Assembly: GCA_001917535.1 (NCBI GenBank)
Contig: MNEF01000039.1
Location: 1 to 44,285 of the forward strand
Direction of reading: 5' to 3'
Origin: Candidatus Rokubacteria bacterium 13_1_40CM_69_27
Lineage (GTDB): Bacteria > Methylomirabilota > Methylomirabilia > Rokubacteriales > CSP1-6
DNA length: 44,285 nucleotides
The position numbers were made by a program, and so were the translations under genes. Shown here piece after piece: positions 1-44,285 of the stretch. Every line of letters starts with the position of its first letter. Within the stretch, counting starts at the first letter, position 1. The notes beneath the pieces are model-generated. The model saw only the letters and a program-made list of their open reading frames with translations. It was not told where the DNA came from and did not search any database.

Positions 1-969
1 GTCCGAGGTCATGGTGAAGAGGCCGCCGCGGTGCTCCCGCACCGCGGCCTCCCGGAGGGCGGGAACCTGGCGCGCGACCGTCCCCGCGAGCCTGATCAGC
101 ACCGTGAGGTCGAGCGGGACGTCGTCGACCGAGAAGCCGGGGACACGAGGGTCGACCGGCATCGGATCCGGCTCGAACCCGCCCAGCATGAGGCCGCCGC
201 GCGCCGGCCGGATGTAGACCGCCGTGTCCACGACCCGTACGATCGGGTCGTCGGGCGTGGTCCCTGCGATGGGCTCCGTGATGTAGAGCTGGTGACGGAT
301 GGGCACGATCGGTGCCCGCGCGCCGGCGAGCTCCGCCACCGCGCCGGACCACGCGCCCGCCGCGTCGACGACGATCGGAGTCCTGATCTCACCGGCGCGC
401 GTCACCACGCCCTCGACGCGGCCCCTGTTCACCCGGATGCCGGTGACGGGCGTATCCGGAACGAGCGTGACCCCCTGGCGGCGGCACGCCTCCAGATAGG
501 CCTGGAGCAGGCTCGACGGCTCTTCGATGTAGACGTCGTCCGGGGTGTAGCACGCCGCCCGGATCCCCTGGGCTTCGAGAAACGGCATCAAGCGGTGAGC
601 TTCGTCGCCGTCGACGAGCTGGATGTCCACTCCCCAGGCCTGCGACTGCCGCGCCTCCTCCAGGACGAACGCGGCGTGCTCCGGGGTCCGCGCGATCATG
701 AGGCTCCCCGAGCGGACGACCTCGAGCGGGACGCCCGTCTCCTCCCTGAAGCCCGTGACCTTCTGGATGCTGAGGCGGGCGAGTCGCGTGCGAGTCTCGT
801 CGGCTTGAAGGAGCTTGAAGAGCCCGGCGGCTCTCGGCGAGGTCTGCGAGGCGGGCGCGAAGCGGTCGACGAGGGCGACCCGCCGCACTCCCAGTCGGGC
901 GAGGTGAAACGCGGTGCTGAGCCCGAACGCGCCGGCGCCGACGACGACCGCGTCAGCCTCGGAGATCAT
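1..969 (-). CDS. FAD-dependent amine/sarcosine oxidase-like protein (DAO family), 3' end outside window
   Basis: This is a flavin oxidoreductase of the DAO superfamily, which oxidises amines or (N-methyl) amino acids. The ATG at 969 follows an AGGAGG ribosome site by about 6 nt, and 323 codons stay open to the window edge. A Rossmann FAD motif VVGAGAFGLS lies near residues 9-18. A segment reading RHQLYIT, at about residue 230, resembles the FAD/substrate region of sarcosine and dimethylglycine dehydrogenases, and a glycine-rich stretch (RPARGGLMLGGFEP) follows. The C-terminus, including any covalent-flavin cysteine or folate-binding domain, is outside the window, so substrate and full length cannot be judged. 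It diverges from the di-haem protein gene. Its closeness to the hydantoinase and demethylase-like genes makes an N-methyl amino acid a reasonable guess only. Confidence 0.8.
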   Translation of the reverse strand, partial: MISEADAVVVGAGAFGLSTAFHLARLGVRRVALVDRFAPASQTSPRAAGLFKLLQADETRTRLARLSIQKVTGFREETGVPLEVVRSGSLMIARTPEHAAFVLEEARQSQAWGVDIQLVDGDEAHRLMPFLEAQGIRAACYTPDDVYIEEPSSLLQAYLEACRRQGVTLVPDTPVTGIRVNRGRVEGVVTRAGEIRTPIVVDAAGAWSGAVAELAGARAPIVPIRHQLYITEPIAGTTPDDPIVRVVDTAVYIRPARGGLMLGGFEPDPMPVDPRVPGFSVDDVPLDLTVLIRLAGTVARQVPALREAAVREHRGGLFTMTSD

Positions 970-1268
970 CGCGGCCTCCTGGCGATCAGCTTCCTGCGGC
1001 GCGTGCTTGGTCCAGGCATAGCACCCCTCCCAGACAAAGGAAGATCAGAAGGTGCCGCTATTCTAACGGAGGTCGCCCGGCCAGCGAGCACGGCGGGTGG
1101 ACGACCTCGCCGAGGAACTCCGGGCCGCGGCACCGGAACGGAGCAACGTGACCATTCCGACACCAACACCGTCACGTCGCTGACGCGATGAGTCCCGCTC
1201 ACGCACGCATATCCACGCGCTATACGGAGGTCCCGACGTCTGGCAGGGCTCTTGCTGGGTCGCCACGT
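970..1268. other. Divergent intergenic region
   Basis: About 300 bp separates the minus-strand amine oxidase-like gene from the plus-strand di-haem gene. It should hold both promoters. I see only the AGGAGG ribosome site just above 969, and no convincing -35/-10 pair, repeat or RNA gene. Confidence 0.4.
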
Positions 1269-2639
1269 ATGCGCAGAACGAGCCCCGGTCGATCACTGGC
1301 GAGGAAAGCGGGCGCGCTCTCGATCATGGTGATCCTTCTCGTGGTCGGGTGCGCCGCCGTGACGCTGAGAGCGAAAGATCCGGGCGTCCGCGGCGGCCCG
1401 GCCGGGGCGGGGGGCCCGCTGCTGGGATTGACGAAGGCTGAGCTGGCGTTCTTCCAGGCTGGGCGAGCGGCTTTCCTGGAGGTTGAAGCGGTGAAGGATG
1501 GCCTGGGTCCGCGGTTCAACCTCGATAGCTGCGGCGGATGTCACGCGCAGCCGGCCACCGGCGGCTCGAGTCCGTCCGTCAATCCTCAAGTGGCTGTCGC
1601 GACGAAAGCCGGTGCGAAGAATATCGTTCCCGCCTTCATCAGCCTCCACGGGCCCGTCCGCGAGGCGCGCTTCAAATTCAAGGTCGACGGCACGCGTGAC
1701 GGCGGTGTCCATAATCTGTACACGATCAGCGGCCGTACGGATGCGTCGGGATGTGTCCTGGCCCAGCCAGACTTCACGCGCGAAGCGGCCCGCAATAATC
1801 TGATCTTTCGCATCCCCACTCCGGTGTTCGGCGCTGGCCTGATCGAGGCGATCCCGGACGAGACGATCGTGGCGAAGCTCCAGGCCGAGCGTTCGAGTCG
1901 GGCGGCGATGGGAATTGTCGGAAGGCCGAATCGGCAGGGGCCGGGCCGCGCCAACACCAGCAGCAATGACGGCAGCATCACCCGGTTCGGCTGGAAGGCG
2001 CAGAACAAATCCCTCGTGATCTTCGCCGGCGAGGCCTACAACGTCGAACAGGGCGTGACGAATGAGGTCTTCCCGACCGAACGCGACGAGACGCCCACGT
2101 GCCTGTTCACTGCCACCCCCGAAGATCACACGAAGTTCGACGCATCGACAGCGACCGAGATCATCGGCGACGCGATGAAGTTCGCGATCTTCATGCGGTT
2201 CCTGGCGCCGCCGGAGGCGGCTCCCCAGACGCCGTCCAGCGCTCGCGGCCGCATCGTGTTTACCGAGGTCGGCTGCGCCCTGTGTCACACGCCATCCCTG
2301 ACCACGGGGCGATCATCCAGCGCGGCGCTCAGCGAGAAACCGGTCAGACTGTTTTCTGACCTGCTCCTGCATCGAATGGGACCCAGGCTGGCTGACGACA
2401 TTGTCCAGGGCGTCGCCGGGCCCGACGAGTTCCGGACGGCACTCCTGTGGGGGCTCGGGCAGAGGATCTTTTTCCTGCACGATGGCCGAACCACCGATCT
2501 CGTCGAGGCGATCGAGGCGCACGCGAGTCCGGGCAATGCTGATGTCCCGCCGTCGGAAGCCAACGCCGTGATTGCGCGATTCCACGCGCTGGGAAAAGCC
2601 AAACAGCAGGACCTGTTGGATTTCCTGCGGAGCTTGTGA
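1269..2639 (+). CDS. Di-haem oxidoreductase (DHOR/MauG-like putative peroxidase), exported
   Basis: This predicted c-type di-haem protein belongs to the family annotated as di-haem oxidoreductase or 'thiol oxidoreductase' (distant relatives of cytochrome c peroxidase and MauG). Two haem-attachment motifs are visible: CGGCH at residues 88-92 and CALCH at 336-340, at the usual wide spacing. The N-terminus is basic, then hydrophobic (IMVILLVVGCAAV), which is either a signal peptide or a lipoprotein signal with Cys28. The ATG at 1269 places this signal at the N-terminus; an in-frame ATG at 1188 would add 27 residues and is less likely. The protein is 456 aa, normal for the family, and acts outside the cytoplasmic membrane. 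It stands alone and converges on the DUF1989 gene 33 bp downstream. The physiological substrate is unknown. Confidence 0.85.
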   Translation: MRRTSPGRSLARKAGALSIMVILLVVGCAAVTLRAKDPGVRGGPAGAGGPLLGLTKAELAFFQAGRAAFLEVEAVKDGLGPRFNLDSCGGCHAQPATGGSSPSVNPQVAVATKAGAKNIVPAFISLHGPVREARFKFKVDGTRDGGVHNLYTISGRTDASGCVLAQPDFTREAARNNLIFRIPTPVFGAGLIEAIPDETIVAKLQAERSSRAAMGIVGRPNRQGPGRANTSSNDGSITRFGWKAQNKSLVIFAGEAYNVEQGVTNEVFPTERDETPTCLFTATPEDHTKFDASTATEIIGDAMKFAIFMRFLAPPEAAPQTPSSARGRIVFTEVGCALCHTPSLTTGRSSSAALSEKPVRLFSDLLLHRMGPRLADDIVQGVAGPDEFRTALLWGLGQRIFFLHDGRTTDLVEAIEAHASPGNADVPPSEANAVIARFHALGKAKQQDLLDFLRSL

Positions 2640-2672
2640 AGGACGGACGGAAGCAGCTCCTCGGCAATCGGA

Positions 2673-3260
2673 TCAGAAGATCTGGACGTGAAGTTCGGTG
2701 GGCTTGAAGGCGTTGCAGGGGTTTCGGTCCTGGGGACAGGCGGAGATGGCGACCAGAGCATCCATCTCGGCGCGGAGAACGACGTGGTCACCCGCTCCCG
2801 ACACCGGTTCGATGATCTCGATGTGGCCGTCGGGCGTCCAGGGAACGTTCATGAACCAGTTCACCGTGTCGGGAATGCGAGCGTAGGGAACACGGCCCCC
2901 CAGCGCCTTATGGAGATTGTCGCGGCACCCGGGGTGATTCGGATCTCCGTAGTCGAGGGCATAGCGCTTGCGGTCGCAGGGAGCGAACAGCATGTCGTGC
3001 ACGCCGACCGTGTCCTCCTCGAGGAGGACGATCGCGTTGCGGAGGCTCGTGTAGAGGGGGTGGCCGCGCTGGGGCCGGAGGCTTCCCAACATCCCGCGCG
3101 TGTGGCACACCGAGAGGAACTCGTCCAGGTTGTGCAGGTTGAAGGCCACGAAGTCGGCCACCTGCTGGCCTTGGACGTCGACAATCTTCAGCCGTTGACC
3201 GGTGCGGATCTCAAAAGCCCGGCCTTCTCGAGCGGGGATGATGACATCGATCGTGTCCAT
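2673..3260 (-). CDS. DUF1989 protein (urea carboxylase-associated family), short form
   Basis: This 195-aa protein belongs to the DUF1989 family. Paralogous pairs in that family (formerly urea carboxylase-associated proteins 1 and 2) act as carboxyguanidine deiminase in guanidine breakdown. Family hallmarks are visible: QQVADFVAFN near residues 32-41, a CHTRG motif, GVHDMLFAPCD and HPGCRDNLHKAL, then ISACPQDRNPCN near the C-terminus. It is the last gene of the minus-strand operon that begins with the solute-binding protein, 21 bp after the leucine-dehydrogenase-like gene. A longer paralogue lies at 12391-13224. No guanidine carboxylase is present, so a deiminase or amidine-hydrolysing role on another substrate is inference. 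Confidence 0.85.
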   Translation of the reverse strand: MDTIDVIIPAREGRAFEIRTGQRLKIVDVQGQQVADFVAFNLHNLDEFLSVCHTRGMLGSLRPQRGHPLYTSLRNAIVLLEEDTVGVHDMLFAPCDRKRYALDYGDPNHPGCRDNLHKALGGRVPYARIPDTVNWFMNVPWTPDGHIEIIEPVSGAGDHVVLRAEMDALVAISACPQDRNPCNAFKPTELHVQIF

Positions 3261-3281
3261 CTCTCTGCCTCCGTTGGTCTC

Positions 3282-4352
3282 TCAGATCAGCCGGACGCGC
3301 TCCTTCATGGCCAGCCGCTCCTCGGCCAGGCGGTCTGCCGCCACAGAGGTCGGGATGGCCTCGCGCTGGGATCGAGCGATCAGGCGCTCCATCGTCTCGC
3401 CGATGCGGGCCACGTTGCGCATGGCCCGCTCGCGGTTGAATCCGCCCTTGCGCAGCCGATCGGTGTCGAAGATCGTCCCCCCGGCGTTGGCGATGTAGTC
3501 GGGCGCATACAGGATGCCCCGCCGATGGAGCTCGTCCCCGTGTCGCTCTTCCCAGAGCTGGTTGTTGGCGCTTCCGCAGATGATCCGGCAGCGAAGGGCG
3601 GGGATGACCTCGTCGTTCAGGATGCCGCCCAGGGCGCAGGGACAGAAGATGTCGCAGGGCTCAGCGTAGAGCGCGTCCGGCCCGACGGCCCGGGCGCCCA
3701 CGTCGCGCCGCGCCCAGCCGACCTTGACCTCGTCGATGTCCGCGACAGTGATCTGCGCCCCTTCCTCGGCCAGGAGCTTGAGCATCTCCGCGCCCACGGC
3801 GCCGAGCCCCTGGAGGCTCACGCGCCGACCCTTGAGGCTCTCGCTGCCGTACACCTCGCGACAGCACACCTTCATGGCCTGGAGGACGCCGAACGCGGTG
3901 GCGGGGGCGATCGGACCGGCGCCCCCCGCGTGCTCGGGGAGGGTCACGATGTAGTCGCACTCGGCCGCCATCACCTCCATGTCGTCGAGCGTCGTCCCCA
4001 CATCCTCCCCCGTCTGGAACTCACCACCGAGGGACTGGATGAAGCGACCCAGGGCCCGAAGCAATCCCTCCGTCTTCTCCGTCTTCGGATCGCCGATGAT
4101 CACGCACTTGCCGCCCCCGAGGTCCACGCCGGCGGCCGCGTACTTGTAGGTCATGCCGCGGGCGAGCCGCATCGCGTCGACGATGGCGTCCGCCTCCGAT
4201 TGGTAGGTCCACATCCGGGTCCCGCCCGTGGCGGGCCCCAGCGTGGTGCTGTGAATCGCAATGACCGCTTTGAGGCCGACGTCCGCGTTCTGGCACAGGA
4301 CGACCTTCCGGTACCGGTACTTCGTCATGTAGGTGAAGATCGGCGCCTCCAT
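3282..4352 (-). CDS. Leucine dehydrogenase-like Glu/Leu/Phe/Val dehydrogenase
   Basis: This NAD-dependent amino acid dehydrogenase should oxidatively deaminate a hydrophobic or branched amino acid to the 2-oxo acid and ammonia. The N-terminus (MEAPIFTYMTKYRYRK) aligns with the start of leucine dehydrogenases and fixes the ATG at 4352. The substrate-binding segment TTLGPATGGTRMW and the catalytic stretch MTYKYAAAGVDLGGGK, containing both conserved lysines, are intact. The C-terminal Rossmann motif GLGAVG and the late motif SANNQL are also intact. The length of 356 aa is typical. The gene sits between the SDR (17 bp upstream) and DUF1989 genes in the Liv operon, so it probably deaminates either the imported compound or a pathway intermediate. 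Phenylalanine or valine dehydrogenase activity cannot be excluded. Confidence 0.88.
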   Translation of the reverse strand: MEAPIFTYMTKYRYRKVVLCQNADVGLKAVIAIHSTTLGPATGGTRMWTYQSEADAIVDAMRLARGMTYKYAAAGVDLGGGKCVIIGDPKTEKTEGLLRALGRFIQSLGGEFQTGEDVGTTLDDMEVMAAECDYIVTLPEHAGGAGPIAPATAFGVLQAMKVCCREVYGSESLKGRRVSLQGLGAVGAEMLKLLAEEGAQITVADIDEVKVGWARRDVGARAVGPDALYAEPCDIFCPCALGGILNDEVIPALRCRIICGSANNQLWEERHGDELHRRGILYAPDYIANAGGTIFDTDRLRKGGFNRERAMRNVARIGETMERLIARSQREAIPTSVAADRLAEERLAMKERVRLI

Positions 4353-4369
4353 ACCTTCCGCTCTCTCCC

Positions 4370-5131
4370 TCACCATCCGCCGTAGGCGAGCCAGCCGCCG
4401 TCGACGTTCACCACGCTGCCGGTGATGTACCGCGCGTCCTCCGACGCGAGGAAGAGCGCGCACTGGGCGACCTCTTCCGGCGTCCCGTAACGCCCCTGCG
4501 GCGTTCGCCGGCGGATGTCGGCGGGCGTGTAGCCGCCCGAGGTCTGGTCTCCCGCATCCATCGGTGTCTCGATGTACGCGGGGTTGATCGCCACCACGCG
4601 GATGTGGTGCTGCGCCCACTCGACCGCGAGCGCCTTGGTCAGGCCGATGAGCCCGTGCTTCGCCGCGCAGTAGGCGGCGCGCATCGGCAGCCCGGTCTCC
4701 CCGAGGATCGAGGAGATGTTGAGGATGACGCCGCCGCCCCGCGAAATCATTTCCCGGGCCGCCGCCTGGGCGCAGAGGAGCGGACCGGTCAGATCTACGT
4801 CGAGGGTCCGGCGCCAGTCGGCCTCGCTGAGCTCGACCGAGGGGGCGATCATTGATGTACCGGCATTGTTGACCAGGATGTCGAGCCGTCCCCAGCGCTC
4901 GACCGTCTGTCGCACCATCCGGTGCACCTGGGCGCCGTCGGCGACGTCGGCGGCCAGCGGGAGGGCATCGAAGCCGGCGCGGGCGAGATTCTCGGCGACC
5001 CGCCGGGCCCGATCCAGGCTCCGGGAGTTGATGACCACCCGGGCGCCGTTCTCGGCGTAGATGCGGGCGATGGCCTCCCCGATCCCCATGCTGGAACCAG
5101 TCACGATGGCGACGCGACCCTTGAGCTTCAT
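4370..5131 (-). CDS. SDR-family oxidoreductase
   Basis: This classical short-chain dehydrogenase of 253 aa is cytoplasmic and NAD(P)-dependent. It shows the cofactor motif TGSSMGIG at residues 11-18, the NNAG motif, the catalytic Ser in ISSILG and YCAAK with the catalytic Tyr and Lys. The C-terminal ITGSVVNVDGGW is typical of the 3-oxoacyl-ACP reductase/glucose dehydrogenase-like subgroup. It lies between livF and the amino acid dehydrogenase in one operon. It therefore probably oxidises or reduces a hydroxyl/keto group in the same catabolic route, but the substrate cannot be read from sequence. Confidence 0.88.
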   Translation of the reverse strand: MKLKGRVAIVTGSSMGIGEAIARIYAENGARVVINSRSLDRARRVAENLARAGFDALPLAADVADGAQVHRMVRQTVERWGRLDILVNNAGTSMIAPSVELSEADWRRTLDVDLTGPLLCAQAAAREMISRGGGVILNISSILGETGLPMRAAYCAAKHGLIGLTKALAVEWAQHHIRVVAINPAYIETPMDAGDQTSGGYTPADIRRRTPQGRYGTPEEVAQCALFLASEDARYITGSVVNVDGGWLAYGGW

Positions 5132-5175
5132 CGTGGAACCTCGTTGTCGCCGATTCGCCAGCCCATGGTGACCTC

Positions 5176-5875
<700 letters not shown>

Positions 5876-5883
<8 letters not shown>

Positions 5884-7891
5884 GCGCGGGTTCTTCCTGC
5901 CCCCCGGTGCCCAAGTACGCTTCGATCACCTTGGGGTCGCGCTGGACCTCGGCCGGCGCGCCCTCCGCGATCTTCACCCCGTAATCGAGCACCACGACAC
6001 GATCCGAAATCCCCATCACCACTTCCATGTGGTGCTCGATCAGAAGGACCGTGAGCCCGATCTCCTGGCGGAGGCGCCCGAGGAAGGCGGTCAAGGCCCG
6101 GGCTTCGCTGGGGTTCATCCCCGCCGTCGGCTCATCCAGCATGAGGAGGTGGGGACGCGTTCCGAGGGCGCGGGCGATCTCCAGACGTCGCTGGTCGCCG
6201 TAGGAGAGGTTCTTGGCGGCGACCTCCTCTCGGCCGGCCAGCCCCACGAATGCGAGGAGGTCGTGGGCCCGTTGGCGTGCGCTCGCTTCCTCGGCGCGGA
6301 CCGTCGGAGGACGGACGATCCCACCGACGACGCCCGCCCGGAGGCGCGCGTGCTGGCCGACCAGGACGTTCTCGAGCGCGGTCATGTTGGCGAAGAGGCG
6401 AATGCTCTGGAAGGTCCGAGCGATGCCCGCGGCCGTGACCCGGTTGGGCCGCCGGCCGACGATGGAGCGCCCCTCGAAGATGATCTGGCCGCTACTGATC
6501 GGCATCAGCCCGCTGATGCAGTTGAAGAGGGTCGTCTTGCCGGCTCCGTTGGGGCCGATCAGGCCGATGATCGCCCCCTCGGGAATCGCCAGATCGACGC
6601 GATCGAGGGCGACGAGGCCCTCGAAATTCTTGCCGACCGCTCGTACCTCGAGCAGTGGCCGGCCACCGCCGCCACGGTCGCGTTCCCTCGCGAGAGGTTC
6701 ACGGATCCAACGGATGCCCTCGGGCATGCGGGCGGAGCTTCCGGGGTGACTCGGTGCCGGCATCCCATTCCCGGGCGTTTCCGTCTCCGTGACATCGTCG
6801 TCGTCCGCGGCGGTGACCCGGAGAGGCCGCTGTCCCGCGAGTCCCTCGGGCTTCACGAGCATCACCACCACGAGCCCGAGACCGAAGAAGAACCAGCGCC
6901 AGAGGCTCAGATCAGCCGCCTGGAGGACCGGGGACCCGACGACCTGCCCGAGCGTTCGCACCAGCGCCGTGCTCTGGGTCAGGACCAGCCGATCGAAGAG
7001 CGTGATGAGCAGTCCGCCGAGGATCACCCCCTTCATGCTGCCCATCCCGCCGAGCACCACCATGCACAGGAGCATGATCGAGACGTTGAACTCGAAGGCC
7101 CCCGGCGTGATGGCCTGCAGCTTGGCCGCGTAGATCGACCCTGAGAATCCCGAGAACGTGGCGCCGAGGGCGAAAGCCAGGAGCTTCGTCCTGATGGGAT
7201 CGACGCCCATGCAGTCGGCGGCGGTCTCGTCCTCGCGAATCGCCATCCACGCCCGCCCCAACCGCGAGGTCGCCAGGCGGCTCATGACCCAGAGCGAGGC
7301 CGCGCCGATGATGAGGATCAGGAAGTACCAGGGGACCGGGCTGTCGTCGAACGAGAGGCCGGGGAAGCTCGGGCGCCCGATGGGGTTGATGCCGTTTTCC
7401 CCACCGGTGAGATTCAGGCGGCGGGCGATGACCCAGCCGCCGACCTCGATGTTCAGGTCGCCCAGGTTCCGGATCGCGACCGGGATGATCTCGCCGAAGG
7501 CGAGCGTGATGATCGCCAGATAGTCTCCCCGCACCCTCAGCGTCGGCGCGCCGATCACGAGTCCGAAGACGGCGGACACGATGGCGCTGAGCCAGATGAC
7601 CTTCCAGAAGCCCCACTCAAATCCCTGCAGGGGCGAGTTGAGGAGGCCCATCGTGTAGGCCCCGATGGCGAAGAAGGCCGCGTAGCCGAGATCGAGCAGG
7701 CCCGCGTAGCCGACGACGATGTTCAACCCCAGGGCCAGGAGGATGTAGATCATCGCGTCGGTCACCGCGTGCAGCGTGCTGTGCTGGGGAGGGATGATCA
7801 CTCGGTCCAGAAGCGGATAGAGGACGACGGTGGCGACCAGCAGCCCGCTGAGGGCGGCGCGTCGTCCCGAGACGGCAGCCGGCGGGGACAT
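5876..7891 (-). CDS. Fused LivM permease-LivG ATPase of a branched-chain amino acid-type ABC transporter
   Basis: One polypeptide of about 671 aa carries a complete LivM-type permease and a complete LivG-type ATPase. The permease occupies roughly residues 15-350 and includes the LivM motif LNIVVGYAGLLDLGYAAFFAIGAY. A polar linker of about 55 residues, acidic then Pro/Gly-rich, joins it to the ATPase at about 412. The ATPase has Walker A GPNGAGKTT at about 446-454, the signature LSYGDQRR and Walker B LLMLDEPTAGMNP. No stop or frameshift separates the halves. The ATG at 7891 is preferred; an in-frame GTG at 7894 directly abuts the livH stop codon. The protein sits in the membrane with its C-terminal domain in the cytoplasm, paired with LivH and LivF. 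Confidence 0.9.
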
Positions 7892-7894
7892 CAC

Positions 7895-8833
7895 CTAGGT
7901 CCGATCGGGCGGCCGCTCACCGAGGAGGCCTTGGGGTCGGAAGACGAGAAACAGAATCAGGATCGCGAAGACGAGGGCATTGGTCCATCGCGCCGAAATG
8001 TACTGATCGCTCCACGCGGAGAGGAATCCGATGAACAGGCCGCCCAGGGCGGCCCCGGGCATGTTCCCGATGCCTCCGATGACGGCGGCCGTGAAGGCCC
8101 GGAGCCCCGCCTGGTAGCCCATCCACCACTGCCCGATGTTGTAATACATGCCCTGGATCAACCCGGCGGCCCCGGCCAGCGCGCCGCCGGTGAAGAAGGT
8201 CAGCATGATCATCCGCTCGACGTTGATCCCCATGGCGGCCGCCGTCTCCCGGTCTTGCGCGGTCGCGCGCATCGCCTTGCCCCACCGCGTCCTGGTCACG
8301 AAGAGCTCGAGGGCCAGCATCAGCGGCAGCGTCACGACCACGACGAACAGATCCTTGGTCGTGAAGTAGATCAAGGTGTCGATCCCGAGCCACGCGTTCA
8401 GGATGTCCACGTTGGGGAAGAGGTCGGGGAACGGAATGGGCGCGGGGCCTTTCCACAGCATGGCCAGGTTCTCGATCATGAAGGAGACGCCGATCGCGGT
8501 GATGAGGGGTGCCAGACGCGGAGCCCGGCGCAGGGGCCGATAGGCGACCCGGTCGATGGTGAGATTGATCGCCCCGGTCACGAGCATCGTGACCAGGAAC
8601 AAGGGGAGGAGAACGCCGAGGATCTGCCAACCGACCAGCGTCGTCGAGACTCCCAGGAGCGTGACGACGGTCAGCGGGATGAAGAGGCCCAGCATGAACA
8701 CGTCGCCATGGGCAAAGTTGATGAGCTCGATGACGCCGTAGACCATGGTGTAACCCATCGCGATCAGGGCAAAGACCGACCCCCGCGTCAGACCGTTGAT
8801 GGTTTGCTGGACCAGAACCTCGTACCATTCCAT
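7895..8833 (-). CDS. livH: Branched-chain amino acid-type ABC transporter permease LivH
   Basis: This 312-aa integral membrane permease has the LivH hallmark GLTRGSVFALIAMGYTMVYG near residues 15-34 and INFAHGDVFMLG soon after. A conserved EAA-like loop (DRETAAAMGIN) follows, and the C-terminal VLVFRPQGLLGE-type ending reads as LFLVFRPQGLLGE. Multiple hydrophobic segments run throughout. It lies between the solute-binding protein gene and the LivM-LivG fusion, whose start immediately follows its TAG stop. It forms the translocation pore with the LivM half of the fusion protein. Confidence 0.92.
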   Translation of the reverse strand: MEWYEVLVQQTINGLTRGSVFALIAMGYTMVYGVIELINFAHGDVFMLGLFIPLTVVTLLGVSTTLVGWQILGVLLPLFLVTMLVTGAINLTIDRVAYRPLRRAPRLAPLITAIGVSFMIENLAMLWKGPAPIPFPDLFPNVDILNAWLGIDTLIYFTTKDLFVVVVTLPLMLALELFVTRTRWGKAMRATAQDRETAAAMGINVERMIMLTFFTGGALAGAAGLIQGMYYNIGQWWMGYQAGLRAFTAAVIGGIGNMPGAALGGLFIGFLSAWSDQYISARWTNALVFAILILFLVFRPQGLLGERPPDRT

Positions 8834-8880
8834 GGCGGTGGTTCGGAGGGGGCCGTAACGTCCGCCCCCTCCGATTGTCT

Positions 8881-10107
8881 CTAGAAGTTGAGCACTTCGA
8901 GGAACTTGAACTTGCAGTTCTCGACGGCGTAGCCGCTCATGACCTTCGAGTCGGTATCGCCGTTCTCGTCCAGGTTGAATTTCCCGTTGATCCCTTCGAA
9001 GCCCCTGAGCCCGAACGCCGCCGCCCGGATGGCCTCACGGTCCTTCTTGCCCGCCCGCTTCACCGCCTCCATGGCGACGCGGGCCGCATCGTAGGCGTAG
9101 AGCGCGTAGGCGGTCGGCTCGATCTTGTACTTTTCCTTATACGTCCGGTACGCCTTGCCGCCGACGCCGGTCAGCTGCTCGAACGGCAGGCTGGCGAACG
9201 TGATGTGGGTGCCGACGGCTTGAACGGCCTCGCACGTCGCGCCCGAGATGAGCGTGTCTTCCATGAGACCGTCGGGGCCGATGAACCGAACCTTGGGCAT
9301 GACCAGGCCCAGATCCTTCATCTGGCGGATGACCACCTGAGCTCCCGTTTCCACGACTCCGCCCATGTAGACCAGATCGGCTCCCGTCGCCCGGATCTTC
9401 GTGAGGACGGGCTTTTGATCCGGCTGCTTGAAGTCGATCCCCTCGTGGCCGACGACCTGGAGCCCGATTTTTTTCGCTTCCGCCTCGAAGACGTCGGCGA
9501 TTCCCTTGCCGTAGAGCTCCTGATCGTCGAGGATGAACACCTTCTTGTGGCCGAGCTTCTTGGCCCAGCGGGCGCCGACCGCTCCCTGAATGTCGTCGGC
9601 CGGGATGGGACGCACATAGTTCGGGGCACCGGTGGGGCGGTAGATCTCCGGTTCTCCGGGCGCGGCCCCGGACTTCTTGGTCAGCCCGGGATAGGTGTTG
9701 GCGGGGGTGATCTGGAGCATGCGGGCGCGGTTGTTGATCGGGATGCTCACCTTCGCCGCGCCGCTGTTGTACGTGCCGATGTAGACCATGGTGTCCGGGT
9801 CGGCCACGGCCTTGTTCGCGTTCTCGGCCTCGACCGCACCGTCCCACTTTCCGGTTTGGGGCGAGGCATCGTCGAGGTTCACCACCTCGACGCAGAAGCC
9901 CGCCACGACGCCGCCGGCCTCCTCGACGGCCATGTTGACGCCGTTCTTCATCCCGGTGCCCTCCGGGATCATGGCCCCCTGCATCGGCCAGCTCGTATAG
10001 AACTTGATCTTGCCCTTGGGACACTGCTTCTGGGCCTCGGTGGCCGGGGCCCAGACGAGCAGGCCCAGGAGTGCTGCGCCTGCCGCGGTGATCTTCCAGA
10101 ATTTCAT
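8881..10107 (-). CDS. Periplasmic substrate-binding protein of Liv-type ABC transporter
   Basis: This 408-aa binding protein belongs to the Leu/Ile/Val-binding (type I periplasmic-binding) fold. The N-terminus is a clear signal peptide (MKFWKITAAGAALLGLLVW, cleavage likely after ATEA). The mature start has the GPMTG-like region replaced by TSWPMQGAMIPEGTGMKNG, followed by VVNLDDASPQTGKWDG. Mid-protein segments (YIGTYNSGAAKVSIPI, KKVFILDDQELYGKGIADVF) are typical of the fold. A strong GGGAGGGAG ribosome site precedes the ATG. It is the first gene of the operon, so uptake is the entry step. The ligand is unknown; Liv binding proteins also recognise amides, urea and aromatic acids. Confidence 0.9.
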   Translation of the reverse strand: MKFWKITAAGAALLGLLVWAPATEAQKQCPKGKIKFYTSWPMQGAMIPEGTGMKNGVNMAVEEAGGVVAGFCVEVVNLDDASPQTGKWDGAVEAENANKAVADPDTMVYIGTYNSGAAKVSIPINNRARMLQITPANTYPGLTKKSGAAPGEPEIYRPTGAPNYVRPIPADDIQGAVGARWAKKLGHKKVFILDDQELYGKGIADVFEAEAKKIGLQVVGHEGIDFKQPDQKPVLTKIRATGADLVYMGGVVETGAQVVIRQMKDLGLVMPKVRFIGPDGLMEDTLISGATCEAVQAVGTHITFASLPFEQLTGVGGKAYRTYKEKYKIEPTAYALYAYDAARVAMEAVKRAGKKDREAIRAAAFGLRGFEGINGKFNLDENGDTDSKVMSGYAVENCKFKFLEVLNF

Positions 10108-10243
10108 AGTTCTCCCTCCCCCGTTTCGTCAGCCGGTCTTCGGTCTGCCACCTCGAGCGCCTGCCCGTCTCCGATGCCTGTCCTCGATCACCCCCCCAAA
10201 GCGCGCGGCGTCACCGGGGACATGCCTTCGCGGACGACGCCAA

Positions 10244-10257
10244 GGCGTGTATACGCC
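10244..10257. promoter_or_regulatory. Candidate operator (inverted repeat GGCGT-N4-ACGCC)
   Basis: A 5-bp perfect inverted repeat with a 4-bp spacer lies between the two divergent operons, just downstream of the candidate start site for the Liv operon. The position suits a repressor. No regulator gene is nearby, and short repeats in GC-rich DNA can be chance. Confidence 0.3.
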
Positions 10258-10279
10258 CGCTGCGTTGGGGCCGTATGAC

Positions 10280-10309
10280 ACTATGAGGGCTCCCATTTGT
10301 CAACGTCAA
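10280..10309 (-). promoter_or_regulatory. Candidate sigma-70-type promoter for the Liv operon
   Basis: On the minus strand TTGACG (10309-10304) is followed after 18 nt by CATAGT (10285-10280), a weak -10. A second TTGACA immediately follows the first -35 hexamer but has no good -10 partner. This would give a leader of about 165 nt before the binding-protein gene. The match is modest, and the housekeeping consensus of this lineage is unknown. Confidence 0.35.
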
Positions 10310-10370
10310 AGCCAGTCGCCCTTTGGCTGGAGGTGGTGGTAGCCTCCCTGTGTTCGGGGAGGAAGAGATT

Positions 10371-12338
10371 ATGGCCTACGAGTTTCGCTCGCTCTTCACG
10401 CCGGTCCAGGTGGGCTCCGTCACCCTCAAGAACCGAATCTACTCCTCCGGCCACGCCGAGGCCATGGCCGAGGGCGGCCGGCCGACGGAGCGGCTGCGAC
10501 GGTACCACGAGGCGAAGGCGCAGGGCGGGTGTGCCCTCACGATCTTCGGGGGGTCCTCGAGCGTCCATCCGTCGTCGCCGGCGGCGGCCTGGAGACAGAT
10601 CGCCAACCACGACGACTCCATCATTCCCGCGTATTGTGAGATGGCCGACGCCGTGCACCGCCACGACTGCCTCGTCTTCACCCAGTTGACGCATCTCGGT
10701 CGGCGAGCCCAATCGGATACCGAGGCGTCCCACGTGCTGCTGGCACCCTCCCAGATCCCTGAAAAAGTCCACCGCGAGGTGCCTCACGAGCTCGAGCCCG
10801 AGCAGATCGCGGCGCTGGTCCGCGCGTTCGGCGACGCGGCTGGCCGCTGCCGAGCGGGCGATCTGGACGGCATTGAGATCTCGATGGCGCACAACCACCT
10901 GATCGATCAGTTCTGGTCTCCGCTCTTCAACCAGCGAACTGACGACTATGGTGGAAGCCTCGAGAACCGGATGCGATTCGCCTTCGAAGTCCTGGCGGAG
11001 ATCCGGCGGCAGGTGGGGCGGGACTTCGTGGTGGGGGCCCGCATCTCCGGCGACGAGCTCACGCCCGGGGGCCTCAGCGCGCGGGACATGGGCGAGATCG
11101 CCCGCCGCCTCGTGGCGTCGGGGCTGGTGGACTTCCTGTCGATCATCGGCGGCGGCGCCCACACCTATTCCCTGCAGGCTGCCGCAGTCCCGAACATGAG
11201 CTTTCCCACCGCCGTGTACGCGCCGCTGGCGGCAGCGATCAGGCGGGTCGCCCCCGCGATGCCGATCCTGCACGCGAGCCGGATCGTGGATCCGATCCAG
11301 GCGGACCAGCTCGTGGCGGCGGGGCACGTGGACGTCGTCGGCATGACCCGGGCTCTGATCGCGGACCCCGACCTCCCCGGGAAGGCGCGTGAGGGTCGGT
11401 TCGACGACATCCGGACGTGCGTGGGGGCGAACGAGGGGTGCATCGACCGGATTTACCAGGGCAAGCCGGTGACCTGCGTTCAAAACCCCACGACCGGACG
11501 TGAAGGGGAGCTCGGTGACGTTCGCCCGGCCAGCACCGCGAAGAAGGTCCTGGTGGTCGGAGGTGGGGTCGCGGGGCTGGAGGCGGCCCGCGTGGCCGCG
11601 CTGCGGGGTCATCGTGTCGTGCTCTTCGAGAAGGAGGAGCAGCTGGGTGGCCAAGTCCTCCTCGCCGCTCGCGCTCCCGCCCGCGCCGAATACGGGGGCA
11701 TCGTCCGCTTTCTGGCCGTCCAGGTGGAGAAGCTCGGGGTCGAGATCCGTCTCGCGGTCGAGGCCACGCCCTCGGTGGTGCTGGCCGAGCACCCGGATGC
11801 GGTCGTCATCGCCACCGGGTCTCACCCCTACGTGCCTCCGCTCCCCGGCGTGGACGGCAAGCACGTCGTGACGGATCGAGACGTGCTGGCGGACAGCGCG
11901 ACGGTTGGAGCCAACGTCGTCGTCGTCGACGACGTCCATACCCAGCAGGCGCTCTCGACCGCCGAGCTCCTGCTGGATCAGCGCAAGCGGGTCGAAGTGC
12001 TCTCGCCGCTCTTCTACGTCGGTCAGGACGTCGGTATCACCTCCATCGCCCCCCTCTACACGCGCCTCTTCCAGAAGGGTGCGGTCCTCACCCCGCACAC
12101 CGAGCTCCGCGCCATCGAGGGCTCGACGGTGATCGCCGCCAACGTGTACTCGGGGGCCGAGCGCCGGATCGAGGGCGTCGATACCGTGGTCCTGGCGATG
12201 GGAAGCCGCTCGACCGATGGGCTCTACCGCGCGCTCAAAGGTCGCGTCGCGGCGCTTCACGCGGTGGGGGACTGCGTGGCGCCGCGGGGCGTCCACCAGG
12301 CGATGCTCGACGGCACCCGCGCGGGGCGGGCGATCTGA
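10371..12338 (+). CDS. Old Yellow Enzyme/trimethylamine dehydrogenase-family FMN/FAD oxidoreductase
   Basis: This 655-aa two-domain flavoprotein resembles 2,4-dienoyl-CoA reductase and the tri-/dimethylamine dehydrogenases. An N-terminal FMN TIM barrel (residues about 5-340, beginning LFTPVQVGSVTLKNRI) includes the HNHL active-site-like segment AHNHLIDQFWSPLFNQRTDDYGGS. A C-terminal NAD(P)/FAD domain starts with VLVVGGGVAGLEAA near residue 392. Between them the iron-sulfur region has Cys350, Cys357 and Cys369 at the standard spacing, but position 353 (normally Cys) is Ala. The ATG at 10371 has GGAGG 8-9 nt upstream. It is the first gene of the plus-strand operon. Oxidative N-demethylation of a betaine or N-methyl amino acid is a plausible role from family and context, not shown. 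Confidence 0.87.
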   Translation: MAYEFRSLFTPVQVGSVTLKNRIYSSGHAEAMAEGGRPTERLRRYHEAKAQGGCALTIFGGSSSVHPSSPAAAWRQIANHDDSIIPAYCEMADAVHRHDCLVFTQLTHLGRRAQSDTEASHVLLAPSQIPEKVHREVPHELEPEQIAALVRAFGDAAGRCRAGDLDGIEISMAHNHLIDQFWSPLFNQRTDDYGGSLENRMRFAFEVLAEIRRQVGRDFVVGARISGDELTPGGLSARDMGEIARRLVASGLVDFLSIIGGGAHTYSLQAAAVPNMSFPTAVYAPLAAAIRRVAPAMPILHASRIVDPIQADQLVAAGHVDVVGMTRALIADPDLPGKAREGRFDDIRTCVGANEGCIDRIYQGKPVTCVQNPTTGREGELGDVRPASTAKKVLVVGGGVAGLEAARVAALRGHRVVLFEKEEQLGGQVLLAARAPARAEYGGIVRFLAVQVEKLGVEIRLAVEATPSVVLAEHPDAVVIATGSHPYVPPLPGVDGKHVVTDRDVLADSATVGANVVVVDDVHTQQALSTAELLLDQRKRVEVLSPLFYVGQDVGITSIAPLYTRLFQKGAVLTPHTELRAIEGSTVIAANVYSGAERRIEGVDTVVLAMGSRSTDGLYRALKGRVAALHAVGDCVAPRGVHQAMLDGTRAGRAI

Positions 12339-12390
12339 TCGGGAGCCAGCACACCGGGAGCGTGCGTACCGGAGAGGACGAGGTGCTCGT

Positions 12391-13224
12391 ATGGCACAAC
12401 CGCGGGTGATCTACGAGGCGAAGCCGGGCTCGCCCATCGACGTCGACCGAGCGTTCTACGATCGCCTCCGGAGCGGGAAGCGGACGCGCGTCGATCGCTT
12501 CATCGTTCCGATCCGGACCGGCCGAGCCTGGCCCGTCCGGGCCGGTCAACTGTTCCGCATCGTCGCCGTCGAGGGGCCGCAGGTCGCGGACTTCAACGCC
12601 TGGCACCTCCACAATCCGCGCGAGCGCTTCTGGGCCGCCAGAACCAAACAGCTCCACCGGGCCCACGTCACGACGTACGACCGGCTCTGGTCGTGCCTGC
12701 CGTATCTGAGACCCATGCTGACGATCACGCATGACACCATCCAGTACGGACGTGACGAGGACGGCGCCGGATGTCATGACCTCCTGGGCACGCGCTGCGA
12801 TCCGTACGTGCACAAGCTCCTCAACGGCGAGGACTTCGACCTCTGCTGCCACTCCAACCTCGTGCGCGCCGTCGCGCCGTATCGCCTCACCGAGTTCGAC
12901 GTCCACGACGTCCTCAACGTCTTCCAGGTGACCGGCCTGACCCGGGACGAGCGCTACTTCGTCAAGCCGAGCCCGGCGAAGCAGGGCGACTTCATCGAGT
13001 TCTTCGCCGAGATCGACGTGCTGTGCGCGATCTCGACCTGCCCGCACGGCGACCTGTCCGTCCAGATGTGGGGACCCGCGGCGGGCGATCCGCTTTCCAC
13101 CTGCCGCCCGCTGGCGGTCGAGATCGACCAACCAGCGCCGGAGCTGCTCGATGGCTGGCAGTCGCCGCGTCCCGTCGATTATCGCGGCGGCCACGGCTTC
13201 CGCGCGCGTGTCCCCGAACCGTGA
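12391..13224 (+). CDS. DUF1989 protein (urea carboxylase-associated family), long form
   Basis: This 277-aa DUF1989 member is a paralogue of the 195-aa protein at 2673-3260. Shared features include GPQVADFNAWHLHN near residues 64-77, the segment ITHDTIQYG, then CHDLLGTRCDP, LCCHSNLVRA and ISTCPHGDLS. It has about 40 extra N-terminal residues and a C-terminal extension. The ATG at 12391 follows a GGAG/GAGG-rich leader. Known DUF1989 pairs form a heteromeric carboxyguanidine deiminase; whether these two also pair is untested. It lies between the flavoprotein gene and hyuA in a same-strand operon, which suggests action on an amidine, ureido or carbamoyl group of the pathway intermediate. Confidence 0.85.
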   Translation: MAQPRVIYEAKPGSPIDVDRAFYDRLRSGKRTRVDRFIVPIRTGRAWPVRAGQLFRIVAVEGPQVADFNAWHLHNPRERFWAARTKQLHRAHVTTYDRLWSCLPYLRPMLTITHDTIQYGRDEDGAGCHDLLGTRCDPYVHKLLNGEDFDLCCHSNLVRAVAPYRLTEFDVHDVLNVFQVTGLTRDERYFVKPSPAKQGDFIEFFAEIDVLCAISTCPHGDLSVQMWGPAAGDPLSTCRPLAVEIDQPAPELLDGWQSPRPVDYRGGHGFRARVPEP

Positions 13225-13260
13225 CGCGTTCCCAGCCCCCGGGCGAGAGGAGCCGCGGCC

Positions 13261-15285
13261 TTGCCCTCGTCCGCGCGTGATTCCGCGCTCATTCGCGCTG
13301 GCGTCGACGTCGGCGGGACCTTCACCGATCTCGTGGCGCTGGACGCATCCGGTGGCATGGTGGCGTGCAAGGTCCCGACGTCGTCGCCCCAGCCTGCGCA
13401 CGGGGTCCTGGCCGGCCTCCAGATCCTGACCGCGACGAGCGGGACACCAGCCTCACTCGCTCACGGCACCACGATCGTGACCAACGCCATCGTCGAGCGC
13501 AGGACCTCGGCCGTCGGCCTTCTCACGACGCGCGGGTTCCGGGACGTGCTCGAGATCGCGCGGCAGAACCGGACGCATCTCTACCATCTCGACCTGCCGG
13601 CGAAGCCCGAGCCGCTCGTCCCCCGGCGGTTGAGGCTCGAGATCACGGAGCGCGTCGGACCAGACGGCGCGGTTCTGACGCCGCTCGCGCTCGACGAGAT
13701 CGCCCCGATCGTGGAGGCGTTTCGTCGGGAGGGTCTCGAGAGTGTGGCCGTCTGTCTCCTTCACGCGTACGCCAACCCCGCTCACGAGCGGGCCCTCCGG
13801 CTCGCGCTGGCGCCGCACTTTCGCCACGTGACGATCTCGAGCGACATCAACGCCGAGTTCCGTGAGTACGAGCGGACCAGCACTACCGTCCTCAACGCCG
13901 CCGTCATGCCCCTGGCGGCGGACTACGTCGACCAGCTCGCGGGTGCGCTTCATGGTCTGAACGCCGAGATGCAGATCCACCTGCTCCACTCCGCCGGCGG
14001 CATGATGTCGCTCGACGTGGCCCGCGCCCGCCCGCTGGCAATGGCGATGTCGGGCCCGGCCGCGGGAGCCGCGGCGGCCGCCCACCTGGCCCGGACGCTT
14101 CGTCTGGCCCGGGCGGTGGCATTCGACATGGGGGGCACCACGACCGACGTCTGCCTCATCGCCGACGGCGTCGCCGAGACCGCCTCCCAACGACGCCTGG
14201 GAGACTATCCCGTGCGGCTGCCGTTCGTGGCTGTCGAGTCGATCGGCGCCGGTGGCGGCTCGATCGCGCGGGCCGATGCGGCCGGCGCGCTCAAGGTCGG
14301 GCCGCAGAGCGCCGGAGCGTTTCCGGGCCCGGCCGCGTACGGGTTCGGGGGCGACGAACCCACTGTCACCGATGCCAACCTCGTCCTCGGCTATCTCGAC
14401 CCCGAGCGGGCGTACGGAGGCTCGATCCGCCTCGACCCCGGCCGCGCCTGGGCGGCGCTGGAGCGGCTCGGTCGGCGGTGGTCTCTGTCGCCTGTCGAGG
14501 CCGCCCACGGCGTCACCGAGGTCGCCAACGCCAACATGCTCCGGGCGCTCCGACTCGTCACGGTTCAGCGCGGCCACGACCTCCGGGAGTTTGCGCTGAT
14601 CGCTTACGGGGGTGCCGGTCCCGTCCATGCCGGGGCCCTCGCCTGTACGGCGGGGATCGCTCGCGTGATCGTGCCGGCGCACTCCGGGGTCTTCTCCGCG
14701 CTGGGCTGCCTGGTCTCGCCACTTCGTTACGACGCGGTGATGACTCTGCGGGGCCGGCTCGAGAGCTGGGAGGCCAAGCGGGCCGAAGAGGCCTTTCGCG
14801 ACCTCGAGGCTCAATGCGTGAAGCCGCTTCTCAGTGACGGCGTGGAAGAGGACCAGATCACGCTTCAGCGGAGCGCCGACCTCCGCTACGCCGGCCAGAA
14901 CTACGAGATCGACGTGCGCCACACGGAGGACGCCGCAGCGCTGCGCCGAACCTTCGAGGCCCGCCATCGCCAGCTCTACGGCTACGTGACGGGGGAGCGC
15001 GTCGAGTGTGTCACCCTCCGAGTGACCGCTCGCGCCCGGACGCTCGCCGCTGACCCGCCGGTCATCGAGCCCGCAGGCTCGCTCGCTCCGGTCGGCGAGC
15101 AGTCCGCCTACTTCCGCGAGACCGGCCAGCTGAGGATCGCCCGCTACCCGCGGAGCGCCTTCGGGGAAGGACGTTCCGTCGCGGGTCCGGCGCTCATCGA
15201 AGACGACTGGTCCACGATCGTGGTCTATCCCGGCCAGCGGTGTCAGGGCGACCGCTTCGGCAACCTGAGGCTGGAGGTCCTATGA
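13261..15285 (+). CDS. hyuA: Hydantoinase/oxoprolinase family protein HyuA (N-methylhydantoinase A-like)
   Basis: This is the ATP-binding subunit of an ATP-dependent lactam/hydantoin-opening enzyme (5-oxoprolinase, N-methylhydantoinase or acetophenone-carboxylase-like). The phosphate-binding motif GVDVGGTFTDLV is at residues 14-25, with LAHGTTIVTNAIVERR further on. Central Hydantoinase_A motifs SGPAAGAAAAA and FDMGGTTTDVCLI follow, then AYGGAGPVHA. The length of 674 aa is typical. It starts with TTG at 13261, preceded by GAGGAG; no better start lies upstream of the GGTFTD motif. It overlaps hyuB by ATGA. The exact substrate (hydantoin, N-methylhydantoin, oxoproline or aromatic ketone) cannot be fixed from sequence. 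Confidence 0.9.
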   Translation: MPSSARDSALIRAGVDVGGTFTDLVALDASGGMVACKVPTSSPQPAHGVLAGLQILTATSGTPASLAHGTTIVTNAIVERRTSAVGLLTTRGFRDVLEIARQNRTHLYHLDLPAKPEPLVPRRLRLEITERVGPDGAVLTPLALDEIAPIVEAFRREGLESVAVCLLHAYANPAHERALRLALAPHFRHVTISSDINAEFREYERTSTTVLNAAVMPLAADYVDQLAGALHGLNAEMQIHLLHSAGGMMSLDVARARPLAMAMSGPAAGAAAAAHLARTLRLARAVAFDMGGTTTDVCLIADGVAETASQRRLGDYPVRLPFVAVESIGAGGGSIARADAAGALKVGPQSAGAFPGPAAYGFGGDEPTVTDANLVLGYLDPERAYGGSIRLDPGRAWAALERLGRRWSLSPVEAAHGVTEVANANMLRALRLVTVQRGHDLREFALIAYGGAGPVHAGALACTAGIARVIVPAHSGVFSALGCLVSPLRYDAVMTLRGRLESWEAKRAEEAFRDLEAQCVKPLLSDGVEEDQITLQRSADLRYAGQNYEIDVRHTEDAAALRRTFEARHRQLYGYVTGERVECVTLRVTARARTLAADPPVIEPAGSLAPVGEQSAYFRETGQLRIARYPRSAFGEGRSVAGPALIEDDWSTIVVYPGQRCQGDRFGNLRLEVL

Positions 15286-16913
15286 CCACCGCGGCCGTCC
15301 ACCCGGTGACGCTCGAGGTCGTGCGCAACGCCCTCTACGCCATCGCCGAGGAAATGAGCGTGATCGTGATGCGCTCGGCGCGCTCACCATTGCTCAAGGA
15401 GGCGGGCGATCTTTCCTCAGCGCTCACCGATGCCGAAGGCCGCCTCATCGCCCAGGGGCGCGACATCCCGATCCACATGGGCGTCATGGGGTTCACGGTG
15501 AAGGAGCTCCTCAAGCGGGTGCCCGCCGACCGGTTCAGGGATGGCGACGTCTGGTTCCTCAACCTCCCGGAGATCGGAGGCAACCATCTCCCTGACGTCA
15601 AGGCGGTGCGCCCGATCTTCGCCGAGGGCCGGCTGGTGGCGTTCGCGATCAGCCTGGCCCACTGGGCCGACATCGGTGGGACCGTGCCCGGCAGCTACGT
15701 CCCCTGGGCGACCGAGTGCTACCAGGAGGGATTGCGGCTGGCGCCGATCCGCCTCTTTTCGTCGAGCGGACCCGAGCGAGAGGCGATCGAGGTGGTCCTC
15801 TCCAACGTCCGGGGCCGTGAGGAGCGAGAGGGTGACCTCTTCGCGCAGTTCGCCGCCAACGATGTGGCGGCCCGCCGGCTCGGCGACCTGTTCGCGCGCT
15901 ATGGCGCTGAGATCCTCACGGCCTGCTTCGACCGGCTCCAGGCGGAGTCGGAGATGCAGATGCGTGATGCCCTTCGCGCGCTGCCGGACGGCACGTATGA
16001 CGGCGAGGACTGGCTCGACGACGACGGCGTGGAGGCGCGACCGATCCGGATCAAGGTGCGCATCACCATCGCGGGCGACGAGGCGACGTTCGACTTCGCC
16101 GGCACGGACCCTCAGGCGCGCGGCCCGGTCAACACGACGCCGTTCATCGCCTGCTCGTCCGTCTACTACGCCATGAAGGCGCTGATCGCTCCCGACGTGC
16201 CGCCGAACGACGGCTGTTACCGTCCGCTCCGCGTCGTCGTGCCGCCGCGCACGGCGCTCGATCCCGATCCCGACCGCCCCGTGGTCGGCGGGAACCACGA
16301 GACCTCGCAGCGGGTGGTCGACGCCATTTTCAAAGCGCTGGCGTCGATCCTGCCCGACCGGGTCGCCGCCGGCGGGCCGACGACCTCGGGTCTGCTCCTG
16401 TTCGGCACTCGGCTGGCGGATGGCCGCTGGGCGATCCTCTACGAGGTTCACGGAGGCGGCGAGGGCGCGACGGCCGCGAAGGACGGCGTCTCGGCGGTAC
16501 GCGTGCACATGTCGAACGTGATGAACACGCCGACCGAGGTCATCGAGAGCGAGTACCCCTTTATCATCGAGGAGCACGCCCTCCGCCCGGGCTCGGCGGG
16601 CGATGGCCACCACCGCGGCGGGCTCGGCTTGCGTCGGGCGTACCGTGTGCTGGGGGAGGACGTGACGCTCACCACCATGTTCGAGCGCCGCCTGATCCCG
16701 CCCTGGGGCCTCGACGGGGGCGGTGACGCCCTGCCATTTCGCGTCACCATTTATTCGCAGACGGGAGAGCGGGTGGTCGGCGGGAAGGAGACCCTCGCCC
16801 TCCGGCGCGGCGATCTCGTGCTGGTCGAAACGTGTGGCGGCGGCGGCTACGGGGCGCCGGCCGCGCGGGCGGCCGAGCTCCGGGCCCGGGATCTTCGGGA
16901 AGGCTACGTATGA
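15282..16913 (+). CDS. hyuB: Hydantoinase B/oxoprolinase family protein HyuB
   Basis: This 543-aa partner of HyuA carries the Hydantoinase_B domain (start HPVTLEVVRNALYAIAEEM) with the conserved segments GDVWFLNLPEIGGNHLPD, DPQARGPVNTTPF and GGNHETSQRVVD. A glycine-rich C-terminal CGGGGYG region is also present. The ATG at 15282 overlaps the HyuA stop (ATGA), and its own stop overlaps the next SDR start in the same way, so the three proteins are probably made in fixed ratio. HyuA and HyuB together form the cytoplasmic ATP-dependent ring-opening or carboxylating enzyme. No third small carboxylase subunit, as in acetone carboxylase, is present, which favours hydantoinase/oxoprolinase activity. 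Confidence 0.9.
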   Translation: MTTAAVHPVTLEVVRNALYAIAEEMSVIVMRSARSPLLKEAGDLSSALTDAEGRLIAQGRDIPIHMGVMGFTVKELLKRVPADRFRDGDVWFLNLPEIGGNHLPDVKAVRPIFAEGRLVAFAISLAHWADIGGTVPGSYVPWATECYQEGLRLAPIRLFSSSGPEREAIEVVLSNVRGREEREGDLFAQFAANDVAARRLGDLFARYGAEILTACFDRLQAESEMQMRDALRALPDGTYDGEDWLDDDGVEARPIRIKVRITIAGDEATFDFAGTDPQARGPVNTTPFIACSSVYYAMKALIAPDVPPNDGCYRPLRVVVPPRTALDPDPDRPVVGGNHETSQRVVDAIFKALASILPDRVAAGGPTTSGLLLFGTRLADGRWAILYEVHGGGEGATAAKDGVSAVRVHMSNVMNTPTEVIESEYPFIIEEHALRPGSAGDGHHRGGLGLRRAYRVLGEDVTLTTMFERRLIPPWGLDGGGDALPFRVTIYSQTGERVVGGKETLALRRGDLVLVETCGGGGYGAPAARAAELRARDLREGYV

Positions 16914-17698
16914 GCCGGAAGCTCGAGGGTCGGATGGCGATCGTCACCGGCGCGGCGAAAGGGATGGGCCGCGACATCTGCCTCACGCTCGCGCGCGAGG
17001 GCGCGCATCTCACGCTGGCCGCCCGCGAGGTCGAGCCGCTCAAGACGCTCGCCGTCGAGATCGAGGCGCTCGGCCGGCGCGCCAGGGTGCAGCCGACCGA
17101 CGTCACCGACGAAGCCTCGGTGGCGGCGCTGGTCGCCGCGACGCTGGCCGCCTTCGGCGGCCGGATCGATATCCTCGTGAACGCGGCCGGGATCACGGGA
17201 CCGATCGAGACGCCGGTCTGGGAGATCAAGGCCGAGGACTTCGACACGGTGCTGGCCGTCAACCTGCGCGGGACCTTTCTGCCGATCAAGCACGTGCTGC
17301 CGACGATGATCGCCCAGCGGTACGGGAAGGTCATCAATATCAGCGGGACCTCGGGGCTCCGCGGATACAAGTACCGGGCCGCCTACTCGTCATCCAAGTG
17401 GGCGCTTCGCGGCCTCACGCGGACCGTGGCGCTCGAGGTCGGTCCCTACAACATCAACGTCAACGCGGTCCATCCGGGCATTGTGGCCGGTGACCGGATG
17501 GACAGGCTCTGCCGCGAGAAGGCGAAGCAGCGCGGCTGGACTCCCGAGCAGGTTCATCAGGAGTACGTGAACGAGATGGCGCTGCGCCGTGTCACGACAG
17601 CACAGGACGTCGCCAACGCCGTCTGCTTTCTCGCCTCCGACGATTCGCGAAACATGACCGGACAGTCGGTCACGGTGGACGGCGGCTGGGACGTCTAA
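16910..17698 (+). CDS. SDR-family oxidoreductase (stop codon completed by IS insertion)
   Basis: This 262-aa classical SDR has the cofactor motif TGAAKGMG at residues 14-21, NAAG instead of the usual NNAG, ISGTSG with the catalytic Ser, YSSSK with Tyr and Lys, and the terminal TGQSVTVDGGW. It overlaps hyuB by ATGA, so it belongs to the hyuAB unit. It probably handles a hydroxyl/keto intermediate. Its stop codon TAA is made of the TA target dinucleotide of the IS630 element plus the first base of that element. Without the insertion the reading frame would end with TAG at the same codon, so the protein is unchanged. Confidence 0.88.
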   Translation: MSRKLEGRMAIVTGAAKGMGRDICLTLAREGAHLTLAAREVEPLKTLAVEIEALGRRARVQPTDVTDEASVAALVAATLAAFGGRIDILVNAAGITGPIETPVWEIKAEDFDTVLAVNLRGTFLPIKHVLPTMIAQRYGKVINISGTSGLRGYKYRAAYSSSKWALRGLTRTVALEVGPYNINVNAVHPGIVAGDRMDRLCREKAKQRGWTPEQVHQEYVNEMALRRVTTAQDVANAVCFLASDDSRNMTGQSVTVDGGWDV

Positions 17699-17723
17699 TG
17701 AATCTCGCAGAATAGATTAGAGG
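17698..17723 (+). repeat. IS630 left terminal inverted repeat
   Basis: The 26-bp end starts ATGAATCTCGCAGAATA. Its complement is at 18798-18823 with three mismatches, all in the inner part. Confidence 0.9.
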
Positions 17724-17728
17724 CCATG

Positions 17729-18768
17729 TCAGAATCGCAACCCAGCGTGGTGCAGGAAGGCGAAGGCCAAGCGGGGTTGACAGCGAATGCGGGCAAAGCC
17801 GCGACGGAGCGGGGTACGGAGCGTGGTGAGATCGGGCGCGCACACGTTGGCAAGTTCGCACGTCTTAACGGTACCCCAGACTTGTTCGACGGGGTTCAGG
17901 TCCGGAGCATAGGCCGGCAGGCGCTCGACGGTGAGCCACCGTCGTTGTCGTCGCAGGAAGTCGAGCATGCGACGGCTCTTATGCCCGCCCAGCCCATCCC
18001 AAATGAGGATGACTCGACCGCCTCGGAAATGCCGGTGGAGCGCCTGCACGAACGTGATGAGCACGCCGTCGGTGTAGCTGCCCGCGTGCGTCTGAAAGAA
18101 AAAGCGACTGCGACGGCCGTCCCAGCGAAACGCCAAGGCGCCCGCGATGGAGAGGCGTTTCCAGTTCCCGCCGGTGGGCGTCAGGATGGGCGTCTCGCCG
18201 CGCGGGGCCCAGGTGCGGCGGACGACGGGCTGCTGGGAGACCCCGCTTTCGTCCTCGAAGAGGAGCCACGCGTGTTGCCGTCGGGCGTTTTTTTTAGGGC
18301 AGCCCAGCGCCGGCTCTTCCACTGCGCGATCGCGGCCTCGTCCCGTTCGCGCGCCTGCCGGGCCGGGCGTTGGAGCGACCAGCCTAAGGCCCGCAGCACC
18401 CGCCAGACATGGCCGGGATGATGTGCGACGCCGGTGCGGCGCTTGATCAGGGCCGCGACGCGCGGCAACGTCCACAACGCCGTCGTGAACCCATGCGCCT
18501 CGGGGCCGGCCCGCAGCGCGCGTTCGATCCCTCGCAACTCCCGCGGCCCGAGCCGCGGCTTGCGGCCCGCCCGGCCCGCCGCTTTCAGCCCCTTCCGCCC
18601 CTCGGCGCGCCAGGTCTGATACCAGTGATTCGCGGCCGCAGTCGTCACGCCCAACTGCCGCGCCACCGCGGCCTGCGATTCGCCCCGCGCGAACAGCCGC
18701 GCGGCCTGGAGCCGGCGCGCTTCCAACGCAGCAAAATCCCGACGGGATCCGCGGCTCGGAGTTGGCAT
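17729..18768 (-). CDS. IS630-family transposase, two frames joined by a -1 frameshift
   Basis: The DDE transposase is encoded in two overlapping frames. The upstream frame (18768 to 18181) carries the helix-turn-helix region, including ESQAAVARQLGV and HWYQTWRAEG. The downstream frame holds the catalytic core: FEDES (first Asp), LIWDGLGGHKS (second Asp) and APDLNPVEQVWG (Glu, about 36 residues after the second Asp), ending at 17729. On the coding strand CTA AAA AAA ACG at 18297-18286 is a classic A AAA AAA slippery site. Sliding back one base there joins the helix-turn-helix domain to the DDE domain, giving one product of about 346 aa. Programmed -1 frameshifting is known in IS630 elements, so this is probably functional rather than broken. 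Confidence 0.87.
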
Positions 18769-18797
18769 GAATCAGCATGGCATCGTACCCGTGAAAT

Positions 18798-18823
18798 CCA
18801 CTAACTTATTCTGCGAGATTCAT
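18798..18823 (-). repeat. IS630 right terminal inverted repeat
   Basis: This is the inverted partner of 17698-17723. It is followed directly by the duplicated TA at 18824-18825. Confidence 0.9.
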
Positions 18824-18872
18824 TAGTGTGCCGTCCTCGAAGTGATGGTACGGGCCGGCCAGCACACGGCGT

Positions 18873-19025
18873 CGGGGCCGACGGGCGCGTGCGGCAGGGG
18901 TCGCGGGACCGTTCCCGCCCGCTGGCCACGGACCCCGCGTCCCGAGGTGGAGCCCAGCCGCAACGTGGCAGCGGACGCGTGCCGCGTGGTCCCGCGGTCC
19001 CTGCCGCACGTGCCCGTCGGCCCCG
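18873..19025 (+). ncRNA. Long plus-strand RNA hairpin between SDR and molybdenum hydroxylase genes
   Basis: An inverted repeat with 38-nt arms (18873-18910 and 18988-19025) has three non-identical positions, and every one is a G-U pair in plus-strand RNA. The same positions would be C/A mismatches in minus-strand RNA. Inside it, 18919-18930 and 18964-18974 form a second 11-bp stem with a single bulged G, leaving a 33-nt loop. Before the IS arrived this structure lay about 50 bp after the SDR stop and 60 bp before the next start, so it is probably part of that transcript. It could be a terminator-like, RNA-processing or stability element. It has no U tract. The fold is read by eye; no RNA family is recognised. 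Confidence 0.55.
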
Positions 19026-19084
19026 CTGGCAGCGGCGCGAGCGCGGCGATCGTTGACATGACTTCGCAGACGGAACACTAGCCG

Positions 19085-19948
19085 ATGCATCCGTTCGAGT
19101 ACCTGGCTCCGGAGTCCCTCGACGAAACCCTGGCGATCCTGGCCCGGTATGGCGACGAGGCGAAGGTGCTGGCCGGCGGCCAGAGCCTCCTTCCGATCCT
19201 CAACTATCGCCTCGCCCAGCCAGCCCACGTCGTGGACATCAACGGGCTCCCGCTCGAGGGCATGCGCCTGGAGAACGGCCGCCTGCGTTTCGGCGCGCTC
19301 ACGCGCCACGCGACGCTTGAGGAGTCGGCCGACATCAGGCACCACTGCCCGCTGCTGAGCGAAGCCGCGCGGCTGATCGGCAACGTGCGCGTGCGGTCGC
19401 TCGGCACGCTGGGCGGAAGCCTGGTCCATGCCGACCCCGCGGCGGAGCTACCGATGGTCATGCTGGCGCTCGACGCCCGCTTCACGCTCGCCAGTACTCG
19501 TGGTGTGCGGACGGTGCCGGCTCGCAGCTTTTTCACGGGCTATCTCTCGACGACGATCGAAGCGGACGAGCTTCTGACCGAGATCGACGTGTCGGCGACG
19601 CCGGCCATGGGCTACGCGGTCGAAGAGATCTCTCGGCGCGCGGGTGACTTCGCGATCGTCGCCGTGGCCGCGCTGGTCAGGATCGACCGCCGCGGCCGCG
19701 TGGACGACGCTCGCCTCGCCTTCGCAGGAGCCGCGCCGACGCCGGTGCGGGTGTCACAGGCCGAAGAGGTCCTCTCCGGCCACGAGCCGACGGTCGAGCG
19801 GGTGGCGCAGGCGGCCGCGGCGGCGCGCGCCGCGGCGCAACCGGAGTCCGACACCTTCGTTTCTGCGGCCTACCGGAGGCTGCTCTCTGGGGTGCTGGCG
19901 CGGCGGGCCTTGGCGCGGGCCGTCAGCCGCGCCCTGGAGGCGGCATGA
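19085..19948 (+). CDS. FAD-binding (medium) subunit of xanthine dehydrogenase-family hydroxylase
   Basis: This 287-aa subunit carries FAD between the iron-sulfur and molybdenum subunits. Family motifs are the FAD pyrophosphate loop AGGQSLLP at residues 31-38, the second loop TLGGSLVHADPAAE near residues 110-123, and the C-terminal CO-dehydrogenase flavoprotein domain. It resembles CoxM/XdhB-type proteins. The ATG at 19085 has only a weak GGAA upstream. Its stop overlaps the next gene by ATGA. The three-gene order FAD, 2Fe-2S, Mo matches other molybdenum hydroxylases. It lies downstream of the IS element and the long hairpin. Confidence 0.92.
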   Translation: MHPFEYLAPESLDETLAILARYGDEAKVLAGGQSLLPILNYRLAQPAHVVDINGLPLEGMRLENGRLRFGALTRHATLEESADIRHHCPLLSEAARLIGNVRVRSLGTLGGSLVHADPAAELPMVMLALDARFTLASTRGVRTVPARSFFTGYLSTTIEADELLTEIDVSATPAMGYAVEEISRRAGDFAIVAVAALVRIDRRGRVDDARLAFAGAAPTPVRVSQAEEVLSGHEPTVERVAQAAAAARAAAQPESDTFVSAAYRRLLSGVLARRALARAVSRALEAA

Positions 19949-20415
19949 TCGCCACGTTCTCGATCAACGGCAGGACGCGCGACGTCGACGTGCAGCCCAA
20001 CCAGACGCTCCTCGACGTCCTGCGGGACACGCTCGGCATCTTCGACCTCAAGGAGGGCTGCAGCGAGGGCGTGTGCGGCGCCTGCACGGTGCTGCTGGAC
20101 GGCCGCCCCGTTTCGAGCTGCCTCATCCTGGGGCTTTCGGCTCGTCGCCGGCGGATCATGACCGTCCGAGGCCTCGCGGGAGACGGCGAACTGCACCCCT
20201 TGCAGCAGGCGTTCCTCCGCCATGGCGCCGTCCAGTGCGGCTTCTGCACCCCTGGCATGCTCCTGACCGGCCTGGCCTTCCTCGAGCGTCACCCGAACGC
20301 CGACCGAGCGGCCATTCGGGAGGCACTCGCGGGGAACCTCTGCCGCTGCACCGGGTATGCGAAGATCCTCGATGCGCTCGAAGCCTACGCGCGCGAGCTC
20401 AACGGACGTGGCTGA
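19945..20415 (+). CDS. 2Fe-2S (small) subunit of xanthine dehydrogenase-family hydroxylase
   Basis: This 156-aa electron-transfer subunit has two [2Fe-2S] clusters. The plant-ferredoxin-type cluster ligands are Cys39, Cys44, Cys47 and Cys59 (EGCSEGVCGAC...SSC). The helical-domain cluster ligands are Cys98, Cys101, Cys133 and Cys135 (QCGFCTPG...LCRCTGY). All eight are present. It overlaps the FAD subunit gene by 4 nt and the large subunit gene by 8 nt, so synthesis of the three is probably coupled. Cytoplasmic. Confidence 0.95.
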   Translation: MIATFSINGRTRDVDVQPNQTLLDVLRDTLGIFDLKEGCSEGVCGACTVLLDGRPVSSCLILGLSARRRRIMTVRGLAGDGELHPLQQAFLRHGAVQCGFCTPGMLLTGLAFLERHPNADRAAIREALAGNLCRCTGYAKILDALEAYARELNGRG

Positions 20416-22705
20416 CGCCGTCGGTCTCGAGCGCGATCTCCGACTCGTTGGTCAGCGGGTGATCCGTCACGACGCCCGGGACAAGGTCACGGCGGCGACG
20501 GCGTTCGCGGCCGATTGGGCGATGCCGGGGATGCTCCATGGTGTGGTGCTTCGGTCGCTCTATCCCTCGGCGCGGATCAAGAACATCGACGCGACCCGCG
20601 CCGCCTCGATGCCAGGCGTCGCCGCCATCATGACCGCCAAAGATGTGCCGCGGAACACGCTCTGGACCGATGTTCCGGGGCAGACGACGGCGGTCGGCTC
20701 GCTTCGCGCGAAGCTTCATGTGCTCGCGGAGGATCGGGTTCGCCACCAGGGCGAGCCGGTCGCGCTCGTCGCCGCCGAGACCGAGGAGCAGGCCCGCGAA
20801 GCTGCCGAAGCCATCGCCGTCGAGTACGAGCTCCTTCCCGGCGTCTTCGATCCGGCCCAGGCGCTCGAGCCCGGGGCTCCGCGCGTGCACGAGGAGGGGA
20901 ATTTGCTGGCGCACTGGCGGGTGTGCCACGGGGACGTGGCCGCCGCCTTCGCGCGGGCCGCCGTCGTCATCGAAGGCGACTACCGCACCCAGTTCGTGGA
21001 CGCGGCCTACCTCGAGCCCGAATCGGGCGTGGCCTGGATCGACTCGGACGGCGTCATCACGATCCGCGTCTCCACCCAGGTCATCGAGCACTTTCGCGAC
21101 GTGGCCGAAGTGCTGAACGTCCCGCAGAATCGCGTGCGCATCATCGGCACGTACCTGGGCGGCGGGTTCGGCGGCAAGGAAGACGTGACGGTGGAGGTGT
21201 ACCTCGGCCTCCTGGCCTGGAAGACGGGCCGGCCGGTGAAGATGGTGTGGAGCCGCCAGGAGTCCCTGCTCGCACGGGCCAAGCGCCACCCGTTCCGTCT
21301 GCGCTATCGGACCGGGGCGCTTCGAACGGGCCAGATTGTCGCCCAGGAGATCGAGCTCCTGGCGGACGCCGGGGGCTACGCGTACCTCTCCGCGCTCGTG
21401 CTGCTCTATGCCACGGTCACCGCCGCCGGCCCGTACCGCGTGCCGGCGGTGTCGGTCGACGCGCGTGTCGCCTACACGAACAACGTGCCCACGAGCGCGA
21501 TGCGGGGCTTCGGCGCCATGCAGGTCGTCTTCGGCTACGAGTCCCAGATGGAGCGGGTCGCCCGGGCGCTCGGTCTCTCACCGGTCGAGATGCGTAAGAT
21601 CAATGCCCTGAGCCGAGGTGACACGCTGCCAGTCGGGCAAGTGGTGGACACCCACGTGGCGTTGCCGGAATTGGCCGAGCGCGCCTGGGCCGCCCTCGGA
21701 GAGCTGACGCCACCGCGGGCGCCCCACGTCAAGATCGGTCGGGGACTCGCCTGCAACTTCCAGCCCTACGGACGCATCGTCTGGCTCCACGACTGGTCGA
21801 GCGCCTGGGTCGGCTTCGAGATGGACGGAAGCCTTGTTGTCCGCTCGGGCGTGCCCGATGTCGGCGGTGGCCAGGCCTCCTCGCTCTGCCAAATCGCGGC
21901 GGAGGTTCTCGGGGTGCCACTGGAGCAGGTGTCGGTGTACATCGCCGACAGCGCACTGACGCCGCTGGCCGGCACGACGACGGCGAGCCGACAGCTCTAC
22001 ATGTCGGGTAACGCCGTCCTCAAGGCGTCTCGGGAGCTCTGCGAGCAGCTCCTGAAGGCCGCCGCCGCCGTCCTCGGCGTTGATCGCGACGCGGTCGGGC
22101 TCGCCGACAGCGCCGTGCGAACCGCCGACGGGCGGAGCCTTCCGCTGCCGGAACTCCTGCACGCCTGCTCCCGGATGGGTGTCCCGCGGAGTCACCTTGG
22201 CGTCTATCACGCCCCGGCCGGCGAGCCGGTGGATCTCGAAAAGGGCGCCGGCAAGGTCTTCCCCGACTATACGTACGGCGCTCATGCCGCCGAGGTCGAA
22301 GTCGACACGGAAACCGGGGTGGTCAAGGTCCTCAAGCTCGTGGCGGTGCACGACGTTGGACGTGCCATCAACCCGCTCTCCGTCGAAGGCCAGATCCAGG
22401 GAGGAGCGGTCCAGGGCCTCGGCTACGCATTGATGGAAGACGTCGTCGTGGAGAAGGGCATCAACATGACGACCTCATTCGCGTCCTACCTGATACCCAG
22501 TGCCGTCGACGTTCCCGACGTGCGCGCGATCGTGGTGGAGTCTGGCGAAGGGCTCGGACCCTTTGGGGCCCGCGGGATTGGGGAGCCGCCGATCGGTCCC
22601 CCGGCCGCCGCGGTCGCCAACGCCATCGAGGACGCCACGGGCGCGCGTCTGTCCGTGCTGCCCCTGACGTCCGAGCGACTCGCCCGGGCCCTGGGGCTCA
22701 TGTAA
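20408..22705 (+). CDS. Molybdopterin-binding (large) subunit of xanthine dehydrogenase-family hydroxylase
   Basis: This 765-aa catalytic subunit hydroxylates a substrate carbon using water and molybdopterin. Visible motifs are the cofactor loop YLGGGFGGKED, the active-site segment TSAMRGFGAMQ, and GIGEPPIGPP with the catalytic Glu at about residue 726. The segment is AMRGFGAMQ rather than AYRCSFR, so this is not a form-I aerobic CO dehydrogenase; it is closer to xanthine, nicotinate or other N-heterocycle/aldehyde hydroxylases. Start is GTG at 20408, overlapping the small subunit by 8 nt; the next in-frame ATG would remove part of the N-terminal domain. Hydroxylation next to a ring nitrogen would suit the neighbouring hydantoinase. 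Confidence 0.93.
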   Translation: MADAVGLERDLRLVGQRVIRHDARDKVTAATAFAADWAMPGMLHGVVLRSLYPSARIKNIDATRAASMPGVAAIMTAKDVPRNTLWTDVPGQTTAVGSLRAKLHVLAEDRVRHQGEPVALVAAETEEQAREAAEAIAVEYELLPGVFDPAQALEPGAPRVHEEGNLLAHWRVCHGDVAAAFARAAVVIEGDYRTQFVDAAYLEPESGVAWIDSDGVITIRVSTQVIEHFRDVAEVLNVPQNRVRIIGTYLGGGFGGKEDVTVEVYLGLLAWKTGRPVKMVWSRQESLLARAKRHPFRLRYRTGALRTGQIVAQEIELLADAGGYAYLSALVLLYATVTAAGPYRVPAVSVDARVAYTNNVPTSAMRGFGAMQVVFGYESQMERVARALGLSPVEMRKINALSRGDTLPVGQVVDTHVALPELAERAWAALGELTPPRAPHVKIGRGLACNFQPYGRIVWLHDWSSAWVGFEMDGSLVVRSGVPDVGGGQASSLCQIAAEVLGVPLEQVSVYIADSALTPLAGTTTASRQLYMSGNAVLKASRELCEQLLKAAAAVLGVDRDAVGLADSAVRTADGRSLPLPELLHACSRMGVPRSHLGVYHAPAGEPVDLEKGAGKVFPDYTYGAHAAEVEVDTETGVVKVLKLVAVHDVGRAINPLSVEGQIQGGAVQGLGYALMEDVVVEKGINMTTSFASYLIPSAVDVPDVRAIVVESGEGLGPFGARGIGEPPIGPPAAAVANAIEDATGARLSVLPLTSERLARALGLM

Positions 22706-22923
22706 CTCTCTCGCGTTCCTTGAAGTGTAAAGGTCGACGGAGCCAGAACAAGCTCGACGTGGGCGTTCGAATCGAGATGTGTGAATGTAGACGTTCACCT
22801 CGCGCAGGCCGCGACGCGACCGACGCAGCGGACCATTTGACATGCCGGCGGTCTTGGCCTAGACGTTGTAGGCCGGTGGCCGCGATCGGCGGGCGCGGAG
22901 CGGCGACCGAAAGGAGGCATGTC

Positions 22924-24489
22924 ATGCACGGTGGAGCATTCCGACGCAATCGGGCTCTGGTCGTCTTCCTCGTGGCGGCGACGCTCATGCTGCTCGGCCC
23001 ACTGGGGATCTTGGCAGGCCCCTTCATGACGGGGGCGCTGGTCCAGGTCTCGGGCCCGAGCCCGTTCGCGAGCTGCACGGCCGACGACGTGGCCGGGCAG
23101 ATCGCGCGCGACCCGACGGGGCAGCGGAAGGTCTCCCTCAACACCGAGGTGGAGCCGTGGGTCGACGTCAATCCGACGAACCCGAAGAACATCGTCGCCT
23201 TCTGGCAGCAGGACCGCTGGTCCGACGGCGGGTCTCGCGGCCTCGTGGCCGGCGTCAGCCGCGACGGCGGCGCGTCGTGGACGTCGGTGGTGATCCCGGG
23301 GATCTCCCACTGCTCCGGCGGGAGGTTCCCGCGCGCCACTGACCCGTGGCTCTCCTTCGCCCCCGACGGCACGCTCCATCAGCTCAGCCTGGCCCTCGAC
23401 ATCGATCCGCCGGCGAACCGGCCGGGCGGCTTCGGGCGGAACGCGCTGCTGGTGAGCCGGTCCTCGAACGGCGGGCTCACCTGGACCGCGCCCATCACGA
23501 TCATTGAAGACGAGAACCCGCGGTTCCTGAACGACAAGCAGTCGATCACGGCGGACCCGACTGACCCCCATCTCGTCTACGCGGTGTGGGACCGGCTGAA
23601 GAGCTCGACGGGGAACATCATCAACCCCGAGCGTGTCCCCGGCGACCTCTCGTTCAAGGGCGCGGCGATGTTCTCCCGGACCACCGACGGCGGAGCGACG
23701 TGGGAGCCGGCGCGCGTGCTCTACGATCCGGGCGCGATCTCCCAGACGATCGGGAACCAGCTCCTGGTGCTGCCAAACGCGACGCTCGTCGCCTTCTTCG
23801 ACGAAATCCTCGGCGTCCGGAACAGCGCGGGCCCCGGACCGTTCAACCTCTCGCTCAAGCGCTCGTTCGACAAGGGCGTGACGTGGCTGCCCGCGGGCCC
23901 ACCCATCCGGACCAACAAGCTGCTGCCCCTGGGAACGGTCACGCCCGACGACAACCGCGCCATCCGGGACGGCGGGCTCCTCTTCGATGTCGCCGTGGAC
24001 CCGGCGACCGGCAACCTGTACGCCGTCTGGCAGGACTCCCGCTTCAGCGGCTTCCGGTTCGACGAGGTCGCGTTCTCCATGTCCACGGACGGCGGCCTGA
24101 CGTGGTCCACGCCGATCAAGGTCAACCTGACCCCCACGGGCCTGACGAATCCGCTGCGACGGCAGGCCTTTCTCCCGTCCGTGGCCGTGACCGACGACGG
24201 GACCGTCGTCGTGACCTACTACGACTTCCGCAACGACGGGAACTCTGGCGAGCTGGCGGACTACTTCGCCGTGCACTGTCACGCGGCGTGCGCCAGTCGG
24301 TCGAGCTGGGGGAACGAGGTGCGGCTCACGGACACCTCATTCGACATCCTCAAGGCGCCCGTGGCGCGCGGGCTCTTCCTCGGTGACTACGTGGGCCTGG
24401 CCACGAGCGGGCAAGACGCGCTCGCGGTCTTCACCCAGCCGCACGGCACCGACGGCTCGAGCGTCTTCTTCAGGCGCGCCGGGCCATAG
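22924..24489 (+). CDS. Secreted BNR/Asp-box repeat (sialidase-fold) protein
   Basis: This 521-aa exported protein is probably a six-bladed beta-propeller. The ATG at 22924 follows AGGAGG by 8 nt and opens a signal peptide (RNRALVVFLVAATLMLLGPLGI). At least five Asp boxes (S/T-x-D-x-G-x-T/S-W) are visible: SRDGGASW, SSNGGLTW, TTDGGATW, SFDKGVTW and STDGGLTW. These occur in sialidases but also in many non-enzymatic propellers. The FRIP motif and arginine triad of true sialidases are not evident, so sialidase activity is doubtful. It stands alone, about 220 bp after the molybdenum hydroxylase genes. Confidence 0.82.
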   Translation: MHGGAFRRNRALVVFLVAATLMLLGPLGILAGPFMTGALVQVSGPSPFASCTADDVAGQIARDPTGQRKVSLNTEVEPWVDVNPTNPKNIVAFWQQDRWSDGGSRGLVAGVSRDGGASWTSVVIPGISHCSGGRFPRATDPWLSFAPDGTLHQLSLALDIDPPANRPGGFGRNALLVSRSSNGGLTWTAPITIIEDENPRFLNDKQSITADPTDPHLVYAVWDRLKSSTGNIINPERVPGDLSFKGAAMFSRTTDGGATWEPARVLYDPGAISQTIGNQLLVLPNATLVAFFDEILGVRNSAGPGPFNLSLKRSFDKGVTWLPAGPPIRTNKLLPLGTVTPDDNRAIRDGGLLFDVAVDPATGNLYAVWQDSRFSGFRFDEVAFSMSTDGGLTWSTPIKVNLTPTGLTNPLRRQAFLPSVAVTDDGTVVVTYYDFRNDGNSGELADYFAVHCHAACASRSSWGNEVRLTDTSFDILKAPVARGLFLGDYVGLATSGQDALAVFTQPHGTDGSSVFFRRAGP

Positions 24490-24772
24490 GGCGCACCGGG
24501 CCATGAGCGAGGAGGGGGGCCCCGTCACGGCGTCGCGACGGGGCGCTCGAGTCGTCGGCGGCGATTTCGATTGAAACAGAGACGTCCGATTTGACAACGG
24601 AGATCGCAGTGGCCTTGCGCACTCTAGACCTGTTGATGGCGCGGATCAGCTGGTGGCAGGGTAGCGCCATTGGCGCGTCCGCTGACCTCGAGGGCCGGGT
24701 TTTCTGGATTGAGATGTGTGAAGCGGGAGGGCGGGGGAGCTGTTCGCTCCCGCCGCCCATGAGCACCCCCAG
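24490..24772. other. Intergenic region after BNR protein gene
   Basis: No supported gene is seen here. It holds a GC hairpin (24729-24758) and a 12-mer GAGATGTGTGAA (24711-24722) that also occurs at 22774-22785, upstream of the BNR gene. Confidence 0.4.
24729..24758 (-). terminator. GC hairpin downstream of the small secreted peptide gene
   Basis: GGGCGGCGGGAGC and GCTCCCCCGCCC (minus strand) pair around a 5-nt loop with one bulge, 15 nt after the small gene's stop. No U tract follows, so intrinsic termination is only possible, not certain. Confidence 0.4.
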
Positions 24773-24913
24773 TTAGGGCACCTGTACGTCCTGGCCCCGC
24801 GGAGCCTCGACATCCTGGCCCCGGCCGCCCGTCCTGTCCGCCAGCGCCGCCGATGCGGTCGTCAGCACGCCGAGCGCGAGCAGAGCGGCCACAAAAGCCT
24901 TTATTGCCTTCAT
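24773..24913 (-). CDS. Small secreted peptide (46 aa), unknown function
   Basis: A 46-codon ORF has a strong GGAGG ribosome site 8 nt before the ATG at 24913 (an in-frame ATG at 24919 lies too close to it). The product begins MKAIKAFVAALLALGVLTT and continues to ASAALA, a textbook Sec signal peptide. This leaves a mature tail of only about 20 residues with a duplicated motif (GQDVEAP, then GQDVQVP). A GC hairpin follows the stop. I recognise no family. The ribosome site, signal peptide and short repeat together argue for a real gene. It could be a cell-envelope or signalling peptide, but there is no evidence of function. Confidence 0.6.
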   Translation of the reverse strand: MKAIKAFVAALLALGVLTTASAALADRTGGRGQDVEAPRGQDVQVP

Positions 24914-25077
24914 TGCCATCACCTCCCTCTTTCACACTTGAGATGCACGCGAGTGAGCGCGGGTTTCAGTGGCTTGACCTATGAGGGCCCAATTCCGGCA
25001 ACGTGTCGGTGAGCTGCTGTGCCAAGGAGGCGCGGGGTACGAGGTCCGCGAGGTGACGCTCGGCGTGGGAATTCAGG

Positions 25078-25728
25078 TCAAGGACCGGGTCGTCGCTCCA
25101 CTGTCGCCCGTCGGGCCTCGCGGATCGCGTCGAGGAATCCCCGGGTCGCGGCCGCGGGATCGTCGGCGGCGCACACGGCCGAGATCACGGCTACGCCGTC
25201 GGCGCCGGCCCGGATGACGTCGGCGACCGTATCAGGGGTGATGCCTCCGATCCCTATCAGGGGACCTCGGATCTCCCCGCGGAGTTTCCGGATGAGCTCC
25301 GGCCCCACGAGCCGGAAATCCGGTTTCGTGGCGGTGGGGAACATGGAGCCCACCGCGACGTAATCGGCGCCGGCGGCCTGCCCGGCGCGCGCTTGCTCCA
25401 GGCTGTGCGTGGAGAGCCCGAGAATCATCCCCCGGCGCAGCAGCGGGCGGGCCACCCTCGGCGGCAGGTCGTCCTGACCCAGGTGCACGCCGTCGGCGTC
25501 GAGGGCGAGCGCCAGGTCGACCCGGTCGTTGACGATGAAGGTCACGCCGGCGGCGCGACAGCGAGCGCGCAGACGCTCGGCGAGCGGCCACAGGCGGCCG
25601 GACGGCCACTCCTTTTCGCGGAGCTGCACCATGTGGCAGCCGCCGGCGATCGTTGACTCGAGAAGATCGGTCAGGTCCCGCCCGCGCGCGGCGGCACGGT
25701 CGAGGATGACGTAGAGGGTGGGATCCAT
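25078..25728 (-). CDS. thiE: Thiamine-phosphate synthase ThiE
   Basis: ThiE condenses the thiazole phosphate and HMP-pyrophosphate to thiamine phosphate. The 216-aa TIM-barrel enzyme shows VQLREK near residues 34-39, then NDRVDLALALDADGVHLGQDD, GLSTHS, YVAVGSMFPTATK, GIGGI and GADGVAVISAV, all canonical. Its ATG directly follows the TAG stop of accC, so it is the last gene of the long minus-strand run. No other thiamine genes or TPP riboswitch are visible here; expression probably depends on upstream genes. Confidence 0.93.
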   Translation of the reverse strand: MDPTLYVILDRAAARGRDLTDLLESTIAGGCHMVQLREKEWPSGRLWPLAERLRARCRAAGVTFIVNDRVDLALALDADGVHLGQDDLPPRVARPLLRRGMILGLSTHSLEQARAGQAAGADYVAVGSMFPTATKPDFRLVGPELIRKLRGEIRGPLIGIGGITPDTVADVIRAGADGVAVISAVCAADDPAAATRGFLDAIREARRATVERRPGP

Positions 25729-27066
25729 CTACGGGTGGAGGCGGCGGCTGTCGGCGCTGGTGAAGCGACCCTCCAGGAACGCCGGATCGGAGAGCACCTT
25801 GAGCTGGAAGGAGATCGACGTCTTCACGCCCTCCACCGTGGTCTCGACGAGCGCGCGGCGCAGGCGCTCGATCCCCTCGGCCCGGTCCCGTCCGTGCGCG
25901 ACGATCTTGGCGATGAGGGAGTCGTAGAAGGGCGGGACGGTGTACGGCACCATCAGGTGGCTGTCCACCCGGACGCCGAAGCCGCCGGGCGGCACCCACG
26001 TCGTGATCCGGCCGGCGCTGGGCGCGAACGTGTCCGGATCCTCGGCGTTGATCCGGCACTCGATCGCGTGGCCCTCGAAGCGCACCGCCTCCTGGCGGTA
26101 GCCGAGGGGCTCGCCGGCGGCGATCCGGATCTGCTCGCGCACGAGGTCGATGCCCGTGATCATCTCCGTCACCGGGTGCTCGACCTGGATGCGGGTGTTC
26201 ATCTCGATGAAGTAGAACTGCCCGTCGGTATCCACCAGGAACTCGACGGTGCCGGCGTTGACGTAGTTCACCGCCCCCGCTGCCACCAGCGCCGCGCGGT
26301 GGAGCTCTGCCCGGGTCTCTCCGCTGAGCCGCGGCGCCGGCGATTCCTCGATGAGCTTCTGGTGGCGCCGCTGGACGGTGCAGTCGCGCTCCCCCAGGTG
26401 CACGCGGATGCCGTGCTGGTCGCCCAGGACCTGGACCTCGACGTGCCGGGCCTCCTCGATGTACTTCTCGCAGTAGATCTCGGAGGAGCCGAACGCCGCC
26501 GCCGCCTCCGACTGGCAGGCGGCGAATGCCTGGGCGGCCGTGTCGCGCTCGCGCACGATCCGCATGCCGCGCCCGCCCCCGCCCGCCGCCGCTTTGAAGA
26601 TCACCGGGTAGCCGATGCGGTCGGCGACCTCCAGCGCCTCGTCCGGGCCCTGGAGGGGCCGCTCGCTGCCCGGCACCACCGGCACGCCCGCCTGCTTGGC
26701 GATCTGGCGGGCCTGCGCCTTGTCGCCCATGAGCCGGATCGCTTCGGCCCCGGGGCCGATGAAGGTGATGCCGCACGCGCGGCAGATGTCGGCGAACGCC
26801 GGGTTCTCGGCCAGGAACCCGTACCCGGGGTGGATGGCCTCACTGTCGGTGACGGCCGCCGCCGAGATGATGGAGGGGATGTTCAGGTAGCTGGCGCGGG
26901 CGTCGTTGGGGCCGATGCAGATCGACTCATCGGCCAGCCGCACCGGCAGCGACTGCGCGTCCGCCGTGGAGTGCGCGACGACCGTGCGGATGCCCATCTC
27001 GCGGCAAGTGCGGATGATCCTCAGCGCGATCTCGCCGCGGTTGGCGATCAGGATCTTGTGAAACAT
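25729..27066 (-). CDS. accC: Acetyl-CoA carboxylase biotin carboxylase subunit AccC
   Basis: AccC carboxylates biotin on AccB with ATP and bicarbonate, the first half-reaction of malonyl-CoA synthesis. The 445-aa protein starts MFHKILIANRGEIALRI and has the ATP-grasp glycine loop GGGGRGMRIV, the segment GERDCTVQRRHQKLIEE and the catalytic EMNTRIQVEHPVTE. Length is standard. It is separated from accB by a metalloprotease gene (8-9 bp gaps on both sides), an unusual arrangement, and is followed without a gap by thiE. Confidence 0.95.
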   Translation of the reverse strand: MFHKILIANRGEIALRIIRTCREMGIRTVVAHSTADAQSLPVRLADESICIGPNDARASYLNIPSIISAAAVTDSEAIHPGYGFLAENPAFADICRACGITFIGPGAEAIRLMGDKAQARQIAKQAGVPVVPGSERPLQGPDEALEVADRIGYPVIFKAAAGGGGRGMRIVRERDTAAQAFAACQSEAAAAFGSSEIYCEKYIEEARHVEVQVLGDQHGIRVHLGERDCTVQRRHQKLIEESPAPRLSGETRAELHRAALVAAGAVNYVNAGTVEFLVDTDGQFYFIEMNTRIQVEHPVTEMITGIDLVREQIRIAAGEPLGYRQEAVRFEGHAIECRINAEDPDTFAPSAGRITTWVPPGGFGVRVDSHLMVPYTVPPFYDSLIAKIVAHGRDRAEGIERLRRALVETTVEGVKTSISFQLKVLSDPAFLEGRFTSADSRRLHP

Positions 27067-27074
27067 GCCCCGGA

Positions 27075-28346
27075 TCAGCTACCGAGGAGGTTGCGCCACT
27101 GCGACTCCAGCTCGGCGAGCGGCACCCCGTAGACGCGCGCTATTGCGCCCCCCAGCGGGTCGCCGGCGCCGAGGCGCTTGAGCAACACCCGCAGGGCGGA
27201 TATGCCGCCGCGCTGTTCGAGGTCCTGCGTCACCCACAGCGCGATGTCATAGCCGGCGCGGGCGCGGACGGCGTCGGGGTCGGTGACGAGCGCCTCCAGG
27301 CCGGCCAGGGTCAGGGCCCCCGGGACCCGGAGCTGCGGGTCGGCCTGGGCACCCTCCAGCGCCTGCGCCAGCCCCTCGTGGAGCCAGCGCGGCGCCCGAC
27401 CGCGGGACAGCTCGTGGATGGTGGCGTGGGCGTACTCGTGGACGACGAGGCGCTCGAGCGCGGCCTGGGGCGGCAGCGTGGCCCCCAGCGGCAGCCGGAT
27501 CTTGCCGTCGAAGAGGCCCGTGACCCACCCGTGCACGCGCGTCAAGCTGCGGAACTGAGTGTCTTCGTACAGCACGACGGTGAGGCGTTCGGCGGGACGG
27601 TAGCCGAGCTGGTCGCCGACCCGTTCGTACGCCCGCTCCAGCGCCCCCAGCACGGCGCGCATCGCCTCACCGTCGCGTCCGCGGGCTTTCAACATAAAGT
27701 GCGCCGTCGTGTGACGTCGGAAGCCCGCCTCGACGTGACGCTCGCGTTCCACCTTCTCCAGCAGCCGCCGGGCCGCGGGGTGCTCGGGCTCGCGCTCCAG
27801 CACCGCCTGCAGGTGCCCGACGGCGCGCTCGGGCTCGTCGCGCTGGTCGTAGAGCCGCGCCAGGAGCAGACGGACCTCCAGGTCCGCGTCGGCGCTCACC
27901 ACCCGCTCGAGTGGGTCGAGCGCGTCCTGGGGTCGCCCGTCGTGGATCGCCGCGATGCCGAGCCCCCTCAGCAGGCCCGGATCATCGGGGGCGGCCTTGA
28001 GGCCCTGCCGGAACAGCAGTCGGGCCTCCCCCGGACGCCCGTCCCGGAGGGTCTGCCAGCCCCAGCCTTCGAAGCAGCGGGCAACGTCCTGGCGCCAGGC
28101 GGCGCTCGCGGGGTCGTGCTCGGCGGCGCGGCTGAAGCGCTCGCAGGCCGGGGGAAACTGCCCGGCCGCGTAGAGCTGAATCGCTTCTTGGCGGAGCGCG
28201 CTCGAGGTGACGACGGCGATATCCGGGCCGGACGTCTCGACGCTCGGAGGCGTGCGCCTGGCGCCGTACCACCAGCTGAGGAGGAGCGCGGCGACCGCCA
28301 CGACGGCGGTGACCTCGAGCCCGAACGCGCGCGGCGAGCGTGGCAC
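27075..28346 (-). CDS. Membrane-anchored TPR protein with peptidase-MA-type HExxH metalloprotease domain
   Basis: This 423-aa protein has an N-terminal membrane anchor (LEVTAVVAVAALLLSWWYG, residues 10-28). TPR-like repeats follow at about 50-200, with signatures such as PGEARLLFRQGLKAAPDDP. The C-terminal peptidase-MA domain carries the zinc motif HEYAH at 303-307 and a third ligand candidate Glu324 in WLHEGLA. A gluzincin fold is inferred. It probably faces outside the cytoplasm. It is wedged between accB and accC with gaps of 8-9 bp and is clearly co-transcribed. Nothing links it biochemically to carboxylase function; an envelope quality-control role is a guess. Confidence 0.8.
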   Translation of the reverse strand: MPRSPRAFGLEVTAVVAVAALLLSWWYGARRTPPSVETSGPDIAVVTSSALRQEAIQLYAAGQFPPACERFSRAAEHDPASAAWRQDVARCFEGWGWQTLRDGRPGEARLLFRQGLKAAPDDPGLLRGLGIAAIHDGRPQDALDPLERVVSADADLEVRLLLARLYDQRDEPERAVGHLQAVLEREPEHPAARRLLEKVERERHVEAGFRRHTTAHFMLKARGRDGEAMRAVLGALERAYERVGDQLGYRPAERLTVVLYEDTQFRSLTRVHGWVTGLFDGKIRLPLGATLPPQAALERLVVHEYAHATIHELSRGRAPRWLHEGLAQALEGAQADPQLRVPGALTLAGLEALVTDPDAVRARAGYDIALWVTQDLEQRGGISALRVLLKRLGAGDPLGGAIARVYGVPLAELESQWRNLLGS

Positions 28347-28355
28347 GTTGGGGAC

Positions 28356-28829
28356 TCAGCCCCCGGGCTCGATGAGGAAGAGCGGCTGCCCGTACTCCAC
28401 GGGTTGGCCGTTTTCCACCAGGATCTTGGCGATCCGGCCGCTCGCTCTCGACTCGATCTCGTTCATGAGCTTCATCGCCTCGATGATGCAGAGGACCTGG
28501 CCCTCCTTGACGACGTCGCCCTCGTGGGCGAAAGGCTCCGCGGTCGGCGACGAGGCCCGGTAGAAGGTGCCGACCATCGGGGCCTCGATGGTGATCATCG
28601 ACGTCGGCGCCACCTCGGCCACCGGCGACGGATGGACGGCCGCGGCCGCCGCGACGATGGGCTGGACGGCGACCGGCGCCGGCGCGCTGGCCCGCTGCAG
28701 GCGGACGCGCACCCCGCCGATGCTCGCCTCGATCTCGGTGAGGTCGAGCTCCGACAGGAGCGCGCCGAGCTGACGGGCCAGCTCGGTGACCGCGCGGTGG
28801 TTCCGGCTCGGCTTGTCGCGCTTGGCCAT
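28356..28829 (-). CDS. accB: Acetyl-CoA carboxylase biotin carboxyl carrier protein AccB
   Basis: This 157-aa carrier has the biotinylated lysine at residue 120 in [10 protein letters not shown] Pro/Ala-rich linker (about 48-77) precedes the biotinyl domain, which begins [14 protein letters not shown]. The N-terminal part ([19 protein letters not shown]) is the usual AccB dimerisation-type helix region. Its ATG shares one base with the efp stop codon (TGATG), an arrangement often seen for efp-accB. It partners the AccC encoded 1.3 kb downstream; carboxyltransferase subunits are not in the window. Confidence 0.93.
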
Positions 28830-29398
28830 CACGGGGCCGCCGCGACCCGGCCCAGGTAATCGCCGGTGCGCGTGTCGACCTTCACCACGTCGCCCTCGTT
28901 GAGGAACAGGGGCACCTGGATGACCGCCCCCGTCTCCAGCGTGGCCGGCTTGCTGCCTCCTTGCGCGGTGTCGCCGCGCACGCCCGGGTCGGTCTTCCTG
29001 ATGGCCAGCTCGACGAAGTTCGGTAGCTCGATGGTGGCCGGCGCGCCGTCGATGAAGAGCACCTCCACTTCCATGTTCTCCTTGAGATAGTCGCGGGCGT
29101 CGCCCACCTCGTCGGCGGAGAGCGACACCTGCTCGTAGGTGTCCGTGTCCATGAAGTGGTACCGCTCGTCGCGGTAGAGGAACTGCATGCGCTTCTCGTC
29201 GAAGTCCACCAGCTGGACTTTCTCGCCGGCACGGAACGTGTTGTCGATCACCGTCCCCCGCTTCATGTGCTTGAGCTTGGTGCGAACGAACGCCCCGCCC
29301 TTGCCCGGCTTGACGTGCTGGAAGTCGACGATGGCGTAGGGCTCGCCGTCGAAGACGATCCGCAGCCCCTTTCTGAACTCGGCGGTCGAAACCTGCAT
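28829..29398 (-). CDS. efp: Translation elongation factor P
   Basis: EF-P relieves ribosome stalling at polyproline stretches. The 189-aa length and three-domain pattern are standard. The tip loop reads [12 protein letters not shown], so the modifiable residue is Lys33, which suggests lysine-type modification (EpmA-like or aminopentanol type) rather than the arginine-rhamnose type. No modifying enzyme is encoded in the window. The gene is followed by accB with a 1-nt overlap. Confidence 0.95.
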
Positions 29399-29404
29399 GG
29401 CGCC

Positions 29405-30034
29405 CTAGCCCTTCCGTCGGAGGCGCGCCCGCAGCGCCTGCTCGAGCCGCTGGCGCGCCTCGGGGTTTTCGGGATCCTTGCGGAGGATGCGGCCGAACGC
29501 CTGGGCGGCCTCCTCGACGAGCCCCTGGTCGAGGCAGAGCGCGCCGAACGTCACCGTGACGAAGGTGTCGTCGTTCAGCACGCGGCCGAGCCCGCTGGTC
29601 TCGCCGCCGGGCGCGGCGCTGGCGCGCAGCACCCCCAGTAGCGCTCGCGACTCGCGATCGCCCGGGTCGAGCCGGACGGCGGCTTCCAGATGCTCGACGG
29701 CGGCGTCGATGCGCCCGCGGTGACGATGAATTTCCGCGGCCAGCTGGTGGCACTGGAGGTCTCGCGGGCTGACCTCGAGAATCGTCGAGAGCTCGGCCAG
29801 GGCCTCGTCCAGCTCGCCGTCGGCCATCAGGGCTTTGGCGAGGATCAGCCGGGCCGTCGTGTAGTGCGGATACCGCGCCAGCCCGTTCCGGCAGAGCGTG
29901 ATCGCCTCCGGGGTCCGCCCGGCCTTGCGATAGAGGTCGGCCAACTGCGCGAAGGCGAGCGATGCCGGGTCGCGCTGCAGACGCTCCTCCTGCCGGCGGA
30001 TCGCATTGACCGTCGCGGCGTCGTCCACCGGCAT
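29405..30034 (-). CDS. Tetratricopeptide repeat protein
   Basis: This 209-aa TPR protein has several tandem repeats from about residue 20 to 200, with signatures such as [30 protein letters not shown] and [26 protein letters not shown]. No signal peptide is evident, so it is likely cytoplasmic and a protein-interaction scaffold. The ATG at 30034 gives a natural start; a TTG at 30082 overlapping aroB would add 16 residues. It lies between aroB and efp with a 6-bp gap to efp. Specific partners are unknown. Confidence 0.78.
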
Positions 30035-30078
30035 GGTGAGTCTGTTATACGGAGCCGCACTTTGCGTTGTCAATGCGG

Positions 30079-31161
30079 TCAAGCCTCGAGGCTCGCCAGC
30101 GCGGCCCGCACATCCTTGACGGCGACGTCGTAGACGACGCTGAAGCGCCCGATCTCGGGCGCCAGGACGAAGGGCACGCGGCCGTCGCGCGCTTTCTTGT
30201 CGTGCCCGATGGCGGCCAGGACGGCATCCGCGTCGATGGCCTCCGCCCGGATGGGCAGGCCGAGGGCCATCAGCAGGCGCTCCTGCCGCTCGACGGTCGG
30301 GGGCGCCGCCAGGCCGAGCCGCGCGGCCAGCCGCGCCTCAGCGACGATGCCGAGGGCGACCGCCTCGCCGTGGGTCCAGCGCGCGTAGCCCGTCGCGGCT
30401 TCCAGGGCGTGGCCGATGGTGTGACCGTAGTTGAGGACCTGGCGCAGCTCGGTCTCGCGCTCGTCGCGCTCCACGATCCCGGCCTTGAGGCGGCACGATC
30501 CCCCGACGATGCGCTCGAGCGTCTCGAGGTTACGGGCCAGCAGCGCGGCCGCGCTGGTCTCGAGGTCGGCGAAGTACTGCGCGTCCAAGACGATGCCGTG
30601 CTTGACGATCTCGGCCAGCCCGGACCGGAACTCGCGCTCGGGCAGGGTCGAGACGGTGGCCGGATCGACGAGCACCAGCCGCGGCTGGTGGAAGGCGCCG
30701 ACGAGGTTCTTGGCCTGCGGGTGATTGATTGCCGTCTTGCCCCCGATGGACGCGTCGACCTGGGCCAGGATCGTGGTCGGGATCTGCACCAGGTTGACTC
30801 CTCGCATGTAGGTGGCTGCGACGAAGCCGGCAAGGTCGCCGACAGCGCCGCCCCCCAGCGCCAGCACGGTCGAGGTGCGGTCGAGCCCCGCCTCCAGCAG
30901 CGCGTTCCAGGCGCGCTCCGCCACGGGGAGTGTCTTGGCCGCCTCCCCATCGGGCACCTCGACCGTAGCCACGCTGATGCCGGCCCCGTCCAGGCTGGCC
31001 ACGACGGTCTTGCCGTAGAGCCGCAAGATGGCGGGGGCGCTGACCAGGGCTGCCCGCGAGCCCACCCCCAGCTCGCTGAGTCGGGCGCCCAGGGTGCCGA
31101 GGGCGCCCCGCTCGACGACGATGGCGTAGGAATGGGGGCCCAGACGGACCGGGATCACCAT
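30079..31161 (-). CDS. aroB: 3-Dehydroquinate synthase AroB
   Basis: AroB makes 3-dehydroquinate from DAHP, step two of the shikimate pathway, using NAD and a divalent metal. The 360-aa protein has the NAD-binding GGGAVGDLAGFVAATYMRG, the following PTTILAQVDASIGGKTAIN, and the metal-ligand motif GHTIGHALE with the surrounding HGEAVA segment. It follows aroC by 15 bp. No aroK is present between pilQ and aroB, unlike the proteobacterial pil-aroK-aroB arrangement, but the link between pilQ and shikimate genes is the same. Confidence 0.95.
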   Translation of the reverse strand: MVIPVRLGPHSYAIVVERGALGTLGARLSELGVGSRAALVSAPAILRLYGKTVVASLDGAGISVATVEVPDGEAAKTLPVAERAWNALLEAGLDRTSTVLALGGGAVGDLAGFVAATYMRGVNLVQIPTTILAQVDASIGGKTAINHPQAKNLVGAFHQPRLVLVDPATVSTLPEREFRSGLAEIVKHGIVLDAQYFADLETSAAALLARNLETLERIVGGSCRLKAGIVERDERETELRQVLNYGHTIGHALEAATGYARWTHGEAVALGIVAEARLAARLGLAAPPTVERQERLLMALGLPIRAEAIDADAVLAAIGHDKKARDGRVPFVLAPEIGRFSVVYDVAVKDVRAALASLEA

Positions 31162-31176
31162 CGAGTCATTCCCGCC

Positions 31177-32352
31177 CTACCAGCTCTTGAGTCCTTCCTG
31201 GTAGGCGGCGTAGTTGCGGCGGATCTCCTCCAGGCTGTCGCCGCCGAACTTCTCGAGGAAGGCGTTGGCGAGCACGATCGCCATCATTGCCTCGCCGACG
31301 ACACCGGCGGCGGGTACCGCGCACACGTCGCTGCGCTCCACCACCGCCTCCACCGCTTGCTTGGTCGCCAGATCGACCGACTTGAGCGGCGTCCGCAGCG
31401 TCGAGAGTGGCTTCATGGCGGCCCGCGCGATGACCGGCTGGCCGTTGGTGACACCGCCCTCCAGGCCGCCGGCGTTGTTGGAGGAACGTCGGAATCCCCC
31501 GGCCGGGTCGAAGAGAATCTCGTCGTGCACGGCGGAGCCGGGGCGGCGCGCTGCCTCGAAGCCGAGCCCCAGTTCCGAGCCCTTGATCGCCTGGATCGAG
31601 CAGAAGGCCTGGGCGAGCCGCCCGTCGAGCCGCCGGTCCCACTGCGCGTAGGAGCCGAGTCCCACCGGGCAGCCCAGGGCGACAACCTCGAAGACACCGC
31701 CCAGCGTGTCGCCCTTGGCCTTGGCGTCGTCGATGGCGGCGACGATGGCTGCCTCCGTCTCAGGGTCCGCGCAGCGCACCTCGGACGCCTCCGCGCGGCG
31801 TTGCACCTCCGCCCACGGCAGGTCCAGGGTCTCAGGGATGCGCACGCCGCCGATCTCCGTGACGTGGCTGAGGACCGTGATGCCGAACTCGGCGAGCAGG
31901 CGCTTGGCCACTCCGGCCACGGCCACCCGCGCCGTCGTCTCGCGGGCGCTCGAGCGCTCCAGCACGTTCCGGATGTCCCGGTGGCCGTACTTCATCGCGC
32001 CGGCGAGGTCGGCGTGGCCGGGCCGCGGCCGCGTCACCTCCTTCTGGGGCGCGCCGGGCTCGGGGGGCGCCACCGACATCGTGGCCTGCCAGTTTTCCCA
32101 GTCGCGGTTCGCGATCTGGAGCGTGATGGGGCTGCCGAGGGTGAACCCCCAGCGGACACCCGAGACGATGTGCACCTGGTCCCGCTCGATCTTCATGCGG
32201 CCGCCGCGCCCGTAGCCCCGCTGGCGTCGGGCGAGGTCGACATTGATGTCGGCCTCGCCGAGGGCCAGGCCCGCCGGCACGCCGTCGATGACGGCCGTCA
32301 GTGCCTGGCCGTGCGACTCACCAGCCGTGAGAAAACGGAAGATCTCTGGCAT
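31177..32352 (-). CDS. aroC: Chorismate synthase AroC
   Basis: AroC catalyses FMN-dependent conversion of EPSP to chorismate. The 391-aa protein starts with the family signature [20 protein letters not shown], followed by [12 protein letters not shown], the [16 protein letters not shown] motif and [12 protein letters not shown], and ends near [19 protein letters not shown]. All are canonical. It is the first aromatic-pathway gene after pilQ, separated by 76 bp that include a 12-bp GC hairpin, and probably shares transcription with aroB 15 bp downstream. Confidence 0.95.
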
Positions 32353-32390
32353 GGCGTTCAGGGTACCACGCGGGGCCCGGGATCAGGGCC

Positions 32391-32420
32391 GGGCCCGGGC
32401 GGGTGCCGCCGCCCGGGCCC
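32391..32420 (-). terminator. GC hairpin between pilQ and aroC
   Basis: A perfect 12-bp stem (32391-32402 with 32409-32420) encloses a 6-nt loop, 8 nt after the pilQ stop. No U tract follows, so it may attenuate rather than end pil transcription. Confidence 0.45.
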
Positions 32421-32428
32421 CGGGGTCG

Positions 32429-34732
32429 CTACTTCGGGGCCGGCGCCGGCGCTGCGGCCGAGGCGCGGTCGATCGTCCGCAGGACGGTCGGCGTCACGAA
32501 GACGACCAGCTCTCGGCCAGTCTCGGACTCCTCCTTCTGCTTGAAGAGCCAGCCGAGTAGCGGGATATCGGCGAAAATCGGCACCTTGCGGATGGCGGTT
32601 ATGTTGGTCGCGGCGGTGACGCCGCCAATGACGAGGTGATCGCCCTCCTTGATGAGGACCTGAGTTTCCGCCTTGCGCTTGTTGATCGCGGGGGGCTGTC
32701 CGGCGCTGCCGAGGTTCACGGTGTCGCCGCGGGAGTTGTTCTCGACGACGACGATCAGCTTGATCTTGGTGACGTCGCCTTCCCTGATGACCGTCGGGGT
32801 CACCTCGAGCTTCAGGAGCGCTTCCTTGAACTGGATCTGAGTCCCCGCCGAGCTGATCGTGGCGTAGGGGATCTCCTCGCCGAGCGACATGATGGCCTTA
32901 TTGTTCTCGACCGTCACCACTTCAGGACGTGAGAGCGTGCGCGTCTTGCTCTGCTGCGCCAGGGCCTGCAGGGCCAAGTTTACATTGTACCGGGTGCCGA
33001 CGATGCCGAAGGCGAGGCCGGCCGTGGGGATGCCGCTGGCGGTGGGCAGCGCGGCGATCGGCAGGCTCACCACGTTGCCCCCGAGCGGGAGCCCGGTAAC
33101 CCCGCTGATGGGGAGCACGCCGCTCAGCGACAGGCCTGGATTCGGGGGGGTTAGTCCGACAACACCAATGCCGGGCGCGGCTGAGTCAGCGAAGCCTCGC
33201 CCGACGAGGGTCTGCGTGCCGGCTGAACGCTGCACCGCCGCGCCGCCCCACTGGATGCCGATCTGCTCGAGCGCGCTCCGGTCCAGGATCTCCATCCGCG
33301 CCTCGATCTTCACCTGCGGCAATGGGATGTCGAGCGACTCGCGGATGAGCTTCTTCACCCGCTCCAGGTCCGCTGCGTACAGGCGCAGGAAGAGGGTATT
33401 GGTCGGCTTGTGGGCCCGGATGGTCAGGCCCTTGGCCAGGACATCCTGAGAAATGGAGACCGGGGTCCTCGATGGCGGCGGCGCCCCCCCGGGCGGGCCG
33501 AAGAGCTGCGAGAAGGGCGGTTCCGCGATCGGCCCGCTGTAAATTCCCGGGCCCTCGATCTTCTGGCCTTCTGCGGAGATTCCCAGGATGCCCTGGAGGG
33601 TCTTGGCGACCTCCTCGGGATCGGCGTAGGAGAGGCGGATCGACTCCTCGCGGAGCGGCCCGCGCGCCTCCTGCTCCAGCCTCGCCGCTTCGGCGGCGAG
33701 CTTCTTCTGGATCGCCTCGGCTTCCTTGACCTGGGCCTCGGCGAGCTTGGCCCGGGCCTCGGCCTCGCCCTTGATCCGGGCCTCCTCGACACGCGCCTTC
33801 GACTCGCGATCCTTGGTGAGCTGGTCCCTCGTCACGATGCGCAGGACGCCATCTTTCTCGACCTTCTCGAGCGCGCGCGACTCGAGGATGATCTCGAGCG
33901 CCAGGTCCCAGGGGACGTTGCGCAGCGAGATTGACATCTTGCCCTTGACGTCCTCGCCGATGACGAGGTTGCGGCCGGCTTCGGCGGCCAGGATGCGTAG
34001 CAGGTTCACGACATCGGCGTCCTTGAACTCCAGGGAGATCAGTCGCTGACCGCTCGCGCGCGCCGGCTGGGGGGCGGGCGCCGTCGGCGCCTGGGCGACT
34101 CGCACGGGAGCACGCGGCTCACGCATCGTCGGCGCGGGCGCTGCCGGGCGAGCGGGCATCGCTGTCGGAGGCGGCGGAGGCGTCTCCCCCGGCGCGGGGA
34201 CCGCCCCCGAGGGCGGCGACGCCGCGGCGGCCATGGCCTTCGGCGCGACTGGAGTCGGTTCCGGGTCGGCGGCTCCCGGCGCCGGCGCGGCGCTCTCCGG
34301 CCGGGCGCTGGCCTGCACCGTGGGGACGATGATGGCGAGGCCGTCTGCGTCCTCGCGGATCGCGTAACCGACCTTGTGGGTGAACTCGACGACGACGCGG
34401 GCAATGGCCGTTCGGTATTGACTGCCGCGGACCTGCTTCACCGACTCCGTCCCGACCCTGAGCGGGGTCCGGCGCCAACCGTACACGGTATCCTCGAGAT
34501 CGACGACCAGCCGGTTCGGCGACTCGATGAGCTCGGCGCGGTACCTCGCCGCGCCGGAGATCTTGATATGCACGACGGTCGCATTCTGCTGCTGGGTGAC
34601 CGTCACGTCGCTGAGCCGCGTCGCCGACGCCACGGGAGGAGTCTCGTTCTGAGCCCCAGCGGCACAGGGGACGACGGCAAAGGCGAGCAGCAGGGCCGCC
34701 CGCACCATCCGCTTACACAGTTGTGACGTCAT
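32429..34732 (-). CDS. pilQ: Type IV pilus secretin PilQ
   Basis: PilQ forms the outer-membrane pore for the pilus. The 767-aa protein has a signal peptide (VRAALLLAFAVVPCAAGAQ), an AMIN domain (about 35-135) and a Pro/Ala-rich linker. The STN-type domain (LEFKDADVVNLLRILAAEAGRN) lies at about 230-305, followed by a secretin N domain and the C-terminal secretin barrel (VEVTPTVIREGD, GGVTAATN). Between STN and the next N domain lies a long charged Ala/Glu/Lys helix of about 50 residues, longer than the short one I expect there. It overlaps pilP by one base (TGATG). Presence of PilQ implies an outer membrane. Confidence 0.94.
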   Translation of the reverse strand: MTSQLCKRMVRAALLLAFAVVPCAAGAQNETPPVASATRLSDVTVTQQQNATVVHIKISGAARYRAELIESPNRLVVDLEDTVYGWRRTPLRVGTESVKQVRGSQYRTAIARVVVEFTHKVGYAIREDADGLAIIVPTVQASARPESAAPAPGAADPEPTPVAPKAMAAAASPPSGAVPAPGETPPPPPTAMPARPAAPAPTMREPRAPVRVAQAPTAPAPQPARASGQRLISLEFKDADVVNLLRILAAEAGRNLVIGEDVKGKMSISLRNVPWDLALEIILESRALEKVEKDGVLRIVTRDQLTKDRESKARVEEARIKGEAEARAKLAEAQVKEAEAIQKKLAAEAARLEQEARGPLREESIRLSYADPEEVAKTLQGILGISAEGQKIEGPGIYSGPIAEPPFSQLFGPPGGAPPPSRTPVSISQDVLAKGLTIRAHKPTNTLFLRLYAADLERVKKLIRESLDIPLPQVKIEARMEILDRSALEQIGIQWGGAAVQRSAGTQTLVGRGFADSAAPGIGVVGLTPPNPGLSLSGVLPISGVTGLPLGGNVVSLPIAALPTASGIPTAGLAFGIVGTRYNVNLALQALAQQSKTRTLSRPEVVTVENNKAIMSLGEEIPYATISSAGTQIQFKEALLKLEVTPTVIREGDVTKIKLIVVVENNSRGDTVNLGSAGQPPAINKRKAETQVLIKEGDHLVIGGVTAATNITAIRKVPIFADIPLLGWLFKQKEESETGRELVVFVTPTVLRTIDRASAAAPAPAPK

Positions 34733-35211
34733 CAGTCCCCCGCGAGCCGCAGGACGACGCGGCTGGTAGTTGACCCGGATCTCGGGGCGACACTGAACAC
34801 CACGTTGTCGCGACCGATCTCGATCACGCGCCCGTCCCCGAGCACGTCTCCCGGTTTGAGGATGTAGCCGAGGCCGTCGGGGGTCTCGACCAGCGCGAGC
34901 ACGCTGCCCGCGCTCTGCACGATGCCCGTGAGCTTGGCCGACGCCACGCTGGTCCCGGCGGACCCCTCGCGCGCGGACGGCGGGTCGAACGGATCACGGC
35001 GTCCCCTGGCGTCGTACTGGGCTTCGGGCCGGGTTGGAAGCGGAGAGGTTGCCTCCTTCGCCGTGACCGAGGCGGCCGGTTGCGGTCCGGCGGGCGCGGG
35101 CTGCGGCGCGGCGGCCGTGGGCGGGGCCGGCGCCGGGGGCGCCGGGGAGCCCCCGCACGCCGATAGGAAGAAGGCGAGACCGACGGCCCCGACGAGTGGG
35201 GTCTGTCTCAT
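34732..35211 (-). CDS. pilP: Pilus assembly lipoprotein PilP
   Basis: PilP links the inner-membrane PilMNO complex to PilQ. The precursor is 159 aa with a lipobox LSAC near residues 16-19, a Pro/Ala-rich stretch, and the conserved YDARGRRDPF segment typical of PilP. The C-terminal beta-domain with TGIVQSAGSVLALVETPDGLGYILKPGD is also present. The ATG at 35211 shares one base with the pilO stop; a GTG at 35214 is the alternative. It is part of the pilMNOPQ block. Confidence 0.9.
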   Translation of the reverse strand: MRQTPLVGAVGLAFFLSACGGSPAPPAPAPPTAAAPQPAPAGPQPAASVTAKEATSPLPTRPEAQYDARGRRDPFDPPSAREGSAGTSVASAKLTGIVQSAGSVLALVETPDGLGYILKPGDVLGDGRVIEIGRDNVVFSVAPRSGSTTSRVVLRLAGD

Positions 35212-35840
35212 CACTGCCTCGCTGGCGCCGGCTGCGCTCCCGGCGCCGGCGGTTTGGGCGCGGGAGGCGACCCGACGGGACGGTACACGTACGTGGCGAG
35301 GGTAAGATCCGCCTTGACCGTGGCCCTGCCCTTCCCGAGGCCGGTCAGCCTCCAGTCGACGACGTTGACGACCCGCGGGAAGGCCGCGACCCGTTCATAG
35401 AAGTCGCCGAGCTGATGGTAGCCTCCCTCCGCATTCAAGGTGATGGGGATCTCGTTGAAGTAGTCGGTCACCTTGGGCTCCCGGGGCTGGAAGAGCGCCA
35501 CCCCGAGGCCCGCCTGGTAGGCGGCGTCGGAGAGCGTGCGGTAGAGGGTCGGCATCTCCTTCTCGCTGGGCAGCTTTTCCTTGATGACCTCGATATGCTT
35601 CTCCAGCTCGGCGATCTCGCGGCGGAAGCGCGCTAGGTCGGCAACGATCCGTCGGCTTTCAACGAGCTCACGCTGGAGCGACTCGTGCTCGGCCGTGAGC
35701 GCGCTGATCTGTACCTCGATCGGCGAGATCAGGAAGAAGTAGGCGGCGACGACGAGGGCGACGACACCCATCAGACCCAACACCATCTTCTGCCATTTCG
35801 GGGCGTTGACGATCGGGTCGAAGAGCGGTGGCAGCGCCAA
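35211..35840 (-). CDS. pilO: Type IV pilus inner-membrane protein PilO
   Basis: This 209-aa bitopic protein has a short cytoplasmic N-terminus, one membrane helix (MVLGLMGVVALVVAAYFFLI, about 20-39), a coiled coil (about 42-95) and a periplasmic ferredoxin-like domain with the GGYHQLGDFYERVAAFPRVVN stretch common to PilO. It pairs with PilN. The C-terminus is Pro/Ala-rich. The gene is 2 bp from pilN and overlaps pilP. Confidence 0.92.
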   Translation of the reverse strand: MALPPLFDPIVNAPKWQKMVLGLMGVVALVVAAYFFLISPIEVQISALTAEHESLQRELVESRRIVADLARFRREIAELEKHIEVIKEKLPSEKEMPTLYRTLSDAAYQAGLGVALFQPREPKVTDYFNEIPITLNAEGGYHQLGDFYERVAAFPRVVNVVDWRLTGLGKGRATVKADLTLATYVYRPVGSPPAPKPPAPGAQPAPARQ

Positions 35841-35842
35841 GG

Positions 35843-36418
35843 CTAGATCTCGAAGCGGCAGGTGACCTCGAAGGTCACCGGGCGCGGGTTCTTCGCCAGA
35901 TCCTGTCTGGCGACGAGGATGTCCACGTCTTTGAACTTGCCCGAGCGGCGCAGGTTCGCCATGAAGTCGGCGACCGCGGTCGTCGAGTAGGCGGTCCCCG
36001 AGACCCTCAGCATGGAGGTTTTCTCCTCGAGGCTGGTGATCCAGAGGTCCGGCGGCACCGTGTCCAGGAAGGCGTCGAGGAGCTGGATCGGCCGCCCCTG
36101 GTTCTTGGTGAGCTCCTGGATCGCCTTGATCCTGTTCTGCAGATCGGCCAACTGCTCCTTGATTTTCGCGCCCTGGCCGATGGTCGCCTTCAGCGATGCC
36201 AGCTCCCTCTGGTCAGTTTCTATCTGGGCGGCCAACCGCGATGCCGTGCTCGCGCGGTACCACCAGTACCCGCCGATGATGACGACGACGGCGATGTAGA
36301 CGACGGCGAACAGCACGCCGAGGTTGAAGCTCGGGAGGGCGAACTGGAAGTCGGCGAGCTGGAAGCCGGCGCGCCGGCGGCGGCGCCTGTCGAGGGGGGC
36401 AAGGTTGATCTTGATCAT
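35843..36418 (-). CDS. pilN: Type IV pilus inner-membrane protein PilN
   Basis: This 191-aa protein starts MIKINLAPLDRRRRRRAG, close to the conserved cytoplasmic N-terminal peptide (INLLP-like) that docks into PilM. A membrane helix (about 35-55), a coiled coil (about 58-105) and a periplasmic domain follow. The ATG at 36418 overlaps the pilM stop by ATGA and has GGAG upstream; longer starts lack family support. Confidence 0.92.
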   Translation of the reverse strand: MIKINLAPLDRRRRRRAGFQLADFQFALPSFNLGVLFAVVYIAVVVIIGGYWWYRASTASRLAAQIETDQRELASLKATIGQGAKIKEQLADLQNRIKAIQELTKNQGRPIQLLDAFLDTVPPDLWITSLEEKTSMLRVSGTAYSTTAVADFMANLRRSGKFKDVDILVARQDLAKNPRPVTFEVTCRFEI

Positions 36419-37473
36419 GAGCCCTTGTCTCCGGCCTGCCGGAGTCCGAGGCCGACCGCCACCGCCAGCGCCGGCCCGGCGGCCGCGACCGTCTCGGTGT
36501 GGGCGCCGGGGACCTCGATGCGCTGGAACGGACGGGCCACCTCCACGGGGATGCCCCAGGTCGACGACAGGTAGTCGGCCAGCCCCGGCAGCTGGGCGCA
36601 TCCGCCCGCCAGCACGATCTTGGCGATCCGCTCGGAATCGGCGGTGGACGCGAAGTAGTCGAAGGTCCGCTGGACTTCGAGCGACAGCTCGCGCGAGATG
36701 GACTCGAGCGCCGGGACGATCGCGTCCCAGCCGATGCCCACGTCCTTGCCGAGCTTGGCCGCTTCGGCCTGCTCAAAGGCAATGTGCAGATGCTGCGCGA
36801 TCGCCTGCGTGTAGTTGTTGCCCCCGAAAGGGATGTCCCGCGCGAAGATGGAGGTGCCGCCCCGGAGCACATTGGTCTTCATCGTCGAGGCGCCGATATC
36901 GACCAGCGCCACCGCTTCGCCGCGCTCGTCTGGGTGGTTGAGCTCGAACTGGTTCCCCAGTGCGAAGCCGTCGACGTCGACGACGGCGGGACTGAGCCCC
37001 GCCTCCTCGACGACCCCCACGTACTCCGTCACCTTCGACTTCTTGACGGCGACGAGGATCAGATCCATGGCGCCGTCGTGCTTGCCGACGACGTGGTAGT
37101 CGAGGAAGACCTCGTCGATGGCGAACGGGATGTGGTGCTCGGCTTCCAGCTGTACCGCGTCGTGCAGCTCTTTGGGCGGCACCTCGGGGATCTGGACCTT
37201 CTTGATGATGAGCTCACGACCCGACACCGCGATGGCCGCGTCTTTCGACTTGACGCCGGCCTTGCTGACCGCCTCGTTGATCGCGTCGGAGACGACGGCG
37301 GGCTCCTTGATCGTGCCCTCGGAGATTACGTCGGGTGGCAGTGGCGCGATGCCGAGCGCGACCAGACGGTGACCGCCTCCGCCCTCGCGCAGTTGGACGA
37401 CCTTGACCGCGCTCGAGCCGATGTCTAGGCCGAACGTCTCACGCCGCCGTCGCAAAAATGGCAAATTCAACAT
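36415..37473 (-). CDS. pilM: Type IV pilus assembly ATPase-like protein PilM
   Basis: PilM is an actin-like (FtsA-type) cytoplasmic protein that binds the PilN N-terminus. The 352-aa sequence shows FGLDIGSSAVKVVQLRE near residues 14-30, VDIGASTMKTNVLRGG mid-protein and the late VLAGGCAQLPGLADYLS, the three nucleotide-binding motifs of the fold. It is the first gene of pilMNOPQ. About 200 bp without genes lies upstream and should hold its promoter if the block is not read through from pilX. Confidence 0.94.
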   Translation of the reverse strand: MLNLPFLRRRRETFGLDIGSSAVKVVQLREGGGGHRLVALGIAPLPPDVISEGTIKEPAVVSDAINEAVSKAGVKSKDAAIAVSGRELIIKKVQIPEVPPKELHDAVQLEAEHHIPFAIDEVFLDYHVVGKHDGAMDLILVAVKKSKVTEYVGVVEEAGLSPAVVDVDGFALGNQFELNHPDERGEAVALVDIGASTMKTNVLRGGTSIFARDIPFGGNNYTQAIAQHLHIAFEQAEAAKLGKDVGIGWDAIVPALESISRELSLEVQRTFDYFASTADSERIAKIVLAGGCAQLPGLADYLSSTWGIPVEVARPFQRIEVPGAHTETVAAAGPALAVAVGLGLRQAGDKGS

Positions 37474-37643
37474 GACATTATCTCGTTTCGCGAGCCTTTC
37501 CTAGTGTATTTGTTTAGTTAGTATAGGTACTTGCGGGCCCTGGACCCAACTTTTCCTGGGCACTACACCTGGGGCCTGCGGACTCGCCGGCCCCAACGTG
37601 GCCGCTGTCACGCCGCCTGGCCAGCCATACCTCGGCCTGCGAG

Positions 37644-37664
37644 GCGGGCTCTGGGCAAGCCCGC
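37644..37664 (-). terminator. Hairpin after the TPR lipoprotein gene
   Basis: A perfect 7-bp stem (GCGGGCT with AGCCCGC) and 7-nt loop lies 10 nt past the lipoprotein stop, in the 200-bp gap before pilM. No U tract is seen; this is a weak terminator candidate. Confidence 0.35.
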
Positions 37665-37674
37665 AGCGTGGAGC

Positions 37675-38400
37675 CTACTGATAACCAGGGAAATCGTCGC
37701 GTATTTTCGCGGTGTTCTGCGGATTCAGGTCGAGCACGGCCTTGTCGCCCGCCTTCAGGGTGACCTTGAGACGCCAGACCGGCGGCCCGGCGACCCTGTC
37801 CGTGATCATGTAGTCCCCGGGGGGGACGTTGCTGAAGCGGTAGCCCCCGTCCGGCTCCGTGCGGAGGAGGTGCCACTCATCCTTGACCGGCGTGTTGGGG
37901 GCGCCTCTCAGTAAGATCTGCTGCCGAACCAGCGGCTTCACGCTGCCGCCCTCCGCCTCGCCCAGGACCTTCCCGGAGATGTTGGCGCGATCGGGCCGCA
38001 GCTCTTCCTCGGCCTTGGCGGGCGTCGTCGCCCGCGCCTCCGCCCCCGAGGCGCGGGCGAGCCAGTCGCGCGCGACCTGAACCTCGCTGGAGCTCGGCGC
38101 GCCGTGCGCCACCACCCACTGGAACGCAGCCTTCGCCTCATCGAGGAGGTCGAGGTAGCTGGCGGTCACCCCGAGGCGGTATCGGGCTTCGAGGTTGTTC
38201 GCGTTCGCCGCCACTGCTTTCTGGAGCAAGGGCAGCGCGGCCGTGTAGTCGCTGCGCGCCATCGCCGCCCGCGCCGGCGGCATGTAGTCGACGGCCGGCG
38301 TCACGGCGGGTGCTGACGGTGCGGGCTGCTGGCAACCGACGAGCAGTGTCGAGAGCCCGAGCGCCCACGCCACGCGGCGAGCGGCCCGGATCAGCGACAT
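37675..38400 (-). CDS. Lipoprotein with TPR and carboxypeptidase-regulatory-like domain
   Basis: This 241-aa predicted lipoprotein has a lipobox LVGC (Cys23). Two TPR-like helical repeats cover about residues 42-115 (ARSDYTAALPLLQKAVAANANNLEARYRLG). A C-terminal beta-sandwich resembles carboxypeptidase regulatory-like domains (PDGGYRFSNVPPGDYMITDR, about 190-210). It starts 4 bp after pilX, so it is co-expressed with the minor pilins and takes the place where pilY1 often lies. A pilus accessory role is likely from context; no direct functional signature is seen. Confidence 0.75.
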   Translation of the reverse strand: MSLIRAARRVAWALGLSTLLVGCQQPAPSAPAVTPAVDYMPPARAAMARSDYTAALPLLQKAVAANANNLEARYRLGVTASYLDLLDEAKAAFQWVVAHGAPSSSEVQVARDWLARASGAEARATTPAKAEEELRPDRANISGKVLGEAEGGSVKPLVRQQILLRGAPNTPVKDEWHLLRTEPDGGYRFSNVPPGDYMITDRVAGPPVWRLKVTLKAGDKAVLDLNPQNTAKIRDDFPGYQ

Positions 38401-38404
38401 CGCT

Positions 38405-39646
38405 CTAGTTCGAGGCCTCGCGCCAGGAGCCGGGAGCGACGTAATAGCCCTGCGGGATGTACCCGCCGCCGTTGGCGATGGCGGCGCAGTCGTACTGGAT
38501 GTTGGCGTTGCCGAGGGTGTCGGTATCGACGGCCGTCGCGATCGTATCGATGATGTTCGTCGAGACCACCGCCCCGTAGATGCTCCCGTTCCCGGTGCCC
38601 CGGTACGAGATGTCGTTCAATGCGTAAATGAGCCCACGATATGTGATGTTACCGTCCATCGTGAGGCTCCCCATGACGACGAGCCAGCCGCTATTGTTCA
38701 TCCCGCTGATCTTCACGCTGGGCAGGTCGCCCTCGTTCGGCAGCGCCGGCGGATTGGGCAGGGCTGCCCCCTTGACAGTGTCGACGAACACGAGGCCGTT
38801 CATGTCGGTCATGTCCAGGGTGAATTGGGAGTTCGACGTGGGCTGGATGTAGTGCATGTTCGTGTTGCCGGACTGCGCCATCTGCTTGAGCCAACCCATC
38901 TCCTTGTTCGTGAACGTAAACTTGTTGAACTCGGAGGGATCGACATAACTCTGGTCCGGCGAGCCGAGGATCTGGGCATTGCCCTGCGTCGTAATCGTGT
39001 TCCCGTTTGTGACCGTCACGCCGGCCTTGAGGGTTCCCGGTGGGCAGTTTTGCGGGCTGGCGCCATTCACGTCCGAGGTCCCCTTCATCTGGACGCTTCC
39101 GGCCACGTTCAGGGGGCCCGGGGGATCCAGGTTCCTGAACTTCGTGAGGGCGACCTGGAGCAGCCGCCGACCCGCCAGGTCCCCCTGAGGAATGGCGCCC
39201 GGCAGGGCGGGCACGGGCGCGCTGGGGCGCACGACATAGCCCGTGGCCACGACACAGCGGTCATCGGAGCCGAGAGGCGCAGTCGCGCAGGCCCACGTTC
39301 CGACGGGCGGCAGTGGAGGCGCGGTGAGGCTCATCGTGTAGCCACCCCGCCCGAGCGCCAGCAGCTGGCTCGCGTCGTAGGGTGCGGGCGCGGGAACGTC
39401 CGTCGACGCTCCCGCCGGGGGAGCGCCGACATTATTCAGGCCCCAGATGCTCCGCTCGACACCGGCCTCGGCGAGGCCCAGCGCCTCGTCGCCCGCTTTG
39501 AGATTCGCGGTGATCAGCGGCTCGGTGGCGCTCATGGCGACCAGGGCGGCGACGAGCGAGGTGAGCAGCACCAGGACCATCATGGCCAGCGGTAGTGCGA
39601 TCCCCCGCTGGTCGCGGAAAGCCATCAGCACGGTTGGTGGACGCAT
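38405..39646 (-). CDS. pilX: PilX-like pilus assembly protein
   Basis: This 413-aa protein has the PilX N-terminal signature: a short basic leader (RDQRG), then ALPLAMMVLVLLTSLVAALVAMSATEP as the hydrophobic helix. A long Gly/Asn/Thr-rich extracellular region follows with few charged residues. The ATG at 39646 has GGAGG 7 nt upstream. It is much larger than classical PilX (about 200 aa). The order fimT-like, pilV, pilW, pilX matches the Pseudomonas minor pilin operon, which supports the name. It is exported and likely assembled at the pilus tip. Confidence 0.8.
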   Translation of the reverse strand: MRPPTVLMAFRDQRGIALPLAMMVLVLLTSLVAALVAMSATEPLITANLKAGDEALGLAEAGVERSIWGLNNVGAPPAGASTDVPAPAPYDASQLLALGRGGYTMSLTAPPLPPVGTWACATAPLGSDDRCVVATGYVVRPSAPVPALPGAIPQGDLAGRRLLQVALTKFRNLDPPGPLNVAGSVQMKGTSDVNGASPQNCPPGTLKAGVTVTNGNTITTQGNAQILGSPDQSYVDPSEFNKFTFTNKEMGWLKQMAQSGNTNMHYIQPTSNSQFTLDMTDMNGLVFVDTVKGAALPNPPALPNEGDLPSVKISGMNNSGWLVVMGSLTMDGNITYRGLIYALNDISYRGTGNGSIYGAVVSTNIIDTIATAVDTDTLGNANIQYDCAAIANGGGYIPQGYYVAPGSWREASN

Positions 39647-39659
39647 GATTCGGCCTCCT

Positions 39660-40211
39660 CTAGAAGTTGCGTAGCCGCACCGAGCTGGCGATGTGCGTCC
39701 TCACGTCGGCGACGCCGCCGGCCGGTGCGGTCTCTTCGGTCCGGGTCTGCACCGTGATGTCGATCCGCCGGATGTTGCTCAGGGCGCCGACGGGGACCGC
39801 GAGCGTGGCTTCGCCCCCGTCCCGGTAGACGAAGATCAGGGTCTGCACGCCGCCGACGAGCACCTGGGCCGCGCCCCCGGCGACGGTGCGCTGCAGATCC
39901 GTCCCGTTGAGGGCGTAGGTGACATCAGGGCTGGGCGGCACCCCCGGCGGCGCCGGGTCCGGCGGGGTGAACGTGATGGTCGTCGTGCTGGCGGCGGTGA
40001 TGGCCTTCGCTTCGCGCAAGTCGCGGGCCATGCGCTCGAGCGCGACCCGCGCATTCTGCTGGGTCTCCACCCTGTTCGACCCGGTCACGTAGGCCTGCAG
40101 CGCCCCCTGCTGAATCCCGACGACCCCGGCGAGCACGAGCGCCAGGATGGCGAGCGCCACCAGCAGCTCGGCGAGCGTGAATCCCCTGCGACACCGCCAG
40201 ATCGTCCTCAT
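39660..40211 (-). CDS. pilW: Prepilin with N-terminal methylation motif, PilW/PulJ-like
   Basis: This 183-aa minor pilin has the class III signal RRGFTLAELLVALAILALVLAGV: cleavage after Gly10, N-methyl Phe and Glu at +5. The downstream segment NARVALERMARDLREAKAI is the conserved PilW/PulJ helix. The ATG at 40211 follows GGAGG by 7 nt. It is processed by the PilD encoded nearby and probably sits in the priming minor-pilin complex. Confidence 0.85.
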   Translation of the reverse strand: MRTIWRCRRGFTLAELLVALAILALVLAGVVGIQQGALQAYVTGSNRVETQQNARVALERMARDLREAKAITAASTTTITFTPPDPAPPGVPPSPDVTYALNGTDLQRTVAGGAAQVLVGGVQTLIFVYRDGGEATLAVPVGALSNIRRIDITVQTRTEETAPAGGVADVRTHIASSVRLRNF

Positions 40212-40222
40212 GCGTTCCTCCG

Positions 40223-40795
40223 CTATTGCCGCTGCGCCACCAGCGTGGTGAGCTGCACGCTGTCCTCGGCCGCACCGACCGTGCCGACGCCCGTCATCGG
40301 AAGGAAAAACACGGTGACGGTGACCTGTCGAAGGCTGGCCAGGCTGGGATCGACCGGGATCCCGCACCCCGGCGCCACGTCGCAGCCAGTAATTCGCACG
40401 ACCCGGCGGTGTTGCGGGTAGCTGGCGACGACCGCGTTGGCGCTGTTGACGAAGGTGATCGTGTTGTACGCGTCGTCGGGGAAGGTCACCAGACCCGGGG
40501 GCGCGGCCCCCAGGCAGTTCACCCAGGTCCCGGTCACGGGCGCCGCGTTGCCGATCGAGACCCCGAGGCAATCGGTGGCCGGGGCGGCCCACGGGCTGTT
40601 CTTCACCTGCTCGAGCCGCTGCTGGGCCAGGAACACGGCCGTCGTCTTGAGCTTCGACTGGCCGACCTGGCTCGTCGCCAGGGGCGCAACGGCGATGAGG
40701 GAGACGAGCCCGATCATGATGATCCCGACCGCGACGATGACCTCGGCCACCGTCAGTCCGCTCGCGTCCTGCGTGATCTGCCGGAGTCTGCGCAT
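40223..40795 (-). CDS. pilV: Type IV pilus modification/minor pilin PilV
   Basis: This 190-aa minor pilin has the prepilin site ASGLTVAEVIVAVGIIMIGLVSLI, with a Leu rather than Phe after the cleaved Gly and Glu at +5. The following TSQVGQSKLKTTAVFLAQQRLEQVK helix matches PilV. The ATG at 40795 fits a GAGGGG ribosome site; a GTG at 40816 is less likely. It lies 11 bp upstream of pilW and 17 bp after the FimT-like gene. Confidence 0.85.
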   Translation of the reverse strand: MRRLRQITQDASGLTVAEVIVAVGIIMIGLVSLIAVAPLATSQVGQSKLKTTAVFLAQQRLEQVKNSPWAAPATDCLGVSIGNAAPVTGTWVNCLGAAPPGLVTFPDDAYNTITFVNSANAVVASYPQHRRVVRITGCDVAPGCGIPVDPSLASLRQVTVTVFFLPMTGVGTVGAAEDSVQLTTLVAQRQ

Positions 40796-40812
40796 GGTGC
40801 TGGACCCCTCTC

Positions 40813-41286
40813 TCACTGAATCTGCACTCGTCCCGAAGCGGAGACGACGACGGTCCGCGTGATGTTGCCGCTGGGATAGTTCGTGGTGACAGTAAGGTTG
40901 GCGGCGGTCGTCGCCGCGCCGAGATTACTGAACACCGGGTTCGCGTTCGTTGCCAGCGTGAGATTGTTGGCGAGCGTCAAGAAGCCGTTGGCGTCGGTGC
41001 CGGGTCCCGACCAGATCGCTCCGCCGCAGGTGCTGAGGCGATAGCGGTACTGGTTGCCGACCACCTCCACGCACACCGTCTGGTTCTGCGAGATGGCCAG
41101 TTGCCGGCCACGGTTGATTCCCGCGGCCAGCTCCTCGGCCGTCGCTTTCGCGCCTGCAGCTCTCATGTAGCCGATCAGAGTCGGCAGCGACACCACGGCC
41201 ATGACGGCCACAATGGCGATGACGACCAGCAGCTCGGCTGCCGTGAAGCCGTTCCGGTTCAGCCGGTAAATGCCGCGAGATACCAC
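40813..41286 (-). CDS. GspH/FimT-family prepilin
   Basis: This minor pseudopilin of about 157 aa has the prepilin motif NRNGFTAAELLVVIAIVAVMAVVSLP (cleavage after Gly, +5 Glu). The GspH/FimT segment AEELAAGINRGRQLAISQNQTVCVEV is also present. Start is GTG at 41286, chosen because GGGGAGGGG lies about 10 nt upstream; the GTG at 41295 abuts that site. The start lies inside the end of pilD (28-bp overlap). It leads the minor pilin set. Confidence 0.83.
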   Translation of the reverse strand: MVSRGIYRLNRNGFTAAELLVVIAIVAVMAVVSLPTLIGYMRAAGAKATAEELAAGINRGRQLAISQNQTVCVEVVGNQYRYRLSTCGGAIWSGPGTDANGFLTLANNLTLATNANPVFSNLGAATTAANLTVTTNYPSGNITRTVVVSASGRVQIQ

Positions 41287-42005
41287 CGAATACACCCCTC
41301 CCCGAACAGCAGAGCGACCACTCCTCCTCCAGCAAGGAACGGACCAAACGGGATGGGGTCTCTGCGCCCTCTAAGTCCCGTTGCCAGAAGGACTCCTGCG
41401 ACCAGGCCTCCGAGGACGACCCCGGAGAAAATAGCCACCAGTGCCAATTTGTACCCGAGGAAGGCTCCCAGCATCGCGCCCAGCTTCATGTCTCCGCCGC
41501 CCATCCCTCCGGGACTCACGACGATCACGAGGAACGGGATGCCGCCGCCCACCAGAATTCCGAGCAGCGCGTCGAGCCATGTCACGGAGGGGCTGATGAA
41601 AGAGAGCACGAATCCCGCGACGATGCCCGGGAGCGTGATCGCGTCCGGGATGATCTGGTGCTCCAGGTCGATGAAGGAGATGGTCACCAGTGCCGCCAGG
41701 AGGATCCAAGCCCCGGCCAACTCCGCACGCCAGCCGATCCGCCACGCCGCCAGCAGGAACAGGACGGCAGTCAGGCCCTCGACGACGGGGTAACGCCAGG
41801 CGATCGAGGCCCCGCACTGCCGGCAACGGCCGCGGAGCCAGATGAAGCTCAGGATCGGGATGTTGTCGAACCACCGGATCATCGTGCCGCACGCGCGGCA
41901 GCTGGAGCGGCGCGAGACGAGGCTCTCGTCTTTCGGGAGCCGGACGATGACGACGTTGAGGAAGCTGCCGATCACTGCACCGATGACAAGCGCTACCGCG
42001 ATCAT
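41259..42005 (-). CDS. pilD: Prepilin peptidase/N-methyltransferase PilD
   Basis: This 248-aa integral membrane aspartyl protease cleaves prepilin leaders and methylates the new N-terminus. Two CxxC pairs (Cys36/39 and Cys61/64) form the zinc-binding cytoplasmic domain. Catalytic Asp residues lie in FIDLEHQIIPD (Asp113) and GMGGGDMKLGAMLGAFLG (Asp172). The ATG at 42005 overlaps the upstream TPR gene stop by ATGA. It serves the four minor pilins encoded just downstream. Confidence 0.95.
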   Translation of the reverse strand: MIAVALVIGAVIGSFLNVVIVRLPKDESLVSRRSSCRACGTMIRWFDNIPILSFIWLRGRCRQCGASIAWRYPVVEGLTAVLFLLAAWRIGWRAELAGAWILLAALVTISFIDLEHQIIPDAITLPGIVAGFVLSFISPSVTWLDALLGILVGGGIPFLVIVVSPGGMGGGDMKLGAMLGAFLGYKLALVAIFSGVVLGGLVAGVLLATGLRGRRDPIPFGPFLAGGGVVALLFGEGCIRWYLAAFTG

Positions 42006-43264
42006 CTGTCCGAGCCCACCAGACCCGCCAGGGAAGGCTGGCTCAAGGCTCTGCGCACAGTCCACGCCAGATAGCTCGCCGGCTCCAGTCGCAGGTACCG
42101 CTCGAAGTGCCTTCTGGCGGACGGATGGTCGCCGCGGAGTTCATAGACGCGGGCCAGACCGTAGTGCGCCTTGGCCAGATCGGGGTCCAGCTCGAGCGCC
42201 GCCTGCTGCTGAGCGACGGCCTCCTCGAGCCGTCCCTGCTGGAGGTAGATATCGCCGAGGTGGCTCAGGGCCTGTGGATTGCGCGGGTTCAGGCGCAGGG
42301 AAGTGTTCACCTCGGCGACCGCATCGCCCGGTTTCCCCTCCCGGCTGAGCTGGCGGGCTTTCCGCAGGTGCTCCTCCGCCTGCCCCAGCGTGAGGGCGGT
42401 GGAGTGGGCGCGAGCGAGATCGTGTTCTCGATCGCCCTGGCCGAGACGACGATAGGCGTTCATGAGCACTGGGTAAACGGGAGCGAACCTCGGGTCGCTC
42501 TGACGCGCGCGCTCGAGGCAGGCGACGGCCTCGCGGTCGTTCCCGATTTGGGTGAGGGCCAGCCCCAGGTTATAGAGCATGACCGGCGTCGGGTAAACCT
42601 CGACGAGCCGCTTGTAGTAGTCGACCGCTCCCGCGACGTCGCCCTTTTGCCAATGCGCCATGGCGAGGCCCTGCGCCGCATCGACGATGGCGCTGTAGCC
42701 CCGAACGCGCTGGAACGCCTCGATGGCCTCGTCATACGCGTGTGCGTGCAACCGGGCGAAGCCGAGGAGCAGATAGCCCGCGCTCGATCGGGTCTGGCCG
42801 ATGTTGCGCCGGATCTCGGTCTCGACTGCGGCAGCCCCGTCGGCGAGCTTCGGCAGGAGACCGTCGACCCACCTCGCCGGGTCGACGGAGCGGTATCCGT
42901 CGCGGTCGATGATCGTCGCCAGGGGCGGGGTGCGCCGCACATAGACCAGCGCAACGTCGTCCCAGTAGACGAGCGCCCAGCGGGGTGGCACGAACGCATC
43001 GGGCTCCGCCCTTTCGCCCCCGGGGTAGGCCACGATCGCGACATCGAACCCGTATCGGGCCTGAAGCTGCTCGAGCAGCGCGGCGTTCTGGCGGGCGAAC
43101 TCGATGTCCCACAGCACGCCTGGCTCGATGTGCCCGCGTCCGTCGATGATCGGGACCCTCTTGGGGGAGTCTCTCCATTCGAGATAGCCACCCCAGTGAA
43201 ACGTGTTGAAGACTCGGCCCTCGATCCCGACGCGGTCCAGGTAGCGGAGGGCCTGCTCGGGCAA
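42002..43264 (-). CDS. C-terminal part of frameshifted membrane/TPR protein
   Basis: This frame starts abruptly with RVFNTFHWGGYLEWRD, the conserved domain that normally follows multiple membrane helices in large glycosyltransferase-like envelope proteins. A TPR array then runs from about residue 150 to 400. The frame is open upstream to 43330, where sense can be read (GFGVNDLFLPEQALRYLDR), and a stop codon lies at 43333-43331. The N-terminal half is in another frame at 43302-44285. A single-base indel (one extra base or two missing) near 43,270-43,330 would restore one protein. It could be a sequencing error or a real break. It overlaps pilD by ATGA. Confidence 0.7.
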   Translation of the reverse strand: MPEQALRYLDRVGIEGRVFNTFHWGGYLEWRDSPKRVPIIDGRGHIEPGVLWDIEFARQNAALLEQLQARYGFDVAIVAYPGGERAEPDAFVPPRWALVYWDDVALVYVRRTPPLATIIDRDGYRSVDPARWVDGLLPKLADGAAAVETEIRRNIGQTRSSAGYLLLGFARLHAHAYDEAIEAFQRVRGYSAIVDAAQGLAMAHWQKGDVAGAVDYYKRLVEVYPTPVMLYNLGLALTQIGNDREAVACLERARQSDPRFAPVYPVLMNAYRRLGQGDREHDLARAHSTALTLGQAEEHLRKARQLSREGKPGDAVAEVNTSLRLNPRNPQALSHLGDIYLQQGRLEEAVAQQQAALELDPDLAKAHYGLARVYELRGDHPSARRHFERYLRLEPASYLAWTVRRALSQPSLAGLVGSDR

Positions 43265-43301
43265 GAAGAGATCGTTGACCCCAAAGCCCGGCAGTTTCCT
43301 C

Positions 43302-44285
43302 GAGTCGGTGAAGGGCCGCCACCAGGCTCCTCACGAGGACGGGGGCGGCGACGATGGCCAGGAGGTAGCCGAACCGCCGAGCGGACAGGCCCAGAACCAC
43401 GAACGGCCCAACGAGGAGCACCGCCGGCACAGGGATGCGGTGGGCCATGGCGATGAGCGTCGCCACGAGCAGGGCCGTCACGATGAAGGGGCCGGGCTGG
43501 TGAATGGGGTGAGGAGGCTGGAGCTCGATGATGTGATACGTGTGCCACGTCGACGTGGCGAGTCGAAACGGCAGCGTCACGGCCTCGAGACCGTAGGGAT
43601 TGACCACGGACGCACCGAGGACGGCGGCGAGCACCGCGGCCACGGTCTTGAGCTGAGTCGCCGAGGGGGTTCCCGCAACGTCCACGCCGCGCCAACGGCG
43701 AAGCAGCCGAAGCGCGCCGCCACCACCGAGGAACGCGACAAAGGGCACTATGCCCACGAGGATGCTGGGGTGGATATTCGCCCACAGCACCTGGAGCGCG
43801 GGGAGCCAGTAGAGGTGTCGGCTGCCCTGGCAGAGATAGGCGTTCAGCGCGTAGATCGTGAAGCTGAGGAAGACCATGAGGGCGAGGTCCGGGCGCTCGA
43901 CGAGCCTGGGCCTGATCATCAGGAGGCAACCGAGCAGCACCGCCATCCTGATCATCAGCGCCGTGATGCGGTCGGATCGCTCGCCGCCGGGCAGCGCCGA
44001 ATCCTTCCACAGAATCAGGAAGAGGAGCGCGCCGAGGGCTGCCTTCAGGAGAATGACGCCGGAGAACCCAGCCGCCGCGTAGCTGAGGTAGAGCACGACG
44101 TCGAAGAGCCACTCCGGGTTGTAGAACGGCATCCCGGCGCTCGGGAACGTGAATGGTTCGCTGGGGGGGAGCGTCCCCTGGCGGACAATCTCGCGCCCCA
44201 AGGCGAGGTGCGTCCAGGCGTCCGAGTCCTCGATCTTCGTCGTCCCCAGCGCGAAGGCGGAGGCGATGAGGAGACAGGCGCACAA
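43302..44285 (-). CDS. N-terminal membrane part of frameshifted protein, 5' end outside window
   Basis: This hydrophobic stretch of more than 300 residues contains IEDSDAWTHLALGREIVRQG near its start and PEWLFDVVLYLSYAAAG, the loops typical of large membrane proteins with a luminal Asp/Trp-His signature. About eight membrane helices follow. The frame goes out of register near 43,300 (the given end is approximate), and its continuation into a low-complexity tail looks like out-of-frame noise. Its real partner is 42002-43264. No start codon is convincing inside the window. Confidence 0.65.

Follow-up and report, generated by a model that had tools for sequence, protein, structure and literature searches.

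The window analysed here, 44,285 nucleotides of a contig from Candidatus Rokubacteria bacterium 13_1_40CM_69_27, contains a long hairpin between a short-chain dehydrogenase (SDR) gene and the gene for the FAD-binding subunit of a molybdenum hydroxylase, and the question it raises is whether the hairpin is a structured RNA, a piece of a mobile element, or both. It is the top entry in the window's inverted-repeat list, and its core stem, supported both by the inverted-repeat search and by covariation across copies, has its left arm at 18873-18910 and its right arm at 18988-19025 (plus strand). The 38-nt arms form 35 Watson-Crick pairs and, read on the plus strand, three G-U pairs (18887-19011, 18900-18998 and 18901-18997). 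A first-pass annotation made from the letters alone had described complementary 38-nt arms in which all three non-Watson-Crick positions are G-U on the plus strand, lying between the SDR and molybdenum hydroxylase genes, and the inverted-repeat search and the gene coordinates agree with it. It had recognised no RNA family, and likewise an Rfam search returned no match at the gathering score and, up to E 5, meaningless matches only.

The same annotation held that the hairpin folds only as plus-strand RNA, and had proposed folding both strands as a check. The folds of 18826-19084 are indeed far beyond dinucleotide shuffles, but on both strands and not on the plus strand alone: the minus strand (-169.8 kcal/mol, z -6.3) folds almost as well as the plus strand (-171.9 kcal/mol, z -5.9), so the claim is wrong for the window copy. 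Across 104 copies, single-copy minimum energies showed no difference between strands, and single-sequence fold energy was set aside as an uninformative guide to the folding strand. An inner bulged stem that had been described within the hairpin is present in the window copy's own fold, but the common fold of all copies arranges the apical part otherwise.

Outward of the core arms, pairing continues to 18826 and 19078 as imperfect terminal inverted repeats (TIRs) of about 22 bp, flanked by TA. The left repeat, GTGTGCCGTCCTCGAAGTGATG, occupies 18826-18847 on the plus strand and the right one, the reverse complement GTGTTCCGTCTGCGAAGTCATG, 19057-19078 on the minus strand; both were found by pattern match and are present in other copies, and for the left one decoy windows gave 0 matches. 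Together they bound a MITE-like element of 253 bp (18826-19078, plus strand; GTGTGCCGTC ... GACGGAACAC), whose ends are conserved among copies in its own and other genomes and which consists of core and TIRs only, with no transposase gene. Between the core arms lies an apical domain (18911-18987, plus strand) that in the copy alignment is near-invariant across genera (GGAGCCCAGCCGC..., GACGCGTGCCGCG...).

The element is inserted between the SDR stop codon and the hydroxylase start codon and ends 6 nt before the latter. At its right end stands a CTAG (19078-19081), as at the ends of most g1 copies, containing the right copy of the TA duplication (19079-19080), and the ATG of the hydroxylase gene (19085-19948, plus strand) follows 3 nt past it. 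The left copy of the TA duplication (18824-18825) is common to the right TA of an adjoining IS630-type insertion sequence of 1,126 bp (17698-18823, minus strand), identified by the inverted repeat of its ends and by a DDE_3 domain and, in another frame, HTH domains. This IS630 is inserted in the TA of the element's left CTAG, which it splits, its own left TA lying at 17696-17697. The SDR gene (16832-17698, plus strand) ends in a TAA created by the IS630 junction, which would be TAG if the IS630 were absent; with both insertions removed, the gene would end GAC GTC TAG, the hydroxylase gene starting three bases on. At the homologous locus of genome G005 the SDR and hydroxylase genes nearly abut (GACGTTTGAGCG...) and there is no element, a junction that looks as would be expected of an empty site, in a diverged relative and not as a clean empty allele. 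The adjoining IS630 is a single copy in its own genome, and was rejected as the element's partner on account of that copy number and of its ends (CTAATGAATCTCGCAGAATA...), which differ from those of the element. Its DDE domain is read in one frame and its HTH domains in another, close to eight consecutive A on the coding strand, which may mark either a frameshift site or a broken transposase gene.

About seven copies of the element, 84-91% identical and with both ends fitting one TIR pattern, occur in the window's own genome, and a dozen or more in its nearest relative. The copies have in common the ends C-TA-GTGTTCCGTC...CGAAGTCATG and the reverse complement, with CTAG on both sides; in g1, g4 and g5 most of the complete copies have TIR and CTAG at both ends, and shorter derivatives are found in g1 and g14. 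In one own-genome copy (contig C35; L035:1163-2275) the core is split by an IS110-type element (DEDD_Tnp_IS110, Transposase_20).

A covariance-model search in which the best candidates, at most 29 per genome, were scored found relatives of the core in at least 26 genomes, of 57 in the same family and 95 in the phylum, all of them Rokubacteria of one family. Several genomes hold 20-47 core copies; a strict 45-nt motif counts as many as 47, in G022, with 34 in G078. Among 84,980 named species genomes a 44-nt motif matched Rokubacteria MAGs only, whose records point to soil depth series and groundwater. Neither a plasmid collection nor a phage collection gave a match to the core, and a plasmid or phage origin was rejected on that ground. 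The flanks of separate copies are mostly unrelated to each other, so the element is not specific to hyuAB or molybdenum hydroxylase genes.

A candidate autonomous partner is found in related genomes. G089 carries a complete 1,145-bp IS630 with a DDE_3/HTH transposase, whose CTAG-associated TIRs are 2-3 mismatches from the element consensus, and at a contig end in G012 lies a transposase gene of IS630 type whose right end matches the element consensus at 31/31 bp; the two transposases are 90% identical. No autonomous copy with matching ends was found in the window's own genome. The element is thus short and without a transposase, has TIRs matching an autonomous IS630, duplicates TA within CTAG and exists as dispersed copies, as a MITE does. 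These features are good evidence, as far as sequence goes, that the hairpin forms the central part of a non-autonomous IS630/Tc1-mariner-type MITE, apparently moved by an IS630-type transposase. Supplied in trans, such a transposase would cut the element's ends and paste it into the TA of a CTAG. The first-pass annotation had taken the hairpin to be unlike anything a transposon end leaves, which is contradicted by its position inside a TIR-bounded, TA/CTAG-flanked element with many scattered copies. It had also named scattered genomic copies with terminal repeats as what would refute its reading and mark a mobile palindrome; such copies were looked for and are present, so by its own measure the hairpin is one.

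Mobility leaves the core to be explained. We suggest, as the best and a fairly probable reading, that this IS630-mobilised MITE carries a lineage-specific structured RNA (or single-strand) core. In a 57-copy alignment the core spans about 155 nt and 96.3% of its stem cells are paired; 25 of the 44 stem pairs have changed on both sides, a number reached in 0 of 500 shuffles. All five pairing measures exceeded 500/500 shuffles and lay far above slid controls, the test being favourable to the structure in that it was derived from the same alignment. In the apical helices all variation is one-sided, with no two-sided changes, which makes the inner fold provisional. The apical part, about 95 nt, is conserved in sequence; the long stem is near-perfectly paired though its sequence changes fast.

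The way in which the stem changes is itself informative. Comparison of orthologous copies gave 143 stem pairs in which both sides had changed and Watson-Crick pairing was kept, versus 47 changed on one side to G-U or A-C, in a tally that includes some non-orthologous pairings in double-copy loci and one control pair; at L153/L190, with flanks 93% identical, there are six two-sided and zero one-sided changes. So many two-sided changes suggest that one arm serves as template for the other. Such arm-to-arm correction may create much of the covariation, which alone is therefore no proof of RNA selection, and it makes perfect arms weak evidence for it. Covariation, for which a covariance model had been proposed as a check, is very strong in the long stem, but arm-to-arm correction could give the same, and the apical helices show none. 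The case for RNA selection hence rests on strand bias and apical conservation.

Among the long-stem deviations of the 104 copies, G-U outnumbers A-C by 91 to 32 (15 columns versus 4); counted once per genus, pair and type the figures are 59 and 32 (p 0.006), a moderate effect. The direction of the host gene was rejected as the origin of this bias, G-U to A-C being 30:8 where the plus strand is read and 37:11 where the minus strand is read, and so was a C-to-T mutation skew, as the loops (unpaired columns) are skewed the opposite way. The consensus fold energy is -92.7 for the plus strand and -81.2 for the minus strand. Host genes are more often read into the element's R end, and many mRNAs therefore carry the minus strand, not the one favoured by the G-U bias. 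That the bias does not depend on host-gene direction suggests a molecule whose reading follows the orientation of the element itself, either RNA or single-stranded DNA. The first-pass annotation was right that some feature of the fold is under strand-specific constraint, and its reading of the G-U pairs as a trace of selection on RNA structure gains from their excess across copies and genera; the exclusion of a transposon drawn from them was mistaken.

Retention of the core in place is the second line of evidence. In the window's genus 21 of 24 ends are recognisably TIR-like, versus 8 of 112 in genus g9 (decoy windows, 0); most g9 copies are without transposon ends, and several species of this genus have the core at the same sites. 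In 16 of 18 ortholog comparisons, several of which are not independent, the apical domain shows higher identity than the neighbouring genes do at third codon positions, a result that gene conversion between copies could inflate. Strand bias and conservation in situ together provide moderate evidence of a structured RNA passenger in the MITE, and the interior resembles an RNA that has not been described before, kept even where the jumping ends have decayed. Selection would maintain a core that folds, whether in RNA or in single-stranded DNA, when the element is read in one set direction; the simplest role of the core would be that of a stable structure just behind stop codons shaping mRNA 3' ends, or of a small RNA of its own. 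A more specific version, which we put forward tentatively and regard as possible rather than probable, is that the core is a multi-copy, Rokubacteria-specific non-coding RNA with its own function, which spread by means of IS630 ends, came under host selection behind stop codons after those ends decayed, has its stem renewed by arm-to-arm copying and is able to flip in place.

A simpler account would make the element a MITE and nothing else, its core being junk between the ends, its palindrome kept by arm copying (template switching or gene conversion) and its conservation a product of the spread of a few masters. The dispersed copies, TIR-flanked in several genera, suit this account, as does the surplus of two-sided stem changes, which is more than stepwise compensation would leave. 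It does not, however, predict the excess of G-U over A-C, the apical conservation at orthologous sites or the survival of the core without ends in g9. Moreover, G021 contains MITEs of about 180 bp with the same ends, a different GC-rich interior and no core (L276, L278), which shows that mobility does not require the core. We consider this account somewhat unlikely.

The strand-fixed bias, independent of host transcription, would fit equally well a hairpin of single-stranded DNA that a recombinase recognises, in the manner of attC or of REP/TnpA, and in which the fold of one DNA strand is selected. The core is inverted between species at no fewer than five orthologous sites (L205/L208, L191/L210, L161/L178, L072/L183 and L052/L198; one of these between genera), as recombination between the arms would produce, and such inverted cores, with the divergent copy pairs, recall REP arrangements. 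The complete copies, however, have IS630-type double-strand TIRs and a TA duplication, and a recombinase hairpin seems to us improbable. A host cis-regulatory RNA of the hyuAB/SDR/molybdenum hydroxylase operon, such as a riboswitch-like hydroxylase leader, would suit the site 6 nt short of the start codon, but this very improbable reading was rejected because the copies are dispersed beside mostly unrelated genes, behind stops more than before starts, and homologous junctions such as that of G005 lack the element, Rfam again offering no match.

As regards siting, copies of the core-carrying element are found after stop codons more often than ahead of start codons, and the gene pairs flanking them are convergent in 23 cases and divergent in 1. 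When genes were called by a simple method relying on third-position GC, TAG accounted for 65 of the 113 stops lying no more than 75 nt from a core and for 34 of 97 elsewhere (p 0.0014). Away from cores, some 300 kb of fetched sequence contained 40 CTAG sites, of which 9 coincided with a predicted TAG stop. CTAG is scarce in these GC-rich genomes and frequently coincides with a TAG stop. The first base of the element is G and its last base C, which rebuilds TAG at both ends, and insertion after a gene should therefore be harmless. A scan of the element for an intrinsic terminator (a GC stem then a U run) and a sigma-70 promoter found none, and an intrinsic terminator was rejected for want of a GC stem followed by a U run. 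Our literature search on IS630 found no report of siting at TAG stop codons, and that on MITE repeats in Rokubacteria nothing relevant. Targeting of CTAG at TAG stops with the stop rebuilt at both ends would be a clear example of how a mobile element could insert beside genes harmlessly. Should the core prove to be a functional RNA, it would be a transposon-borne structured RNA that different species of an uncultured soil and groundwater phylum have kept at orthologous sites though the ends were lost, and comparison could then test how a mobile hairpin turns into a host RNA.

Several known repeats are comparable. RUP, the repeat unit of pneumococcus, is thought to be mobilised by IS630-Spn1, and like the present element is short, dispersed and tightly folded, with IS630-like TIRs and a TA target; it differs in being 107 bp long and is not described there with a long conserved core outlasting its ends (PMC2229807, PMC3049150). 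The element and its apparent IS630-type partner fit the RUP model (PMC2229807) by analogy, whereas its CTAG/stop-codon siting, GC-richness and lineage set it apart. In IS630 of Shigella sonnei, which is autonomous, unlike the present element, the target is likewise TA within 5'-CTAG-3', according to the title of Tenzen and Ohtsubo 1991 as cited in PMC2170065. Yersinia YPAL/RU-2, ERIC and Neisseria Correia/NEMIS are also palindromic MITE-like repeats; their RNA hairpins affect mRNA, ERIC being found at gene 3' ends and Correia/NEMIS being cut by RNase III (PMC2229807, PMC10969869). The present element belongs to another host phylum, and no sequence relation to these was found (Rfam without match). 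Conserved RNA structure is also known in the bcr1-bcr18 repeats of the Bacillus cereus group. These are mobile repeats, 100-400 bp long, confined to their lineage and present in tens of copies, but are linked to a TTTAT motif and not to TA/CTAG, and no IS630 partner is mentioned there (PMC6542083).

Two further observations concern individual loci. L150 (G083) and L160 (G074) are 96-98% identical although their genomes are assigned to different genera, which reflects either recent transfer or misbinned contigs. At six loci (L095, L152, L185, L188, L192 and L196, some of them mutually orthologous) two cores lie close together, and in all six they are divergent, with their R ends outward.
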